A DNA stretch of 64,000 bases from an uncultured Paracoccaceae bacterium. GTDB lineage: Bacteria > Pseudomonadota > Alphaproteobacteria > Rhodobacterales > Rhodobacteraceae. The notes under the pieces were generated by a model. That model worked only from the letters and a program-made list of their open reading frames with translations. It ran no database searches and was not told the origin of the DNA. Positions within the stretch are counted from its first letter, which is position 1; every line of letters begins with the position of its first letter. Location of the stretch: contig CALICM010000005.1 of assembly GCA_938049225.1 (NCBI GenBank), forward strand, positions 1-64,000, in the 5' to 3' direction. Both the position numbers and the translations under genes were made by a program. Shown in pieces: positions 1 to 64,000 of the stretch.

Positions 1-141
1 GCCGTCAATCTCGTCATAGGCCATGAAATCACCGTATTGCTTGGTGATCGCAGCCGTCAACGTCGTCTTGCCGTGATCAACATGACCAATCGTCCCGATG
101 TTCACATGCGGCTTATTACGCTCAAACTTTTCCTTCGCCAT
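1..141 (-). CDS. tuf: Elongation factor Tu, 5' end only (runs off the window)
   Basis: The reverse strand reads [19 protein letters not shown] followed by the P-loop [14 protein letters not shown], which is the N-terminus of EF-Tu, the GTPase that delivers aminoacyl-tRNA to the ribosome. Only the first 47 residues lie in the window. The ATG is at 141-139. Nothing resembling fusA, rpsG or rpsL lies directly upstream, so this is probably the second tuf copy (the one usually near secE/nusG) rather than the str-operon copy; that assignment is inference from the missing neighbours. Confidence 0.95.
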
Positions 142-764
142 GCGCCTTTGTCCTTGCCTTCAACCACCCGTTTTGGGCGTTGGATTTCGATCCGCGCGAT
201 GTAGTGCGGATGGGGCGGAAAAACAACCGGAAATCTGCATCATGTCGCGCGGCCCGGAAAGGCCACGAACGTGTCGAAAACGGCCGTTCTTGCGCGCGTC
301 GGCAGGGCTGAGGTCGGGTGAACCACTTTGCAGCCCGACATGCGCCTGATTATTTCCTTCACAGCCCTGTTTCTGTCCGCGGCGCTCTTGCAACTCAGCT
401 CGGGCGCCATCGGCCCGCTGGATGTGCTGTCGGGTCGGCAAGAGGGGGTCCAACACCCAGCTCAGACACAAGGATCAGCGATGCTATCCTCGGCCTGAGC
501 ATTCCGCCAAAGGATAGCTCTCGCGCTCCGCAAACACATGGTGCCCACGGGCCCCGTCCCCGCTTGCGGGGATGGGGGGCATAGACTTGGCCCGGAACGG
601 GCCGCCTTTCACCAACGGAAACCGTTGGCGCCAACCACGGAGCGTCAATCAATTGAGGCGCAAAAGTGGCGATTCTCACACCTCAGCAAGAACGCCTCCA
701 TTTATTTATCACAACATCAATGATATACATACAAATGGCGCTTTAATTGTAACGAGGTTTCTGT
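142..764. other. Non-coding gap between tuf and the LysM-rhodanese gene
   Basis: About 620 bases contain no convincing gene; the short ORFs here lie on both strands with no recognisable family. The stretch must hold the leftward tuf promoter and leader and the rightward promoter of the next gene. A strong GC-rich inverted repeat lies at about 552-577 (CCCCGTCCCCGC / GCGGGGATGGGG) with no T-run on either side. The last ~100 bases before 765 become AT-rich, as expected of a promoter. I looked for a tRNA here and found none. Confidence 0.5.
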
Positions 765-1895
765 ATGCTTAGCTTTTCAAATCTTTTTAGAAGACTGTTG
801 TTGCTGATTATTTTTATAAGTCAAAGCCTTGGCACTTCACCCGTTGCGGCCTCCACGTCCCCCGCCTGCGGGCAACAGCACGTGATCGAGCGGGGCGACA
901 CGCTCAGCCATCTTGCGCGGACCGCTCTTGGTTCCGTGTTCGCCTTCCCTATCATCCATGAGCAGAACATCGACATCATCGGCCCCGATCCGCATTTCAT
1001 CCGCGCAGGAGACGAGATCTTTCTGCCCTGCCCCATGGCCGCCGGTACCGGGATAGACTGGACCGTACTGCCGCAGCCGCACGCCGTGGCGGCGCTGCAA
1101 CGCGAGATGCCGATCCAGATCCTCGACATCCGCTCGGAAGTAGACGTGAAGGGTGGCGTGTTGCCCGGCAGCATCTGGATCCCCTTCGACAGGCTGCGCG
1201 GACCCGCTGAAAACCCCGGCCAACCGCCCGCAGCGGCGGATTTGGCGAACACCATCGGCAAGGCGGGCCTTCGCCTCGACCAACCAACTCTGATTGTCCA
1301 CAGCAAGCCGACGCCGTTTGATACAGGACGCGCAGCTTACGTCTATTGGATGCTGAAATCTGCTGGTGCCGATCAACTCGCCATATTGCGTGGCGGAATT
1401 CCGGCCTGGGAAAAAGCGGGGCTAGCCATGGCGCCGCTGCCAAACACCGCCAGCCCTTACGACGCGAGTGTCGCCTATCGCGACACTTGGCGTGCCGACA
1501 AACTGGATATCTATGCGATCGCAACCGGGCAACGCGAAGGTGCGCTGCTGGACGCCCGGCCGCACAGCATTTTCAAACGCCTGGACAGGTTTGGCAAACC
1601 CAAAGCTTCAACCCTTCTGGGCGCACAAAACAGCCCCGTCCAATCAACCATGGAACTTCTATCGGGATATGTGTCTGCGGCCGACGGCGTAGAGGCCGTT
1701 CTCGACCACCTTAAGTCGCAAGACATAGGATGGACCCACGGACCTGTCGTCAGTTTTTGCAGCACCGGCGAGCTTGGAGCCCTCAATTGGTTCTACGCCT
1801 CGGAATTGGCCAATATCCCGGATGTGCAACTCTACCCTGAATCCACCCGTGGATGGATCGCCAGTGGTGGCATTTTGACACCTGCGGAACCCTAA
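765..1895 (+). CDS. Secreted LysM protein with C-terminal rhodanese-like domains
   Basis: The 376-residue product starts with a hydrophobic signal sequence (about residues 9-29). A LysM module follows (HVIERGDTLSHLARTALG, to about residue 85), a peptidoglycan-binding fold. The rest resembles tandem rhodaneses (sulfurtransferases): a first domain with ILDIRSEVDVKGGVLPGS and a second ending in the loop SFCSTGELGAL, whose Cys fits the catalytic position. The first domain has no Cys at that site, as in many two-domain thiosulfate sulfurtransferases. ATG 765 is preceded by GAGG at seven-base spacing. The opening codons are AT-rich compared with the rest of the gene. It is likely periplasmic or wall-associated; the substrate is unknown. 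Confidence 0.75.
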   Translation: MLSFSNLFRRLLLLIIFISQSLGTSPVAASTSPACGQQHVIERGDTLSHLARTALGSVFAFPIIHEQNIDIIGPDPHFIRAGDEIFLPCPMAAGTGIDWTVLPQPHAVAALQREMPIQILDIRSEVDVKGGVLPGSIWIPFDRLRGPAENPGQPPAAADLANTIGKAGLRLDQPTLIVHSKPTPFDTGRAAYVYWMLKSAGADQLAILRGGIPAWEKAGLAMAPLPNTASPYDASVAYRDTWRADKLDIYAIATGQREGALLDARPHSIFKRLDRFGKPKASTLLGAQNSPVQSTMELLSGYVSAADGVEAVLDHLKSQDIGWTHGPVVSFCSTGELGALNWFYASELANIPDVQLYPESTRGWIASGGILTPAEP

Positions 1896-2018
1896 CAAAA
1901 GCACACCCGCACTGCCCAGCGACGTTGTGGGGCGCGCAGTCCCGGGCCGATATCCGCGGCGCGGTTGCCCCCAGCAAATCGTTCCTCTATGGGGTCTGTC
2001 ACCAACAGTGGGGCAAGC

Positions 2019-3731
2019 ATGGCGCGGATTCTCATAACCTCGGCGATTCCTTATATCAATGGGATCAAACACCTCGGTACTCTGGTCGGCTCGCAACTTC
2101 CGTCGGATGTCTATGCGCGGTACTGTCGCGCCCGGGGACACGAGGTGATGCATATCTGCGCCACGGACGAGCATGGCACCCCGGCCGAGCTGGCTGCGGC
2201 CAAGGCCGGCATGCCGGTGGCTGAATTTTGCGCGATGATGTGGCAAAAACAGGCGGATCTGGCCCAGGGGTTCGCGCTGGGTTTCGACCATTTCGGCCGC
2301 TCGTCCAGCCAGCGCAATCACCGTTTGACCCAGCATTTCGCGGGCCGTCTGGCCGATGCGGGACTGATCGCCGAGGTCGACGAAAAGATGGTCTATTCCC
2401 CCGCCGACGGGCGCTTTCTGCCTGACCGCTATGTCGAAGGAACCTGCCCCAATTGCGGTTACGAGGGCGCGCGCGGCGATCAATGCGAAAACTGCACAAA
2501 ACAACTTGATCCGACCGAGTTGATCGATCCCCGCTCGGCCGTCTCGGGCGCGACGGATTTGGAGGTGCGCGAGACCAAGCACCTGCATCTGCGCCAATCG
2601 GCGCTGGCCGACCAACTGGAAACCTGGATTGACCGTCAGACCGATTGGCCGATCCTGACCACATCCATCGCCAAGAAGTGGCTCAAGGACGGCGACGGGC
2701 TGCGGGATCGCGGCATCACGCGCGACCTGGACTGGGGCATCCCGGTCAAGCGCGGTGACCAGGATTGGCCAGGGATGGAGGGCAAGGTCTTCTACGTCTG
2801 GTTCGACGCCCCCATCGAATATATCGCCGCCACCGCCGAATGGGCCGATGCCCACGGCCGACCCGATGCCGACTGGGAGCGCTGGTGGCGCACGGACAAG
2901 GGCGCCAAGGACGTGCGCTATGTGCAGTTCATGGGCAAAGACAACGTGCCCTTTCATGCACTCAGCTTCCCGGCCACAATTATCGGCTCGGGCGAGCCCT
3001 GGAAGCTGGTCGACTACATCAAATCGTTCAACTTCCTGAACTACCAGGGCGGGCAATTTTCGACATCCAAGGGACGCGGCGTGTTCCAGGACCAAGCGCT
3101 AGAGATCCTACCGGCCGACTATTGGCGTTGGTGGCTGATGGCCAACGCCCCCGAAACCTCGGACAGCGAGTTCACTTGGGCGGCGTTCCAGGCCGGGGTG
3201 AACAAGGATCTGGCCGACGTGCTGGGCAACTTCATCAGCCGAGTGACGAAGTTCTGCCGCTCTAAATTCGGCGAAACGGTGCCCAAGGGCGGCAGCTATG
3301 GCACGGCCGAGGCCGAGGTGATCGCCGAACTGACCGCCCGCACGGCCACTTATCAGGCGCATATGGACGCGATCGAGCTGCGCAAAGCGGCGGCCGAGCT
3401 GCGGGCGATCTGGGTCGCGGGCAACGAGTATCTACAGGCGGCGGCGCCTTGGGCGGTTTTCAAAACCGATCCAGACGCCGCAGCTGCGACCGTGCGCTTT
3501 GCCCTGAACTTGATCCGGCTTTACGCCGCCTTGTCAGCGCCGTTTATCCCCGGTGCCGCTGCCAGCATCGCGGGGGCACTGGATATCGACGTTCCCGACT
3601 GGCCCGATGACATCAATGCCGCCCTTTCGGCCTTGATCCCCGGGCATGGATTTACCACGCCCGAAGTGCTGTTCGCCAAAATTACCGACGATCAGCGCGA
3701 AGCTTGGGAGGAGCAGTTCGCGGGCCAGTGA
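2019..3731 (+). CDS. metG: Methionine--tRNA ligase
   Basis: The enzyme charges tRNA-Met with methionine in the cytoplasm. I start it at [20 protein letters not shown], 18 codons inside the ORF, because this is the usual N-terminus of the family with the HIGH-like signature HLG. A zinc-knuckle insert with four cysteines (CPNCG...CENC) is near residues 143-160. The KMSKS equivalent is FSTSKGRG near residue 345, and an anticodon-binding helical domain follows. At 570 residues it matches the form without a C-terminal dimerisation domain. It stands alone; the next gene is convergent, about 20 bases downstream. Confidence 0.95.
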
Positions 3732-3752
3732 GGTCGCAAAAGGAGTTGTTCT

Positions 3753-4595
3753 TCACCGATCTAAACGCTCGGTACGGATTAGACCTACCGCGGTCGCAAA
3801 TCTAAATGGAAACCCTGGCGGCGGGACCAGCAGAGGTTTGGAGGTACCAACAGGAACCACCGCTTGATTGCTCAAGCGCACGAATGTTTTGGGGTGTTTG
3901 CCGGAGTCATCCAGACTGAGGACGCTGTACGCGACCACCGCCATTTCAGTGGATGACCGAACCGCCATCTCTACCTCTTTTTCGCACGCAGGGTTTATCA
4001 AAGGCCGCTGACCCGCAGGCAACACAGACAAACTAAGCGTATACACCTGTTCGGTGGGAAAACCTGCATCTAAAGCTCCGAGAATCCAACTCACCAACCT
4101 GCCTAAGAACCACTCGTTGTGCACTAACATGCTGTACGTTCGATACGTTTCTTCGGTACGCTCCAAGTCCACATCGTTGATCTGCAAAAAACAGATCGGT
4201 CGAAGTTCCCCCTCGTCATTTAGGCTAAAAAGTGTGCCGGGCATAACCTCGGCGCTGTATTCGGGGTTAGCAAGAAATGGCTGAGCATCAAGGCTCGCAG
4301 CAACATCAGAAGTCCTAACCTCCGAGATCTCAGCCAGCAGCCACAAAGCGGCAAAGACCAGAAGCGCAGTCATGACTGTGTCGGTGGTCTTCTTCCAGGC
4401 GTGCTTTGCAAAACGCAGAACGAAACGCACTAGTTGCCAACCAGTTCGGGCCGCTACGGTCCCGGCTGCGCCGCGCAATCTCCTGGATGTTTCCTCTGTC
4501 CTGCCCCACAAAAGGCACTGTTCCTCGAAATAGACCCAAACAAGCCTTAGAACTTTTGCATGCCTCCGGCAAAGCCGCAGTGACCTTCGCCACAT
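3753..4595 (-). CDS. Hypothetical single-pass membrane protein
   Basis: I do not recognise this protein. The frame stays open from 4658, but an ATG at 4658 would overlap the start codon of the divergent TPR gene, so I take the next ATG (MWRRSLRLCRR). Neither has a clear Shine-Dalgarno, and a later start (MTALLVFAALWLL, near 4376) is possible. The N-terminal ~70 residues are very basic. One membrane segment (TALLVFAALWLLAEI) follows, then about 190 residues that probably lie in the periplasm and include two cysteines. Base composition is less GC-rich than in metG next door, which hints at acquired or fast-evolving DNA. Confidence 0.5.
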   Translation of the reverse strand: MWRRSLRLCRRHAKVLRLVWVYFEEQCLLWGRTEETSRRLRGAAGTVAARTGWQLVRFVLRFAKHAWKKTTDTVMTALLVFAALWLLAEISEVRTSDVAASLDAQPFLANPEYSAEVMPGTLFSLNDEGELRPICFLQINDVDLERTEETYRTYSMLVHNEWFLGRLVSWILGALDAGFPTEQVYTLSLSVLPAGQRPLINPACEKEVEMAVRSSTEMAVVAYSVLSLDDSGKHPKTFVRLSNQAVVPVGTSKPLLVPPPGFPFRFATAVGLIRTERLDR

Positions 4596-4656
4596 GCAGG
4601 TCAAGCGAGAACCGGTGAGGCTTGACAATCGCAGCCGCAGACACACCCTTTTTGCC

Positions 4657-5181
4657 ATGAAACTTGCACTTGTTCTTTGCCTGCTCCCGCTGCCCCTATG
4701 GGCCGCTTGCCCCCCGTTGCCCGACGCATCGGATCAGCGCGCGGCGTTGCATACCGACCTGTTGAATGCAGGCTCAGAGGCCGAAGCCGCGCAGATCGCC
4801 GCCGCGCTATGGAAAATCTGGCTGACCGCGCCTGATGCCCAAGCTCAGGATCTGCTGGATCGCAGCATGCAAAAGCGCGAGGCTTGGGATCTGGCTGGAT
4901 CCGAGGCGCTGCAAGACCAACTGATCACCTATTGTCCGGACTACGCCGAGGCGTATAACCAGCGCGCATTCACCCGCTTCATGCGTGAGGACTATGAAGG
5001 CGCGCTGATCGATATAGATCGGGTTTTAGAAGGCAACCCATATCATTTTGGCGCTCTGTCCGGCCGGGCACTCGTGCTGATCCAAATGGGCCGGGCCGAG
5101 GCCGCTCAACGGGCGCTGCGCGAGGCGGTCGCGGTCCATCCGTTCCTGCGCGAAAGGGCCATGATCAACGATGACATCTGA
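4657..5181 (+). CDS. Secreted tetratricopeptide-repeat protein
   Basis: The 174-residue product begins with a signal peptide (MKLALVLCLLPLPLWAA). The body has TPR-like helical pairs, best seen in YAEAYNQRAFTRFMREDYEGALIDIDRVLEGNPYHFGALSGRALVLIQMGRAEAAQ. The start is placed at ATG 4657 rather than at 4594, because only this start puts the signal peptide at the N-terminus. The last 11 bases overlap the next gene, so the two are probably co-translated. TPR proteins scaffold other proteins; the partner cannot be read from the sequence. Confidence 0.75.
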   Translation: MKLALVLCLLPLPLWAACPPLPDASDQRAALHTDLLNAGSEAEAAQIAAALWKIWLTAPDAQAQDLLDRSMQKREAWDLAGSEALQDQLITYCPDYAEAYNQRAFTRFMREDYEGALIDIDRVLEGNPYHFGALSGRALVLIQMGRAEAAQRALREAVAVHPFLRERAMINDDI

Positions 5182-5560
5182 CGCCACACTCGCGCCGGGC
5201 ACTTATCGGGCAACCTGCCACTGCGGCGGGGTGGAACTGCAATTGACCCTGCCGCAGGGGCTGGACAGCCCGCGCCGTTGCACCTGTTCCTATTGCTCTC
5301 GGCGCGGGGCGATTGCGGTATCCGTCCTCTTGGAGGACCTTGAGGTGATCCGCAGCGATGATCTGCGCCTTTACACCTTTAACACCGGCCAGGCGAAGCA
5401 TTACTTTTGCGGGACCTGCGGGAACTACACCCATCACCAACGCCGCTCGAACCCGTATGAATACGGCGTGAACGCCGCCTCGATCGAAGGGGTCAAAGTG
5501 TGGGAATTGGGCAAGGTGCCTTGGGCAGATGGGGTCAACCATCCCAGCGACAAAGCCTAA
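5171..5560 (+). CDS. GFA-family (CENP-V/GFA domain) zinc protein
   Basis: This 129-residue protein has the cysteine pattern of the GFA family, first described as glutathione-dependent formaldehyde-activating enzyme: CHCGGVELQL near residue 16, CTCSYCSRRG near residue 37 and FCGTCGNYTHH near residue 79. These Cys residues bind zinc. Most family members have no proven reaction, and some act on S-(hydroxymethyl)glutathione or related thiol adducts. The start lies inside the preceding TPR gene in another frame. The stop codon overlaps that of the convergent DUF2177 gene by four bases. Confidence 0.85.
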   Translation: MTSDATLAPGTYRATCHCGGVELQLTLPQGLDSPRRCTCSYCSRRGAIAVSVLLEDLEVIRSDDLRLYTFNTGQAKHYFCGTCGNYTHHQRRSNPYEYGVNAASIEGVKVWELGKVPWADGVNHPSDKA

Positions 5561-5964
5561 CTTGTCAGCCCCATCATCCGCCCCGCATAATAGCCCGCGA
5601 CCGCTGTCCCCGCCGTCAGTGCCATGCCCCACGCGGTGTCGAAAACCACCAATGTCCAGGTCCAGCCCTTCAGCGTGGTCATATTGGTGAATTCATACGT
5701 CCCATAGGCAAGAAACCCCAGGATCAGACCGTTCAGCAGCGCCAAACCTGCCGTACCCTCTCGCAGCGCGGGCAGCGTGCAGAAATACAAAATCCCCACG
5801 ATATAAAGCAGGTAAAAGCCGACCGCCGCGCCGATTTGAATATTCTCGCGCAGCAACGCGCCCACGTGGCGCTCGAACAAGGGGCGCATCACATTGGTCA
5901 GCCAGATCGCATCAATTCCCAGAAACACCACCAAACATATCAAATACAACCCAAGATAGATCAT
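5557..5964 (-). CDS. DUF2177 family membrane protein
   Basis: The 135-residue protein has about four membrane segments and the pattern typical of DUF2177: an early DAIWL motif (VVFLGIDAIWLTNVM), an ILYF/ALREG segment, GLILGFLAYGTYEFTNMTTLKGW, and a final DTAWG helix (VVFDTAWGMALTAGTAV). The function of the family is unknown. I chose ATG 5964 over the TTG six bases upstream. It is a single-gene unit, convergent with the GFA gene. Confidence 0.85.
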   Translation of the reverse strand: MIYLGLYLICLVVFLGIDAIWLTNVMRPLFERHVGALLRENIQIGAAVGFYLLYIVGILYFCTLPALREGTAGLALLNGLILGFLAYGTYEFTNMTTLKGWTWTLVVFDTAWGMALTAGTAVAGYYAGRMMGLTS

Positions 5965-6023
5965 GCCCAACCCCGCACCGTTGTTGGGGGCACCTAGCCT
6001 TGGGGTGGCGGTCTGTCCAGGTC

Positions 6024-7094
6024 CTATTGAATAATCGTTCGATCCATCCCCTGCCGCTGCGCCTGGACCAACAGATTGTCCGCCCGCTCGATCATTGTCG
6101 CGCGGGTGTCCCCGGCCGCCAAAACAGCACCCCCGAACGAGATGGTCAACACCCCGATTTGCTGCCCGCCGTCCTTTGTGACCCAGTCTAGGGTCTTGAA
6201 CCGCTTGCGGATCGCCTCGGCCACCATGAAACCAGACTCCGCATCTGAGTCGGGAAGTAGGACAGCGAATTTCGCGCCAGCGAACCGCGCCGTCACTTGA
6301 CCCCCTCGCTGATCAACACGGATGTTTTCGGCCAGTATTTTCAGAATGTTATCACTGGCCGTCACCCCATATTCCCGGGCCACACGGTCCAAATTATCGA
6401 CCTGCGCCATCAGCAAACACAAGGGCTGCTTGCGCTGCCGCGCGTGGAACAGGGCGTCGTCCATATGCTCGTCCATCACCCGGCGGTTCGGCAACCCGGT
6501 CAGATAGTCCGTATTGGCGACCTTGCGTGCCTCGATCAACTCGCCCTTTAGCTTGGCCACCTGGCCGCGGTTCTTCTCAAGCTGAACAGTCAGGCGTTGC
6601 GCCGCCTGCAGATGCTCTTGATTGGCGCGGTGCAATTGCTTGATCACATCCGTCACATCGCGTTTCGAGGACCCTTGCACCAAGGATTGCCGTGCATTGC
6701 GCAAGGTGCCCGAGAAAACCGAATGCTCGCGCAAATTTTCGTCCATCGCGTTCGTGACGTTGCCGATCGCGGCTTGCAAGACCGCCCCAATGTCAGACAA
6801 CTCATCGCTCATCGAACGGGGCGAGACATGGGCGTGGTAGAGGGCGCGCAGCCCTTCGGCGCTCAACCCCTCGCCGGTGTTCAAAGCCAGGTCGATGGTC
6901 TCGTTCACCACCTTGTTCTCGCGCGCGGCATAAGTGTACCACACCTCAAAGATCTCGGGCGTCAACGGCGTGCCGTTTTGCTGCGCAAACCCAATCGCCC
7001 GCGCGGCAATATCGTCGCCACCGGCTGTGGGTTTGGCCGTCTGCGGCGCTGCACGCTCCGCCCCCGCGGCTGACCCGGAAAATAATCCTGACAT
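6024..7094 (-). CDS. GGDEF-domain protein with degenerate active site
   Basis: The 356-residue soluble protein has an N-terminal helical region (about residues 30-100), a coiled stretch (about 140-190) and a C-terminal GGDEF fold starting at ANTDYLTGLPNRRVMDEHM. Diguanylate cyclases make c-di-GMP from two GTP. Here the signature loop reads RFAGAKFAVLLP instead of R-[YF]-GG-[DE]-EF, and the usual first metal aspartate (DxDxFK) reads QVDNLD. The fold looks intact but catalytic residues are missing, so it is probably a nucleotide sensor or a structural partner. No EAL domain and no membrane segment are seen. Confidence 0.85.
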   Translation of the reverse strand: MSGLFSGSAAGAERAAPQTAKPTAGGDDIAARAIGFAQQNGTPLTPEIFEVWYTYAARENKVVNETIDLALNTGEGLSAEGLRALYHAHVSPRSMSDELSDIGAVLQAAIGNVTNAMDENLREHSVFSGTLRNARQSLVQGSSKRDVTDVIKQLHRANQEHLQAAQRLTVQLEKNRGQVAKLKGELIEARKVANTDYLTGLPNRRVMDEHMDDALFHARQRKQPLCLLMAQVDNLDRVAREYGVTASDNILKILAENIRVDQRGGQVTARFAGAKFAVLLPDSDAESGFMVAEAIRKRFKTLDWVTKDGGQQIGVLTISFGGAVLAAGDTRATMIERADNLLVQAQRQGMDRTIIQ

Positions 7095-7163
7095 GGCTGT
7101 GACCCTCTACCCGACCGAGGGGGACCCTGCATGATGGACGTTTCCAATCAGTAAAGTCAGCGG

Positions 7164-7195
7164 GGGCGAAATCGTCAAATTTTAACGGTTTCGCC
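7164..7195 (-). terminator. Hairpin after argF, possible terminator
   Basis: A 12-base stem with one mismatch (GGGCGAAATCGT / ACGGTTTCGCCC) lies just past the argF stop codon, in the gap before the GGDEF gene. The loop is T/A-rich, but there is no T-run after the stem on the argF strand, so it is at best a weak or factor-assisted terminator. Confidence 0.4.
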
Positions 7196-7203
7196 CTTCG
7201 GCC

Positions 7204-8130
7204 TTAGCCGCCCAAACACCAGCGCATGATCGCCTTTTGCGCGTGCAATCGGTTCTCGGCCTCGTCAAACACCACCGAATTAGGGCCGTCCATGACGGTC
7301 GAGGTCGCTTCCTCGTCGCGATGCGCGGGCAGACAATGCATGAACAGGGCCTGGTTTTCGTTGGCCGCCATTAACGCATCGTTCACCTGATAGGGACGAA
7401 GTTGGTTGTGCCGCCGCGCCCGGGCCTCCTGCGGATCATGCATCGACAGCCAGGTGTCGGTCACAATCAAATCCGCCCCTTGAACAGCCACCAGCGGGTC
7501 CCGCTCTATGGTCACGCGCGCCCCGCGTTCGCGGGCGAAGGCGACGGCCTGCGGGTCGGGTGCCAACGTCGGCGGACCGGTGAAGGTCATGTCAAACCGC
7601 AACTGTCCGGCGGCATGCAGAAAGCTGCTGCACACGTTGTTGCCGTCGCCCGACCAGACGACCTTCTTTCCGGTGATCGGCCCGCGATGCTCTTCAAAGG
7701 TCATGACATCCGCCATGATTTGGCATGGATGCGAGGCATCCGTGAGCCCGTTGATCACCGGCACGGTCGCGTGTTCGGCCAACTCGTGCAGGGTTTCGGG
7801 ATCAAAGGTGCGGATCATGATCATGTCGACATAGCGCGACAGAACGCGGGCGGTGTCGGCGATGCTCTCGCCATGACCCAGCTGCATCTCGGCCCCTGAC
7901 AGAACCAAGGTTTGCCCACCCATTTGCCGCACACCGACATCGAACGAAGTTCGCGTGCGGGTCGAGGGCTTTTCGAAAACCAGCGCGACGATATGGTCCT
8001 TCAGCGGCAGATCCCCGTCCAGCGCGCCCTTGGGCTGACCCGCGCGAGCGTCTTTCAACGCCTGCGCTTGCATCAGCATCGCCCGCAGATCGGCGACATC
8101 CGTAGTGTGAATGTCCAGAAAGTGGTTCAT
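7204..8130 (-). CDS. argF: Ornithine carbamoyltransferase
   Basis: It catalyses carbamoyl phosphate + ornithine to citrulline, a step of arginine synthesis. The 308-residue length is standard. The carbamoyl-phosphate loop STRTRTSF is near residue 56, the HPCQ motif ([11 protein letters not shown]) near residue 132, and the C-terminal ornithine/catalytic motif [10 protein letters not shown] near residue 266. The start codon overlaps the argD stop by four bases (ATGA), so the two arginine genes form one translationally coupled unit. Confidence 0.96.
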
Positions 8131-9305
8131 AGCGCCGCCGCCAGAGCCTGGGCCGCGGTGTTGAGGCGATTAATCGCCTCGTCCACCTCGGCGTCGGTCA
8201 GGTTCAGAGGCGGCAGGATCCGCACCACATTCTCGGCCGCCGGTATTGTAAGGATATGCGCTTCATAACCCTGATTGATCACATCGGTATTCGGCGCTTT
8301 GCAGACCAAGCCCAGCATTAAGCCTTCGCCACGCACGTGGTCAAAGACGGTTGGATGGCTGGCCACCAGCCCCTCAAGCCCCTGACGCAACCGCCCCGAG
8401 ATCTGGCTAACACGGTCCAGGAAACCGTCCTCAAGCATGACGCTCAGCACCTCGGCCCCTACGGCGCAGGCCAAGGGGTTGCCACCATAAGTGCTGCCGT
8501 GGGTTCCGGCCGTCATGCCTTGTGCAGCCCTTTCGGTTGCCAAGCAGGCGCCCAGCGGGAAACCCCCACCGATGCCCTTGGCCACCGCCATGATGTCCGG
8601 CGTTATCCCGGCCCATTCATGCGCAAACAGCTTTCCGGTCCGACCCATGCCACATTGGATCTCGTCCAGGATCAACAACAGCCCATGCTCATCACAAAGC
8701 GCGCGCAGGCCGCGCAAACACTGCGGCGGCACTGGCTTGATGCCACCTTCGCCAATCACCGGTTCAATGATGATGGCGGCGGTTTCAGGCGTCACCGCGG
8801 CGTGCAGCCCATCATGATCGCCGAAGGCGACATGATCAAAACCATCGAGCAGCGGCCCGAACCCGTCTGTCAACTTCTCGGACCTAGCGGCGGATATCAT
8901 CCCCAGGGTCCGCCCATGAAACGAGCCGCCAAAGGTGATCATCCGGTTGCGCTCGGGCTGGCCGACGGCATGGAAATACTTGCGCGCCATCTTGACCGCA
9001 CATTCCATCGCCTCGGTCCCCGAGTTGGTGAAAAACACCGTATCTGCAAAGGTGTTGTCGACCAGCATTTCTGCCAATCGCGTCTGATTGGGCACCTGAT
9101 AAAGGTTCGAGGTATGCCACAGTCGTCGTGCCTGCCCTTCCAATGCCGCCACGAGGCGCGGATGCGCATGACCCAAGGCGGTCACGGCAATGCCGGCCCC
9201 CATGTCCAAATAGCGCTCACCGGTCTCGGTCTTCAGCCAGGGGCCCTCGCCCTCCGCAAAGGACAGCGGTGCCCGTGCATAGCTCGGCAATACGGGCGAA
9301 ATCAC
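8127..9305 (-). CDS. argD: Acetylornithine aminotransferase
   Basis: A PLP-dependent class III transaminase that makes N-acetylornithine in arginine synthesis and often also serves in lysine synthesis. Motifs: [45 protein letters not shown], and the PLP lysine in [16 protein letters not shown] move the start to GTG 9305: AAGGAG lies eight bases upstream, and the protein then begins as the family does ([14 protein letters not shown], 392 residues). The ATG used by the ORF track would add 29 non-homologous residues. It is first in the argD-argF pair. Confidence 0.95.
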
Positions 9306-9342
9306 GACGGTTTCTCCTTTGGTTTGTGACTTCAAAACAATA

Positions 9343-9372
9343 CCCCGGCCCACGCTTCGGTGGCACCGGGGT
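9343..9372 (-). promoter_or_regulatory. GC-rich hairpin in the argD leader
   Basis: The minus strand reads CCCCGGTGCCAC-CGAAGC-GTGGGCCGGGG followed by TATTGTTTTG, about 38 bases upstream of the argD GTG. A strong stem followed by a T-rich stretch resembles an intrinsic terminator. Inside a leader it could act as an attenuator, or it could terminate transcription arriving from upstream. No leader peptide with arginine codons was identified. Confidence 0.4.
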
Positions 9373-9498
9373 GAAGACCTGTCTTGGCGCAAAGTGGCCC
9401 TTAAGTCAATTCGCTGCAGGTCTGCCGCGCCGGGTCATAGGCAGGGCCCAACGAATCGGCTAACACTTGCCAAATCGTAATTTTTCGGAGGCCTCATC

Positions 9499-9969
9499 GT
9501 GCGATCCGCCCCCTTTGCCCTGTTCTTGGCAGCGGCCCTGTCGTTTTCAGCAACGGCCCAAACCACCGATCCCGACGCCCCCGAGGATCCAAACGCCACA
9601 CCACAAGCTGAGGGGACCGAGGCCGCAGCAGCTGAAGAACCAGCGTTCAACGGGCGCGCCACCGGGCGCTTTATTGCGGCGGATATCAATGTGCCGGTCG
9701 TGTGCACGGGCATGAACACCGGCACGCTGACGGCGCAAAGCGACCCGGGCGACACCCCCTCCGAGGACACCAATGGCGATGGGACAGTGGTCAACATCAC
9801 GGCAGCCACCTCGGGGCAGATCAGCATGAACATGCTTGCCGGGGACATTTCGCTGGATTTCTCCGACACCGTGGCCAAGGTCGAGGGCAATGTGATCCGC
9901 TACGCGATCACCGCCTCGATCACCGGTGGCGTGGACGAGCGGATCGATCTGACGATCAACTGTAATTAA
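9499..9969 (+). CDS. Secreted hypothetical protein
   Basis: The 156-residue product has a signal peptide (about residues 1-20, cleavage near SATAQ), then a low-complexity acidic Asp/Pro/Glu/Ala stretch, then a domain of about 100 residues that looks beta-rich (IAADINVPVVCTGMNTGTL...IDLTINCN). The two cysteines in this domain could form a disulfide. The start is GTG 9499, with GGAGG seven bases upstream. I do not recognise the family. It is convergent with the ABC-2 permease and overlaps its stop by four bases. Confidence 0.75.
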   Translation: MRSAPFALFLAAALSFSATAQTTDPDAPEDPNATPQAEGTEAAAAEEPAFNGRATGRFIAADINVPVVCTGMNTGTLTAQSDPGDTPSEDTNGDGTVVNITAATSGQISMNMLAGDISLDFSDTVAKVEGNVIRYAITASITGGVDERIDLTINCN

Positions 9970-10778
9970 GCTTTCAGTCTGTACCCGGTCCGAAACCACC
10001 ACCACGCCAGCGTGCCCAATGCCGCATCGGCCAACAGAATGATCCCCAGCCCCAGAAATGGGGCGGCATCCGATGTCCCCAAAACAGCATAGCGCATCCC
10101 GTCGATCACATAGAAAAACGGGTTGGCAGCACTGATGGCCTGCATCCAGCCGGGCAAGACGGTGATGGAATAAAACGTACCAGAAAGGAAGCTGAGGGGC
10201 GTGACGACAAAATTCGTGATCATCGACATCTGATCGAATTTCTGCGCCAGGATCGCCGCCAAAATCCCCAGCAGCGCCATCATCGTCCCGCCCGCCAGGA
10301 CAAAATACAGCGCGAGCAACGGATGCGCCACTCCTAACCCGATCACCGGAAAGATCACCGCAGCCACGGCCAACGCGACGATCACACCGCGGATCACTCC
10401 GCCCACAGTATAGCCCACCGTCAGTTCCAACGCGCTGAGTGGCGGCATCAACGTATCAACGATATTGCCTTGGATCTTGGCCGCCAAGATGGAGGACGAG
10501 GTATTCGCGAAGGCGTTCTGGATCACCGTCATCATCAAGATCCCAGGTGCCAGGAAGGCGATAAAGTCGCCCGAGGCCGCCTCGCCCCGCCGGGCCGCCA
10601 ATGCCAGCGAGAAAACCACCATGAACAGGGCCGCCGTGGCCACCGGCGCCAATAGGGTCTGTGTCCAAACGTTCGAGAAACGGCGCACCTCGCGCCCGAT
10701 CAATGTCTGTAGCCCCAGCGTGTTAAAACGCCCAAACCGTCGTTCGCCCATCGCCGGTGGGGCCGTCTTGCGCGCCAT
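9966..10778 (-). CDS. ABC-2 type transporter permease
   Basis: The 270-residue integral membrane protein has about six membrane segments and the ABC-2 signature region (FLSGTFYSITVLPGWMQAISAANPFFYVIDGMRYAVLG). It resembles the permeases of the NodJ/YadH group. The ORF track extends it to 11624, which would run through gcrA. The true start is ATG 10778 (MARKTAPPAMGERRFG), after which the membrane topology begins properly. No ATP-binding subunit lies next to it, so its partner must be encoded elsewhere. The substrate is unknown. Confidence 0.88.
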   Translation of the reverse strand: MARKTAPPAMGERRFGRFNTLGLQTLIGREVRRFSNVWTQTLLAPVATAALFMVVFSLALAARRGEAASGDFIAFLAPGILMMTVIQNAFANTSSSILAAKIQGNIVDTLMPPLSALELTVGYTVGGVIRGVIVALAVAAVIFPVIGLGVAHPLLALYFVLAGGTMMALLGILAAILAQKFDQMSMITNFVVTPLSFLSGTFYSITVLPGWMQAISAANPFFYVIDGMRYAVLGTSDAAPFLGLGIILLADAALGTLAWWWFRTGYRLKA

Positions 10779-10931
10779 ATCGATCCCCGTCCTTGCCCCT
10801 GACGGGCGGTTATCTTGCTTGCCTGCCTTGTATCGCGCGCCAGCGGGGTTACAATAGGGACAACCCTGGCGGGCCCGGCAAATTCCTTTGTCAACCGCCG
10901 TATTCGCAAATCCAGGCCCGGAGTTGACCTT

Positions 10932-11513
10932 ATGTCGTGGACCGACGAGCGCGTTGAGACGCTGAAAACCATGTGGACCGAGGGCAAGTCGGCCTCGCAG
11001 ATCGCCAAGGAACTGGGCGGGGTCACCCGCAATGCCGTGATCGGTAAAGTACATCGCCTTGGCCTGTCGAACCGCGCACAGCCCGCGAAAACCGGTTCTG
11101 CCGATGAACCGGCCGCGAAGCCGACCGAGGCCGCCAAACCGAAACCGGCCGCTGCCAAGGCGCCCGATCCCGCGCCACAGCCCAAACCGGCCGAAACCCC
11201 CGTGGTGCGCGAGGTGGCCCATCGCCCCAAACCCATCGTGCCCGCGGGCCAGCCGCTGCCGCCCCAGCCCAGCCAGTCCGAGATAACCGAAGAACAGCGC
11301 GCAAACTTGGCGGCGCTCGAGAAGAAGGCCCGCAAACTCACCTTGCTGCAGTTGACCGAACGGACCTGCAAATGGCCTATCGGCGACCCCGCCACCGAGG
11401 AATTTTGGTTCTGCGGCCACCCTACACAGCCTGGCAAACCCTATTGCGAAACCCACGTCAGCGTGGCGCTGCAACCGATGAGCAGCCGCCGGGACCGTCG
11501 CGCCAGCCGCTAA
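10932..11513 (+). CDS. gcrA: GcrA cell cycle regulator
   Basis: GcrA is an alphaproteobacterial sigma70-associated activator that in Caulobacter works at promoters carrying methylated GANTC sites. The N-terminus MSWTDERVETLKTMWTEGKSASQIAKELGGVTRNAVIGKVHRLGL is the conserved DNA-binding domain. A Pro/Ala/Lys-rich linker follows (about residues 50-115), then the Cys/His C-terminal region TCKWPIGDP...FWFCGHPTQPGKPYCETH that binds RNA polymerase. The start is ATG 10932, 39 codons inside the ORF-track start. It is divergent from the permease. A cysteine hydrolase starts one base after its stop. Confidence 0.93.
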   Translation: MSWTDERVETLKTMWTEGKSASQIAKELGGVTRNAVIGKVHRLGLSNRAQPAKTGSADEPAAKPTEAAKPKPAAAKAPDPAPQPKPAETPVVREVAHRPKPIVPAGQPLPPQPSQSEITEEQRANLAALEKKARKLTLLQLTERTCKWPIGDPATEEFWFCGHPTQPGKPYCETHVSVALQPMSSRRDRRASR

Positions 11514-11514
11514 G

Positions 11515-12153
11515 ATGAAGACCCGCCGCCAGCCCCCCCGGGCCCTGATCGAGGGGCGCGCGGCGTTGATCGTTATCGACATCCAAGCCAGCACTTTTCG
11601 TGACGACAGCCCAGACCGGGCCATCGCGAATATGCCCGGCTACCGCGCGCGCATGCTGAAAGCGCGACAGGTGATCGATGCGGCCCATACGCACCAGATC
11701 CCCGTTATCTTCATTCAAGAGATTCACCGCTCTGATCTGGTCGATTTTGGGCGCGAATTGGATGGGGACGAGGATATCCACTGCCTGGACAACGATCCCA
11801 ACACCGATATCGCCGCAGCTGAAATGGGGTATCTGCCGACGGACTACCTGGTCCCAAAACGCCGATACTCGGCATTTTTCGGCACCGATCTCGAGATCCT
11901 TTTGCGCGGCCTCAAGGTCCAAACGCTGCTGCTATGTGGTGGCTTGACGGATGTCTGCGTGCATTACACCTTTGTCGACGGCCACCAATCCGACTACTTC
12001 TGCCGGGTGATCGAAGACTGCGTCGCGGGATCAACCCTTGAGGCGCACGAGGCCGCCTTGCGCGCGATGGAATATCTGCAGACCGGCGCGCGGCGCCCTT
12101 TGGCCGAGGTGCTGGACGCAATGGCCGCGAGAGGTCGGGAAACCCCTCGGTAG
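11515..12153 (+). CDS. Isochorismatase-like cysteine hydrolase
   Basis: The 212-residue protein has the three catalytic elements of the isochorismatase/nicotinamidase superfamily: Asp in ALIVIDIQ (about residue 22), Lys in LVPKRRYSAFFGTDLE (about 113) and Cys in CGGLTDVCVHYT (about 146). Members hydrolyse small amides or ethers; the substrate cannot be assigned. It starts one base after the gcrA stop and probably shares its transcript. Confidence 0.87.
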   Translation: MKTRRQPPRALIEGRAALIVIDIQASTFRDDSPDRAIANMPGYRARMLKARQVIDAAHTHQIPVIFIQEIHRSDLVDFGRELDGDEDIHCLDNDPNTDIAAAEMGYLPTDYLVPKRRYSAFFGTDLEILLRGLKVQTLLLCGGLTDVCVHYTFVDGHQSDYFCRVIEDCVAGSTLEAHEAALRAMEYLQTGARRPLAEVLDAMAARGRETPR

Positions 12154-12205
12154 CGGCCCGCATAGGGAACTGGTAAACCGCCCCGCGACCCCTTAAGTGT
12201 CTTCT

Positions 12206-13645
12206 ATGCCCCAGATCGCCTTTGACAACAGCTTCGCAGCACTCCCCGACCGTTTCTATGCGCGGTTGAATCCAACGCCTGTGGCAGCACCTCAACTGAT
12301 TAGGGTGAACCACAGCTTGGCCAGTTATCTGGGCCTTGACCCGGACAAGTTGGAAAGCACAGACGGTCTTGCGATGCTCGCCGGCAACACCGTACCTGCT
12401 GGTGCCGCGCCCCTCGCCATGGCTTACGCGGGCCATCAATTTGGCGGGTGGAGCCCGCAGTTGGGCGACGGGCGTGCGCATTTGTTGGGTGAGTTGATCG
12501 CACCAGACGGCAAGCGCTTCGACTTGCAGCTCAAGGGCTCGGGGCCGACACCGTTTTCGCGGATGGGCGATGGTCGCGCGGCCCTGGGTCCAGTGCTGCG
12601 CGAATACATCGTTTCGGAAGCCATGGCGGCCTTGGGCGTGCCCACCACACGCGCGCTGGCGGCTGTAACGACGGGCGAGCAGGTCCTGCGCGAACAGGGG
12701 CCCTTGCCCGGTGCCGTTCTGACCCGCGTGGCCGCGAGCCATATCCGTGTCGGCACGTTTCAATACCATATCGCCCGCGAAGATATCGACGCACTGCGCC
12801 TGCTGGCCGATCATGTCATCGCGCGGCACTATCCCCAAATCACGGGCGAGGCGTGCTATCTGGATCTGCTCAACGCCGTGATCGCGGCGCAAGCCCAACT
12901 GATCGCGCGTTGGATGGGCCTGGGCTTCATCCATGGGGTCATGAATACTGACAATATGGCGATCGGGGGCGAGACCATCGACTATGGCCCCTGCGCCTTT
13001 ATGGACACTTATCACCCCGATACGGTCTTCAGCTCGATCGATCAGCAAGGCCGCTACGCCTATCGCAATCAACCTGTGTTGGCGCAATGGAACTTGGCCC
13101 AATTGGCCTCAAGCTTGCTGCCGCTGATCAACGCGGACCGTGAAGCGGCCATCGCCGATGCCCAGGCCGCCATCGATGCCTTCCCCGCGCTCTATCAAAC
13201 CGCCTGGCTGATCGAGTTTGGCCGCAAGCTGGGGCTGAACGAGCCGGTTCCGGCGGATGTGGACCTGATCAACGGGCTGCTAGATGCGATGGCCCAAAGC
13301 GAAGCCGATTTCACCCAGACCTTCCGCGCCTTGGTCGAAGATGATGCGGATACATCCCTTGCCCCCATGATCCAAGCGTGGCGCGGCCAGTGGCAAGACC
13401 GTTTGGCGGCGCAAGGCAGCCCGTTGGACGCAGTCCAGCCAGGCCTGCGCGCCGCCAATCCCGCGATCATTCCCCGCAATCATCAGGTCGAAGCCGCGAT
13501 CCAGGCGGCATACACCGGTGATTTCACGCCATTCCACACCCTGGTCGAGGCACTGCGAACACCCTTCGACGCCGCACCCGATAGCCCTTATCGCGCGGCA
13601 CCCAAATCAACGGAAATAGTCCATCAAACCTTCTGCGGGACTTGA
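12206..13645 (+). CDS. selO: SelO-family protein adenylyltransferase (YdiU/UPF0061)
   Basis: SelO is a pseudokinase-fold enzyme that transfers AMP to Ser/Thr/Tyr of proteins in redox defence. The 479-residue length is typical. Characteristic segments are [56 protein letters not shown] and the metal-binding [25 protein letters not shown]. The C-terminus ends in FCGT, a Cys near the position of the terminal selenocysteine of some eukaryotic homologs. I use ATG 12206; the ORF-track start is a GTG nine bases upstream. It is the last plus-strand gene before the convergent mgtE. Confidence 0.92.
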
Positions 13646-14023
13646 CCCAATCGGACGAATGAGATGCCCGGGGCGTGTTTACGGTATCCGTCGCGCAGGC
13701 GCCGTGTAGCGGCAGGACCTCAGCCTTCCCAGACCTGATACTTTCATAAAGATATCGCGGTCAGATCAGACGCGTTCTGATCGGCCGCTTCGCGCGGGCA
13801 ACGCCAGCCCGGTTCTCGAGATCCTATAGCGCTTCGCCTTAAACTTGAATCACCTAACGCTGCCTGAAATCATAGATTTCAACGCGTTAGGTGATGAGAA
13901 ATGTCTCAAGGTAAAGTCGAAACGCTTTAATCACGCCCGCCGCCCAGAAAGCACATTCTACGCTCAGATGTAAGGACTGGGGCCGCGACTACACTGCCGC
14001 AAGCGGAGCGTCCGGACCATATC
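13646..14023. other. Gap between selO and mgtE carrying a palindromic element
   Basis: No gene is visible. The gap contains copy 1 of the 101-bp palindromic element (13827-13927). The remaining ~180 bases on the selO side and ~95 on the mgtE side show no recognisable feature. Confidence 0.5.
13827..13927 (+). repeat. 101-bp palindromic TA-flanked element, copy 1
   Basis: The element has ~21-bp terminal inverted repeats (AGCGCTTCGCCTTAAACTTGA against the complement of TCAAGGTAAAGTCGAAACGCT), an inner perfect 11-bp inverted repeat TCACCTAACGC/GCGTTAGGTGA, and a central GAAATC-AT-AGATTTC. It is bounded by TA on both sides (13825-13826 and 13928-13929). It is nearly identical to the copies at 38660 and 39029. 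It contains no coding capacity for a transposase, so it would move, if at all, with help in trans. Confidence 0.85.
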
Positions 14024-15409
14024 TTACAATAGCACCAGCCCTGCCAAGCCCAGAAAGACGAAAAACCCAACGATATCCGTAACCGTGGTGACAAATGTCC
14101 CGGACGCCAGCGCCGGATCTGCACCGGCTTTTTCAAGTGCCATGGGGATCAGGATCCCGGCCAATCCGGCCACCACCATATTGACAACCATAGCCACTGC
14201 CAAAACGGCGCCTAGTGCGCCCGAGCCGAACCAAACTATTCCTACCACAGAGATAATCACGGCAAAGGCCAGACCATTGCCCAGACCCACCAGCACCTCG
14301 CGCCGGATCACCCGCCAGGCGTTCGCGCGGGTGATATCGCGCGTCGCCAGCGCCCGCACCGCCACCGTCAAGGTCTGCGTCGCGGCATTCCCGCCCATCG
14401 AGGCAATGATCGGCATCAGCACCGCCAAAGCCACAATCGCCTCGATCGTCGCCTCGAACACCGCAATCACCAAGCTGGCCAAGATCGCCGTTGCCAGGTT
14501 GACCGCCAACCAAGGAAACCGCGCCCGCGCCGTGGTCCAGACCGTGTCGCTGAGTTCCTCGTCCCCCAGACCAGCCAGGCGCTTCATGTCCTCCTCGGCC
14601 TCGTCCTCGAGCACCTCCATCGCGTCATCGATGGTGATCACCCCGACCAAGCGCTCGTCGACATCCACCACAGGCGCGCTGACCATGTGATATTGGTTAA
14701 ACGCATAGGCGACATCAGCCGCAGACTGGCCGACAGGGATAAGCCTGGGCGCGGTATCGGCTAACTCCAACAACGGCACTTCGCGGCGGTGGGACATGAT
14801 CCGCCCCAGGGGCACGGTGCCCGCCACATGCATCCGCGCATCGGCCAGGATCACCTTGTAAAACGTGTCCGGCAGATCGTCATGCGTGCGCATATAATCG
14901 ATAGCCTCGCCCACCGACCAATGCGGTGGACAGATCACCATCTCGCGGCTCATCAAGCGCCCGGCGGTATCGTCGTCATATTGCAGGCTGGCCTCGACCG
15001 CGATGCGATCCACATCGTCCAGCGCATCCAAGAATTGGGCCTGCTGGGAAGCCTCCATATCCTCTGCCAGATAGACCAGGTCGTCCGTTTCCAGCTCCTG
15101 TACAGCACTGGCCAGCGTGTCCTGATCCAGGATTTCCAAAACCTCGTCCCGGACGCCTTCTTCAAGCTCGGACAGAACCGCGCCGTCGAACTTATCGCCC
15201 CAAACATGGATCAGCTTTTGCCGATCCTGTGGGCTGATCTGTTCCAGCAAATCCGCCAGGTCGGCCTCGTGCAGCGGGGCCAGCAGCTCGACCAAACGCG
15301 ACTGCGCCTGAACGTCGACCGCCGCCAGGATCGCATCCACAACGGCCGCGTTCAGCGCATATGCGTCCTCGGTCGGTGCCTCAGGATCAACGGTCGTGTT
15401 ATCAGACAT
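14024..15409 (-). CDS. mgtE: Magnesium transporter MgtE
   Basis: The 461-residue protein has the MgtE order: an N-terminal helical superhelix (ALLAPLHEADLADLLEQISPQDRQKL), two CBS domains (about residues 130-260, MSREMVICPPHWSVGEAIDYMR and MVSAPVVDVDERLVGVITIDDAMEVLEDE), and a five-helix membrane domain with the pore motif PIIASMGGNAATQTL and a final FLGLAGLVLL. The cytoplasmic domains sense Mg2+ and close the channel. The start is ATG 15409 (MSDNTTV), 13 codons inside the ORF-track start. It is divergent from guaD. Confidence 0.94.
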   Translation of the reverse strand: MSDNTTVDPEAPTEDAYALNAAVVDAILAAVDVQAQSRLVELLAPLHEADLADLLEQISPQDRQKLIHVWGDKFDGAVLSELEEGVRDEVLEILDQDTLASAVQELETDDLVYLAEDMEASQQAQFLDALDDVDRIAVEASLQYDDDTAGRLMSREMVICPPHWSVGEAIDYMRTHDDLPDTFYKVILADARMHVAGTVPLGRIMSHRREVPLLELADTAPRLIPVGQSAADVAYAFNQYHMVSAPVVDVDERLVGVITIDDAMEVLEDEAEEDMKRLAGLGDEELSDTVWTTARARFPWLAVNLATAILASLVIAVFEATIEAIVALAVLMPIIASMGGNAATQTLTVAVRALATRDITRANAWRVIRREVLVGLGNGLAFAVIISVVGIVWFGSGALGAVLAVAMVVNMVVAGLAGILIPMALEKAGADPALASGTFVTTVTDIVGFFVFLGLAGLVLL

Positions 15410-15498
15410 GCCCCACCCCACGGGATCCCAGATCAAAAGGCATGGCACACCGCGCAGGCCCTGTTATACCCGCACAGGGATAACGCTTGGGGGCCCAC

Positions 15499-16785
15499 AT
15501 GCAACCGACACTTCACCTTGGCCAGATCCTGGAATTCCCCGCCAATCCGTTTCACGAAGGCATCGAAAGCGTGCGCCATACCCGGCAGGGCGCCGTGTTG
15601 GTTGATCAAGGCCGGATCGCCGACGTCGGCACGGCCGAGGCCCTGCGCATGGCCCACCCCACCGCCGCTATCGAAGATCATGGCGATCATCTGATCTTGC
15701 CCGGATTTGTCGACGCACACGCGCACTACAGCCAGACGGCAATCATCGCCAGTTGGGGCAAACGCCTGATCGACTGGCTGAACACCTATACTTTCCCTGA
15801 AGAGGCAGGCTTTGCGGACCCCGTCTATGCGACCCAAATCGCCAAGCGGTATCTGGACCTGAACCTGGCAAATGGGATCACCACCGCCAGCGCCTATTGT
15901 ACCATCCATCCCGCGTCGGTCGATGCACTCATGGCCGAGGCGCAAACGCGCGGGATGTCGATGCTTGCCGGCAAGGTGATGATGGATCGCAACGCGCCCC
16001 AGGATCTGCGCGACACGGTTCAATCCAGCTATGACGACAGCGCCGCCCTGATCGCCCGATGGCACGGGAAGGACCGGTTGCGTTATGCGATCACGCCGCG
16101 CTTTGCCCCGACATCGACACCGGAACAGCTTGAGGCTGCGGGCGCGCTATGGGCGGCCCATCCAAGCTGTGCGATGCAAACGCATCTGAGCGAGCAGCAC
16201 GAGGAAATCGCTTGGGTCGGCGACCTTTTCCCTCAGGCACGGGACTACCTGGATGTCTATGAAACCCATGGTTTGACGGGCCCCGGTGCGGTCATGGGGC
16301 ACGCGATCCATCTGTTCGACCGCGAGTGGGCCGCACTGGCCGAGACTGGCACCGGGATCGCGCATTGTCCCACTTCGAACACTTTTATCGGTTCGGGGTT
16401 ATTCGACATGGATCGCGCGCAACGGATGCGCATCCCGACGGGCCTTGCGACGGACGTCGGCGGCGGGTCCAGCTTTTCGATGCTACGCACCATGGCCGCC
16501 GCCTATGAGGTCGCCCAGCTCAACGGCCGCGCGCTTCACCCGGCCGAGTTGCTGTGGCTGGCCACATGCGGCAGCGCCGATTTGCTGCGACTGGGCGACC
16601 AAATCGGGCGGCTTGCGGTTGGGCGTGTGGCGGATTTGGTCGTTCTAGATCTTGCCTCGACCCCCGTGATCGCACAGCGCCACGCGCGTGCAGGTGATAT
16701 CTGGGAGGCGCTGTTCCCAACCATCATGCTGGGCGATGACCGCGCCATCGCCCAGGTGTTTATTGCCGGTCAGCCCATGGGCTGA
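15499..16785 (+). CDS. guaD: Guanine deaminase
   Basis: A zinc amidohydrolase that converts guanine to xanthine in purine salvage. Motifs: the metal-binding DAHAHYSQTAI (about residue 74), THLSEQHEEI (about 230), GHAIHLFD, the pocket CPTSNTFIGSG and the metal Asp in GLATDVGGGSSFSML. The 428-residue length fits the family. ATG 15499 is preceded by TTGGGGG; the ORF-track start is a TTG four codons earlier. No other purine catabolic gene is adjacent. Confidence 0.92.
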   Translation: MQPTLHLGQILEFPANPFHEGIESVRHTRQGAVLVDQGRIADVGTAEALRMAHPTAAIEDHGDHLILPGFVDAHAHYSQTAIIASWGKRLIDWLNTYTFPEEAGFADPVYATQIAKRYLDLNLANGITTASAYCTIHPASVDALMAEAQTRGMSMLAGKVMMDRNAPQDLRDTVQSSYDDSAALIARWHGKDRLRYAITPRFAPTSTPEQLEAAGALWAAHPSCAMQTHLSEQHEEIAWVGDLFPQARDYLDVYETHGLTGPGAVMGHAIHLFDREWAALAETGTGIAHCPTSNTFIGSGLFDMDRAQRMRIPTGLATDVGGGSSFSMLRTMAAAYEVAQLNGRALHPAELLWLATCGSADLLRLGDQIGRLAVGRVADLVVLDLASTPVIAQRHARAGDIWEALFPTIMLGDDRAIAQVFIAGQPMG

Positions 16786-16801
16786 CCGTTGTGGTACCAG
16801 C

Positions 16802-17713
16802 TTAGTGCTGGGCCTGGATGAACGTGCCGTTCTGCAAATCCTGCATGGCCTGCATAAGTTCAGCCCGTGTGTTCATCACAATCGGTCCATGCCACGCGAC
16901 CGGCTCTTCAATCGGGCGGCCCGTGACCAATAGGAACCGCATCCCTTCGGGTCCGGCCTGCACCGTGATCTCGTCGCCCGTATCAAACCGCACCAAGGTT
17001 CGATTTCCGGTCATATCACGGATATTCAACTCCTCGCCCGCGAATTCCTTCTCGACCCGCACACCCTGCGGGGCCGAGGCATCGCGAAAGCTGCCCGCAC
17101 CAGCGAAGACATAGGCAAAGGCATTTGCATATGTATCCACCGGCAGGCTTCGGCGGGTGTTGGGCGGCACGGACACGTCCAGCACCATAGGCTCGGCGGC
17201 CACGCCATCCACCGGGCCGGTTTGGCCCCAAAAAGCGCCGGTGATCACTTTCACGCGGGTGCCGTCATCCTCGGTCACCTGGGGGATATCGCTGCTTTGG
17301 ATGTCTTGATACCTGGGCGCCGTCATCTTCAACGCCGAAGGCAAGTTCGCCCACAACTGAAACCCATGCATCTGCCCCGCGGCGTTCCCGCGTGGCATTT
17401 CTTGGTGCATGATCCCGGCCCCGGCGGTCATCCACTGCACCGAACCAGGCCCCAACAGACCGTGATTGCCCAGGCTGTCGCCGTGCTCGACCTCACCCTC
17501 AAGCACATAGGTGATCGTCTCGATCCCGCGATGCGGGTGCCAAGGGAACCCTTTGGCGTAGAGCGCGGGATCATCGTTGCGAAAGTCATCCAGCAACAGG
17601 AACGGATCGCTTTCGGCGGGATCGCCGAAGCCGAACACGCGGTGCAGATGGACCCCGGCCCCCTCCATCGTGGGTTGGGCCTGGCTGGTGGATTTAATGG
17701 GACGGAATGACAT
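16802..17713 (-). CDS. Pirin family protein
   Basis: A bicupin of 303 residues. The N-terminal cupin carries the iron ligands in PWHPHRGIETITYVLEGEVEHGD and GAGIMHQEMP. The C-terminal half is the pirin-C domain (GAGSFRD...RFLLVTGRPIEEPVAWHGPIVMNT). Bacterial pirins often have quercetin dioxygenase activity, but the physiological role is unsettled. It is convergent with guaD, 16 bases apart. Confidence 0.92.
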   Translation of the reverse strand: MSFRPIKSTSQAQPTMEGAGVHLHRVFGFGDPAESDPFLLLDDFRNDDPALYAKGFPWHPHRGIETITYVLEGEVEHGDSLGNHGLLGPGSVQWMTAGAGIMHQEMPRGNAAGQMHGFQLWANLPSALKMTAPRYQDIQSSDIPQVTEDDGTRVKVITGAFWGQTGPVDGVAAEPMVLDVSVPPNTRRSLPVDTYANAFAYVFAGAGSFRDASAPQGVRVEKEFAGEELNIRDMTGNRTLVRFDTGDEITVQAGPEGMRFLLVTGRPIEEPVAWHGPIVMNTRAELMQAMQDLQNGTFIQAQH

Positions 17714-17858
17714 GGTTCAATCTCCTTACGTTGACCCTGCATATGAGGGTTGCCGCGGACAGGTCAAAGCCAGCATACAACAACACAATATCCCCAAAGC
17801 GGAAACAGAGACCGGGGTCCCGCTTCCCACTGCCGTGAAACTGCCCTAGAAGCGCGCC

Positions 17859-18359
17859 ATGACCGAGCCAACCGACCCGATCGCCATCCTCAGCGTTTCG
17901 CCGATCCGCCGGCTATTCTCGACCGGCGTCCAGGCGGGATTGGGGGTGGTGCTGATCTTGACGGCCGGTCAGTTGCCCGACCCCAGCCCATTGGGTCTTG
18001 TCACCCTGCTCGCACTTGGGGGTGTCGCGCTGTGGATGGCTTGGAACATGTACCAAGCGACCGGTCGCGATGTCATCCTGACGCGCGAGGCCGTGACCGA
18101 TAGTCAGGGCGAGACGATTGCCCGGCTCGAGGATATCACATCGGTGGACAGTGGTTTTTTTGCCTTCAAACCCTCGAACGGCTTCCTGCTGAGATTGTCG
18201 TCCAAAGCCAGCCGCCGATGGGTGCCGGGCCTGTGGTGGCGCGTGGGCACCCGCGTGGGCATTGGCGGGGCGACCAATGGCAAGGCCGCCCGCGACATGG
18301 CCGATATCATTCGCCTAATTAAGGCAGACCCAAGCGCGGGTCTGCCACCTGAAAACTGA
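17859..18359 (+). CDS. Hypothetical membrane protein with PH-like tail
   Basis: The 166-residue protein has two membrane segments (about residues 22-40 and 46-64), then a soluble part that reads like a small PH-type beta fold (DVILTREAVTDSQGETIARLEDITSVDSGFFAFKPSNGFLLRLS...). A short loop RVGTRVGIGGATNGKAARDMADIIR ends it. The function is unknown. It lies alone between divergent pirin and convergent gdh. Confidence 0.7.
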   Translation: MTEPTDPIAILSVSPIRRLFSTGVQAGLGVVLILTAGQLPDPSPLGLVTLLALGGVALWMAWNMYQATGRDVILTREAVTDSQGETIARLEDITSVDSGFFAFKPSNGFLLRLSSKASRRWVPGLWWRVGTRVGIGGATNGKAARDMADIIRLIKADPSAGLPPEN

Positions 18360-18377
18360 AAGCCAGCGCCAGAGGGA

Positions 18378-19808
18378 TCAAAGCCCCTTGGATTGATAAG
18401 CATGGGCGACACGGCCGATTGACACCAGATAGGCCGCGACCCGCAGATCCTCAACGTCTTGCCGCTGATGCCAGACCTCGCGCATCGCCTGATAGGCCCC
18501 ACGCATCGTGTCATCCAAACCGGATCGGACCAACTCCAACTCGCCCGCCCCCCGCAGGTACTTTGCCTTAAAGTCGTCAGACAGGGTCCATTTCACATCG
18601 GTGCTGGCGCTCAACCGCTCCAACTCGTTCACCAGGATCAGGTGCCGCGCCTCTTCCTGCCGGCGTTGCATGCGGCCAAAGCGGATGTGGCTCAGGTTTT
18701 TAACCCACTCAAAGTAGCTGACCGTCACACCACCCGCATTTGCATACATATCCGGGATGATCACGCAGCCCGCCTTGCGCAAAATCTCGTCAGCACCGGC
18801 GGTCACCGGACCGTTCGCGGCCTCGATGATCAGCGGCGCTTTGATGCGCGCCGCGTTGGTCATATTGATTACACCCTCAAGCGCGGCTGGGACCAAGATG
18901 TCGCAGGAATACTCAAGGACTTCCGCACCATTTTCGACAAAGGCGCCCCCCTCGAAACCGCGCACGCCGCCGGTCTCGGCGATATGCAGTTTCAGCAACT
19001 CTATGTTCAGACCTTGCTCGTTGATCGTTGCGCCGTCACGCTCGATGACACCGGTGACCAAGGCGCCATCCTCCTCGCTGAGGAACTTCGCCGCGTGATA
19101 TCCCACATTGCCCAGACCCTGAACAATGACCCGCTTGCCCTCAAGCGACCCGTCCAGCCCGGCCTTCTTCATATCCTCGGCATGCCGAAAGAATTCCTGC
19201 AGCGCATATTGCACGCCGCGCCCTGTAGCCTCGGTCCGGCCCTGAATACCACCGGCATGCGGTGGTTTGCCGGTCACACAGGCCGCTGAGTTAATGTCGG
19301 TGGTGTTCATGCGGCGAAACTGATCGGCGATCCACGCCATCTCGCGTTCGCCAGTCCCCATATCGGGCGCGGGCACGTTTTGTGCCGGATGGATGAGGTC
19401 GCGCTTGATCAACTCGTATGCAAAGCGTCGCGTGATCTGCTCTAATTCGTGCGGCTCCCACGCGCGGGGATCGACACAAAGCCCGCCTTTCGATCCGCCA
19501 AAGGGGGCCTCGACCAATGCACATTTGAACGTCATCAAAGCGGCCAGCGCCTCGACCTCGTCCTGGTTGACGGCCATCGCGTAACGGATCCCGCCCTTGA
19601 CCGGCTCCATATGCTCGGAATGGACCGAGCGGTAGCCGGTGAAAGTATGCAACTCGCCCCGCAGCCGGACCCCGAACCGCACCGTATAAGTCGCGTTACA
19701 GACCCGTATTTTCTCCTTCAATCCTGGCGGCAGTTCCATCATTGAAGCTGCCCGATTGAACATCATGTCAACCGATTGTCGGAAGGAGGGTTCATTGGCC
19801 GTGTGCAT
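18378..19808 (-). CDS. Glu/Leu/Phe/Val dehydrogenase (glutamate dehydrogenase)
   Basis: It reversibly deaminates glutamate to 2-oxoglutarate and ammonia with NAD(P). The 476-residue protein shows the substrate-site lysines in GGIRYA...MTFKCALVEAPFGGSKGGL (about residues 72-108), the conserved NVPAPDMGTGEREMAWIAD, and the nucleotide fold VIVQGLGNVGYHAAKFL (about 226). ANGPVTAGADEIL and YANAGGVTVSYFEWVKNL are also typical. The cofactor choice cannot be read with certainty. The start MHTANEPSFRQSV is the first ATG. It is transcribed alone. Confidence 0.93.
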   Translation of the reverse strand: MHTANEPSFRQSVDMMFNRAASMMELPPGLKEKIRVCNATYTVRFGVRLRGELHTFTGYRSVHSEHMEPVKGGIRYAMAVNQDEVEALAALMTFKCALVEAPFGGSKGGLCVDPRAWEPHELEQITRRFAYELIKRDLIHPAQNVPAPDMGTGEREMAWIADQFRRMNTTDINSAACVTGKPPHAGGIQGRTEATGRGVQYALQEFFRHAEDMKKAGLDGSLEGKRVIVQGLGNVGYHAAKFLSEEDGALVTGVIERDGATINEQGLNIELLKLHIAETGGVRGFEGGAFVENGAEVLEYSCDILVPAALEGVINMTNAARIKAPLIIEAANGPVTAGADEILRKAGCVIIPDMYANAGGVTVSYFEWVKNLSHIRFGRMQRRQEEARHLILVNELERLSASTDVKWTLSDDFKAKYLRGAGELELVRSGLDDTMRGAYQAMREVWHQRQDVEDLRVAAYLVSIGRVAHAYQSKGL

Positions 19809-19955
19809 GGGTTATCCCTTTATGCCGGTTTGCGTTTCGTCCCTGGGCGGCAACCTAAACCATCCATCCCAAGCTGAGAAGGACCGCCATGACCGGGCAC
19901 ATTGATCTTGCGCCCCCTCTAGAACGACACCGGTTGCCAAACCCCTAACGGGCCC

Positions 19956-22424
19956 TCAGGTCCCCCTTGGCTTGGCCCGGCGGGTGGGGGCGGCGGCCGA
20001 AGGGTCTTCGGGCCAGGGATGACGGGGATAACGCCCGCGCATGTCCTTGCGCACATCACTATAGCTGCTGCGCCAAAACCCCGGCAGGTCCGAGGTGGTC
20101 TGCACCGGCTTCCCGCCTGGGGACAGCAAGGTGAGTTGCAAAGGCAGCCCCGCGACCCGCGGGTGCGCGGTCAGGCCAAACATTTCCTGCAGTCGGATTT
20201 CAATCGCGGGGGCAGCCCCCGCATAGTCGATCCGGACCCGTGTTCCGGTGGGCGCTGTGAAACGTTCCGGCGCTTGAGTGTTCAAAAGCCGCTCACCCTG
20301 AGGGCCCAGATGCGCCTTGAGCGCAGGCATCAAATCCATTGCGCGCAGATCCTCGAACCGGGTGATCCCGGGCAGGAACGGGGCCAGCCAATCGTCCAGG
20401 GCGGCCAGCAGAGCCTCTTCGGACAAATCCACGACGTCGCCGCCCGCCTGCCGCACCCAAGCTGCCCGGGCGCAAAGCGCGCGCGCGGCAGCTGTCCAAT
20501 TCAGGGCGATGACCCCCAGGTCGCGGACCCCGTCCAACAGTGCCGGGACCAGCGCATCGGGCGGTGCATTTGTCCAACGTCGCGACGCCAGAACCAGGGC
20601 CCCAAACCGCTCTTCTATCACCGCCTCGACCCGTCGATGACGCGCGGACCAATGGCAGAGGCGCTGGGTCTCGATCTTGTCGGGAAAGGCGTCCCGAACC
20701 TCGGCTTCGGTCAGGGGCAAGGCCGCACGGATTCGCGCCTCACGCCGCGCCCCATCCAGATCCACCGCCACCAGCAGCCGCGCGTTTGCCATCGGATCTT
20801 CGTCCGCCAGGATCGCCCCCGCACCGCCCGACAAGACATAGCGCGGCGCGCTTCCAGGCCTGCGCAAAGCAATCCGATCGGGGAACGCCTGTGCCGCCAT
20901 CAATCCTGGGCTCATCCCAGGTGTGCCCCGGGGCGCGAGCTTGCGCAACCGCTTGGCCACGTCACGCACCGCGCTGGCCGCTGCCCGATCCAGATCGCCG
21001 CCCTGCCCCTCCAGCGCGCGCAAGGCCAGGGTCAGATCCGCCCGCGCGGGACCGCGCAGCGGCGGCGGCCCCCCTTCGATCACAGCCGCGAGCGTCGCGG
21101 CCGCGGGCCCGGCCGCCAACAACATGCGCGCCAACCGCGGATGCACCGGCAAACGCGCCATCTCGCGCCCCAGATCGGTTAAGCGCCCCGAGGGATCCAG
21201 GGCGCCTAGCCTGGCCAGCAGGTCCCGTGCAGCGGCAAAGCCGCCCGCGTTTGGCGGCGTCACAAAGGCCAAACCGTTCGGCTCAGCCGCGCCCCAAACC
21301 GCCAGTTCCAAGGCCAATGGGACCAAATCGGCCACCTCAATCTCGGCCGGCGCAAATGCGCCCAGCGCCCCTTCCTCGCCTTTGCTCCACATCCGGTGAC
21401 ACACGCCGGGGGCCACCCGCCCCGCCCGGCCCCGGCGCTGTGCCGCCTCGGCGCGACTGACCCTTTCGGTGACCAAGCGCGACATGCCACGCGCTGGGTC
21501 ATGGCGCGCCCGCCGCGACCGTCCTGCGTCCACGACCACCCGTACCCCCGGCAATGTCAGCGAGGTCTCGGCAATCGCTGTTGCCAGCACCACGTGCCGC
21601 AGCCCCTGTGCAGCGGGGGCGAGGGCCGCCTGTTGCGCTTTGAACGGCAAACGCCCATGCAGCGGCAGGATATGCGCCCGCAACCCCTCGGGCCCGCCCA
21701 GGTTTGCATCTGTCAGCCGCGACATCACTTGCGCGATCTCGCCCGCACCCGGCAGAAACACCAAGATATCCCCCGGCACCTCGGCGGCCGCCCGGGTCAC
21801 CAGATCGGCCATCGCACCCAAAAATTTCGGGCCCCGCCCAAAGCCGGGCCCCAAGGGGCGATCCAACCAACGCGTCTCGACCTCAAAGGCCTGCCCCTCG
21901 GCGGTAATCACCGGCACATCGCCCATCAGCGCGGCCACCGGGCCCGCGTCCAAGGTCGCCGACATCACCAGCAGGGCCAGATCTGGCCGCAGGGCGCCGC
22001 GCACCTCGAGGCACAGCGCCAGGCCCAGATCCGCTTGCAGCGCCCGCTCGTGAAACTCATCGAAGATTACGCAGCCCACACCCGGCAGTTCGGGGTTCGA
22101 CTGCAGCATCCGTACCAGGATACCATCCGTCACCACTTCGATCTTACGCCCTGGGACCGCCGCCCCGCGCATCCGGTAGCCAACCGCCCCACCGGGGGTT
22201 TCACCCAATTGCTGTGCGAGACGCGCCGCCGCCGCACGGGCGGCGACCCGGCGCGGCTCGAGCATCAAAATCTTACCTTGGATACCCCCCGCATCCAGCA
22301 GCGCCAGTGGCACGCCGGTCGTCTTGCCCGCGCCGGGCGGCGCTTGCAGTACAGCCATTCCGGGATCGCACAGCGCCGCGATCACCTCCGCCAAAACCGC
22401 TTTAATGGGCAGAGGGTCTGCCAC
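19956..22424 (-). CDS. hrpB: ATP-dependent helicase HrpB
   Basis: A DEAH-type superfamily-2 helicase of 822 residues, the standard HrpB length. Motif I is APPGAGKTTGVPLALL (about residue 28), motif II DEFHER (about 120), motif III SATLD (about 155), and motif VI QRRGRAGRVAPG (about 332). The HrpB C-terminal domain follows (IEIRLQEMFGLTAHPRVAG...PVQTTSDLPGFWRSSYSDVRKDMRGRYPRHPWPEDP). It starts at a GTG. The cellular role of HrpB is poorly known. It follows recN by five bases and may share its transcript. Confidence 0.94.
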   Translation of the reverse strand: MADPLPIKAVLAEVIAALCDPGMAVLQAPPGAGKTTGVPLALLDAGGIQGKILMLEPRRVAARAAAARLAQQLGETPGGAVGYRMRGAAVPGRKIEVVTDGILVRMLQSNPELPGVGCVIFDEFHERALQADLGLALCLEVRGALRPDLALLVMSATLDAGPVAALMGDVPVITAEGQAFEVETRWLDRPLGPGFGRGPKFLGAMADLVTRAAAEVPGDILVFLPGAGEIAQVMSRLTDANLGGPEGLRAHILPLHGRLPFKAQQAALAPAAQGLRHVVLATAIAETSLTLPGVRVVVDAGRSRRARHDPARGMSRLVTERVSRAEAAQRRGRAGRVAPGVCHRMWSKGEEGALGAFAPAEIEVADLVPLALELAVWGAAEPNGLAFVTPPNAGGFAAARDLLARLGALDPSGRLTDLGREMARLPVHPRLARMLLAAGPAAATLAAVIEGGPPPLRGPARADLTLALRALEGQGGDLDRAAASAVRDVAKRLRKLAPRGTPGMSPGLMAAQAFPDRIALRRPGSAPRYVLSGGAGAILADEDPMANARLLVAVDLDGARREARIRAALPLTEAEVRDAFPDKIETQRLCHWSARHRRVEAVIEERFGALVLASRRWTNAPPDALVPALLDGVRDLGVIALNWTAAARALCARAAWVRQAGGDVVDLSEEALLAALDDWLAPFLPGITRFEDLRAMDLMPALKAHLGPQGERLLNTQAPERFTAPTGTRVRIDYAGAAPAIEIRLQEMFGLTAHPRVAGLPLQLTLLSPGGKPVQTTSDLPGFWRSSYSDVRKDMRGRYPRHPWPEDPSAAAPTRRAKPRGT

Positions 22425-22429
22425 GCGCC

Positions 22430-24079
22430 TTATGCCCCCAACAGCGCCCGGGCCGCCGAGCGGGCTTGATCGGTGATGACATCCCCGGCCAGCATGCGCG
22501 CGATCTCGTCGACGCGGGCAACGGCATCAAGCGGCGCCACATGGGTACGCGTCCGCGCGCCCTCGACCGCTTTGGCAACCTGAAAATGGTGCGCACCCAA
22601 AGCGGCCACTTGCGGCGAATGCGTGACCACAAGAACCTGCGCACCGCTTGCCACCTGTGCCAACCGCCGCCCGACGGCATCGGCCGTCGCGCCGCCGACA
22701 CCGCGATCGATCTCGTCAAAGATCATCGTCAGGCCGCTGGCCCGGCCGGTCAAACACACCTTCAGCGCCAACAGAAACCGCGACAGCTCGCCGCCCGAGG
22801 CGATCCGCCCCAATGGCCCTGCCGGGGCGCCGGGATTGGTGGCCACCGTGAAGGTCACCGCGTCCCGCCCCTCGGGACCCGGCTCGGCATCCGTGACGCG
22901 GGTTTCGAACACGGCCCGCTCAAGTTTCAACGGCGCGAGTTCCCGCGCCATCGCCTGGTCCAGGCGTTTAGCCGACGAACGTCGCGCGGCGGTCAATGCA
23001 CTGGCAGCCGTATCGAAAGCCGCTTCCGCGTCACGCTCGACCTGTGTCAGCCGCGCGACCTCGGCATCGCCACCATCGATCGCAGCCAACCGCTTGGACA
23101 AATCCCCCGCCAGATCCGCTAGTTCGTCAGGCTGCACCGAATGCTTTCGGGCCAATGCGCGGATCGCGAACAGACGCTCCTCAAGATGTTCCAGGGCCAT
23201 CGGATCCGCATCCAGATTTCGCAAAACCTCCTCGGTCGCGGCTTGCGCTTCGCCCAGTTCGATCATCGCCCGGCCCAAGGCCGCCAGCGGCGCCTCCAAC
23301 GCGCCTTCGGCCCGGTCGGCGACGACCTCAAGCCAGCGCATGGCCTCGGCCAATCGGCCCTCGGCCCCTTCGCCCCCCATGACCTGCACCGCGCGCGCCA
23401 CATCATCGCGGATCTTCTCGGCCATCTGCATCTGTCGCCGTTGGGTGTCCAACCGGGCATCTTCGCCAGGCTTTGGCGTCAGGATTGTCAGTTCGTCCAC
23501 CGCATGGCGCAAAAACTCGGTGTCGCGCGCGGCTTCGGCCAGCAGCGTCTCGGCCTCGGCCCTTGCTTTGCGCGCCGCGGACAGGTCGCGCCAAGCCTGC
23601 TGAGTGGCCGACCGCCCCGCCCCCATAGCACCGAACTCGTCCAGCAACGCCCGATGGGCTTTGCTGTCGAGCAACCCCCGGTCGTCCTGCTGCCCGTGTA
23701 ATTCCACCAATGTCGCCGACAGGGCCCGCAGCACCTCGCCCGAGGCGCGCCGGTCGTTCACAAACCCCCGCTTGCGCCCATCTGCGCTGTTGATCCGCCG
23801 CAACACCAATTGGTCCTCGACCGGCAAACCCGCCTCGGCCAGCACGTCCAAAGCACTATGGCCGGGTGCCAGCTCAAACACCGCCGTTACCTCGCCCTCG
23901 GACGCCCCCTGCCGCACGATATCCGCGCGGCCGCGCCAGCCCAGCACGAACCCCAAACTGTCCAACAAAATGGATTTACCCGCCCCCGTTTCGCCCGTGA
24001 GGACGTTCAGGCCGGGGTGAAACTCCAGATCCAACGCCTCGATCAAAAGAACGTCGCGAATACTCAGATCCGTCAGCAC
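22430..24079 (-). CDS. recN: DNA repair protein RecN
   Basis: An SMC-like ATPase that acts at double-strand breaks. The N-terminal Walker A is TGETGAGKSILLDSLGFVLGWRG (about residue 30). A long coiled-coil middle (about 160-370) follows, and the C-terminal ABC signature and Walker B lie in ASGGELSRFLLALK and LTMIFDEIDRGVGGATADAVGRRL. At 549 residues it is full length. It starts at GTG 24079, 18 bases after bamD; the lpxC-bamD-recN order is common in this family of bacteria. Confidence 0.95.
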   Translation of the reverse strand: MLTDLSIRDVLLIEALDLEFHPGLNVLTGETGAGKSILLDSLGFVLGWRGRADIVRQGASEGEVTAVFELAPGHSALDVLAEAGLPVEDQLVLRRINSADGRKRGFVNDRRASGEVLRALSATLVELHGQQDDRGLLDSKAHRALLDEFGAMGAGRSATQQAWRDLSAARKARAEAETLLAEAARDTEFLRHAVDELTILTPKPGEDARLDTQRRQMQMAEKIRDDVARAVQVMGGEGAEGRLAEAMRWLEVVADRAEGALEAPLAALGRAMIELGEAQAATEEVLRNLDADPMALEHLEERLFAIRALARKHSVQPDELADLAGDLSKRLAAIDGGDAEVARLTQVERDAEAAFDTAASALTAARRSSAKRLDQAMARELAPLKLERAVFETRVTDAEPGPEGRDAVTFTVATNPGAPAGPLGRIASGGELSRFLLALKVCLTGRASGLTMIFDEIDRGVGGATADAVGRRLAQVASGAQVLVVTHSPQVAALGAHHFQVAKAVEGARTRTHVAPLDAVARVDEIARMLAGDVITDQARSAARALLGA

Positions 24080-24097
24080 GTCAGCCGCGCCTGTGGC

Positions 24098-24916
24098 TCA
24101 CAACCACTTGCCCTGGATCACTTGCCGGTAAATGCGGTTCAACCAGCCACCCCCGGTGTTGCGCGCTTCTAGCCCTTGTTGGGTGAGCAGCGCATAGCTG
24201 TCTTCGTACCACTCGGTCCCCTGATAATTGTAACCCAGAATGGCCCCGGCAGTCTGCGCATCATCCGTAAGCCCCAGCGAGAGGTAACTTTCCACCAAGC
24301 GGTGCAATGCTTCGGGCGTGTGCTGCGAGGTCTGGAACTCTTGCACCACCGCGCGGAACCGATTGATCGCCGCAGGGTAATGCCCGCGCTTAAGGTAATA
24401 GCGCCCGATCTCCATCTCTTTGCCGGCCAGATGGTCCAGCGCCAGATCGAACTTCAGTTCCGCTGATTTGGTATATTGGCTGTCGGGATAACGCTCGATC
24501 GTTTCGCGCAGTGCTTGCAACGCGTCAAACGTCACACTTTGGTCCCGGCCCACATCGACGATCTGGTCGTAATAGCTGAGCGCGATCAGGTACTGTGCAT
24601 AGGCCGCGTCCTGATCCGCCGGATAAAAATCGAGGTAGCGCTCAGCAGCCGCGCGCGAGCGGTCGAACAGGTTTGCATCGTAGTACGCGAAGGCGGACAT
24701 GATGACCGACCGTTTCGCCCACTCAGAATAGGGATAGAGCCGCTCGACTTCGTCAAACAGTCCGGCCGCGCGGAGCGAAGCCCCTTTATCCAACTCCCGC
24801 TCGGCGGAAAGGAACAGATCCTGGGCCGAGCGGCTTTCGACCTCAACTTCACCCTCGCCGCGACCACAGGCGGTCAGACCAAGCATGCAAATCAGTACGA
24901 TTCCCAGACGGCGCAT
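24098..24916 (-). CDS. bamD: Outer membrane assembly lipoprotein BamD
   Basis: BamD is the essential lipoprotein of the BAM complex, which inserts beta-barrel proteins into the outer membrane. The start is set at MRRLGIVLICMLGLTACGRG: GAGGGA lies just upstream and this gives a proper lipoprotein signal with lipobox LTAC. The ORF-track start adds 27 residues. The body (272 residues in all) is made of TPR-like helices (DLFLSAERELDKGASLRAAGLFDEVERLYPYSEWAKRSVIMSAFAYYD..., YLIALSYYDQI). Confidence 0.93.
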   Translation of the reverse strand: MRRLGIVLICMLGLTACGRGEGEVEVESRSAQDLFLSAERELDKGASLRAAGLFDEVERLYPYSEWAKRSVIMSAFAYYDANLFDRSRAAAERYLDFYPADQDAAYAQYLIALSYYDQIVDVGRDQSVTFDALQALRETIERYPDSQYTKSAELKFDLALDHLAGKEMEIGRYYLKRGHYPAAINRFRAVVQEFQTSQHTPEALHRLVESYLSLGLTDDAQTAGAILGYNYQGTEWYEDSYALLTQQGLEARNTGGGWLNRIYRQVIQGKWL

Positions 24917-25023
24917 GACGTCCCTCTTTTCACATATACTCAATACTAGGTGATCTAGCACATCTGTGAAACCGGGAAAAAGGGGACGTGGGGTCAAAAG
25001 ACCGGCGCCCTGAAGGCAGTGTG

Positions 25024-25944
25024 TCAGCCCACCGCCGCCAGATCAGCCTCGACCAGACCAAAGCCAGGCAAACGCCGGGCTTGATCGTCGTCACACACCA
25101 CCAACTCGACCGCCCCAGGGGTGGCAAACAGCTTGCGCAAGAGTTGGTTCGTGGGCCCGTGCCCGGCCCGCAAACCAGTATAGGCCCCGAGGATCGGCGC
25201 ACCCGCCAGAGCCAAATCGCCCAAGGCGTCCAGCATCTTATGGCGCACACATTCGTCCGCCCTGCGAAAGCCCTCAGGGTTCAGCACGTCGTCGCCATCG
25301 ACAACGACCGCATTGTCCAGCGTGCCACCCAACGCCAGGCCGCGCGATTGCATATAATCCACCTCGGCCCGGCGGCAGAAGGTCCGGCAGTCGCTCAACT
25401 CACGGACGAAACAGCCATTTGCCATGTCCAGTTTGCGCATTTGACGGCCAATCGCAGCATCGGGGAAGTCGATCTCGAAGGCGATCGTAATGCCGTCACA
25501 GGGTTCGATCCGTGCGGTGGCATCGCCCACGGTAATCTCGACCGGCTTGACCACGCGCCAAACCGCAACCGGCGTATCCGTCTCGTACAATCCCGCCGCC
25601 GTGATATCCCGCACGAAACGCCGCGCGCTGCCATCCATGATCGGCACTTCGGGCCCGTCGATGTCGATCAGCACATTGTGCAAACCACAGCCAGCAATCG
25701 CAGCCATCAGATGCTCAACGGTCGACACGGTCACGCCCGCCGCATTCGACAGTGTGGTATTCAGCATCGTATCGGCAACGTTTTTAAAGGTTGCTGGGAC
25801 AAAAGCATCCCGATCCGTCACGTCGACCCGGCGAAAACGAATACCATGATTTGCCGCCGCGGGGCGCAAAGTGATGCGTGCCGGCCGGCCCGAATGCAAT
25901 CCTGTGCCGACGAATTGCACGTCGCGTTTCAAAGTCGTCTGCAC
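25024..25944 (-). CDS. lpxC: UDP-3-O-acyl-N-acetylglucosamine deacetylase
   Basis: A zinc enzyme for the committed step of lipid A synthesis. Zinc and catalytic residues lie in TVSTVEHLMAAIAG (His), FRRADECVRHKMLDALGDL (His, Asp) and RAGHGPTNQLLR (His). I place the start at GTG 25944: AAGGAGG sits five bases upstream, and the protein then begins MQTTLKRDVQFVGTGLHSG as the family does (306 residues). The ATG 41 codons upstream in the ORF track would add an unrelated N-terminus. It sits between ftsZ and bamD. Confidence 0.95.
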   Translation of the reverse strand: MQTTLKRDVQFVGTGLHSGRPARITLRPAAANHGIRFRRVDVTDRDAFVPATFKNVADTMLNTTLSNAAGVTVSTVEHLMAAIAGCGLHNVLIDIDGPEVPIMDGSARRFVRDITAAGLYETDTPVAVWRVVKPVEITVGDATARIEPCDGITIAFEIDFPDAAIGRQMRKLDMANGCFVRELSDCRTFCRRAEVDYMQSRGLALGGTLDNAVVVDGDDVLNPEGFRRADECVRHKMLDALGDLALAGAPILGAYTGLRAGHGPTNQLLRKLFATPGAVELVVCDDDQARRLPGFGLVEADLAAVG

Positions 25945-26126
25945 GAGCCCCTCCTTCAGATCAGCCGCCAGCCCTTGACCGGTTGCGATCTGGCTGAAAT
26001 TTGACGCGCTGCACCAAACATCGAAATTTAGAGAAAAATACGCTTTGGGGGCCCAGTTATTCAACACAAAGATTATGTCACATTACTACAAGAGTAACAT
26101 AAGTCGCTGATTAACCATAAAATTTG

Positions 26127-26145
26127 AGCGCCCGAATCGGACGCC
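26127..26145 (-). terminator. Possible terminator after ftsZ
   Basis: A short GC-rich inverted repeat (minus strand GCGTCCGATTCGGGCGC) is followed by CAAATTTTATGG, about 35 bases past the ftsZ stop. It could end the dcw transcript before lpxC. The loop is tight and the T-stretch imperfect. Confidence 0.35.
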
Positions 26146-26177
26146 CTGTTCACGATAAGCGGAGCACCGCTTGAACG

Positions 26178-27674
26178 TCAGTTTGCCTGACGTCTGAGGA
26201 AAGCTGGGATCTCGTGACGGTCCCGCTCGTCATTTTGGCCGTTTTCCGCCGCTGTCAGGGGTGGGGATTGCCGCGGTGCGGCATCACGCTCGTCCCTGTG
26301 GCCCTGTCCGGTCATCCGGTGGATCAGACTGTTGATCGCAAATCGCGAGCCCTCCTCCACTGCCTGGGGCCGCGTCGGGCGCGGCGCAGGCGCTTGGGTT
26401 TCCGGCACGCGGTTCACCGCCGCCTGCAATCGGGCCAAGGCCTCGGGCGTGGGATCGCCGGGTTGACGCGGCTCGGCAGCACCTTCGGGCGCTTCAACCG
26501 ATTGATGTGCGACCGGCAACTCAGGCTGGGTGGGCTGCGGAACAACAGCGGGTGCCTCGGGCACTGTTTCACGCACGGCCTGAACATCAGCAAAACTGCG
26601 CGCCGCGATCTGTGGTTCAGGCGCGGCCTCGGGGGCAGCCTCGACCACCTTGGGCGCGGGGGCGGGCTCGGTACGGGTCTGCTCGACCGGCGGCTGGGAT
26701 TGCCCCTCCTGCAAATCAATGCCCGTGGCCACGACCGACACACGCATCCGGCCGCTCATCTCGGGATCCAGGGTGGAGCCGACAATGATGTTCGCCTCGG
26801 GATCCACCTCGCCACGGATCCGGTTCGCCGCCTCGTCCAACTCGAACAGTGTCAGATCGGGGCCACCGGTCACGTTGATCAAGACGCCCTGCGCGCCTTT
26901 CAGGCTGATCTCGTCCAGCAGCGGGTTGGCGATGGCCTTTTCGGCGGCATGCACCGCGCGATCCTCGCCTTCGGCCTCGCCGGTGCCCATCATCGCCTTA
27001 CCCATCTCGTCCATGACCGAGCGGATGTCGGCAAAGTCCAGATTGATGATCCCGGGCCGCACCATCAGGTCGGTCACACCTTTGACGCCCTGGTAGAGCA
27101 CGTCGTCCGCTAGGCTGAACGCCTCGGTAAATGTCGTTTTCTCGTTCGCCAGACGGAATAGGTTCTGGTTGGGGATCACGATCAGCGTGTCAACCACGCG
27201 CTGCAACTCGGCCACGCCTTCCTCGGCTTGGCGCATCCGGCGCCCACCTTCGAACTGAAACGGCTTGGTCACAACGCCAACGGTTAGCACGCCCATCTCG
27301 CGGGCCGCCCTTGCGATGATCGGCGCAGCACCCGTCCCGGTACCGCCACCCATTCCAGCGGTAATAAAGCACATATGAGCGCCGGCCAATTGATCCACAA
27401 TCGCCTCGATCGACTCTTCAGCGGCAGCCGAGCCAACGTCGGGGCGCGCGCCAGCGCCCAAACCTTGGGTCACCTGCACACCAAGCTGCAGCTTTTGCAC
27501 CGCTTGGTTTTGCGCCAGGGCTTGCGCGTCCGTGTTCGCCACCACGAACTCGGCCCCCTCAAGGTTTTTTTCGATCATGTTGTTCACGGCGTTTCCGCCA
27601 GCGCCACCCACACCGAACACAGTGATACGTGGACGCAGATCATGCTTCTCGGGCATGCTGAGAGTCAAAGCCAT
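26178..27674 (-). CDS. ftsZ: Cell division protein FtsZ
   Basis: The tubulin-like GTPase that forms the division ring. The GTP-binding site is seen in [16 protein letters not shown] and the tubulin signature [14 protein letters not shown] (about residues 105-118); the synergy loop is [11 protein letters not shown]. After the globular core (to about residue 320) comes a long Pro/Glu/Ala-rich linker of about 165 residues, then the conserved C-terminal peptide EIPAFLRRQ that binds FtsA and other partners. The 498-residue length is on the long side because of the linker, as in many alphaproteobacteria. It is last in the dcw cluster, with its own upstream gap (27675-27815). Confidence 0.97.
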
Positions 27675-27815
27675 TTTTATACCGCCTGTAATAGTGACCG
27701 CTTGATTAACCTACGGTTCTTTGCCGTTTCTGCTGATTCGCAAGGTAGCTCATCCGCCCGCTTACGTCACGGATTTTGTGCTGTTTATGGCACAGAACCG
27801 CTTATTTTGTGCCTG
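27675..27815 (-). promoter_or_regulatory. ftsA-ftsZ intergenic region, probable ftsZ promoter
   Basis: This 141-base gap is AT-richer than its surroundings and is the only long gap in the 3' part of the dcw cluster, so a separate ftsZ promoter is likely. It includes one GATTC (GANTC, the CcrM methylation target) at 27735-27739. GcrA-dependent control is therefore possible, but a single GANTC may be chance. Confidence 0.4.
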
Positions 27816-29156
27816 TCACCAGTTCTCGCGAAACCACTTCAGCGCCCGGCGCACCCGGCGCGCGCCGATCAAATCGCTGGGCATCTCGAAATCCCAACAC
27901 TCGTCCTGGGGGTGACTGGCATGCAACGCCAAACCGACGGCCGCCGCGAACGCGGGCCCTGTTGCGGCCTGCGGAAGGCCCTGGACGCGCAACGGTTTGC
28001 CGATCCGAACCTGTCGCCCCAAAATCCGCTGCGCCAGGCTCTCTAACCCCGGCACTTGCGCGGAGCCACCAGTAAGCACCACCCGCTGCCCGGGCAGATA
28101 CTCAAACCCCGATGCGTCCAGGCGATCCCGCACCTCCTCAAGGATCTCCTCCATCCGGGGTCGCATCACGCCGATCAACTCGGACCGGCTGACCTGTCGA
28201 CGATCCTCGACCCGCTCGTGCATGGCAGCATGCGGCGAGGGGATTTCGATCAAGTCCCGATCATCCATCCCCGTGGCCATGACCCCGCCATGCACCGTCT
28301 TGATCCGCTCGGCCACCGACATCGACACCTGCAAGCCCTGGCAGATATCAGACGACAAATGATGCCCCCCCAAAGGCACCGCGTCCGCGTAAATCATATG
28401 CCGCTTGGCAAAGATCGAGATGCCGCTGGTCCCACCGCCCAGGTCGATACAAGCAGCACCCAATTCCTGCTCATCCTCGACCAAGGCCGCGATCCCACTG
28501 GCATAAGACGAAACGGTCAGCCCCGCCAGCTCAAGGTCACACCGCCGGATACAATGGAGCAAGTTGTGTACCGGGGCCGCATCGACCGTCAGCAGATGCA
28601 TATCGACGGACAGTCGACCGCCGATCTGGCCCCGCGGATCGTTCAAACCCGTGCGCCCATCCAAGGTGAAGTTCACCGGCATTGCATGCAGCGCCTCGCG
28701 CTCGGCGCCGTAATCCGGCACATCGCAAGCGGCCAGCACATGGCCGACGTCCTGCTCGGACACCTCACCGTATTCCACCCGCACATCGCCACTCATCCCG
28801 TAAGAGCGGGGCAGACCGCCACCGAAACACGCAATCACATGGTCGACCCGCACATCGGCCATCTTTTGCGCCGCTTGCACAGCGGTGCGGATCGCCCGCT
28901 CGGTCTCATCCATCGCGGCGATCTCGCCCGTTCGCACCCCACGCGATCGGGTGGTCGCGGCCCCGATCACCCGAAACGCGCCATGGGTCAGGCCGCGTTT
29001 GGGCAAACTGCCCTCGCCCTCGCGCCCCGGCGCGAACTGTAGGACCAGGCAGCTGATCTTGCTGGTGCCGATATCCAAAACAGCCACCACACCTCGCCTG
29101 AGCGCCGCCTCGCGCCGGGCCCGCATCGCGCGCTGCGCTTCGAACACATGGCTCAT
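27816..29156 (-). CDS. ftsA: Cell division protein FtsA
   Basis: The actin-like protein that anchors FtsZ to the membrane. It shows the ATPase phosphate loops VVAVLDIGTSKISCLVL (about residue 23) and ACIDLGGGTSGISIF, the 1C domain insert between them, and the adenosine motif VVLTGGSAQVPGLESLA. The final KWFRENW matches the C-terminal amphipathic membrane-targeting helix. It has 446 residues. Its ATG overlaps the ftsQ stop by four bases. Confidence 0.96.
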   Translation of the reverse strand: MSHVFEAQRAMRARREAALRRGVVAVLDIGTSKISCLVLQFAPGREGEGSLPKRGLTHGAFRVIGAATTRSRGVRTGEIAAMDETERAIRTAVQAAQKMADVRVDHVIACFGGGLPRSYGMSGDVRVEYGEVSEQDVGHVLAACDVPDYGAEREALHAMPVNFTLDGRTGLNDPRGQIGGRLSVDMHLLTVDAAPVHNLLHCIRRCDLELAGLTVSSYASGIAALVEDEQELGAACIDLGGGTSGISIFAKRHMIYADAVPLGGHHLSSDICQGLQVSMSVAERIKTVHGGVMATGMDDRDLIEIPSPHAAMHERVEDRRQVSRSELIGVMRPRMEEILEEVRDRLDASGFEYLPGQRVVLTGGSAQVPGLESLAQRILGRQVRIGKPLRVQGLPQAATGPAFAAAVGLALHASHPQDECWDFEMPSDLIGARRVRRALKWFRENW

Positions 29157-30025
29157 GTGTCTTCTTCTCCGATTAGTCCGCGCGCACGGCGCAACTGGTA
29201 AAGAGCATCCGCGCTCAGGCGTAGGATCGGCCGACGGCCATCGCGCATGTCGACCGCAACCAGATCGCGCGACAAGATATCGTCGGCATCATGCAGCGCC
29301 ATGACCCGGGCCAGCGCCTCGGCCGCGCCCACCTCGGGCAGCAAAATGCGCGGGCCGTCTTGCAACGCGATCGTCCAGCGCCGTGCGCCCACCCTACGCA
29401 AAGCGCGGATGTCCCCCGCGATCGGCTGCGCCAAATCCAGCAGCACCAGCGCTTCGGCCACCGCCTTGTTCGCCCCCTCGCCCACCAGGATAGGCAAATC
29501 GGGCCGCACGGCCCTGTTGGGGATCACGCCAAGGCGCATCCCCTCGGCATCGATCAGTTTTAGACCCTCGGCACTGCGCCACAGCACTTTCGGCTCGCGT
29601 TCGGTGACCGAGATCTTGAGCAGCCCACCGCCCTCAATCCGGACATGGGCCGCCGCCACCGCCTCGATCGCCGTGATTTTTTCATGCAGCAGCGAAAGGT
29701 CCAGATCCATCGAACTGACTGGCAGCGACAGATCCATATTGTCTTTTAGCGCCGTCGCCATGTCGGGGCTCATGTCGTCCAGGACGATATTGGTAACCAT
29801 CAAGCCGGGATGCGAGGCAACCTGCTGACGCAAAGCCGCCGTCTGCGCCTTGGACCACGCCTGTACATCCGGGTTCAAGGCGATGCTCAAAACCAGGCCG
29901 AGAAGCGCGCCCAAAGGCAAACCGATGCGGACCAAATTTCGGATGGCGGGGGTGAGCCACAGGCGCTGAAGCCTGTACTTCACCCGGCTGGGCGCGGGGT
30001 CACGCCGAACCTTTACCGGAAGCAC
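29153..30025 (-). CDS. ftsQ: Cell division protein FtsQ
   Basis: A bitopic divisome protein that links early and late division proteins. The start is GTG 30025: GGAGG is seven bases upstream and the product begins MLPVKVRRDPAPSRVKYRLQRLWLTP, like related FtsQ proteins. This start lies 13 bases inside the end of ddl; the ORF-track start is 60 codons further upstream. One membrane segment (about residues 38-58) is followed by the POTRA domain (VTNIVLDDMSPDMATALKD) and the FtsQ beta domain (LPILVGEGANKAVAEAL). About 290 residues. Confidence 0.93.
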   Translation of the reverse strand: MLPVKVRRDPAPSRVKYRLQRLWLTPAIRNLVRIGLPLGALLGLVLSIALNPDVQAWSKAQTAALRQQVASHPGLMVTNIVLDDMSPDMATALKDNMDLSLPVSSMDLDLSLLHEKITAIEAVAAAHVRIEGGGLLKISVTEREPKVLWRSAEGLKLIDAEGMRLGVIPNRAVRPDLPILVGEGANKAVAEALVLLDLAQPIAGDIRALRRVGARRWTIALQDGPRILLPEVGAAEALARVMALHDADDILSRDLVAVDMRDGRRPILRLSADALYQLRRARGLIGEEDT

Positions 30026-30927
30026 GAAGCATCCTCCACCATCCAGGAGACAAGCTGCCCAAAGGGTATTCCGCAATGGGCAGCTTGTTCCGGTGCCAGG
30101 GAGGTGGGGGTCATCCCTGGCTGTGTGTTGGTTTCTAGCAAGAAGAGACCGTTTATCCCCCTGCTTTCGTCCCAACGCAGATCTGTGCGCGATACGCCCC
30201 GACAACCCAGAGCATTGTGCGCACGTAGTGCAAAATCGAGGCAGGCGTCGAAAATCTCTCCCGGCACGTTTGCCGGAACCACGTGACGCGACCCGCCTTC
30301 AGCATACTTTGCCTGATAATCGTACCAACCGTTGGTTAATATATCGGTAACGCTGAGCGCCCTGTCGCCCATGACTGTAACAGACAACTCACGTCCCGGA
30401 ATAAACGCCTCGGCCATCACAACCTCTGGCATGTCCGGGTTCAAATTTGCGGGCCCGTTGGCCCCTTCAGGCACGATGTAGACCCCCACCGAGCTGCCCT
30501 CGTTATAGGGCTTCACCACATAGGGTGGCGGCATCGGGTGATTCGCACGCGCCTGATCGGCGCTCACCAACTCGTGACGCACCACCGGCAAACCGTGGGC
30601 GGCATAGATCTCTTTGGTGCGGACCTTGTCCATCGCCAGGGCCGAGGCCATGACCCCGGAGTGGGTATAGGGAATACGCAGCCATTCCAGGATGCCCTGC
30701 ATGCAGCCATCCTCGCCCCAGCGGCCGTGCAAGGCATTGAACACAACATCCGGGGCGGCGGCGGTGAGCTTTGCAAACAGGTCTTCGCCCGCGTCGATCT
30801 CGACAACGTCAAAGCCTTCGGTCCGCAAAGCAGCCGCACATTCGCGTCCCGTGACAAGCGAGACGTCGCGCTCGGCGGAAGGCCCGCCCTTTAGCACTGC
30901 AATGCGGGTGTGTGTCCTGCTCGACAT
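30013..30927 (-). CDS. ddl: D-alanine--D-alanine ligase
   Basis: An ATP-grasp enzyme that makes the D-Ala-D-Ala end of the peptidoglycan stem. Motifs are VLKGGPSAERDVSLVTGRE, ALHGRWGEDGCMQGILE, the omega-loop and ATP site KPYNEGSSVGVYIV, and the Mg site FLLETNTQPGMTPTSLAPEQAA. At 304 residues it is a DdlB-type ligase, found as usual upstream of ftsQ, which begins inside its last codons. Confidence 0.96.
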   Translation of the reverse strand: MSSRTHTRIAVLKGGPSAERDVSLVTGRECAAALRTEGFDVVEIDAGEDLFAKLTAAAPDVVFNALHGRWGEDGCMQGILEWLRIPYTHSGVMASALAMDKVRTKEIYAAHGLPVVRHELVSADQARANHPMPPPYVVKPYNEGSSVGVYIVPEGANGPANLNPDMPEVVMAEAFIPGRELSVTVMGDRALSVTDILTNGWYDYQAKYAEGGSRHVVPANVPGEIFDACLDFALRAHNALGCRGVSRTDLRWDESRGINGLFLLETNTQPGMTPTSLAPEQAAHCGIPFGQLVSWMVEDASCFR

Positions 30928-31018
30928 AACCCGCCTCGGTCTTTGCCCTGGGGTTTCGGCTTCTGCTGGCCGCCCTCAGGGTCGTTTTATGGTCATGCTG
31001 TCAGCCCACCACCCCTTG

Positions 31019-31942
31019 TTAAGGGTCACCCACGCGCATGATCTCCCACTCTAGGTTGATGTTGAAACAGTCTGAAACTCTTTTCCTGACCGCCTCGCCC
31101 AACTCCTCGAGGTCTGTGGCAGAAGCGTCACTTTTGTTAATTAAAAAATTCGCGTGCTTCACGCTCATCTGCGCCCCGCCGCGGATGGCACCTTGCATGC
31201 CCGCGTCCTGGATCAGCTTCCACGCCTTCAGGTCATGCACATCATCGCCCCGACCGGTCGAGCTGTATCCAGCAGGGTTTCGAAACGTCGACCCGGCCGA
31301 GCGTTCCTTGACCGGCTGCGTTTCGGCCCGCTTGGCCAGCGCCGCCTCCATCCTTGCCTCAATGTCCTTTGGCGCGTCCTGCGCGCCTTCGAACACGGCA
31401 TCGATCAAGATCATATCCGGCGGCAACGCCGTTGATCGATACGCGAACCCCATATCCGCAGGACCCAAGGTGACCAGAGTGCCATCGCGCGACACAGCCC
31501 GCGCTTCGACAAAGACATCCGCGACATAAGATCCATAACAGCCCGCATTCATCCGGCACGCGCCGCCAACGGCCCCTGGGATGGTTCGCAAAAACCCCAG
31601 ATCGATCCCCGCCGACGCCGCCCGCCGCGCGACATGGGCGTCCAACAGCGCGGCCCCGGCACGCACACGGGTGTCGCTAAGCACCTCGAACCCACTGAAC
31701 CCCCGTCCTAAACGGACCACGACACCGCGGATGCCGCCGTCACGAATGATCAAGTTCGAGCCGACGCCCAGGGGGAACACCGGCACATCCTTCGGTAGTG
31801 CTGCGAGAAACGCCTGCAGGTCCTCAAGATCCGCGGGCTGAAATAGCCACTCGGCCGGGCCGCCGACGCGTAGCCAGCTTAGCTCGGCCAGGGGGCGCCC
31901 CGGCGTGAGCACCCCGCGCACGCGGGGCATCGCATCGGTCAT
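31019..31942 (-). CDS. murB: UDP-N-acetylenolpyruvoylglucosamine reductase
   Basis: The FAD enzyme that reduces UDP-GlcNAc-enolpyruvate to UDP-MurNAc. FAD-binding segments are [38 protein letters not shown] and [21 protein letters not shown]. The active-site Ser is in [11 protein letters not shown]. The start is [10 protein letters not shown] at 31942, whose ATGA overlaps the stop of the small membrane gene upstream; the ORF-track start is 51 codons too early. 307 residues. Confidence 0.95.
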
Positions 31943-32205
31943 CCGCGCCACCGATAGGCAATCCGTGCGGCCAGCCAGGCCAATGCGGCGACGCAGACCG
32001 TCAATCCAGCAGCCAAACCAACGATCACCCCCACCTGGTCCGAGATCAGACCGATCCCCGCCCAAACGGCCGCTGGCCCCAATGCAAGAACCCAAGCCAC
32101 CCGGCGATAGACCGCCTTGGGCAACACCTGTGCCATGAGAAAAAAGGTCACGAACATCAACAACGGGACAGCCAGCAAATAGAGCAGCATCGGTGTCTGC
32201 ATCAT
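31939..32205 (-). CDS. Small hypothetical membrane protein between DUF2484 and murB
   Basis: An 88-residue protein with three hydrophobic segments ([70 protein letters not shown]). The start is one of two adjacent ATGs (32205 or 32202). Its stop overlaps the murB start by four bases, so it is translated with the Mur enzymes. Its beginning also lies close to the end of the preceding DUF2484 gene. Function unknown; a role at the wall-synthesis membrane is suggested only by position. Confidence 0.7.
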
Positions 32206-32212
32206 CAGCCCC

Positions 32213-32467
32213 TTACAATCCCCGGTGCGATGCAAACCGCCGCAACCATGCCCCCACATACCGCAAAGGCCACCGCAAGATCGAAGCCCCGGCGACCCCC
32301 ACGATTAGCGCCACCTGCCATCCATTTTGTACCCCCACATACCCCACAATTGGCAGCCCCGTGGCGATCAGTGCATAGGCCTGTGGCCAGTGGCTGCGCT
32401 TTGAGGGCAGCATCGCCACCACATTGGCGATAACAGCCCAAAGACACGCCAACAGAAGCGATGTCAT
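32213..32467 (-). CDS. DUF2484 family small membrane protein (second copy)
   Basis: An 84-residue, three-segment membrane protein ([23 protein letters not shown]...). The start is ATG 32467, whose ATGA overlaps the stop of the preceding small gene; the ORF-track start is eight codons earlier. It resembles its neighbour at 32464-32715 in length, in the W-x-V...AMLP motif after the first helix, and in the end pattern SILRWPLRYVGAWLRR versus [17 protein letters not shown]. The DUF assignment is from memory of Rhodobacteraceae dcw clusters. Confidence 0.75.
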   Translation of the reverse strand: MTSLLLACLWAVIANVVAMLPSKRSHWPQAYALIATGLPIVGYVGVQNGWQVALIVGVAGASILRWPLRYVGAWLRRFASHRGL

Positions 32468-32715
32468 TGCTGCCCCCGCAACCGACGCCACAGGTATTTC
32501 GCCGCAAACAGCGCCGGATAGCGATAGATCGACAGCGCCGCCAGAAACAGCAAGACCGCCCAGAGCACGCCGAAATCAACGGCCACGGCGACCAGCACCG
32601 CCGGAAACAGCACCAACATCGCCACAGCATAGGGTTTGTGTTGTGGAAAAGGCATCAGGGCCACCAGCGAGACCAAGACGACCCAAACCAACCCCAATGC
32701 AGCGCTCCAGATCAT
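32464..32715 (-). CDS. DUF2484 family small membrane protein (first copy)
   Basis: An 83-residue membrane protein ([41 protein letters not shown]...). It overlaps the murC stop and the next DUF2484 gene by four bases each. The tail is basic ([11 protein letters not shown]), so the C-terminus is probably cytoplasmic. Function unknown. Confidence 0.77.
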
Positions 32716-34112
32716 GCGTCCGTCAGCGCCTCCGGCAGATCATGCGCCCAGCCCGAGATGCTGCCCGCGCCCAGACATACGACCATATCCCCCGGCTCGG
32801 CCACCTCGCGGATAAATCCGGGTAAACCTGCCTCGTCATCCAGGGCCACCGCCTGCCGGTGCCCATGCGCCTTAAGCCCCGCGACCAGGCTGGCACGATC
32901 CGCCCCTTCGACCGGGGCTTCGCCAGCGGCATAGATATCCGCGATCGCCACCACATCGGCGTCGTTGAAACAGGTGCAAAACTCTTCGAACAAATCGGAC
33001 AAGCGGCTGTAGCGATGCGGCTGATGTACCGCGATCACCTTACCACTGGTCGCCTGCCGTGCCGCTTTCAGCACAGCCGCAATCTCAACCGGGTGATGCC
33101 CATAATCATCGATGATCGTCACGCCACCAACCTCGGCCACCTTGGTAAACCGCCGATTAACACCGCCGAACCCGTCCAAAGCGCTGCGGATCTCGTCATG
33201 GCTCACGCCCAAATGCCGTGCCACTGCAATCGCTGACAGAGCATTCGAGACATTGTGGTCCCCCGGCATCGGCAAGCTGAGCCCATCGATCACATCGCCC
33301 TCGCCCGACAGCACCACATCGAACTTTGCCACCCCGCCTTCGTAGCGCAGATCCATCACCCGTACGTCCGCTTGCGGGTTAAACCCATAGGTGATCACCC
33401 GCCGATCATGGATCCGCCCAACCAGCGCCTGCACCTCAGGGTGATCGATGCAGCAGACGGCCACACCATAGAACGGGATATTGGACACGAAGGTATCGAA
33501 AGCCGCGCGCAGCGTATCGAAATCACCGTAGTGGTCCATATGTTCCGGGTCGATATTGGTCACAATGGCAATCGTCGCGGGCAGTCGGTTAAAGGTGCCG
33601 TCGCTTTCGTCCGCCTCGACCACCATCCATTCGCCCGCGCCCATCCGCGCATTGGATCCATAGGCATGGATGATCCCACCGTTGATCACCGTGGGGTCCA
33701 ACCCGCCGCCATCCAGCAGGGCGGCAACCATCGATGTCGTCGTGGTCTTCCCGTGCGTGCCAGCCACCGCCACGTTGTTCTTTAGCCGCATCAACTCGGC
33801 CAACATCTCGGCACGTCTGACAACCGGCAGCTTCAAGCTGCGGGCTGTATCCAGCTCGGCATTCCCCGGCTTGATCGCCGACGAGATCACGACCACCGCC
33901 GCCCCTTTCAGGTTCGCCGCCCGCTGTCCAATGAAGATCGTCGCACCCCGTTCCGCCAAACGCCGCGTGATTGGACTCTCGCGCAAATCCGATCCCTGCA
34001 CCCGATAGCCATGGTTCAGCAGAACCTCGGCGATGCCCGACATGCCGATGCCGCCAATCCCCACGAAATGGATCGGTCCAATATCATGCGGCATGCGTGT
34101 CGCGGCATTCAT
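32712..34112 (-). CDS. murC: UDP-N-acetylmuramate--L-alanine ligase
   Basis: Adds L-Ala, the first residue of the peptide stem, to UDP-MurNAc. The N-terminal Rossmann motif is [17 protein letters not shown], the ATP loop is [18 protein letters not shown] (about residue 117), and the central-domain signatures [13 protein letters not shown] and [18 protein letters not shown] are present. 466 residues. It lies three bases from the murG stop and overlaps the DUF2484 gene downstream. Confidence 0.97.
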
Positions 34113-34115
34113 CGA

Positions 34116-35207
34116 TCAGGATCCTTTCGCAAGCGTCTCGACCAGATCCGCCAAAACCTCGGCCGCGTCGGGTTTGCCCAAACGACGCGCCGCGGCGGCT
34201 GCCTGGGCCGCCCGGGTGGGATCGGCCAGAAAGCCCGCGATATGCCCGGCCAACACCTGGGGTGTCAATCCGTTTTCCGGCGCTAAAATCGCTGCTCCCG
34301 CGTCCACCATACCACGCGCATTCGACGTCTGCTCATCCCGGATCGCCTGCGCTAAGGGCACCAAAATCGCGGGGCGCCCGATCACCGTCAGATCCGCGAT
34401 CGTCGAGGCCCCGGCCCGGGAGATCACCAACTGCGCCCGCGCCAACCGTTGCGGCATATCATCGAAAAAGGGCCGGATGTCCGCCGGTAATCCCAGCACC
34501 ATAAAAGCGCTACGGACCTCGTCCTCATCCGCCTCGCGCGCCTGTTGGCTGATCACCAACCGCCCACGCAGATCCTCGGGCAGCAGCGCGATCGCCTCGG
34601 GCACGACTCGCATCACGCTGGCCCCCTGGCTGCCACCAAAAACAAGCACCTCAATCGGCCCATCCTCGCTGGGCGGATGATACCGGCAATCGGCCACAAC
34701 CCGCACTTTGGTCCGCACCGGATTGCCCACATGCCGACCCGGGATGCCGCCCGGGATCGTGGTTGGCCAGGTGCCGCAGGCAACCACATTCACCCGCTTT
34801 GCAAAGACCTGATTGACCCGCCCCAACACACCGTTCTGCTCGTGGATAAGTCGCGGCACGCGCAGAACCCAGGCCGCCGCCATCGCAGGCAGCGCCGGAT
34901 ACCCCCCGAACCCCGCCACCACAGCCGGTCGGTCGCGAAGCATCGCCCAAACAGCGCCCAAAATGCCAAGACCAATCCACAGCGGCACAACGGCTTTGGC
35001 CATCACCCCGCCGCGCGCAAAAGTGGCCGAGCGCAGCACCTGCCGTTCCACCGCCTCAGGGAAGCCACCGGCATAGCGCGCACCCCGCAGATCCGTGCTC
35101 AGCTTCACCCGCCAACCGCGGCGCAGCATCTCCTCGGCCAAGGCTTGCGCGGGGAACATGTGCCCCCCGGTGCCGCCCGCCGCGATCACAACCAACGGGG
35201 TCTTCAC
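34116..35207 (-). CDS. murG: Undecaprenyl-diphospho-muramoylpentapeptide GlcNAc transferase
   Basis: A GT28 glycosyltransferase that converts lipid I to lipid II on the inner leaflet. It shows the N-terminal glycine loop [21 protein letters not shown], the second loop [17 protein letters not shown], and the UDP-GlcNAc site [23 protein letters not shown]. 363 residues. The start is GTG, overlapping the ftsW stop by four bases (GTGA). Confidence 0.97.
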
Positions 35208-36364
35208 CGACCCCGTCCAATAAACTCAGACAGATGATCCTGAGGCCGCGCCCGCGTCAGCGCCAAGAGCATGCCCATCGACAGCCCCGCCGCCAGCAAC
35301 GACGATCCACCGTAGCTTACGAACGGCAGCGTCATCCCCTTGGCGGGCAACAGCCGCACGGCGACACCCAGGTTGATCAAGGCTTGCATCCCAAACAGGG
35401 CCGCCAGCCCAGTGCCCGCCAGCCGCACGAAGGGGTCCCGCTCGCGCACCAGCCGCACGAACGACCGGATCACCACCATCGAAAACAGCACAATGATCAA
35501 CAGGCAGATCAGCAGCCCATATTCCTCGGCCGCGACCGCAATGATGAAGTCAGTATGCGCATCGGGCAGCGACCACTTCACCGTGCCTTCGCCCACGCCG
35601 ACGCCGAAAATCCCGCCCTCCTGAATCGCATTCCCGGCAAAGCCTATCTGGGTCCGATCCAGATCCGGGCTGAGGAACCCATCGATGCGCCGGGCCACAT
35701 GCTCGGAATTGGCATAGGCAAAGACGCCCGCCGCCAGCACGCCTGCGGCAACCAAAACCAGCAATAGAATTGGCGCACCGGCGATAAAATACATCAGCCC
35801 CCAACTGGCCAGGATCAAACAAGCCTGGCCAAAGTCCGGTTGCAGCGCCAGCATCAGCGCCAGCACAATCGCTGTGATAAACGACAGGGTCTTGCCCGGC
35901 GGTCCACCGATATCGGTACTCGCCGCCATCAGCCATGCGGCAAAAATCACGAACCCTGGTTTCAAGAACTCCGAGGGCTGCACGCTGGCGAAGCCCAGCG
36001 AGTACCACCGCACGGCACCCTTGCCGAAATCCGTGCCCAGCATCGGCAGCAGGGCCACCGCGACAGCGGCAATCCCAAACCCAAGGATCGCTTTGCGCCG
36101 GATCTGCGTGGGCGACAGCATCGAGGCGACAATCATCGCCACCAGCGCCACCATCCCAAAGACCGCCTGCCGCGTCACATAGTGAAACGGCTCCAACCCA
36201 TTGCGCTGGGCAAGCGGGGGCGAGGCCGCGAGCCCCAGCAACATCCCCACCAGAAACAAACCGACCACGGCCCCAAGCGACCAGCGATCCACCGTCCGCC
36301 ACCAACGCGGCAACAGCGGCTCGCCCGGCTTGGCGGCAACCGATCCATACACCATTTCGGTCAT
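35204..36364 (-). CDS. ftsW: Peptidoglycan glycosyltransferase FtsW
   Basis: A SEDS-family polytopic membrane enzyme that polymerises lipid II at the septum together with FtsI. The 386-residue protein has about ten membrane segments. Conserved segments are [42 protein letters not shown] and [28 protein letters not shown]. The first ATG is used. It starts a new block of genes after the gap at 36365-36545. Confidence 0.96.
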
Positions 36365-36545
36365 AACGACCTGCCCTTAAACCGACGCCCTTCGGCGCCC
36401 CTGCCTCTGACTGCCCGCTTGTACCGCAGGTCTAGCCCCTGTCTTCCGCCGCGCAGCCTAGCCGGTTTCGCATCGGCACGCTAGTCCTTTGCCACCCTCT
36501 TCGCGCGGTCTCCGGCGCCCTAAACAACCGCATCACGGGCCGGGC

Positions 36546-37784
36546 TCACGTCAACCGCAGCCGCATCAATCCATAGCCAGCAACCCCAGCCATCCCCACA
36601 GCCCCAACCCAATACGGCAAACGCAGAGCCGCCTCGCGCCCCAGCCCAGGCTCGGCCCAGGCCACCAAAACGCCGCCCAGCAGGGCACCCAGCGGCATCA
36701 TTCCCCAGCCAAAGAACCGGTAAATGCTGTTCACCCGCCCCAGCAGCCCATCGGGGATCAACCGCTGGCGATAAGACACGGTCACCACATTCCACAGTAG
36801 TGAGGCAAAGGTCTCCAGAAACAACGCCATACCCGCAATTATAGGGTCCGAGGTCAACGCGATCACGACCAAAGGCACCGGGAACATCAACAGCGCCAAA
36901 TGCAGGCTTCGCTGCCGCCCCAGCAGATCCACGATCTTCGGACAGACCATACCGCCCAGCACGCCACCTGCAGCCCCTGCAATCAGCAACAGACCATAGC
37001 CTGCGGCCGACAGGCCCAGAACCTCCTGCGAGACCAGGATCAGAACCGTCACCGCCATAAAGGACGCCGCGTTCAACACCCCCAGCATCACCGCCAGTTG
37101 CAGGATCGCCCGATGTGCCAGCATCCAGCGCGCGCCCTCGATCACCTCCGCCCAGACCCTCTGACGCAGCGGCGCCACCCGGACCGGCATCGCCACGCAC
37201 CACATCACCCAAGCCGCCAGCCCGAATGTCACGGCGTTCATCAGAAAGGGCGCGGGCACCGCCCATGCAATCAAAACGCCCGCCAGCGGCGGCCCCAGGA
37301 ACGAGCCCATGATCAGTTCGACGCTCCAAAGCTGCCCGTTGGCCCGCTCCAGGTCTGCTGCCGGGATAACCGACGGCAGGGCGGTTTGTGCCGCATTGTC
37401 CCGCACCACCTCGGCCATGCCCAAAAAGAACGCCAACCCCGACAACGCCAGGATATAGGTCGTCGCGTCGCCTTGCCCCATGGGCAGGGCCGGAAAACTC
37501 AGGATTAGCCCGATGATCCCCGTTGTAAGCAACAGCCGGAACGCATCCGCCTGCACCATCAACCGCCGCCGATCGAACCGATCCGTGATCACCCCTGCTG
37601 GGATCGCGAACAACAACCATGGCAGCCGCGTCGCAAAAGCCACCAGCGAGATCAAAAGAGGGTCTCGCGTGATCAAGGTGGCCAACCACGGAAAGGCCAG
37701 CGCCGAAATCCCATCCCCTAAATTCGACACGGCCGAGGCCGAGAACATCAGCCGAAAATTACGATTGACCACCAGCAATGACAT
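36546..37784 (-). CDS. MFS transporter
   Basis: The 412-residue protein has 12 predicted membrane segments and the MFS loop motif between TM2 and TM3 (PAGVITDRFDRRRLMVQ). It resembles the MFS_3/enterobactin-exporter-like group (VVRDNAAQTALPSVIPAADLERANGQLWSVELIMGSFLGPPLAGVL). I use ATG 37784 (MSLLVVNRNFRLMFSASAVSNLGDG) rather than the TTG six codons upstream. The substrate is unknown. It is not part of the cell-wall pathway, so it interrupts the dcw cluster upstream of ftsW. Confidence 0.88.
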   Translation of the reverse strand: MSLLVVNRNFRLMFSASAVSNLGDGISALAFPWLATLITRDPLLISLVAFATRLPWLLFAIPAGVITDRFDRRRLMVQADAFRLLLTTGIIGLILSFPALPMGQGDATTYILALSGLAFFLGMAEVVRDNAAQTALPSVIPAADLERANGQLWSVELIMGSFLGPPLAGVLIAWAVPAPFLMNAVTFGLAAWVMWCVAMPVRVAPLRQRVWAEVIEGARWMLAHRAILQLAVMLGVLNAASFMAVTVLILVSQEVLGLSAAGYGLLLIAGAAGGVLGGMVCPKIVDLLGRQRSLHLALLMFPVPLVVIALTSDPIIAGMALFLETFASLLWNVVTVSYRQRLIPDGLLGRVNSIYRFFGWGMMPLGALLGGVLVAWAEPGLGREAALRLPYWVGAVGMAGVAGYGLMRLRLT

Positions 37785-38070
37785 CCACACAACAGGGGCC
37801 AAGGGACCGGTGCTGTCAACAGCCAGAGCGGGATAGGCCCCCCCAAGCTATGCCAAAGCAATCGGGATAAAGTATTTGCACACGCGACAGGCTGGGGCCC
37901 ACTCCCGCAGCGGGCAACCGTCCACCCGGGATCATCAAGGGCAAGGCACCTTTCTCGCAACTACCGATCCCTCAGAACACAGATCGCTTTGACAGCCGCT
38001 TGATCCGTATCAATGTGATGGGCCACGCGCCCCTGCTAGGGTCCCTCCACCTGAAGGGATGGAGGACACC
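37785..38070. other. Divergent promoter region between MFS and DksA-like genes
   Basis: A 286-base gap between divergently transcribed genes, so promoters in both directions are expected. I see no clear operator or hairpin. The Shine-Dalgarno GGAGG of the DksA-like gene is at about 38061. Confidence 0.4.
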
Positions 38071-38388
38071 ATGACGGCATGGAACGCCAAAAGGGTACAA
38101 CTGCAAGCGCGCCGAGACGAACTGACGGGGCGCTTGCAGCACTTTGAGGAGGCATTGGACGCGCCCGCCCCTCGCGACGCCGAAGACCGCGCAACAGAGC
38201 GCGAAGACGACGAGGTCATGGAACGGCTGGGCAACGCGGGGCTGGCCGAGATCGAGAAGATCGACGCAGCACTAGCCCGCATCAACGAGGGCACCTACGG
38301 CGTCTGTCAAAACTGCGGCGAGCAGATCCTTGCGGAACGGCTCAACGTTCTGCCCTACACCCCGCTCTGCCGCCGCTGTGCATCCTGA
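38071..38388 (+). CDS. DksA/TraR-type zinc-finger protein
   Basis: A 105-residue protein with an N-terminal coiled coil (MTAWNAKRVQLQARRDELTGRLQHFEEALD), an acidic bend (DRATEREDDEVMERLG) and a four-cysteine zinc finger CQNCG...CRRC near the C-terminus. DksA-like proteins enter the RNA polymerase secondary channel and tune transcription. This one is a short form. ATG 38071 is six bases after GGAGG; the ORF-track ATG at 38059 overlaps that site and is unlikely. Confidence 0.87.
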   Translation: MTAWNAKRVQLQARRDELTGRLQHFEEALDAPAPRDAEDRATEREDDEVMERLGNAGLAEIEKIDAALARINEGTYGVCQNCGEQILAERLNVLPYTPLCRRCAS

Positions 38389-38391
38389 CCG

Positions 38392-38628
38392 ATGTTCGAA
38401 ACCCTAAAAGCTTCGGTCTATGCGTTGCTGGACGAGATCATCGCCCAGCCCGAAGACCCCCATGCGCTGCAAGAGCGCCTGCGAGAGGAATTGCAACAAA
38501 TGCGCGCGCTCGGACAAGCCATGCCTCAAGACCTAGTGGCGCTCGAACACTGGCTGGACGACGCGCTAAGCCTTCCGCCCGAAACCCGCCCGCCGATGCC
38601 AGCCGAACTTTCGCAAAGGAAAACATAA
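38392..38628 (+). CDS. Small hypothetical protein downstream of the DksA-like gene
   Basis: A 78-residue acidic, helical protein (MFETLKASVYALLDEIIAQPEDPHALQERLREELQQMRALG...HWLDDALSLPPETRPPMPAEL). It starts three bases after the DksA-like stop and is surely co-transcribed. Not recognised; no membrane segment or metal motif. Confidence 0.65.
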   Translation: MFETLKASVYALLDEIIAQPEDPHALQERLREELQQMRALGQAMPQDLVALEHWLDDALSLPPETRPPMPAELSQRKT

Positions 38629-38916
38629 GGCGTGTTATCGTAGGCGGCGATTGGTCTTACAGCGTTTCGCCTTTAACTTGAATCACCTAACGCTGCCTGA
38701 AATCATAGATTTCAACGCGTTAGGTGATGAGACATGTCTCAAGGTAAAGTCGAAACGCTTTAGTGTCGCTCCGCCCGATAGGAGTCATCGGGCAACATCA
38801 GACCGTTTCCATGGGCGGAGCTCATTCCGTACTCAACAAACCAAGTTTCAAGCAATTGGCTGTGGCCTACCGCGCCGCTTAACGCTCCGAGCCAATCGGC
38901 TCCAAGGCGTAGCCTG
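38629..38916. other. Non-coding stretch with a palindromic element
   Basis: The ORF track shows a 123-codon frame here (38651-39022), but it runs through the palindromic element and has no family signature; I treat it as non-coding. It contains copy 2 of the element and about 155 bases with nothing recognisable before the detached 3' end of the methyltransferase gene. Confidence 0.5.
38660..38760 (+). repeat. 101-bp palindromic TA-flanked element, copy 2
   Basis: It matches copy 1 (13827) at all but about four of 101 positions and lies in the same orientation. It is bounded by TA at 38658-38659 and 38761-38762. The right arm contains the perfect palindrome TGAGACATGTCTCA. It lies 268 bases from copy 3, in inverted orientation to it, so the two copies flank a short segment. 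Confidence 0.87.
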
Positions 38917-39026
38917 TCAGTTGTCGCGTACAATCAGCCAAACCGTGTGTAAATCGACAGTTGGATCCTCGGGCGCGAAATCCAACACGTGGCACCCCGC
39001 TTCGGTGATCAAAGCCTCATAGACTT
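38917..39026 (-). pseudogene. Detached 3' end of the methyltransferase gene
   Basis: The minus strand reads KVYEALITEAGCHVLDFAPEDPTVDLHTVWLIVRDN followed by a stop. This looks like the last ~36 residues of a class I SAM-dependent methyltransferase (the family commonly ends in ...HTVWLAR). It is cut off from the rest of the gene by copy 3 of the palindromic element. Removing the element plus one TA joins it in frame to the upstream part (39089-39625): ...YHASLAP + KVYEALITEAG.... It has no start of its own that makes sense. Confidence 0.8.
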
Positions 39027-39028
39027 TA

Positions 39029-39129
39029 AAGCGTTTCGCCTTTACCTTGAGACATGTTTCGTCACCTAACGCGTTGAAATCTATGATTTCAGGCAGCGTT
39101 AGGTGATTCAAGTTTAAGGCGAAGCGCTC
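39029..39129 (-). repeat. 101-bp palindromic TA-flanked element, copy 3, inside a gene
   Basis: The same 101-bp element in the opposite orientation, bounded by TA at 39027-39028 and 39130-39131. It lies inside the methyltransferase gene. It supplies the last 13 codons and the stop ([13 protein letters not shown]) now ending that gene. One frame of the element is open throughout ([19 protein letters not shown] appears in the ORF track for copies 2 and 3), but the gene's frame is not that one. Confidence 0.9.
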
Positions 39130-39625
39130 TAGGCGCCAGCGACGCGTGATAGACCGCCTCGCCCCCCACCTTCCCCATGACATCCCCATCGCGCGGCCCG
39201 GTTGTCATCAACAGCCGCCTACCCTGCGCCAAATGCGCTAGGATCCGCAGCAGGCACGGCCCTTGATCCTCTCGCTTGAGATGGAAGAAACTGTCCCAGG
39301 CAACAATCGCGGCAAACGGCTCGCCCAGATCCAGCACCCGCATATCGCCCTCGACCCACCGCGCGCCGGGTACCGCCGCCCGGGCCAGATCCAGCATCGG
39401 CCCCGCAAAATCTACACCGGTCAGCGCAAACCCTTGTGCATCCAACCAAGCCCCAATGGGCCGCCCCGAACCGCAGCCCAAATCCAGCACCGCCGCCCCA
39501 GCATCGAGCCCCACCGTCAGCCGTTTCAGCCATCCCAACTCGATCAGCGTCTTGCGCCGCTCCGCATCCCACTGTGCCGCTTGCCGCACATAAACGCCGC
39601 GCACCGCCTCGGGCGTGGCTGTCAT
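39089..39625 (-). CDS. Class I SAM-dependent methyltransferase, 3' end replaced by an inserted element
   Basis: The 178-codon frame starts at [26 protein letters not shown] (ATG 39625, overlapping the murD stop by four bases). It has the SAM-binding motif [20 protein letters not shown] (about residues 46-65), motif [28 protein letters not shown] and the later [14 protein letters not shown]. The last 13 codons come from the inserted palindromic element. About 38 native C-terminal residues, still present at 38917-39026, are lost. The SAM fold core remains, but the C-terminal strands are missing, so activity is doubtful. The ORF-track start (39700) lies in murD and is wrong. Confidence 0.8.
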
Positions 39626-41013
39626 ACCAACCCTTCGACCAGCCGCACAAAGGCATCCCCGCGCGCCTCGAAGCTGTCGAACTGATCGAAACTGGCGCAA
39701 GCGGGGGCCAGCAGCACCGTGTCGCCCGGTTCCGCCTCGGCCGCCGCCGCCGCGACCGCCACCTCCAGCGTTCCGCTGACCTCATGCGGCACCGCGCCCA
39801 GGGTAACCGCAAATGCGTCACCCGCCGCCCCGATCAAATAGGCCTTGGCGACCTTTCCGAACAACGGCGCCAGCGCCTCGATCCCGCCGGCCTTGGGCTC
39901 GCCACCCACGATCCAACGCACCCGATCAAAGGCCCTTAGCGCCTGCGCCGCCGCATCCACGTTCGTCGCCTTGCTATCGTTCACAAAGGTCACACCACCA
40001 CGGACCGCCACCACCTGGCTGCGATGCGCCAACCCCGGGTAGGACCGCAGCCCTTCCTCGATCTGACGCGGCCCCAAGCCCAACGCCCGCAACACCGCCC
40101 AAGCCGCACAGGCGTTCTGATGGTTGTGTGCGCCGGGCAGACTGGCAACCCCGCGCAGATCGATCGCGGCCACCTGCCGCCCCCGCCGCCACTCGGCTAA
40201 AAAGCCCTTGCGCGCGAACACCGACCAACCATCCTTGATCTGCACCGAGTTCGCGATCCGGATCACCGGGTCCCCATTCTCGGCCACCTCGCGCATTTGG
40301 CCCGCCAGGAACCGCCCCTCCGCCTGATCCACCCCGATCACCGACCGCTCTGGCCCGCCTTCCGCGAACAACCGCCGTTTGGCCGCGAAATACCCGCCGA
40401 TTCCACCGTGCCGCTCCAGATGATCCGGGCTTAGGTTCAAGAACACTGCGATATCCGGCGCCAAGGCCCGGGCCAGTTCGATCTGATAGCTGCTGAGTTC
40501 CAGCACCACGACCTGGCCGTCAGTGGCAGGCTCCAGATCCAAAACCCCGCGCCCGATGTTGCCACCCATCTGCACCGGCCGCCCAGCGGCCGTCAGACAA
40601 TGTGCGATCAAAGCGGTCGTCGTCGATTTGCCATTCGACCCGGTGACACAAACCACCTGGGGCATCCGCTCCATCACCTCCCAATCGGCGTCGCCAAAAG
40701 ACCGGAAGAACAGCCCCACATCGTTGTCGACCACGACCCCACGCGCCTGCGCCGCCGCGACGACCGGGTGCGGAGCGGGATACAAATGCGGGACCCCCGG
40801 GCTGACGACTAACGCCATCACGCCCTCCCACGCTGCATCCCGCCGCAGATCCGCCACCGCAAACCCCTCGGCCTCGGCCGGCCCGACATCGCCATCGTCC
40901 CAGCACACAACCTCGGCCCCACCAGCCCGCAACGCCCGCGCCGCCGTCAACCCCGAGCGGCCCAACCCCAGCACCGCCACCCGATGCCCAGCGTACCCTC
41001 GAACCGGGATCAT
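39622..41013 (-). CDS. murD: UDP-N-acetylmuramoylalanine--D-glutamate ligase
   Basis: Adds D-Glu to UDP-MurNAc-L-Ala. Motifs: [17 protein letters not shown] (N-terminal Rossmann), ATP loop [18 protein letters not shown] (about residue 113), [26 protein letters not shown] and [20 protein letters not shown]. The start is MIPVRGYAG (ATG 41013, 463 residues), 30 codons inside the ORF-track start. Unlike the usual order it is separated from mraY by two foreign genes, and the gene translationally coupled to it downstream is the interrupted methyltransferase. Confidence 0.96.
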
Positions 41014-41030
41014 ACCAGACCCCACTTTGT

Positions 41031-41063
41031 CCTCAAAATATCCCCGCCGGAGGCTCCGGCGCC
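41031..41063 (-). terminator. Terminator-like hairpin between the SDR gene and murD
   Basis: The minus strand reads CGCCGGAGCCTCCGGCGGGGATATTTTGAGG: a stem GCCGGAG/CTCCGGC followed by GGGATATTTT. It sits 30 bases past the SDR stop codon. A related GGGATATTTTTTT lies after otnC (61681). The form is common between genes in Rhodobacteraceae (my recollection). Confidence 0.55.
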
Positions 41064-41092
41064 ACCCCCAAGCACCACACCTAAAAAACCCA

Positions 41093-41749
41093 TCACCACG
41101 CAATCACCTTACGGTCCCGAAAGAACCCGCCCGTCGGCCCATCCTCGGGCAGCGTCGCCAGCCATATCGCCGTCTCCGCGCCTTCCTCGGGGCTGCGCGT
41201 CGCCCCCGCACCGCCCATCCGGGTCCGCACCCAGCCCGGGCACATCGCGTTGACCTTCACACCGGGCGGCAAATCCCGCGGCAACGCTTTGGTCAGCGCA
41301 TTCAAAGACGCTTTCGCCACTCCATAAGCCCCCGGCCCCGCCAAACCTTCGGCAAAGCTGCCCCAGTCAGACGAGATATTTACAATGCGCCCCCAAGCAG
41401 TCTTGCGCCAGTGTCCCATATTCATGCGGATCAAATCAAAAGGCGCATGTACCATGACCAACATGGCGGTGGTAAATTCTGCGGGGTCCTCCAGCATCGA
41501 GACATCCTGCAACACACCCGCGTTGTTGACCAAGACGTCAACGCCGCCCAGGCCCTCCATCGCTTCGGAATAGACCTTGGGGTTCAGCAAATCCAAATGC
41601 ACAGAACGGCACCCCAAGTCCGCGGCCGCAGCACGCCCCAAATCTGGATCCCGAGCGCCAATCGTCACATCCAAACCGTAGGCAACCAGCCCGGCCGCGA
41701 TCGCGCGCCCGATCCCCCGATTCCCCCCAGTAACCAAAGCTCGCCGCAT
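41093..41749 (-). CDS. SDR family oxidoreductase
   Basis: A 218-residue short-chain dehydrogenase. It shows the nucleotide-binding [15 protein letters not shown], the NNAGV motif ([11 protein letters not shown], about residue 75), the catalytic Ser in [14 protein letters not shown], and the active-site YxxxK in [17 protein letters not shown]. The C-terminus ([11 protein letters not shown]) is typical of carbonyl-reductase-like SDRs. The substrate is unknown. It lies inside the dcw cluster between the TPR gene and murD and has its own terminator-like sequence. Confidence 0.9.
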
Positions 41750-41878
41750 CTCGCGCTATTTACCACAACTTTCCGCAAACGTTCCCACCGGCGCCTCTCG
41801 GCGCCTGCGTCGACTCCTGATCTCTACTGTCATCAGAAACCACTGCTCATTGCTACCAGAGAGTGGGTCTCCTATCGA

Positions 41879-43423
41879 TCAAGGTGTAACGCCACGCCTG
41901 ATATTCGCAGCTTCATCATGTCTTCCCATGCGTTCCAGTACTACTTCCAAGTTCAGCCGGCTTTCCGCAGTCTCTAGGTGGTCCAAACCAAATCTCTCAA
42001 TGCCAATCTTCAGTGCGGAACGATGAAGCTGCTCGGCCTCCGCTAATTCGGAGAAGTTCATAACCCCAGATAACTGCTTAGACACAAGACACACACCAAG
42101 ACTATCCTTTCGGATCGCCGTTTTTGGATGGCCTTCGCCAAGACTCTGAGTTGTGATCCGCAATGCATCCCGGAATAGATGTTCCGCCTCGGCGGGCCGA
42201 TATGTATTCATGAGGATTTGAGCCAATATGCTCACGCGGATAGCTGTGTCTGGATGATCAGGCCCAAGAACCGCTTTCGAGATATCAACAGCCTCGCGCG
42301 CGAGGGGCTCGGCCTCTACGAACTTGCCACGTTCGTTGAAATAGGCAGCCAGATTATGGAGCGCCCGAGCGGTGTCGGGGTGTTGTCTTCCATTAGCTCT
42401 CTCACTTTCCAGCACAGCCTCCTCAAGTGGTGCCATTGCCTCGCCAAATCGATGCAGACCCATCAGGATGAGTCCTAAGTTCCCAAGTTGAATATACAGC
42501 GACTGCTCGTCTTGTGGTCGCAACTGCCTCGTTATCCCAAGGGCCTCTTGGATCACCGGAAGGGCTGCGGAGTATCGGCCGACAATTCGCAAACTTTCGG
42601 ACAAATTGCTGAGCGCAGTGGCCGTCTTTTGATCGCGATTGCCGTGTTCCGCTCGAGCCAGCTTAACAAGCTCCGTGTTCGCTACAATTGCCTTCTCGTA
42701 TTGACCGGCACGCCGGAGAAATACACCGGACGTTTGCAGATACTGAATCGTTGGGTTGAGCCGAGCTGCCTCCTCATAGTGTTCTGCCGCGTCCAGCCAG
42801 CGCACTTGGGCCTCAGCGATTTCGCCTCGCCCATAAGAAGCGCGTGCCGACCGTTCGACCGCAAGCCCATCCCGAGCCTTAATTTCAGCAAAGATCGCAT
42901 CAGCTTCGGAATAGTCACCCCTTTCCAGCTTTTCGCGCGCAATTTGCAGGCGTTCCACACCAATATCATTGCCCTCTCGGACCAGCAGCCGCTCTAACTC
43001 CACGATACGCGCCCAAGCCTTTTCGTAGAACACAGTGATATTGGCGAGCTGTCGTTCCAACTCATCCAACTCCGACTGTGAACGTTCGGCATTCGTACCG
43101 GTCGATGCCGCCAATTCCGCGCGCACTTCTTGGGCGCGCACCTCCAGTTTGTTCTGGAAATCTTCCAAGGTCATCGTGACCATCGGTTGGGGCGATGTTG
43201 GCCCGTTTGATGGACGTGGCGTCTCTCCATTTCCGTAGTCGCCGCCGCGTTGCCCGCGCAGCTTTCTGGCAAGCCACCAAATCGCACTGCCGATTATCCC
43301 CAGCACAGCCAAGAGCAACGCCACCAGGTCGGTTATCGCATTCGACTTGTCCTGATTCTGTTGATCGTCGTACCAGCCCGAAAGCGAGTTCCAGACATCC
43401 ACCAACCAATCGACCAATCCCAA
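41879..43423 (-). CDS. Membrane-anchored TPR-repeat protein (kinesin light chain-like repeats)
   Basis: The 514-residue protein has one membrane segment (about residues 30-51, ITDLVALLLAVLGIIGSAIWWLA), a coiled coil (about 82-165) and then a run of about six to seven TPRs of the kinesin-light-chain type (ANGRQHPDTARALHNLAAYFNERGKFVEAEPLAREAVDISKAVLGPDHPDTAIR...). Such repeats bind partner proteins. The gene is less GC-rich than the mur genes around it and interrupts the order mraY-murD, suggesting it was acquired. No nucleotide-binding or catalytic domain is fused to it. Confidence 0.82.
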   Translation of the reverse strand: MGLVDWLVDVWNSLSGWYDDQQNQDKSNAITDLVALLLAVLGIIGSAIWWLARKLRGQRGGDYGNGETPRPSNGPTSPQPMVTMTLEDFQNKLEVRAQEVRAELAASTGTNAERSQSELDELERQLANITVFYEKAWARIVELERLLVREGNDIGVERLQIAREKLERGDYSEADAIFAEIKARDGLAVERSARASYGRGEIAEAQVRWLDAAEHYEEAARLNPTIQYLQTSGVFLRRAGQYEKAIVANTELVKLARAEHGNRDQKTATALSNLSESLRIVGRYSAALPVIQEALGITRQLRPQDEQSLYIQLGNLGLILMGLHRFGEAMAPLEEAVLESERANGRQHPDTARALHNLAAYFNERGKFVEAEPLAREAVDISKAVLGPDHPDTAIRVSILAQILMNTYRPAEAEHLFRDALRITTQSLGEGHPKTAIRKDSLGVCLVSKQLSGVMNFSELAEAEQLHRSALKIGIERFGLDHLETAESRLNLEVVLERMGRHDEAANIRRGVTP

Positions 43424-43477
43424 TGACCTTCCTCCAATAGTCGCCAGACTATCAAAGATGCCGCCCCTGCCCAGCCC

Positions 43478-44563
43478 CTATCGCAGCTTCAGCGTCGCCA
43501 GTCCGATCAGCGCGAGGATCACGCTGATAATCCAAAAGCGGATCACGATCTGGCTTTCCGCCCAGCCCAGTTTTTCGAAATGGTGGTGGATCGGCGCCAT
43601 CAGGAAGATCCGCTTCTTGGTGCGTTTGTAATAGACGACCTGGATGATCACGCTGAGTGCCTCCACCACGAACAACCCGCCGATGATCGCCAGCACGATC
43701 TCGTGCTTGGTCGCCACTGCAATCGCCCCCAAAGCCCCGCCCAACGCCAGGCTGCCCGTATCGCCCATGAAGACGGCCGCAGGCGGCGCGTTATACCACA
43801 AAAACCCCAGGCCCCCGCCGATCAAAGCGGCCGTGAACACTGTAATTTCACCCGTGCCCGCCACATAATGCACGTCCAAATACTCGGTGAAATCGGTCCG
43901 CCCCACCACATAAGCGATGATCCCGAACGACCCCCCCGCGATCATCACCGGCATGATCGCCAATCCGTCCAGCCCATCGGTCATGTTGACGGCATTCGCC
44001 GCCCCGACGATCACGATCATCGCAAAGGGCACAAACAGCACCGACAGGTTCAAGAGCGTGTCCTTGAAGACGGGAAACGCCAGATGGCCCGACAGCTCTT
44101 CGGTGTGCAACAGCATCGCCCAGACGGCCGCCATCGCTGCGATCCCAAATCCGATGCCCAGCCGCATCCGCCCCGAGATCCCCGCCACATCATGTTTGGT
44201 CACCTTCGAATAGTCATCCGCGAAGCCGATCAGCCCAAAGGACCCGGTCACAAACAGCACCAACCACACATAGCCGTTGTCCAGCCGCGCCCATAAAAGC
44301 GTGCTCAGGAGCAAAGCGGACAAGATCAAAAGGCCACCCATCGTCGGTGTCCCCGCCTTAGCGATAATATGGGTCTCGGGGCCATCCTCGCGGATCGGCT
44401 GGCCCTTCTTCTGCTTGCGTTTCAGAAAGTCGATCAGCGGCCGCCCAAACATGAAGCCAAAGATCAAAGCCGTCAGGAAGGCGCCGCCCGCGCGAAAGGT
44501 GATATAGCGGAACAGATTGAAGATGTCCCCGCCGTCCGACAGCTCGCTCAGAAAATACAACAT
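43478..44563 (-). CDS. mraY: Phospho-MurNAc-pentapeptide transferase
   Basis: The polytopic membrane enzyme that makes lipid I from UDP-MurNAc-pentapeptide and undecaprenyl phosphate. About ten membrane segments. Signatures are the aspartate pair in [26 protein letters not shown], the catalytic [13 protein letters not shown], and the C-terminal [24 protein letters not shown]. 361 residues. Its start directly follows the murF stop. Confidence 0.97.
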
Positions 44564-46009
44564 CTACTCGGCCCCTTGCCCGTCCCACGGCTGCACCTGT
44601 CCCAGCGCTTTGACCGCGTCTACCAAAAGCCCCGCTTTCGAGCCCAGCGAGCCTTTGCACATCACAACATCACCCGCGTCTATCAGGCGCCGCACCTGAC
44701 CGGCAAGCGCTTGGGACGTCGGCGCCCATTGTCCCCGCTTTTCAATCGGCAGCGCGTCATAAAGGGCACGCATAAGGGGCCCCGCGCAATGGATCAGATC
44801 CACTTTGCCCAAGGCCGGATGGTTGGCCAACGCGGCGTGCATCGCCTCGGCTTGCGGACCCAATTCCAGCATGTCGGCCAGAAGCGCGATTCGCCGCCCA
44901 CGGTTCACCCGCCCGACGCCATCCTGGGGTTGGCTGAGCGCAAAAACCTCGAAGGCCGCGCGCATTGCAGCCGGGTTGGCGTTGTAGCTCTCGTCGATCA
45001 AAAGAACCGAACCATCGATCCCCCCCGGCCCCAAGGCGACCCGCCACCGCGCCCCACGCCCCTCGGGCGCCGACCAGCTGGCCAGGGTCATCGCCGCGCG
45101 CGGCACGTCCATGCCCAACAGATCCACCGCCGCCAATACCCCCAACGCATTGCTTGCCAAATGCCGCCCCGGCTGGCCGATCTTGAACATCAGCGGCACG
45201 CCCCTGGTCACGGCTTGAACGGTCGTCGCGGTCTCGGTCAGGGTCACCCAGGACAATCGGTACTTGGCGCCGGGATCCGCGCCAAAGCTGACAGCGCGCG
45301 CGCCAAGGTCCCTGACATGCGCCGCCTGAATATCAAAGGTCTCGCAATCCAAATTCAGCAGAACAACCCCGCCTGGCTCCAGGCCCTGGGCGATCTCGGC
45401 TTTCTCGTGGGCGATCCCCTCGATGCTGCCGAAGGCCTCAAGGTGCACCGCCGCCACGGTCGTGATCAACGCGAGATGTGGCCGGGCCAGGCGGGCCAGC
45501 GGCGCGATCTCGCCCGGGGCATTCATGCCGATTTCGATCACCGCGAACGCCGTATCGCGCGGCATCCGCGCCAGTGTCAGCGGCACACCCCAATGGTTGT
45601 TATAGCTCTTCTCGGCCGCGTGGACCTGGCCCTGGCGGCCCAAGGCCGCGCGCAGCATCTCTTTCGAGCCGGTCTTGCCCACCGAGCCTGTCACTGCCAC
45701 GACCTTTGCCCCGGTCCGCGCCCGTGCGGCCCGGCCCAGCGCGGTCAGCCCCTCGAGCGTATCCTCGACGATCAGCAGCCGGTCTTGAGAAACACCCTCA
45801 GGCACATGGCTGACCAACGCTGCCACCGCCCCCTTTTCCAGGGCAGCCGCCACGAACTCATGACCATCCCGCTGATCCTCAAGCGCGACAAAGAGGTCCC
45901 CCGACCGCACAGTCCGGCTGTCAATCGAGATCCCAGTCGCGATCCAATCACCTGTAACACGCCCGCCCGTGGCCGCCGCCGCCTCGGATGCCGACCATAA
46001 CGCTGTCAT
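44564..46009 (-). CDS. murF: UDP-MurNAc-tripeptide--D-alanyl-D-alanine ligase
   Basis: Adds D-Ala-D-Ala to the UDP-MurNAc-tripeptide. ATP loop VTGSVGKTGSKEMLRAAL (about residue 110), then EIGMNAPGEIAPLARLARP, the ligase motif LLIDESYNANPAAMRAAFEV and the C-terminal LPIEKRGQWAP...VRRLIDAGDVVMCKGSLGSKAGLLVDAV. 481 residues. It overlaps murE by four bases and abuts mraY. Confidence 0.96.
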   Translation of the reverse strand: MTALWSASEAAAATGGRVTGDWIATGISIDSRTVRSGDLFVALEDQRDGHEFVAAALEKGAVAALVSHVPEGVSQDRLLIVEDTLEGLTALGRAARARTGAKVVAVTGSVGKTGSKEMLRAALGRQGQVHAAEKSYNNHWGVPLTLARMPRDTAFAVIEIGMNAPGEIAPLARLARPHLALITTVAAVHLEAFGSIEGIAHEKAEIAQGLEPGGVVLLNLDCETFDIQAAHVRDLGARAVSFGADPGAKYRLSWVTLTETATTVQAVTRGVPLMFKIGQPGRHLASNALGVLAAVDLLGMDVPRAAMTLASWSAPEGRGARWRVALGPGGIDGSVLLIDESYNANPAAMRAAFEVFALSQPQDGVGRVNRGRRIALLADMLELGPQAEAMHAALANHPALGKVDLIHCAGPLMRALYDALPIEKRGQWAPTSQALAGQVRRLIDAGDVVMCKGSLGSKAGLLVDAVKALGQVQPWDGQGAE

Positions 46010-47502
46010 GCCAACCGCCCATCCAAGGCCGCCACGGCAATGCTTGCCTGCTCGGCATCGTCAAAGGGCAATACATCGTCGCCCACGGTCTGCCCCGTCT
46101 CGTGCCCTTTGCCCGCGATCAACAGGGTGTCCCCCGGCTGGAGCGCATCCACGGCGGCCAAAATCGCCTCGGCCCGGTCACCGATCTGATTGCCCTCGGG
46201 CACGCCGATCATCACCTCGCGCCGGATCTCGGCCGGATCTTCCGATCTGGGGTTATCATCCGTCACAAAAACCACATCCGCGTTGTCCCGCGCGGCCGCG
46301 CCCATCGGCACGCGCTTGCCGGGGTCGCGGTCGCCGCCCGCGCCAAAGACGACCAACAAACGACCCATCACATGCGGCCGCATCGCGCGCAGCGCCGTCT
46401 CCAAGGCATCTGGCGTGTGCGCATAGTCGACATAAACCGCCGCGCCGTTGTCGCGCACCGCCGCCCGCTGCATTCGCCCGCGCACGGTCTGCAACCCAGG
46501 CATGACACGAAACACCTCCGCTGGCACCGCCCCGCAACCAACCGCCAGCCCGGCCGAGATCAAGGCATTCGCCCCTTGAAACCCACCGATCAGGTCCAAG
46601 CGCGCGACATGCACATCACCACGCCACGCAAAACGCAGGTCTTGACCGGTGGCATCGAACCGCTGCCCCAACAGCTGCAAATCCGCACCCGTGGCCGTCC
46701 CCACGCGCAGCACATCCTGCCCACGACCCGCCCGCAGGCCAGCCAATCGATGCCCGGCAGGGTCGTCGACATTAAACACCCCAACACCCTGAGGCCCCAA
46801 CACCCGTTCAAACAACCCCGCCTTCGCCTGATAGTAGTCTTCAAACGTCGGATGATAATCCAGGTGATCGCGGGTGATATTGGTAAAGGCCGCCGCCCTG
46901 AGCCGCACACCGTCCAAGCGCCGCTGCGCCAACCCGTGGCTGGACGCCTCCATGGCCGCGTGCGTCACCCCCTCGTTCGCCAAATCCGCCAACAACCGGT
47001 GCAGCGTGATTGGTTCCGGCGTGGTATGGTTCAGCCCGCGCGCCACAGCCCCCTCGACCCCGGTGGTGCCAAAGTTCACCGCCCTTTCACCCAAGGCTTC
47101 CCAAATTTGCCGGGTGAAACTGGCAACGGAGGTTTTCCCGTTTGTCCCGGTCACGGCCACCATGACGTCGGGCTGGGCGCCGAACCAAGTCGCGGCGGCC
47201 TTTGCCAAAGCCAGTCGCGCATCGTTGTGCACCACAACGGGCACGCCCACCTTGCCCAAGATCTTGGCCCCTGCGGGGTCTGTCAGCACCGCGACAGCCC
47301 CCATGCGCAGGGCATAGGACACAAAATCCGCCCCGTGGGCATGCACGCCCGGCAGGGCGGCGAACAAATGCCCTGGCAGCACATCGCGGCTGTCCACGCT
47401 GAGGCCAGTGATTTCAGCTGTGTGGGACCAATCGCCCGCCTTCCGCGCGCCGTCCAACAGACCCAAGGCCGCCAGGGCCCGTGTGTTCTGCCCTTCGGCC
47501 AT
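46006..47502 (-). CDS. murE: UDP-MurNAc-L-alanyl-D-glutamate--2,6-diaminopimelate ligase
   Basis: Adds the third stem residue. ATP loop VTGTNGKTSVASFTRQIW (about residue 110), then THAAMEASSHGLAQRRLDGVRL, NITRDHLDYHPTFEDYYQAKAGLF and YVDYAHTPDALETALRAM. The motif DDNPRSEDPAEI contains DNPR, which marks meso-diaminopimelate rather than lysine as substrate, as expected for a Gram-negative. 498 residues. Confidence 0.96.
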   Translation of the reverse strand: MAEGQNTRALAALGLLDGARKAGDWSHTAEITGLSVDSRDVLPGHLFAALPGVHAHGADFVSYALRMGAVAVLTDPAGAKILGKVGVPVVVHNDARLALAKAAATWFGAQPDVMVAVTGTNGKTSVASFTRQIWEALGERAVNFGTTGVEGAVARGLNHTTPEPITLHRLLADLANEGVTHAAMEASSHGLAQRRLDGVRLRAAAFTNITRDHLDYHPTFEDYYQAKAGLFERVLGPQGVGVFNVDDPAGHRLAGLRAGRGQDVLRVGTATGADLQLLGQRFDATGQDLRFAWRGDVHVARLDLIGGFQGANALISAGLAVGCGAVPAEVFRVMPGLQTVRGRMQRAAVRDNGAAVYVDYAHTPDALETALRAMRPHVMGRLLVVFGAGGDRDPGKRVPMGAAARDNADVVFVTDDNPRSEDPAEIRREVMIGVPEGNQIGDRAEAILAAVDALQPGDTLLIAGKGHETGQTVGDDVLPFDDAEQASIAVAALDGRLA

Positions 47503-47514
47503 GGCGGTCCCCCT

Positions 47515-49305
47515 TTAGTTTGAGGCGCGAACGCTCTGCGCCCCTTCTGCGCCCTCTTTAGGCAAGGGTCGCATGTTCATCAATGGCGCGATCCGGCGGA
47601 TGATCTCGGACGCCACGGGCGCGGCGGTCCAGCCCGCCGTACGGCGCGCTTCGCGTCCGGACCGGTCTTCGGGCTCGTCCAACGCGACGACCAAGACATA
47701 TTCCGGATCATGCGCGGGGAAAATCGAGGCAAAGGTGCCGATCACCTTTTCCTTATAGTACCCACCCGTGTGTTTGGGCTTATCCGCCGTCCCGGTCTTG
47801 CCACCGACCCGGTACCCTTCGGCATTCGCAAGCGTCGCAGTTCCCCGCACGACCACCTGCCGCAACATCTGGCGCGCGGCGCGGCTCGTCTCGGCCCGCA
47901 CCACCCGATCCGCCTCGGTTGGCAGGGGCGCCCCCGCCAATAGCGTGGGCCGCACCCGCAACCCGCCATTTGTCAGGGTCGCATAGGCCGTCGCCAAATG
48001 CAGCGGTGTCGCGGCCAACCCATGCCCATAGGATATCGTCATGGTCGAGATTTCGGACCAACGTTTCGGCACCAAGGGCCGAGTTTTGCCGGCTTCGGGC
48101 AGCGTCACTGGCACCGGCTCCATGAACCCAAGCTGTCGCAGAAATTCCTTCTGCCGGACCGCGCCGATTTCAACCGCCACGCGGGCCGTGCCGATGTTCG
48201 AGGATTTAACGATCACATCCCGCAAACTCAGCGTCGGGCCATAGTTCCGGAAATCGCGGATCCGAAATCGCCCCCAAGTCAGCGGCCCTGAAGTATCGAT
48301 CACCGTGTCCGGCCCTGCCAACCCCAGTTCCATCGCCTGGGCTGCCGTAAAGATCTTGAAAGTCGAGCCCAGCTCGTACACCCCCTGGGCCGCGCGGTTG
48401 AAGATCGGACTATCGGACGGATCCCCGCTGGCGGGCGGCAAGGGTCGTTTATTCGGATCGAAATCGGGCAGCGAGACCATGGCGACAATCCGCCCGGTCT
48501 TTGCCTCCATCAACACCGCCGCAGCACCCTTGGCGTTCATCAGACGCATGCCGCCCGCCAAGACGCGTTCCACTGCCGCCTGGACCGACAGATCGATGGT
48601 CAGCTGCAGCGGCGCGCCTTCGTTCACGGGATCGCGCAAGAACTGGTCGAAGGCCAACTCAACCCCGGCCGAGCCAACCACTTCGGCCGCATGCACCCCC
48701 TCGCGCCCATAGCCGTATCCGCCCAGAATATGGCTCGCGAGGCGCCCATTTGGATAAAGCCGCATCTCTCGCGGGCCGAACAACAACCCCGGCTCACCCA
48801 GGTCATGCACCGCCTGGCGTTGCTCGGGGCTGAGCGTGCGCTTGATCCACAAAAACCGGCGTTTTCCGCTGAACCGCTTCAGCAATTCGGTCTCGTCAAG
48901 ATCATCAAAGATCCGCGCCAATCCCGCCGCCGCCGCGACCTTGTCCACCATCAAATACGGCTGGGCATAGAGGCTGGCGGTCTGCATATTCGTCGCCAGG
49001 ATCGCGCCATTGCGGTCCACGATATCCGCCCGCTGCGCAACGATCCGCGCGGCACTCGCCGTCGCCTTGGGCTCCACCGGTTCCGAGGACGCAAGCACGC
49101 TCATTCGCGCCGCCACCGTGCCAAAGGCCAAAATAAAGGTGGCCGCCAGCAACCACAGCCGATGCTCGGCCCGCCGCCGTTCAGCGCGGTGGCGCAGACG
49201 CATTCTGGCGGCGCGCTCTTCTGCCTCGACCCCATCCGGGTTCTCGCCTTGCGCGCGGGCCTTGAACACCCGGGCCAAGGGGCGCAACGGCCTGCGCGAG
49301 GTCAT
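47515..49305 (-). CDS. ftsI: Septal peptidoglycan transpeptidase FtsI (PBP3)
   Basis: The division-specific class B penicillin-binding protein. After a basic cytoplasmic tail with one membrane helix (LWLLAATFILAFGTVAARM, about residues 51-70) come the dimerisation domain and the transpeptidase domain: SxxK in ELGSTFKIFTAAQAM, SxN in VKSSNIGTARV and KTG in VGGKTGTADKP. The start is [18 protein letters not shown] at 49305 (596 residues), overlapping the ftsL stop by four bases; the ORF-track start is 62 codons too early. Confidence 0.95.
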   Translation of the reverse strand: MTSRRPLRPLARVFKARAQGENPDGVEAEERAARMRLRHRAERRRAEHRLWLLAATFILAFGTVAARMSVLASSEPVEPKATASAARIVAQRADIVDRNGAILATNMQTASLYAQPYLMVDKVAAAAGLARIFDDLDETELLKRFSGKRRFLWIKRTLSPEQRQAVHDLGEPGLLFGPREMRLYPNGRLASHILGGYGYGREGVHAAEVVGSAGVELAFDQFLRDPVNEGAPLQLTIDLSVQAAVERVLAGGMRLMNAKGAAAVLMEAKTGRIVAMVSLPDFDPNKRPLPPASGDPSDSPIFNRAAQGVYELGSTFKIFTAAQAMELGLAGPDTVIDTSGPLTWGRFRIRDFRNYGPTLSLRDVIVKSSNIGTARVAVEIGAVRQKEFLRQLGFMEPVPVTLPEAGKTRPLVPKRWSEISTMTISYGHGLAATPLHLATAYATLTNGGLRVRPTLLAGAPLPTEADRVVRAETSRAARQMLRQVVVRGTATLANAEGYRVGGKTGTADKPKHTGGYYKEKVIGTFASIFPAHDPEYVLVVALDEPEDRSGREARRTAGWTAAPVASEIIRRIAPLMNMRPLPKEGAEGAQSVRASN

Positions 49306-49652
49306 TGCGTCGCCCCCCCAAGCACTGCATCCAGCACATCGCCTGCCAGCCGGTCCTCGGTCGCGGCTGGGGGAAAGGCCACCTCGGCCGGATCCGCGAA
49401 ATGACCTGCCGTCATCGGGGCCAGGCCCAACTCGGCGAAATACTCTTCGGCCAGGACGCGGAGCCGATCCGGCCGGTTCAAATAGGCCCATTCCGCGTTT
49501 AACATCGCGATCGTGCCGCGCTCCTGCGCCATCTCAAGGCGCAGCCGCTCCACGTCGCGCACCGCTTCCTGGGTGGTGTAATTGACTTGGTAGGCCCAAA
49601 AGGCAAAAGCTACGACCAAGGCGCTGGCCGCAATATACAGCAAGGTTCTCAT
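49302..49652 (-). CDS. ftsL: Cell division protein FtsL
   Basis: A small bitopic divisome protein (116 residues) that forms a complex with FtsQ/FtsB and activates FtsWI. It has one membrane helix ([22 protein letters not shown]), then a leucine-zipper-like coil ([44 protein letters not shown]). The [14 protein letters not shown] segment is typical of alphaproteobacterial FtsL. It overlaps both rsmH and ftsI by four bases. Confidence 0.92.
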
Positions 49653-50638
49653 AAAACCCCCTCGATCGCCACGGCGGGCAATCCGAACACACGTATCTCG
49701 ACATCCCCCGCCGGCGCTTCGGTCCGCCGGGCCATGCGCAACTTGGCGGATCGCGCCCGGGGATTCGCGGCCACCTCGGCCTCGGACGCCTCAATGGCCT
49801 TGCGCGTGATCAGATCGAACCGCGCGTCTTCCACGACCACTTCGGGCTGATAGCGGCTGCCTTGCGCGGCACCGCCGCTGCGGGCCCGCAAAAACCGCTT
49901 CACGATGCGATCCTCCAGCGAGTGAAAGCTTACCACCGCCAAGATGCCGCCGGGCCTGAGCGCCCGCTCGGCTACCATCAGTCCGCGCGCCAAAACGCCC
50001 AATTCATCATTCACAGCGATCCGCAAGGCCTGAAAACTGCGGGTGGCCGCATGTGGCTGCCCGGGCTTGGGGCGCGGCAATAGCCGTTCGATCAGCCCAG
50101 CCAACTGCCGCGTCCGCGTAAACGGCACCGCGACGCGATCCGCCACCACCGCCCGCGCGATCCGCCGGGCGGCCCGCTCTTCACCATATTGATGCAACAC
50201 ATCCGCCAATGCGGCCTCGCTCAGCCCGTTTACCAGATCCGCGGCACTCGGCCCTGACTGCGCCATGCGCATGTCCAACGGCCCGTCTTTGGTGAACGAA
50301 AACCCACGCCCCGCTTGATCCAACTGCATCGAGCTGACGCCAATATCCAAAACAACACCGTCCAGCGCCTCGCCCGCCAACGTGTCCAAGTCGGCAAAAT
50401 TGCCCTGCACCAGGCGCAGCCGGTCCCCATACTCGGCGGCCCAGTCCCCAGCCCGGGCGAAAACCTCCGGATCTTGATCGACCCCGATCACCCTTTCAGC
50501 CCCAGCCTCTAACAAGGCTCGGCTGTATCCACCGGCCCCAAAAGTGCCGTCCAGCCAGACGCCTGAGATCGGGGCGGCACGGTCTAAAAGCGGCGTCAGC
50601 AGCACGGGAATATGCGGCATGGACATGGCCACAGTCAT
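49649..50638 (-). CDS. rsmH: 16S rRNA (cytosine1402-N4)-methyltransferase
   Basis: Methylates N4 of C1402 in 16S rRNA. It has the N-terminal [11 protein letters not shown], the SAM motif [20 protein letters not shown], the specific [15 protein letters not shown] and the C-terminal [20 protein letters not shown]. 329 residues. It overlaps mraZ upstream and ftsL downstream by four bases each. Starts further in ([10 protein letters not shown]) are possible, but ATG 50638 gives the ATGA overlap. Confidence 0.96.
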
Positions 50639-51138
50639 CCGCCCAACCGTGCCTTATCCAGTAAGGCGAAGGGGCTGTTGGCCTCGTCCTGACCCTCCAG
50701 CCATGCGCCAAGACCCGCCATATCGGCGGCATAGGCGCTGGGCTCCCAAATTTGAAACTTATCGCCCATCCCCGCAAAGGTGGCTTCCGCCGTCACACCG
50801 ATCATCTGGCGCAGCTTCTGGGGTAGGACCATGCGCCCATTCTCGTCAACCTGGGCATAGATCGACTGGGTGTTCAGAATACGCTCAAGCGCCACCCGAT
50901 CCTTCGAGAACCGCGGGAGGGCCGAGACCATGTCGTCGACCTCTTCGATTGAGCGCATCGAATACCCTTCAAGGCATTTCGATCCAGGCAGACCATAGAC
51001 AATGACCAAATTCGGCTGGGCACCGGCGACCCAATCGGGGTCCCCCTCCTCTAGGACACGGCGGAAGGGGGCCGGGATCGACACCCGGCCCTTACCGTCC
51101 ACTTTGTGGACGCTTTCGCCTCTGAAACGTCGTGCCAC
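50635..51138 (-). CDS. mraZ: Transcriptional regulator MraZ
   Basis: A DNA-binding protein that controls its own dcw operon. It has two SpoVT/AbrB-like domains ([24 protein letters not shown] and [36 protein letters not shown]). 167 residues. The start is GTG 51138, with AGGAG seven bases upstream. It is the first gene of the dcw cluster. MraZ-type boxes lie in the promoter (51401-51445). Confidence 0.96.
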
Positions 51139-51183
51139 GTTTCAACTCCTGCCCAAGCCCAACGGGGTCGATCCCGGTGGGGC

Positions 51184-51228
51184 CAATGAAAAAGGCGGCC
51201 GCGCTCTTATCTGGCACGGTCCGCCTTT
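51184..51228 (-). terminator. Intrinsic terminator inside the mraZ leader
   Basis: On the minus strand a stem AAAGGCGG(A)CCG...CGGCCGCCTTT is followed directly by TTTTTCATT, a clear intrinsic terminator. It lies between the promoter and mraZ, so it would stop most transcripts before the operon unless it is read through. Confidence 0.75.
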
Positions 51229-51385
51229 GTCTTGCCGTTTCGGCCGCGTCCCTCAGGCGTTGACTGCTCGGATGCCGTCAGGGACACTTATTCTTGCGGG
51301 AAAGAAGCGGGCCTGTATGAAACCTGCTCTGGTTTGGTCGTCTCCGAAGTCTGTCGCCCCGTGATCCGTGCCGCGCCTTTCCGTG
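51184..51385 (-). ncRNA. Long mraZ leader, UpsM-like sRNA candidate
   Basis: Transcription from the promoter at 51392-51420 would begin near 51385 and meet an intrinsic terminator at 51184-51228, giving a ~200-nt RNA that ends about 45 bases before mraZ. In Rhodobacter sphaeroides an sRNA of very similar size (UpsM) arises in the same way from the mraZ leader. Position, length and terminator fit; I have not compared the primary sequence. Confidence 0.6.
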
Positions 51386-51391
51386 AGATGA

Positions 51392-51420
51392 GGTATGGCA
51401 TGGAACTACGTGGTAATCAA
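51392..51420 (-). promoter_or_regulatory. Probable mraZ (dcw) promoter
   Basis: The minus strand has TTGATT (51420-51415) and CATACC (51397-51392) separated by 17 bases, a fair sigma70-type pair. The -35 hexamer lies within the MraZ-box array, which fits autorepression. Confidence 0.5.
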
Positions 51421-51445
51421 TGGGAATTTTATGCACAGCGTGGGA
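51401..51445 (+). promoter_or_regulatory. MraZ operator: TGG(G/A/T)A boxes at 10-bp spacing
   Basis: On the plus strand TGGAA (51401), TGGTA (51411), TGGGA (51421) and TGGGA (51441) lie exactly one or two helical turns apart; only the 51431 position is missing. MraZ of E. coli binds TGGGN boxes separated by five bases, i.e. the same 10-bp period. The array overlaps the mraZ promoter. Confidence 0.7.
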
Positions 51446-51939
51446 TTTAACCAGGATTCATGGTGGATGATCTCACCAATACTCACATACCAGTGTTAAG
51501 TTAATACAACATAAGGGCTCATCCCCAATACAAACCACCATATATTGCGAATACACTTTGTGGGGATCAGTTCCCATCTCAGGCCTATGAAATCCCAGCG
51601 CACCCCAATAATTTCGACGGCATGCTGGTTTCTCCCCATGGTTATCCACAGGTTCCTGGTGGAATTGCCCGTTTCGTTGAGTCGCGGCATAAACAAGTAA
51701 GCCCTCCGCTTCCCGCCTCAGGCCCGCGATCGCTGAAAAGAACATCGTTCATTTTTTGAAACATTGCTTCTGGGCCCTCACGACTGCGGCACTCCAATCG
51801 GGGCTTTGTGACAGAGGTCTGTTACAACTTCTCACAGCCTGCAGCCTCGCACTGACCTTCCCGTGAGCCCCCCTGCCCCGGCGCCATGAAATCAGCCATC
51901 TATGCTCCATCCCGCAGACATTCTCTGAAAGGTGCTGTC
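51446..51939. other. Non-coding region upstream of the dcw promoter
   Basis: About 490 bases without a convincing gene between the mraZ promoter and the small membrane gene. AT-richer than the flanks. It contains a perfect DnaA-box sequence TTATCCACA (51642-51650) and an imperfect repeat GGGGATCAGTTCCCA (near 51558). The 90-codon minus ORF here has no family features. Confidence 0.45.
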
Positions 51940-52467
51940 ATGAAAACGCTCTCAACTGCCTGGACCGTCCTTATTGCCGGGGCCCTGGCCACGGTTGCTT
52001 TCGATCTTTTTGGCCAAACCCTCAGCCCGCTGCTGTCTTTTGTCCCCACCCTAGGCCCCAAGCTGGCGCCGGTGCCGCTGGCTACATCCTCCCTGGCCGC
52101 GATAACCGGTATCCCTGGTAAAGAGCTTTCGGCCATTGGACTGCCGCACGGTCTGCACATCCTGACCGGCCTAATCGCCTATCCGCTCGGCTGGCTGCTC
52201 GTTGCGCGTCCAATCTGGAACCGAACCCTGCCAAGCTTGCCCTGGATCGTGCCGGCAGTGGCCTATGGCGTCGGACTGTGGATCTTCGCGCTTTATGTCA
52301 TGGCGCACCTGGTCGCCGGCATGCCCGCATTCCTCGGTTTTTCGGGTATCACCTGGGTCGCACTTTGGGGACATATCGTGTTCGCCGTAGTCGCAGCCGC
52401 GGTGATCGAGGCCCGCATGCCCGCCACCGCCTCTTCGCGGCGCGCAACCTCCATCGCGCCTGCTTGA
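51940..52467 (+). CDS. Hypothetical four-helix membrane protein
   Basis: The 175-residue protein has four membrane segments (WTVLIAGALATVAFDLFGQTL, HILTGLIAYPLGWLLVA, PWIVPAVAYGVGLWIFALYVMAHLVAGM, VALWGHIVFAVVAAAVIEA). The start is placed at MKTLSTAW (AAAGG seven bases upstream) rather than 18 codons earlier. I do not recognise the family by name. It is an isolated gene with long gaps on both sides. Confidence 0.7.
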   Translation: MKTLSTAWTVLIAGALATVAFDLFGQTLSPLLSFVPTLGPKLAPVPLATSSLAAITGIPGKELSAIGLPHGLHILTGLIAYPLGWLLVARPIWNRTLPSLPWIVPAVAYGVGLWIFALYVMAHLVAGMPAFLGFSGITWVALWGHIVFAVVAAAVIEARMPATASSRRATSIAPA

Positions 52468-53403
52468 TCGACAACCCAGCACAGGACGCGCCTGCCGCAT
52501 TGCGCGCCCTGTGCTCTGATGGTGAAAGCTGGCCACTGACCTGAGCAGGAAAGCCATATGCAGCCGATTCGGACTAGCCGCACAATTTCAGGTTGATTCG
52601 CTGAAATTCGCTTGAGTCTGATGGACAATATTTTGAGCATCAGAAGTGTAATCTTGACTAGACACTTTCCTGCCAAAATTGAATTTCGTTAATTTTCGCG
52701 ACAATCCCGCCTCATGACACCTTGGCCGATCCAGTTTGATCACCTCGCAGCCACAATTTCAGCCGCCTAAAGCGTTAAATTGCAATGTGTGACCCCGCCG
52801 ACCGCCTTACTTGCACTGCAGCCTCTTACACTTGGTAAAAATTAACCTTTAGGCAAAAAGCAGCCAAAACTCTCCTATCTAGGGCTCGTTATGTTAACAC
52901 TTAGTTTACCTATATGTGGGGAGACACCCCATTGGCGCCACATTCCTGCCTTGATCTGTGCCTAACTTCTGCTTCAAGGGGGCGTGTAGAGCAGTTCTTG
53001 TCGGACCGGCCGACACAAGGAACAGCGTAGAGTAGCGTCAACGGGCAAGTTTTTGAGTGTGTGTTCGCCCAATGTACCCAAGATCCCGGCCAGCCCCCGG
53101 CCGGAGCTTTGACCCAGATTAAGGGGGGTCAGTTATGCAAAGTGGGCGGCAAAAAGACCCCACAACTGTAGCGTGAGTAAGTAAGTGTAAACACGAGTGA
53201 GTAGCAAAACCGGGGGGCGTTTCCCTCTCAGCGGGGAAATCGCCTACCCCTCCGGTTGTGTTTCAGCGGCAAGCAAATCACGTCAAACGACATTTCTGTG
53301 ACCGACGACAGGTCAATGGCCCGGGTTCAGGCCGCGCGGATAACCCGCCGTTGTCCACACGTCTAGCCGCGTCCGCCGGGCGGCGACACCCGCGGCAAAT
53401 GCG
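52468..53403. other. Long non-coding region with several inverted repeats
   Basis: Some 936 bases with no ORF I can support. The first half is AT-rich and includes TTAA-N7-TTTA (52894-52908), one mismatch from the CtrA box TTAA-N7-TTAA. The second half is GC-rich with three stems: 52994-53023 (GTTCTTGTCGG/CCGACACAAGGAAC), 53086-53104 (CCGGCC/GGCCGG) and 53208-53257. A structured RNA, a degraded mobile element, or both could lie here. Confidence 0.45.
53208..53257 (-). terminator. Long hairpin, possible terminator of the 53404 gene
   Basis: A ~50-base inverted repeat (minus strand AACCGGAGGGG..GGCGATTTCCCC / GGGAAACGCCCCCCGGTT) is followed on the minus strand by TTTTGCT. It lies about 150 bases past the stop of the beta-hydroxyacid dehydrogenase gene. 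The T-run is short, so it may equally be part of an RNA structure. Confidence 0.4.
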
Positions 53404-54288
53404 CTATATCGCGTCCCCCTTGAGCACCCGCAGGCGTTGGATCAAGCTTGAAGTATCCCACCGCCCCCCGCCCAGCGCCTGCACATCGCCATAAAACTGA
53501 TCGACCAAGGCCGCCACCGGCAGCGAGACGCCCAGCCCCTTGGCGGTTTCCAGCGAGATCCCCAAATCCTTGCGCATCCAATCCACCGCGAAGCCATAGT
53601 CGAACTTCCCGTCGACCATCGTCTCGGCCCGGTTCGACAATTGCCAGGATCCACCGGCCCCCTGGGCCACCAAGGCCGCCACCTGTTTGGCATCCAGCCC
53701 TGCGTTGGTCGCGAAGTGCAGGGCCTCAGAAATGCCCTGCACAATGCCTGCAATACAGATCTGGTTCGCCATCTTTGTCAGCTGACCCGCACCCACCTCG
53801 CCAAACCGAATGGTGGCTTTGGCATAGGCGTCCATCACCGGTTGGGCCGCGTCGAAATCAGCCTGAGTTCCGCCGCACATGATCGCCAGTTGCCCATTCT
53901 CGGCCCCCGCTTGGCCGCCAGACACCGGCGCATCCACAAATCCCAGACCTTGTTCGGTCCCAGCCGCAGCCACCTCCCGCGCGACATCGGCCGAGGCGGT
54001 GGTGTGATCAACAAAGACCGCCCCGCCTTTCATACCCGCAAACGCCCCGTCTGGACCAAAGACGACCGAGCGCAGATCATCATCGTTGCCCACACAGGCC
54101 ATCACGAAATCGCAGTCTTGCGCGGCTTCACGCGGGATTGGTGCAAAGGCACCGCTGTGCTGATCGGCCCATTTTTCGGCTTTGGCTTCGGTTCGGTTAT
54201 AAACCGTCACCTCGTGCCCTGCGGTTTTCAGATGTCCGGCCATCGGGTAACCCATCACGCCCAATCCTAGAAATGCGATTTTCGCCAT
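53404..54288 (-). CDS. NAD(P)-dependent beta-hydroxyacid dehydrogenase
   Basis: A 294-residue member of the 3-hydroxyisobutyrate dehydrogenase family. The nucleotide site is IAFLGLGVMGYPMAGHLKTAGHEVTVYNR, the substrate motif is FVDAPVSGGQAGAENGQL (about residue 118), and the catalytic Lys is in GAGQLTKMANQICIAG (about 170). WDTSSLIQRL near the end is common in tartronate-semialdehyde/hydroxyisobutyrate-type enzymes. The exact substrate is unclear. It is a paralog of the enzyme at 62479. Confidence 0.9.
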   Translation of the reverse strand: MAKIAFLGLGVMGYPMAGHLKTAGHEVTVYNRTEAKAEKWADQHSGAFAPIPREAAQDCDFVMACVGNDDDLRSVVFGPDGAFAGMKGGAVFVDHTTASADVAREVAAAGTEQGLGFVDAPVSGGQAGAENGQLAIMCGGTQADFDAAQPVMDAYAKATIRFGEVGAGQLTKMANQICIAGIVQGISEALHFATNAGLDAKQVAALVAQGAGGSWQLSNRAETMVDGKFDYGFAVDWMRKDLGISLETAKGLGVSLPVAALVDQFYGDVQALGGGRWDTSSLIQRLRVLKGDAI

Positions 54289-54399
54289 TGCATGGCTCCT
54301 TCCCGTTTGTCTCGTTAAACCGGTATAGCGGCGGTTTACGCAGGTGACAGCCGCCCAATGCCCTTGACGAGGATTTTTTAGGCATTGGAAGGCGGCGCC

Positions 54400-55251
54400 T
54401 TAGCGGTACAGCATCACCGGAATGCGGCAGGCGCGGATCAGGTCGGCGGTGACCGACCCGGTGAACAACGCCCGGACGCGACTGTGGCCAAAGGCGCCCA
54501 TGACCAGCAGGTCGTGCTCGCCCTTTGCCACGGCGCTGGCGAACGCGGTCTCGGGGGAACCCGGGAGGATTTCTGAAGTCGCGGGGCGGCCAGCGGCCGT
54601 CAGGCGTGTCTCGATGGCTTCGATCTGGGCCTGCAGGTCCGGCGTATCGGTACCGACATGAATGACATGATGCGCCAGTCCCGCGAACAGTGGGTTTTCG
54701 GCGATGTCGTCCAGCGCTTTTTGCACAGCCGCGCCACCGTCATAGGCGATCAGTACGCGGCCGATCTCGCGATAGGCGCGTGCCGCTACGAACACCGGCC
54801 GATGCACCGCACGGACCGCACGTTCGAAATTCGAGCCCAGGTTGCGCGCGGTATCGTCCGAAGTTTCGCCGCGTTTACCGATCAGCAACAAGTCAGCATC
54901 GCCTTCCAGGTCGATCAGCGTATCGACGAAGTAACCCAGGCGCAGCTTTGTGGTAACGGTTTCCACGCCTGCCTCGCGCACCAGCGCCTCGGCATCGGCC
55001 AGAATCTCGCGGCCCAGGGATTGCGCGACGCGCGCGCGGGCACCATCCAACTCGGCCAACTCCTCCAACAAGGCCGTGCGGGCCCCCAAAGTGATGTTCC
55101 CACTCAGGTTCTGTTTGTCACCCTGCTCAGGCCGACGGATGACGTGCACCAGTTCAACCTCGGCACCTGTGCGCGCGGCAATCCAGGCGGCCGAGCGGCA
55201 CAGGCTTTCGGAATAGGTCGAGCCATCGACCATGGCGATCAGTTTGGGCAT
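54400..55251 (-). CDS. Universal stress protein, two UspA domains
   Basis: A 283-residue tandem USP. The first domain begins MPKLIAMVDGSTYSESLCRSAAWIA; the second begins near residue 157 with RVLIAYDGGAAVQKALDDIAENPLFAG and ends HDLLVMGAFGHSRVRALFTGSVTADLIRACRIPVMLYR, carrying the ATP-binding G-x2-G-x9-G-S/T pattern. It lies 10 bases downstream of a SulP transporter gene, and the two are probably co-transcribed. Confidence 0.92.
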   Translation of the reverse strand: MPKLIAMVDGSTYSESLCRSAAWIAARTGAEVELVHVIRRPEQGDKQNLSGNITLGARTALLEELAELDGARARVAQSLGREILADAEALVREAGVETVTTKLRLGYFVDTLIDLEGDADLLLIGKRGETSDDTARNLGSNFERAVRAVHRPVFVAARAYREIGRVLIAYDGGAAVQKALDDIAENPLFAGLAHHVIHVGTDTPDLQAQIEAIETRLTAAGRPATSEILPGSPETAFASAVAKGEHDLLVMGAFGHSRVRALFTGSVTADLIRACRIPVMLYR

Positions 55252-55261
55252 TCCCGTCTCC

Positions 55262-56746
55262 CTAGTGGCCGAACAGCCGTTCCATCGCCCCCGGCTGGTC
55301 GTGGATCGCCAGCTGGTCGACGATGGTCTCGCTGGCCTTGTTCATCCCGATGATCTCGACCTCGGCCCCCTCGCGGCGGAACTTGAGCACGATCATGTCC
55401 AGGGCTGCAACCGAAGAGATATCCCAGATATGCGCCTGACTAACGTCGATGGTGACCTGCTCTAGCGCCTCACGGAAATCGAAGGCACGGGTAAAGGTCT
55501 CGGCTGACGCAAAGAACACCTGACCCTGAACAGTGTAGCGACGGGCGCGACCATCCGGGGACAGTTCGGAAGTGACACGAAAAATCTGACTGATCTTGCC
55601 CGCAAAGAAGATCCCCGAAAGCAGCACGCCAGTCAGCACCCCGATGGCCAGGTTGTGCGTGCCGACGGTCGCGGCCACGGTCGCCAGCATCACAATGGAC
55701 GAGCTGCGCGGATGCGTGCGCAGGGTTTTGAGCGAGGACCAGCTGAATGTCCCGATCGAGACCATAATCATGATCGCCACCAGCGCGGGCATCGGGATTT
55801 GCGCTACCCAATCGCCCATCGCCACGATCAGGAACAGCAAGAACACCCCGGCAGCGAAGCACGACAGCCGCCCGCGCCCGCCGGATTTCACGTTGATCAT
55901 CGACTGGCCGATCATCGCGCAGCCCGCCATGCCGCCGATGAACCCGGTGGCAGTATTGGCGATCCCCTGGCCGATGCACTCCTGATCGCGGTCGCTGGGC
56001 GTGTCGGTCAAGTCCTCGACGATCTGGGCAGTCATCAGGCTTTCCAGCAGGCCCACCGCGGCGACGGCGGCGGAATAGGGCAGGATGATTTGCAGCGTTT
56101 CCAGGGTCAGGGGGATATCCGGCAGCAAGAACATGGGCAGCGTGTCGGGCAAAGCGCCCATATCGCCCACGGTGCGCACGTCCAGGCCCAGGGTGATCGC
56201 CAGTGTCGTAAGCACCACGATACAGACCAGCGGCGAGGGGATGGCGGTGGTGATCCGCGGGAACAGATAGATGATCGCCAGCCCCGCCGCGACCATCACA
56301 TAGGTCAAGTTGTTCACGCCTATCAGTTCGGGCAATTGCGCCATAAAGATCAGGATCGCCAGGGCGTTGACGAACCCGGTGATCACCGAGCGTGAGACAA
56401 AGCGCATCACCTGACCCAGCTTCAGCAGCCCCGCCGCGATCTGTAACAGCCCCGCCAACACTGTCGCCGCCAGCAGATACTCAAGCCCATGCTCCTTGAC
56501 CAGCGTGACCATCAGCACCGCCGTTGCGGCCGTCGCGGCCGAGATCATGCCGGGACGGCCGCCCACGATAGCGGTGATCACGGCGATTGAGAAAGAGGCA
56601 TACAGCCCCACTTTGGGGTCCACGCCCGCAATGATTGAAAAAGCAATCGCTTCGGGGATAAGGGCCAGCGCCACCACCAATCCGGCCAACAGGTCGTTAC
56701 GAACATTCCCGACCCATTGGTCGCGATAAGCGGAAAGGGAGAACAT
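55262..56746 (-). CDS. SulP family anion transporter with STAS domain
   Basis: The 494-residue protein has 10-12 membrane segments with the SulP start ([36 protein letters not shown]) and a C-terminal STAS domain (about residues 390-490, [28 protein letters not shown]). SulP proteins carry sulfate, bicarbonate, dicarboxylates or other anions; the substrate here is not clear. The start is [11 protein letters not shown] (ATG 56746, GAGG upstream), 13 codons inside the ORF-track start. Confidence 0.93.
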
Positions 56747-56828
56747 GCAACCTCGGGGCTTTTGTGCAGTGCGAAAGGGTGCCACATAGCACGTCCCACG
56801 ACGGTGTCACCCCCGTTTGTATGCGGCG

Positions 56829-57287
56829 TTATGGCCAGGCCAGCGCCGGACCAGTTTTGAAATAGGACACATTATTGGTGAAGGTCGAGGACGGGATCAG
56901 GCGGATCAATCGGCCATCCAGGTCATCAATGCGTGCAATCTGGTCTATGAACCAGGGGTTCCAGGTCATCTGATCACGGCCAAGGTACTTCTGCAGCAGG
57001 CGGCGGAACAAGGCGGGGTCCATAGGGTGGAGGGTGGCCGTTCCGCGCAAGCCCAGATGCAGCAGGATCCCTGTATCGGGCTCAAACCGGGTGATATCGA
57101 CAGCGCAGCGCGGGTCAACCTGCAATCGCCGGGTCGAACTGCCATCCCGGGCACCCAGTATCCAAACGGCTTTGCCTTCGGACAAAAACCAGACCGGGGT
57201 GACACGCGGACCATCGGCGCTTTGAGTGGCCAAGCTGGCCAACAACGGTTGTGTCAGCAGCGCCTGTGGATCGAACGGCGTTGGCAT
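56829..57287 (-). CDS. Pyridoxamine 5'-phosphate oxidase-fold protein
   Basis: A 152-residue split-barrel flavin-type protein (LLASLATQSADGPRVTPVWFLSEGKAVWILGARDGSSTRRLQVDPRCAVDI...). The family binds FMN or F420/heme and is mostly uncharacterised. It lies one base after the VOC gene stop, so the two form one unit. Confidence 0.82.
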   Translation of the reverse strand: MPTPFDPQALLTQPLLASLATQSADGPRVTPVWFLSEGKAVWILGARDGSSTRRLQVDPRCAVDITRFEPDTGILLHLGLRGTATLHPMDPALFRRLLQKYLGRDQMTWNPWFIDQIARIDDLDGRLIRLIPSSTFTNNVSYFKTGPALAWP

Positions 57288-57872
57288 TCAGCCATAGGGG
57301 TTTTTGGGGCCACGGTCTGTGGACAGGCTGCGTGTCGCGGCGGTCGTAAGGGCCTCGATGGCATCCGCCAGATGCTCTTCGGTGATGTTGTGATCGCCGC
57401 GCGCCAGCCGGATCTGGTTCGCCTCGAACATCACCGAGCCAACCGTCTGCCCCTCGGGTGGGACAAAGCGATAGCTGGCCAATTCGATCAGCAGGCCCAA
57501 GGGATCGCGGAAATAGATCGAGTCCATGAAACCACGATCCTTGACCCCGCTGTGATCAATGCCGCGCGCGTCCAGGCGCGCAGCCACCTGCCGAAAGGTG
57601 GCTTGACTGATGGCGAATGCGACATGATGCACATTGCCAGGGTCGCTGGGTGGCGGGGTCGGGTCAGGCTTGCGCGTCTCGTTGCAAAAGACCGTGATGA
57701 GCCGCCCATCGCCCGGGTCGAAGTAAAGATGCGCCTCCTCCGGCCGATCCAGATTGGGCTGGTCAAACACAAAGGGCATACCCAGCACGCCTTCCCAAAA
57801 GTCGATGCTGGTGGCGCGATCCGCACCGTTCAACGTGATATGGTGAACGCCTTGTGTTTGGATCTTTTGCAT
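57288..57872 (-). CDS. VOC family (glyoxalase-fold) protein
   Basis: A 194-residue vicinal-oxygen-chelate protein with paired beta-alpha-beta units and metal ligand candidates in VHHITLNGADRATSIDFWEGVLG (His), NVHHVAFAISQATFRQVA (His) and SIYFRDPLGLLIELASYRF (Glu). It is probably a ring-cleaving dioxygenase or glyoxalase-like enzyme of unknown substrate. It shares a block with the aldo-keto reductase and the PPOX gene. Confidence 0.85.
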   Translation of the reverse strand: MQKIQTQGVHHITLNGADRATSIDFWEGVLGMPFVFDQPNLDRPEEAHLYFDPGDGRLITVFCNETRKPDPTPPPSDPGNVHHVAFAISQATFRQVAARLDARGIDHSGVKDRGFMDSIYFRDPLGLLIELASYRFVPPEGQTVGSVMFEANQIRLARGDHNITEEHLADAIEALTTAATRSLSTDRGPKNPYG

Positions 57873-57881
57873 AAAGCCCCC

Positions 57882-58931
57882 TTAGTCTGCTTCCGAGGAT
57901 TTGGCCCAAAGGTTGATGTCCTCTTCATTCGCCAGCAGGTCAATCTCGGCCAGTTCACTGTCTGTAAACTCAAGGTTACCGACGGCCCCCGCACAATCCA
58001 CCACCTGGCCGGCTTTGCTGGCCCCGATCAGCGCGGTCGTAATCCCCCCACCGCGCAATACCCAGGCCAGGGCCATTTGCGCCAAGGTCTGACCGCGCCG
58101 CTCTGCGATGGCGTTCAGGCCGCGAATATTCTTGATCGCACGCTCGCTCAGAAACGCTTGCCGCAGGGACTTGCCCTGGGTCGCCCGGCTGCCCTCGGGG
58201 ATTCCTTTCAAATATTTTGCCGTCAGCATGCCCTGCGCCAGCGGTGTGAAGGCGATGGAACCGATGCCCAATTCAGCCAGTGTGTCCTTTAGCCCGTCCG
58301 TCTCGACCCAGCGGTTCAGCATATTGTAGCTGGGCTGGTGGATCAGGCAGGGGACACTCAATTCCTTAAGGATCGCAGCCGCTGCGCGCGTTTTCTCGGA
58401 ATTGTAAGACGATATCCCTGCGTACAGCGCCTTACCCGATTTCACGATGTCTGCCAGCGCACCCATGGTTTCTTCCAGCGGGGTATCGGGATCATAACGG
58501 TGCGAATAGAAGATATCGACATAGTCCAGACCCATCCGCCGCAGGCTGGCGTCGCAGCTGGCCATCAAATATTTGCGGCTGCCAAACTCGCCATAAGGGC
58601 CGGGCCACATGCGGTAGCCCGCCTTCGAGCTGATGATCAACTCGTCCCGATAGCCCCGAAAGTCGGTGCGCAGAATCTCGCCAAAGGCCTCCTCGGCCGA
58701 GCCCGGCGGTGGGCCATAGTTGTTGGCCAGGTCGAAATGCGTGATGCCATGGTCAAATGCAGTGCGGCAGATTTCGCGCTTGGTTTCATGAGGAAAGTCG
58801 TACCCAAAGTTATGCCACAACCCCAGCGAGATCGCGGGTAGCTGCAACCCAGATGCGCCGCAACGGCGATAAACCATGCGGTCATAGCGGTCTTCGGCGG
58901 GGGTATAGCTCACGGGTCTGCTCCTGATCAT
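57882..58931 (-). CDS. Aldo/keto reductase, YghZ (L-glyceraldehyde 3-phosphate reductase) type
   Basis: The 349-residue AKR resembles E. coli YghZ: SLGLWHNFGYDFPHETKREICRTAFDHGITHFDLANNYGPPPGSAEEAFGEIL, then ISSKAGYRMWPGPYGEFGSRKYLMASCDASLRRMGLDYVDIFYSHRYDPDTPLEETMGALADIVKSGKALYAGISSY. YghZ reduces L-glyceraldehyde 3-phosphate and methylglyoxal. The start is MIRSRPVSYTPAEDRYDRM (ATG 58931), 46 codons inside the ORF-track start. It lies nine bases upstream of the VOC gene and is divergent from the phosphoesterase. Confidence 0.9.
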   Translation of the reverse strand: MIRSRPVSYTPAEDRYDRMVYRRCGASGLQLPAISLGLWHNFGYDFPHETKREICRTAFDHGITHFDLANNYGPPPGSAEEAFGEILRTDFRGYRDELIISSKAGYRMWPGPYGEFGSRKYLMASCDASLRRMGLDYVDIFYSHRYDPDTPLEETMGALADIVKSGKALYAGISSYNSEKTRAAAAILKELSVPCLIHQPSYNMLNRWVETDGLKDTLAELGIGSIAFTPLAQGMLTAKYLKGIPEGSRATQGKSLRQAFLSERAIKNIRGLNAIAERRGQTLAQMALAWVLRGGGITTALIGASKAGQVVDCAGAVGNLEFTDSELAEIDLLANEEDINLWAKSSEAD

Positions 58932-59103
58932 CTGCACGGGACGGGGCTGTTGTGGCAGCTTGCCGAAGCCCTTGCAATGGGGACCGGTCGAGACAGGGGG
59001 GCGGCCACAAGGCGCCTTTTGAGGGGCTTGGCTTGGTGTTGGACTGGACGTGCCGGAAAAACCCTGCAACGGTAGACGCCGCCCTGCATATCAGGAACGC
59101 TGC

Positions 59104-59964
59104 ATGCCACGTTTTCGTTTGGTCCAGTTGTCTGACCCTCATCTCAGCCGCTCGCACCCGATGTTCCATCACAATTGGGAGGTCGCCTTAACCGCTGTCG
59201 CCGAACTGGCCCCGGATGCGATCTTTGTCACGGGGGACCTCAGCTATAACGGGCCAGACTCGCCGGATGACTTGGATTTCGCGCAAGCGCAAATGGCGCG
59301 GCTGGACGCGCCCATCGTGCGCTTTTTGCCAGGTAATCACGATGTGGGATATTCCCCCGCCATCCAAGATGCGGAGCAGGTGATGACCGAGCACCGGCGA
59401 CAGGCTTGGCTGGACCGGTTTGGTCCGGATTATTGGCAGGTGGATCTGGGCGACTGGCGATTTGTGGGGTTGAACCCGTTTCTAGCCGACAGCGGTCATA
59501 CGGCCGAGGCGGCGCAGGACGCCATGCTGGCCGAGGCGCTTTCGACGGCCCCCGGCCCGGTCGGCATCTTTACACATGTCCCGCCCTTTCTGGCCGGACC
59601 GGCCGAAGATTATGTCGACGGCTTCAATATGCATCCCGCCCCCAGACATCGCTGGTTGAGCGCACTCGCCGGAAAGGCGCGGTTTGTCGCCTCGGGGCAT
59701 CTGCACAAAAGCCGGTCGTTTCAGCATGCGGACGTGGCCTATCATTGGTGCCCGGCCCTGTCGTTCATGCAATCCAACGGCAACCCATTTGCCGAGGACG
59801 CGGAACCCTGGGTAGGGTTTTTTGTGCATGACTTCGATGGGGCGGATCACAGTGTTACGCTGGTCGCGCCCCAAGACATGATCAATATGGATATCCGCAA
59901 CTGGGCGGATGGCCCAGATCACAGCTATATGCGGATCGCCAAACGTCCTTTCCCGATGCCATAG
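59104..59964 (+). CDS. Metallophosphoesterase (CpdA-like)
   Basis: A calcineurin-type phosphoesterase of 286 residues with the full metal-site set: QLSDPHLSRSH (D-x-H), FVTGDLSYNGPD (GD), LPGNHDVG (GNHD), IFTHVPP (H) and ASGHLHKSRS (GHxH). It resembles CpdA-type enzymes that act on cyclic nucleotides, but the substrate is not certain. ATG 59104 is used; the ORF-track start is 18 codons earlier. Confidence 0.87.
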   Translation: MPRFRLVQLSDPHLSRSHPMFHHNWEVALTAVAELAPDAIFVTGDLSYNGPDSPDDLDFAQAQMARLDAPIVRFLPGNHDVGYSPAIQDAEQVMTEHRRQAWLDRFGPDYWQVDLGDWRFVGLNPFLADSGHTAEAAQDAMLAEALSTAPGPVGIFTHVPPFLAGPAEDYVDGFNMHPAPRHRWLSALAGKARFVASGHLHKSRSFQHADVAYHWCPALSFMQSNGNPFAEDAEPWVGFFVHDFDGADHSVTLVAPQDMINMDIRNWADGPDHSYMRIAKRPFPMP

Positions 59965-60100
59965 AGGGGGCTCTTGCGGGCGACACGACTTTGGCTGGGC
60001 GGATTAGAACTCTTGGCACGGGCGATGGTGCTGGCGGCGCCCGGGACGACCAGCTAGGCTTCGGTGATCCGCAGACTGCCCACCCTAAACTGGATCCAGC

Positions 60101-60862
60101 ATGACATATCGCTTTTCCGCCAACACTGGCTTTTTGTTCAAACATCTGCCTTTCGCCGAACGTATCGCGGCAGCCACAATCGCGGGCTATGACGCCATTG
60201 AATTCCACGACGAGGCTCAGCGCGAAAACCCAAGGCACATCGCTGACCTGTTGGCGGAACATAAACTGCCGCTATGCGCGCTGAACACAAGCATGGTGGA
60301 TGGACCGGGACGGGCTGCGATCCCCGCCGAGGTGGATCAGGCGCGGCGCGACATCGACGCGGCGGCCGCTTTGGCCGAGCGGCTGAACGCAGGTGCTGTA
60401 CATGTCTTGGCAGGCCGGACCGAGGACCCCGATGCCGCTGCGACTTATGTCGCCAATTTGCGTTATGCATTGCAAGCAACCGATCGCACCGTTCTGATCG
60501 AACCGCTGTCGTCGCAGGGAATGCCGGGGTATTTTCTGAGCCGGATTGATCAAGCAATGCGGTTTTTGGGCGAGGTCGGGCACCCCCGCCTGAAGATCAT
60601 GTTCGATGTGTTTCACATCGGTATGACGGAAGGGGTCGATCAGGTCGTGCCGGTGTTCGACGCGCTGCAGGCACATATTGGCCATGTACAGATCGCGTCG
60701 CTTCCCGATCGGGCGGATCCGGATACGGGGGAGGGAGATATGGCCAGCATCTTGTCGGGGATCCAAGCCGCGGGATACGGCGGGATCTTTGGATGCGAAT
60801 ACCACCCGTCGAGCGCGGCCGAGAACGGCATGGCCTGGGCGGGACGTCTAGGGCTGCGTTAG
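60101..60862 (+). CDS. otnI: Hydroxypyruvate isomerase-family protein, probable 2-oxo-tetronate isomerase
   Basis: A 253-residue TIM-barrel isomerase (AP-endonuclease-2/hydroxypyruvate isomerase family). Segments include MTYRFSANTGFLFKHLPFAERIAAATIAGYDAIEFHD, VLIEPLSSQGMPGYFL (metal Glu), KIMFDVFHIGMTEG, HVQIASLPDRADPDTGEGD and FGCEYHPSS. OtnI acts on 2-oxotetronates in the four-carbon acid-sugar pathway. The otnC-like gene 138 bases downstream supports this, but the older hydroxypyruvate isomerase assignment cannot be excluded. Confidence 0.8.
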   Translation: MTYRFSANTGFLFKHLPFAERIAAATIAGYDAIEFHDEAQRENPRHIADLLAEHKLPLCALNTSMVDGPGRAAIPAEVDQARRDIDAAAALAERLNAGAVHVLAGRTEDPDAAATYVANLRYALQATDRTVLIEPLSSQGMPGYFLSRIDQAMRFLGEVGHPRLKIMFDVFHIGMTEGVDQVVPVFDALQAHIGHVQIASLPDRADPDTGEGDMASILSGIQAAGYGGIFGCEYHPSSAAENGMAWAGRLGLR

Positions 60863-61000
60863 CGCAAACGCGTTGCGCGAACAGTCCTCCAAGACAAGGG
60901 CGCGTTCCTCGGCGAATGGAACCACCGAATCATCATTTGTGGAGCTTGCCCCCAAAGCCCATGCTCGCCAAACTGGGCACGAACTCAAAGGCCTTACTCG

Positions 61001-61648
61001 ATGACATCAGATACCAAACTGCGCGAGTCGATCTGCACGTTGGCGAAATCGATGTTCGACCGGGGCCTGACCGGGGGGGCGAGTGGCAATATCTCGGCGC
61101 GCACAACAGATGGCGGACTGCTGGTCACGCCGACCGGAACATCCTTTGGCAGCTTGGACCCCAGCCTTTTGGCGCATTTCGATGCGGTCGGTCGCCAAAT
61201 CGGGGGGGATTCCCCCACCAAGGAGATGGCGCTGCATTCCGCGTTTTATGACACCCGTGCCTGCGGCGCTGTAGTGCATTTGCATGGGACCCATTCAACC
61301 GCGCTGTCGATGCTGCCAGACACCAACCCCGAGGATGTCCTGCCACCGCTAACCGCCTATGCGATTATGAAGCTGGGGCGGGTGAAGCTGTTGCCCTACT
61401 TTCGGCCCGGGGACCCAGCAATGGGCGCGGCGGTGCGCGGTTTGGCAGGTAAACGAAGCGCCGTGCTGCTGGCCAACCACGGGCCTGTCGTGAGTGCGAA
61501 GGACCTGGAAGCCGCTGTATATGCGACTGAGGAGTTGGAGGAGACCGCGAAGCTGACCTTGCTCACACGGGGGCTACAGCCGCGCTTGCTGACCACAGCA
61601 CAGGTGCAGGATCTGGTGACGACCTTTGGGATCGAGTGGGAGGACTAG
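61001..61648 (+). CDS. otnC: Class II aldolase, probable 3-oxo-tetronate 4-phosphate decarboxylase
   Basis: A 215-residue class II aldolase/adducin-fold enzyme. GLTGGASGNISART is the phosphate site, HLHGTHSTALS (about residue 92) holds two zinc His, and LLANHGPVV gives a third. OtnC decarboxylates 3-oxo-tetronate 4-phosphate to dihydroxyacetone phosphate. Together with otnI and the ltnD-like gene at 62479 it suggests threonate/erythronate-type catabolism; a kinase (OtnK) was not found in the window. Confidence 0.85.
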   Translation: MTSDTKLRESICTLAKSMFDRGLTGGASGNISARTTDGGLLVTPTGTSFGSLDPSLLAHFDAVGRQIGGDSPTKEMALHSAFYDTRACGAVVHLHGTHSTALSMLPDTNPEDVLPPLTAYAIMKLGRVKLLPYFRPGDPAMGAAVRGLAGKRSAVLLANHGPVVSAKDLEAAVYATEELEETAKLTLLTRGLQPRLLTTAQVQDLVTTFGIEWED

Positions 61649-61672
61649 GGGGGGCGGAGGGGCCAGCCTTTC

Positions 61673-61697
61673 GCGCTCGCCGGGATATTTTTTTGGA
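61673..61697 (+). terminator. Terminator-like GGGATATTTTTTT after otnC
   Basis: CGCTCGCCGGGATATTTTTTTGGAG lies 25 bases after the otnC stop. It resembles the 3' part of the SDR terminator-like sequence (41031-41063) but without an obvious complete stem. It probably ends the otnI-otnC transcript before pyrE. Confidence 0.4.
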
Positions 61698-61780
61698 GAA
61701 TGCTGAGGGATCGATAGGCATTCCGCTTGCCCTAACCGGGAAAGATAGGGAAATAGGGGCCGGGTAAAGAGAGGATCTTG

Positions 61781-62482
61781 ATGTTTGCCAGTAGTTTCCC
61801 GGATCGGGCAGAAATTGCGGCCCTGACAGCACGAATGCTGCTTGAGGTCGAAGCGGTGCATTTTCGGCCCGAGGAGCCCTATATCTTCACCTCGGGCCTG
61901 GCGAGTCCGGTCTATATCGATTGCCGGAAGTTGATCTCGTACCCGCGGATCCGCGCGGCGCTTATGGATTTTTCGGTGGCGACCCTTGCCCGAGAGGCGG
62001 GTTTTGAGCAATTCGACGCGGTGGCGGGGGGCGAGACAGCGGGGATCCCTTTCGCCGCCTGGATCGCCGACCGCTTGGGTCTGCCGATGCAATATGTGCG
62101 CAAAAAACCAAAGGGGTTTGGACGCGATGCCCAGATCGAGGGGCTGATCACCGAGGGACAGCGGGTGCTGTTGGTCGAGGATCTGGCAACTGACGGAGGC
62201 TCGAAACTCACCTTTGCCGAGGCGATCCGCCGGGCAGGGGCGCACTGTGCTCATACATCGGTGGTGTTTTACTACGACATTTTCGCGGGCGGCGTTGAGA
62301 CGTTGGCCGAGAACGGCTTGACGCTGCACTATCTGGCGACCTGGTGGGATGTGCTGGCCGCTGCACGCACCAGCGGGGCGTTTGATGCCGGGACAATCAC
62401 GGCGGTCGAGGCTTTTCTGAACGCCCCCTTGGAGTGGTCTGGCACACACGGCGGGGTCACAGCTTTCGCGACCCAAGACTAG
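61781..62482 (+). CDS. pyrE: Orotate phosphoribosyltransferase
   Basis: Makes orotidine 5'-phosphate from orotate and PRPP in pyrimidine synthesis. It shows the PRPP motif [25 protein letters not shown] (about residue 130), [14 protein letters not shown] and [21 protein letters not shown]. 233 residues; ATG 61781 is used, one codon after the ORF-track TTG. It is convergent with the ltnD-like gene, overlapping its stop by four bases. No other pyr gene is in the window. Confidence 0.95.
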
Positions 62483-63357
62483 GGGAGTTTGACCCCGGCC
62501 CGGTCCGCCAGAATTTTCGCCACGGCTGCATCGGCCTCGCGGCCTAAACCCTGGGCCGACGCCTGGGTGAACAGTGCAAGGGCGGCTTGGCTGAGCGGCA
62601 GATCGGCATCTGCGGCAGTTTGCGAGACAATACCAAGATCTTTGACAAAGATATCGACAGCCGAGAAGGGTGTATAATCGCCCTCGACCACCTGGCGCCC
62701 CCGGTTCTCGAACATCCACGACCCGCCGGCGCTGTCGCAAATCACATCATAAACAGTCTGCAGATCCAGCCCCTCGCGGGTCGCCAAGACCATCGCCTCG
62801 GCCATCGCCGCGATATGGACGCCGGCGAGTAACTGGTTTATCATCTTGATCTTTGAACCGACACCGGGGGCCTCGCCCAAACGGAAAACCTTGGTGGACA
62901 CCGCTTCCAGCGCGGGGGCCGCTTTATCGAAGGCTTTGGCGGCACCCGAGGCGATGATCGTTAACTCGCCGCTGCCCGCCTTGGCGGCTCCGCCCGAAAC
63001 GGGCGCGTCGATCACGGCCATGCCCGCCGCCACAAGGTCCGCCGCGATGCGCACTGCTTCGGCCGGGGGAATGGTGGTGCAAAGGACGAAAACCGCGCCC
63101 AGGGGGGCCGCGCTGACAGCGCCACGACCGCCAAAGAGTACAGCCTGTGCCTGCTGCGCGTTGACAACGAACACGAAGACAACATCGGCATCGCGAGCAG
63201 CCTCCGCCGGGGTAACAGCGGGGCGACCACCGGCCTCGGAAAACCGCTCAAGCGTTTCTTCGACGACATCGCAACCCGCCGTTTGAATGCCCGCCCTGAG
63301 CAGCGAGACTGCCGCCCCCCAACCCATCGATCCCAGTCCAATCACAGCTGCTTTCAT
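62479..63357 (-). CDS. ltnD: Beta-hydroxyacid dehydrogenase, probable L-threonate dehydrogenase
   Basis: A 292-residue enzyme with nucleotide site [20 protein letters not shown], substrate motif [20 protein letters not shown] and catalytic Lys in [25 protein letters not shown]. Similarity to LtnD and the nearby otnI/otnC genes point to L-threonate or a related tetronate as substrate; the context makes this likely, not certain. It starts one base after the glpK stop. Confidence 0.8.
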
Positions 63358-63358
63358 A

Positions 63359-64000
63359 TCAAGCCCCCCGGCTCAAAGTACGTTGCACGGCGTCTTGCCA
63401 GCCTGCATAGCGCCGGGTGCGGGTGTCAGTGTCCATTTGCGGTTCGAACCGCTGCTCCAGCGCCCAATTGGCCGCGAATCCGGCTTGATCCGGATAGATC
63501 CCAGCCCGCTGCCCCGCCAACCAGGCCGCCCCCAGGGCAGTGGTTTCCAGCACTTTGGGGCGATCAACCGGGGCGCCCAGCATATCGGACAGAAATTGCA
63601 TCGACCAATCCGAGGCGGACATGCCGCCATCGACACGCAGCACCGCTTGGGCCTGGTCCGCACCCCAATCCCCCTGCATTGCTTCCCACAAATCACGGGT
63701 TTGGAAAGCAACAGATTCGAGGGCCGCACGGGCAAATTCGGCGGGGCCGGAAGCACGGGTGAGACCATAGATCGCCCCGCGGCAATCGGCGTCCCAATAG
63801 GGCGCGCCAAGGCCGGTGAAGGCCGGAACAAGGTAGAGTTCCTGTGCAGGGTCGGCGGCCGCCGCCAAGGGCTGAGTTTCGGTTGCGTGGCGGATGATTT
63901 TCAGGCCATCGCGCAACCATTGGACAACAGCGCCCGCGATAAAGATCGACCCCTCAAGGGCATAGGTCGGCTTGCCGTCAAACTGATAGGCGATGGTGGT
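63359..64000 (-). CDS. glpK: Glycerol kinase, 3' part (runs off the window)
   Basis: The C-terminal ~213 residues of a FGGY carbohydrate kinase, reading [33 protein letters not shown] at the window edge, then [29 protein letters not shown] (glycerol kinase signature) and [29 protein letters not shown] with [12 protein letters not shown] (adenosine site). It phosphorylates glycerol to glycerol 3-phosphate. The frame stays open to the edge, so the ORF-track start (63916) is not the true start. The ltnD-like gene follows it on the same strand. Confidence 0.93.

Follow-up and report, generated by a model that had tools for sequence, protein, structure and literature searches.

How is the dcw cluster, which is among the most conserved operons, transcribed when a terminator separates its promoter from its first gene? 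The question arises from the minus strand of a 64,000-nt stretch of contig CALICM010000005.1 (hereafter the window), which holds the beginning of the cluster with mraZ, mraW/rsmH, and an FtsI-type transpeptidase. The original prediction placed a hairpin and T-run between promoter and mraZ and read the stretch in front of the gene as an UpsM-like sRNA of ~200 nt. Taken whole, the locus is very probably best explained as an UpsM attenuator of the dcw cluster that is controlled by MraZ and targeted by a second sRNA, StsR. Conserved as the operon is, its expression in one large family would then pass a terminator and be tied to stress by another RNA. The features of the locus are:

47515-49491, minus strand: FtsI-type transpeptidase, downstream of mraZ in the dcw cluster
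49649-50638, minus strand: mraW/rsmH, downstream of mraZ in the dcw cluster
50635-51138, minus strand: mraZ, first dcw gene (GTG start; Pfam MraZ, E 7.8e-17), with AGGAG 7 nt upstream of the start
51139-51385, minus strand: mraZ/dcw 5′ leader, ~247 nt, with the transcription start placed by homology with Rhodobacter sphaeroides
51392-51420, minus strand: sigma-70-like promoter from sequence, TTGATT (51415-51420), 17 nt, CATACC (51392-51397)
51401-51425, plus strand: TGGAA-N5-TGGTA-N5-TGGGA, three MraZ-type boxes that overlap the promoter

UpsM (RSs0682) of R. sphaeroides is a 206-nt sRNA that comes from a 268-nt mraZ leader and ends at a terminator, with read-through into dcw of ~1%, or about 1 in 100 (Weber 2016, PMC5089854). 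It is abundant, bound by Hfq, and cut by RNase E, which leaves a 130-nt fragment, and its published fold consists of R1 with a long closing stem, ~10 unpaired nucleotides, a long R2, a 4-bp R3, and the R4 terminator; an sORF in UpsM is described as confined to R. sphaeroides (PMC5089854). We recognized R. sphaeroides as genome G054 (100% PufX identity, with the PufX sequence checked against PDB). In its leader (L053), counting 268 nt back from the GTG places the start directly downstream of a promoter, 206 nt reaches into the terminator, and the ATG-started sORF is present as published. Read from L053, the 130-nt fragment would have its 5′ end in the 3′ arm of the stem that closes R1, and by analogy the R1 3′ arm in the window would be the counterpart of the place where RNase E cuts UpsM.

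Aligned on the R. sphaeroides start, the window leader begins at about 51383-51386, which fits the 5′ limit of 51385 given originally, and its fold reproduces the R1-R4 layout of UpsM element by element:

51299-51382, minus strand: R1 domain, a predicted long-range stem around the conserved motif
51311-51327, minus strand: ultra-conserved GCAGGTTTCATACAGGC in R1, predicted StsR pairing site 1, 17 nt perfect
51246-51287, minus strand: R2 hairpin from the fold, with base pairs that covary in relatives
51263-51270, minus strand: CGAGCAGT in R2, proposed second pairing site for StsR, complementary to its nt 1-8
51234-51244, minus strand: R3, a 4-bp hairpin in the fold, as in UpsM
51184-51228 (about), minus strand: R4 intrinsic terminator and predicted sRNA 3′ end, from sequence, fold, and covariation

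The hairpin and T-run thus lie where they had been predicted, with the right stem, on the minus strand, which had been left unsaid. Position and size (~200 nt) match both published UpsM (PMC5089854) and L053. Further likenesses are the putative single upstream promoter, TTGATT-N17-CATACC at a matching distance, the terminator, the GCAGGYTTCATACAGGC motif, and CGAGCAG in R2. Compared in sequence with R. sphaeroides UpsM, the motif is 16/17 identical and CGAGCAG and the promoter spacing are shared, while the rest has strongly diverged. The window leader is shorter (247 nt vs. 268 nt), and its R2 has diverged outside CGAGCAG and lacks the C-rich loop; this departure from the typical R2 of the family counts against the UpsM reading. 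It also contains no ATG and therefore no ATG-started sORF like that of R. sphaeroides, and a leader-peptide attenuator, looked for by ATG starts only, was not found. On balance, the comparison supports the window leader as a genuine UpsM-type leader, the counterpart of R. sphaeroides UpsM.

The terminator consists of AAAGGCGG-A-CCGTGCC...GGCGCGG-CCGCCTTT followed by TTTTTCATT, with a stem of 8 pairs, a bulged A, and 7 pairs (-24.3 kcal/mol), and for the 202-nt stretch as a whole the folding energy is -78.6 kcal/mol, compared to -63.6 +/- 4.6 for shuffles (z -3.28). A consensus promoter and terminator scan of the window leader picked up neither element, a point against the UpsM reading; the bulge and the CATACC -10 box fall outside the scanner rules. 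For comparison, mraZ was found in 292/298 family genomes, and about 120 family leaders were extracted, nearly all from separate genera; nearly all of them share the anatomy of the window leader. Taking as a terminator any hairpin under -12 kcal/mol with T-rich DNA behind it, we find one in 116/118 family leaders (median -28 kcal/mol), and the first 60 real leaders all passed this criterion vs. 19/60 when shuffled. The terminator is not a chance feature, since it is conserved across the family leaders. RNAalifold on 52 sequences from 52 genomes recovered the R4 stem and the base of R2, with compensatory changes at 16/20 pairs, including most pairs of the terminator stem. In most genera the R4 loop GTGGCAGC is more conserved than its structure requires.

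The strongest conservation in the leader is found not in these stems but in GCAGGTTTCATACAGGC within R1, which is near-invariant in ~120 leaders. Among 80 named loci (including Ruegeria, Roseovarius, Marivita, and Pseudoruegeria), 78 had enough upstream sequence and 72 of those carry the motif; this set overlaps the genome set in Halovulum marinum (G002) and Oceanibium sediminis (G003), both of the window's genus. Where the motif seemed to be absent from a genome, the reason was mostly a small indel (GGTTCATACAGGC, GGCTTTCATACAGGC) or a contig cut short. The motif is enclosed by the R1 stem in 102/118 family folds vs. 64/118 with shuffled flanks, a predicted closure only modestly above the control, which counts against the UpsM reading. 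In three AT-rich genomes (L007, L009, L010) R1 is shrunken or altered and (C)ATACAGGC and the promoter boxes are kept; those parts therefore resist reduction.

The reverse complement, GCCTGTATGAARCC, was sought in 15 genomes; nearly all gave the leader match plus a single additional exact site (in G144 and G048 the leader match carries one mismatch). This further site lies inside an sRNA gene of 72-76 nt, the StsR homologue. Reportedly, Grutzner in 2021 described StsR as an sRNA targeting UpsM. In the published accounts, StsR (RSs0827) is a 72-nt, RpoHI/RpoHII-dependent RNA (PMC8307010) that targets UpsM, whereupon RNase E gains access to a formerly paired region (PMC8307010, PMC8625941, PMC11354728). 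The R. sphaeroides copy returned by our search fits that description. The copy in the window's own genome lies outside the window:

G000:C12:13819-13894 (L148:1482-1557): StsR homologue, 76 nt with the full T run

StsR genes consist of a hairpin, GGUUUC-UUGCCUGUAU-GAAACC, followed by a terminator, and nearly all copies are preceded by a CTTGG-N-TATAA-type (heat-shock-sigma-type) promoter. The first 41 nt are identical in the 15 genomes searched. A covariance model finds StsR in 292/298 family genomes, normally as one copy, and in 261/263 good family genomes; the StsR sequence of G230 was left out. Among ~380 other genomes of the class there was no convincing case, and StsR-like matches in two non-family genomes (E 5e-4 to 8e-4) were rejected for want of a coinciding GCCTGTATGAAACC-like site. 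Rfam has no family for StsR above the gathering score, and matches to suhB (21 bits vs. a cut-off of 41) and asX2 (35 vs. 70) were taken as chance. The likeness to published StsR is that of an own-genome homologue with a putative RpoH-type promoter, the loop GCCUGUAU, a length of 72-76 nt, and complementarity to the leader.

At site 1, leader GCAGGUUUCAUACAGGC is predicted to pair with StsR GCCUGUAUGAAACCUGC, perfectly over 17 bp in the window's genome and with one C-A mismatch in R. sphaeroides. Duplexes of 118 leaders with consensus StsR range from -40.6 to -22.0 kcal/mol at this site (median -33.0), whereas shuffled StsR gives a median of -11.2 and reaches the weakest real value in 1/590 cases; duplex predictions run without restriction were scattered along the entire leader and were left out of site claims. 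Because the StsR of the same genome matches the leader base for base, the UpsM/StsR control circuit looks nearly universal across the family. The original UpsM paper called the R1 domain hardly conserved (PMC5089854); the complementarity explains its most conserved part.

Co-folding the window leader with StsR gives -116.9 kcal/mol vs. -102.3 for the separate RNAs, and the closing stem of R1 opens in the predicted pair, in agreement with the RNase E access that the published accounts attribute to StsR. When the R1 motif alone is blocked, the closing stem stays closed in the prediction.

The second conserved element of the leader, CGAGCAG in R2, matches the StsR 5′ end: StsR nt 1-8 (ACUGCUCG) complement leader CGAGCAGU at site 2. 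In 27 leaders without the usual R2 C-rich loop, no hexamer is commoner than GAGCAG (18/27 vs. 2.1 in shuffles), an enrichment that is partly shared descent, since about ten of the 27 still resemble the usual R2. The co-fold of the window leader and StsR does not form site 2, so the proposed contact rests on conservation rather than energy. We regard as evenly balanced the proposal of a family-wide two-point clamp, in which the StsR loop and 3′ stem strand and the 5′ end grip the R1 motif and the R2 CGAGCAG at once, with both RNAs held almost invariant. Trans-covariation between leader and StsR was not found broadly, because StsR nt 1-41 hardly vary. In one supporting case, G105, a change in one of the two RNAs is compensated in the other (own pair -32.7, consensus StsR -29.9); one opposing case is G032, in which both RNAs are changed and pairing is no better (own -17.4, consensus -22.1), which counts against the UpsM/StsR reading. 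Compared to the work on UpsM (PMC5089854) and to StsR as described in PMC8307010, PMC8625941, and PMC11354728, what is added here is the family-wide match to StsR, especially the possible second contact.

In most genera (e.g., L017, L053) R2 has a highly conserved C-rich loop, ACATCCCCCCAGGTGG, which the window's clade lacks. StsR pairing does not explain it, and it may be a separate target-binding site.

A long structured leader with a terminator at its end might also be a ligand-sensing riboswitch, with R2/R3 as the aptamer and a ligand deciding whether R4 forms, a possibility raised by the R. sphaeroides authors (PMC5089854). We consider this very unlikely: an Rfam search gave no match to the leader and identified no aptamer or riboswitch family, R2 has diverged in the window's clade with CGAGCAG retained, StsR complementarity accounts for much of the conserved sequence, and R2-R4 refolding was reported as not conserved (PMC5089854). 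SreA/SreB of Listeria (cited in PMC5089854) resemble the present case as sRNAs produced by leader attenuation. They are riboswitch-derived, however, whereas the window leader has no ligand or aptamer evidence and its effector would be another sRNA.

Equally improbable is a constitutive attenuator, with fixed partial termination keeping dcw low and neither a regulated step nor a partner in trans. A strong terminator would suffice for the low read-through known from R. sphaeroides (PMC5089854), but the same genome carries a 17-nt perfect complement of the leader within a conserved, stress-type sRNA gene.

UpsM is further marked by a sole dcw promoter, with its start ~250-270 nt upstream of mraZ. 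Promoters of the TTGATT type with MraZ boxes lie ahead of the leader across the family, with TTGATT...TATACC/TATCCC at the equivalent position in relatives. In the E. coli type of dcw control, MraZ autoregulation acts via TGGGN boxes. The TGG boxes of the window share the promoter location and 10-bp spacing of that system, and two of the three are degenerate (TGGAA, TGGTA). At least two TGG boxes at 10-bp spacing occur on 78/118 family promoters (3 expected from shuffles), which supports putative MraZ autocontrol of the dcw promoter; the overlap of boxes and promoter in the window fits the MraZ involvement that had been suspected. Least probable of the alternatives is a separate promoter near mraZ that supplies dcw transcription and leaves the upstream RNA as an independent sRNA: outside the family mraZ transcripts typically start within ~70 nt, but the terminator ends only 45 nt before mraZ, sequence inspection and a consensus scan found no promoter-like site in that gap, the TTGATT-type promoter and MraZ boxes lie upstream of the leader, and in R. 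sphaeroides, with its single upstream dcw promoter and none close to mraZ, 188- and 67-nt upstream fragments had no lacZ activity (PMC5089854).

We therefore return to the UpsM attenuator with StsR as its partner, for which the following sequence of events may be proposed. A single promoter ~247 nt ahead of mraZ, under putative MraZ autocontrol, would drive all dcw transcription. By analogy with R. sphaeroides, most transcripts would stop at R4 and yield the ~200-nt sRNA, and a minority would pass it and reach mraZ and the division genes. When cells are stressed or enter stationary phase, an RpoH-type sigma factor would make StsR, whose loop and 3′ stem strand would pair with the R1 motif over 17 bp while its 5′ end probably pairs with the R2 element. 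Pairing would open the R1 closing stem and expose it to RNase E, lowering both UpsM and dcw mRNA, with the effect on growth expected by the same analogy. So far the mechanism is known from experiments chiefly in R. sphaeroides; the conservation turns it into a testable rule for the family and gives the exact bases to mutate on leader and StsR.

Farther upstream, several relatives (compared: L002-L005, L007, L009, L013) have an RNase P RNA gene in front of mraZ. An Rfam search found none in the window, where 51386-52500 carries instead an ORF (51928-52467, plus strand) without a Pfam match; the region upstream of the leader has therefore been rearranged.
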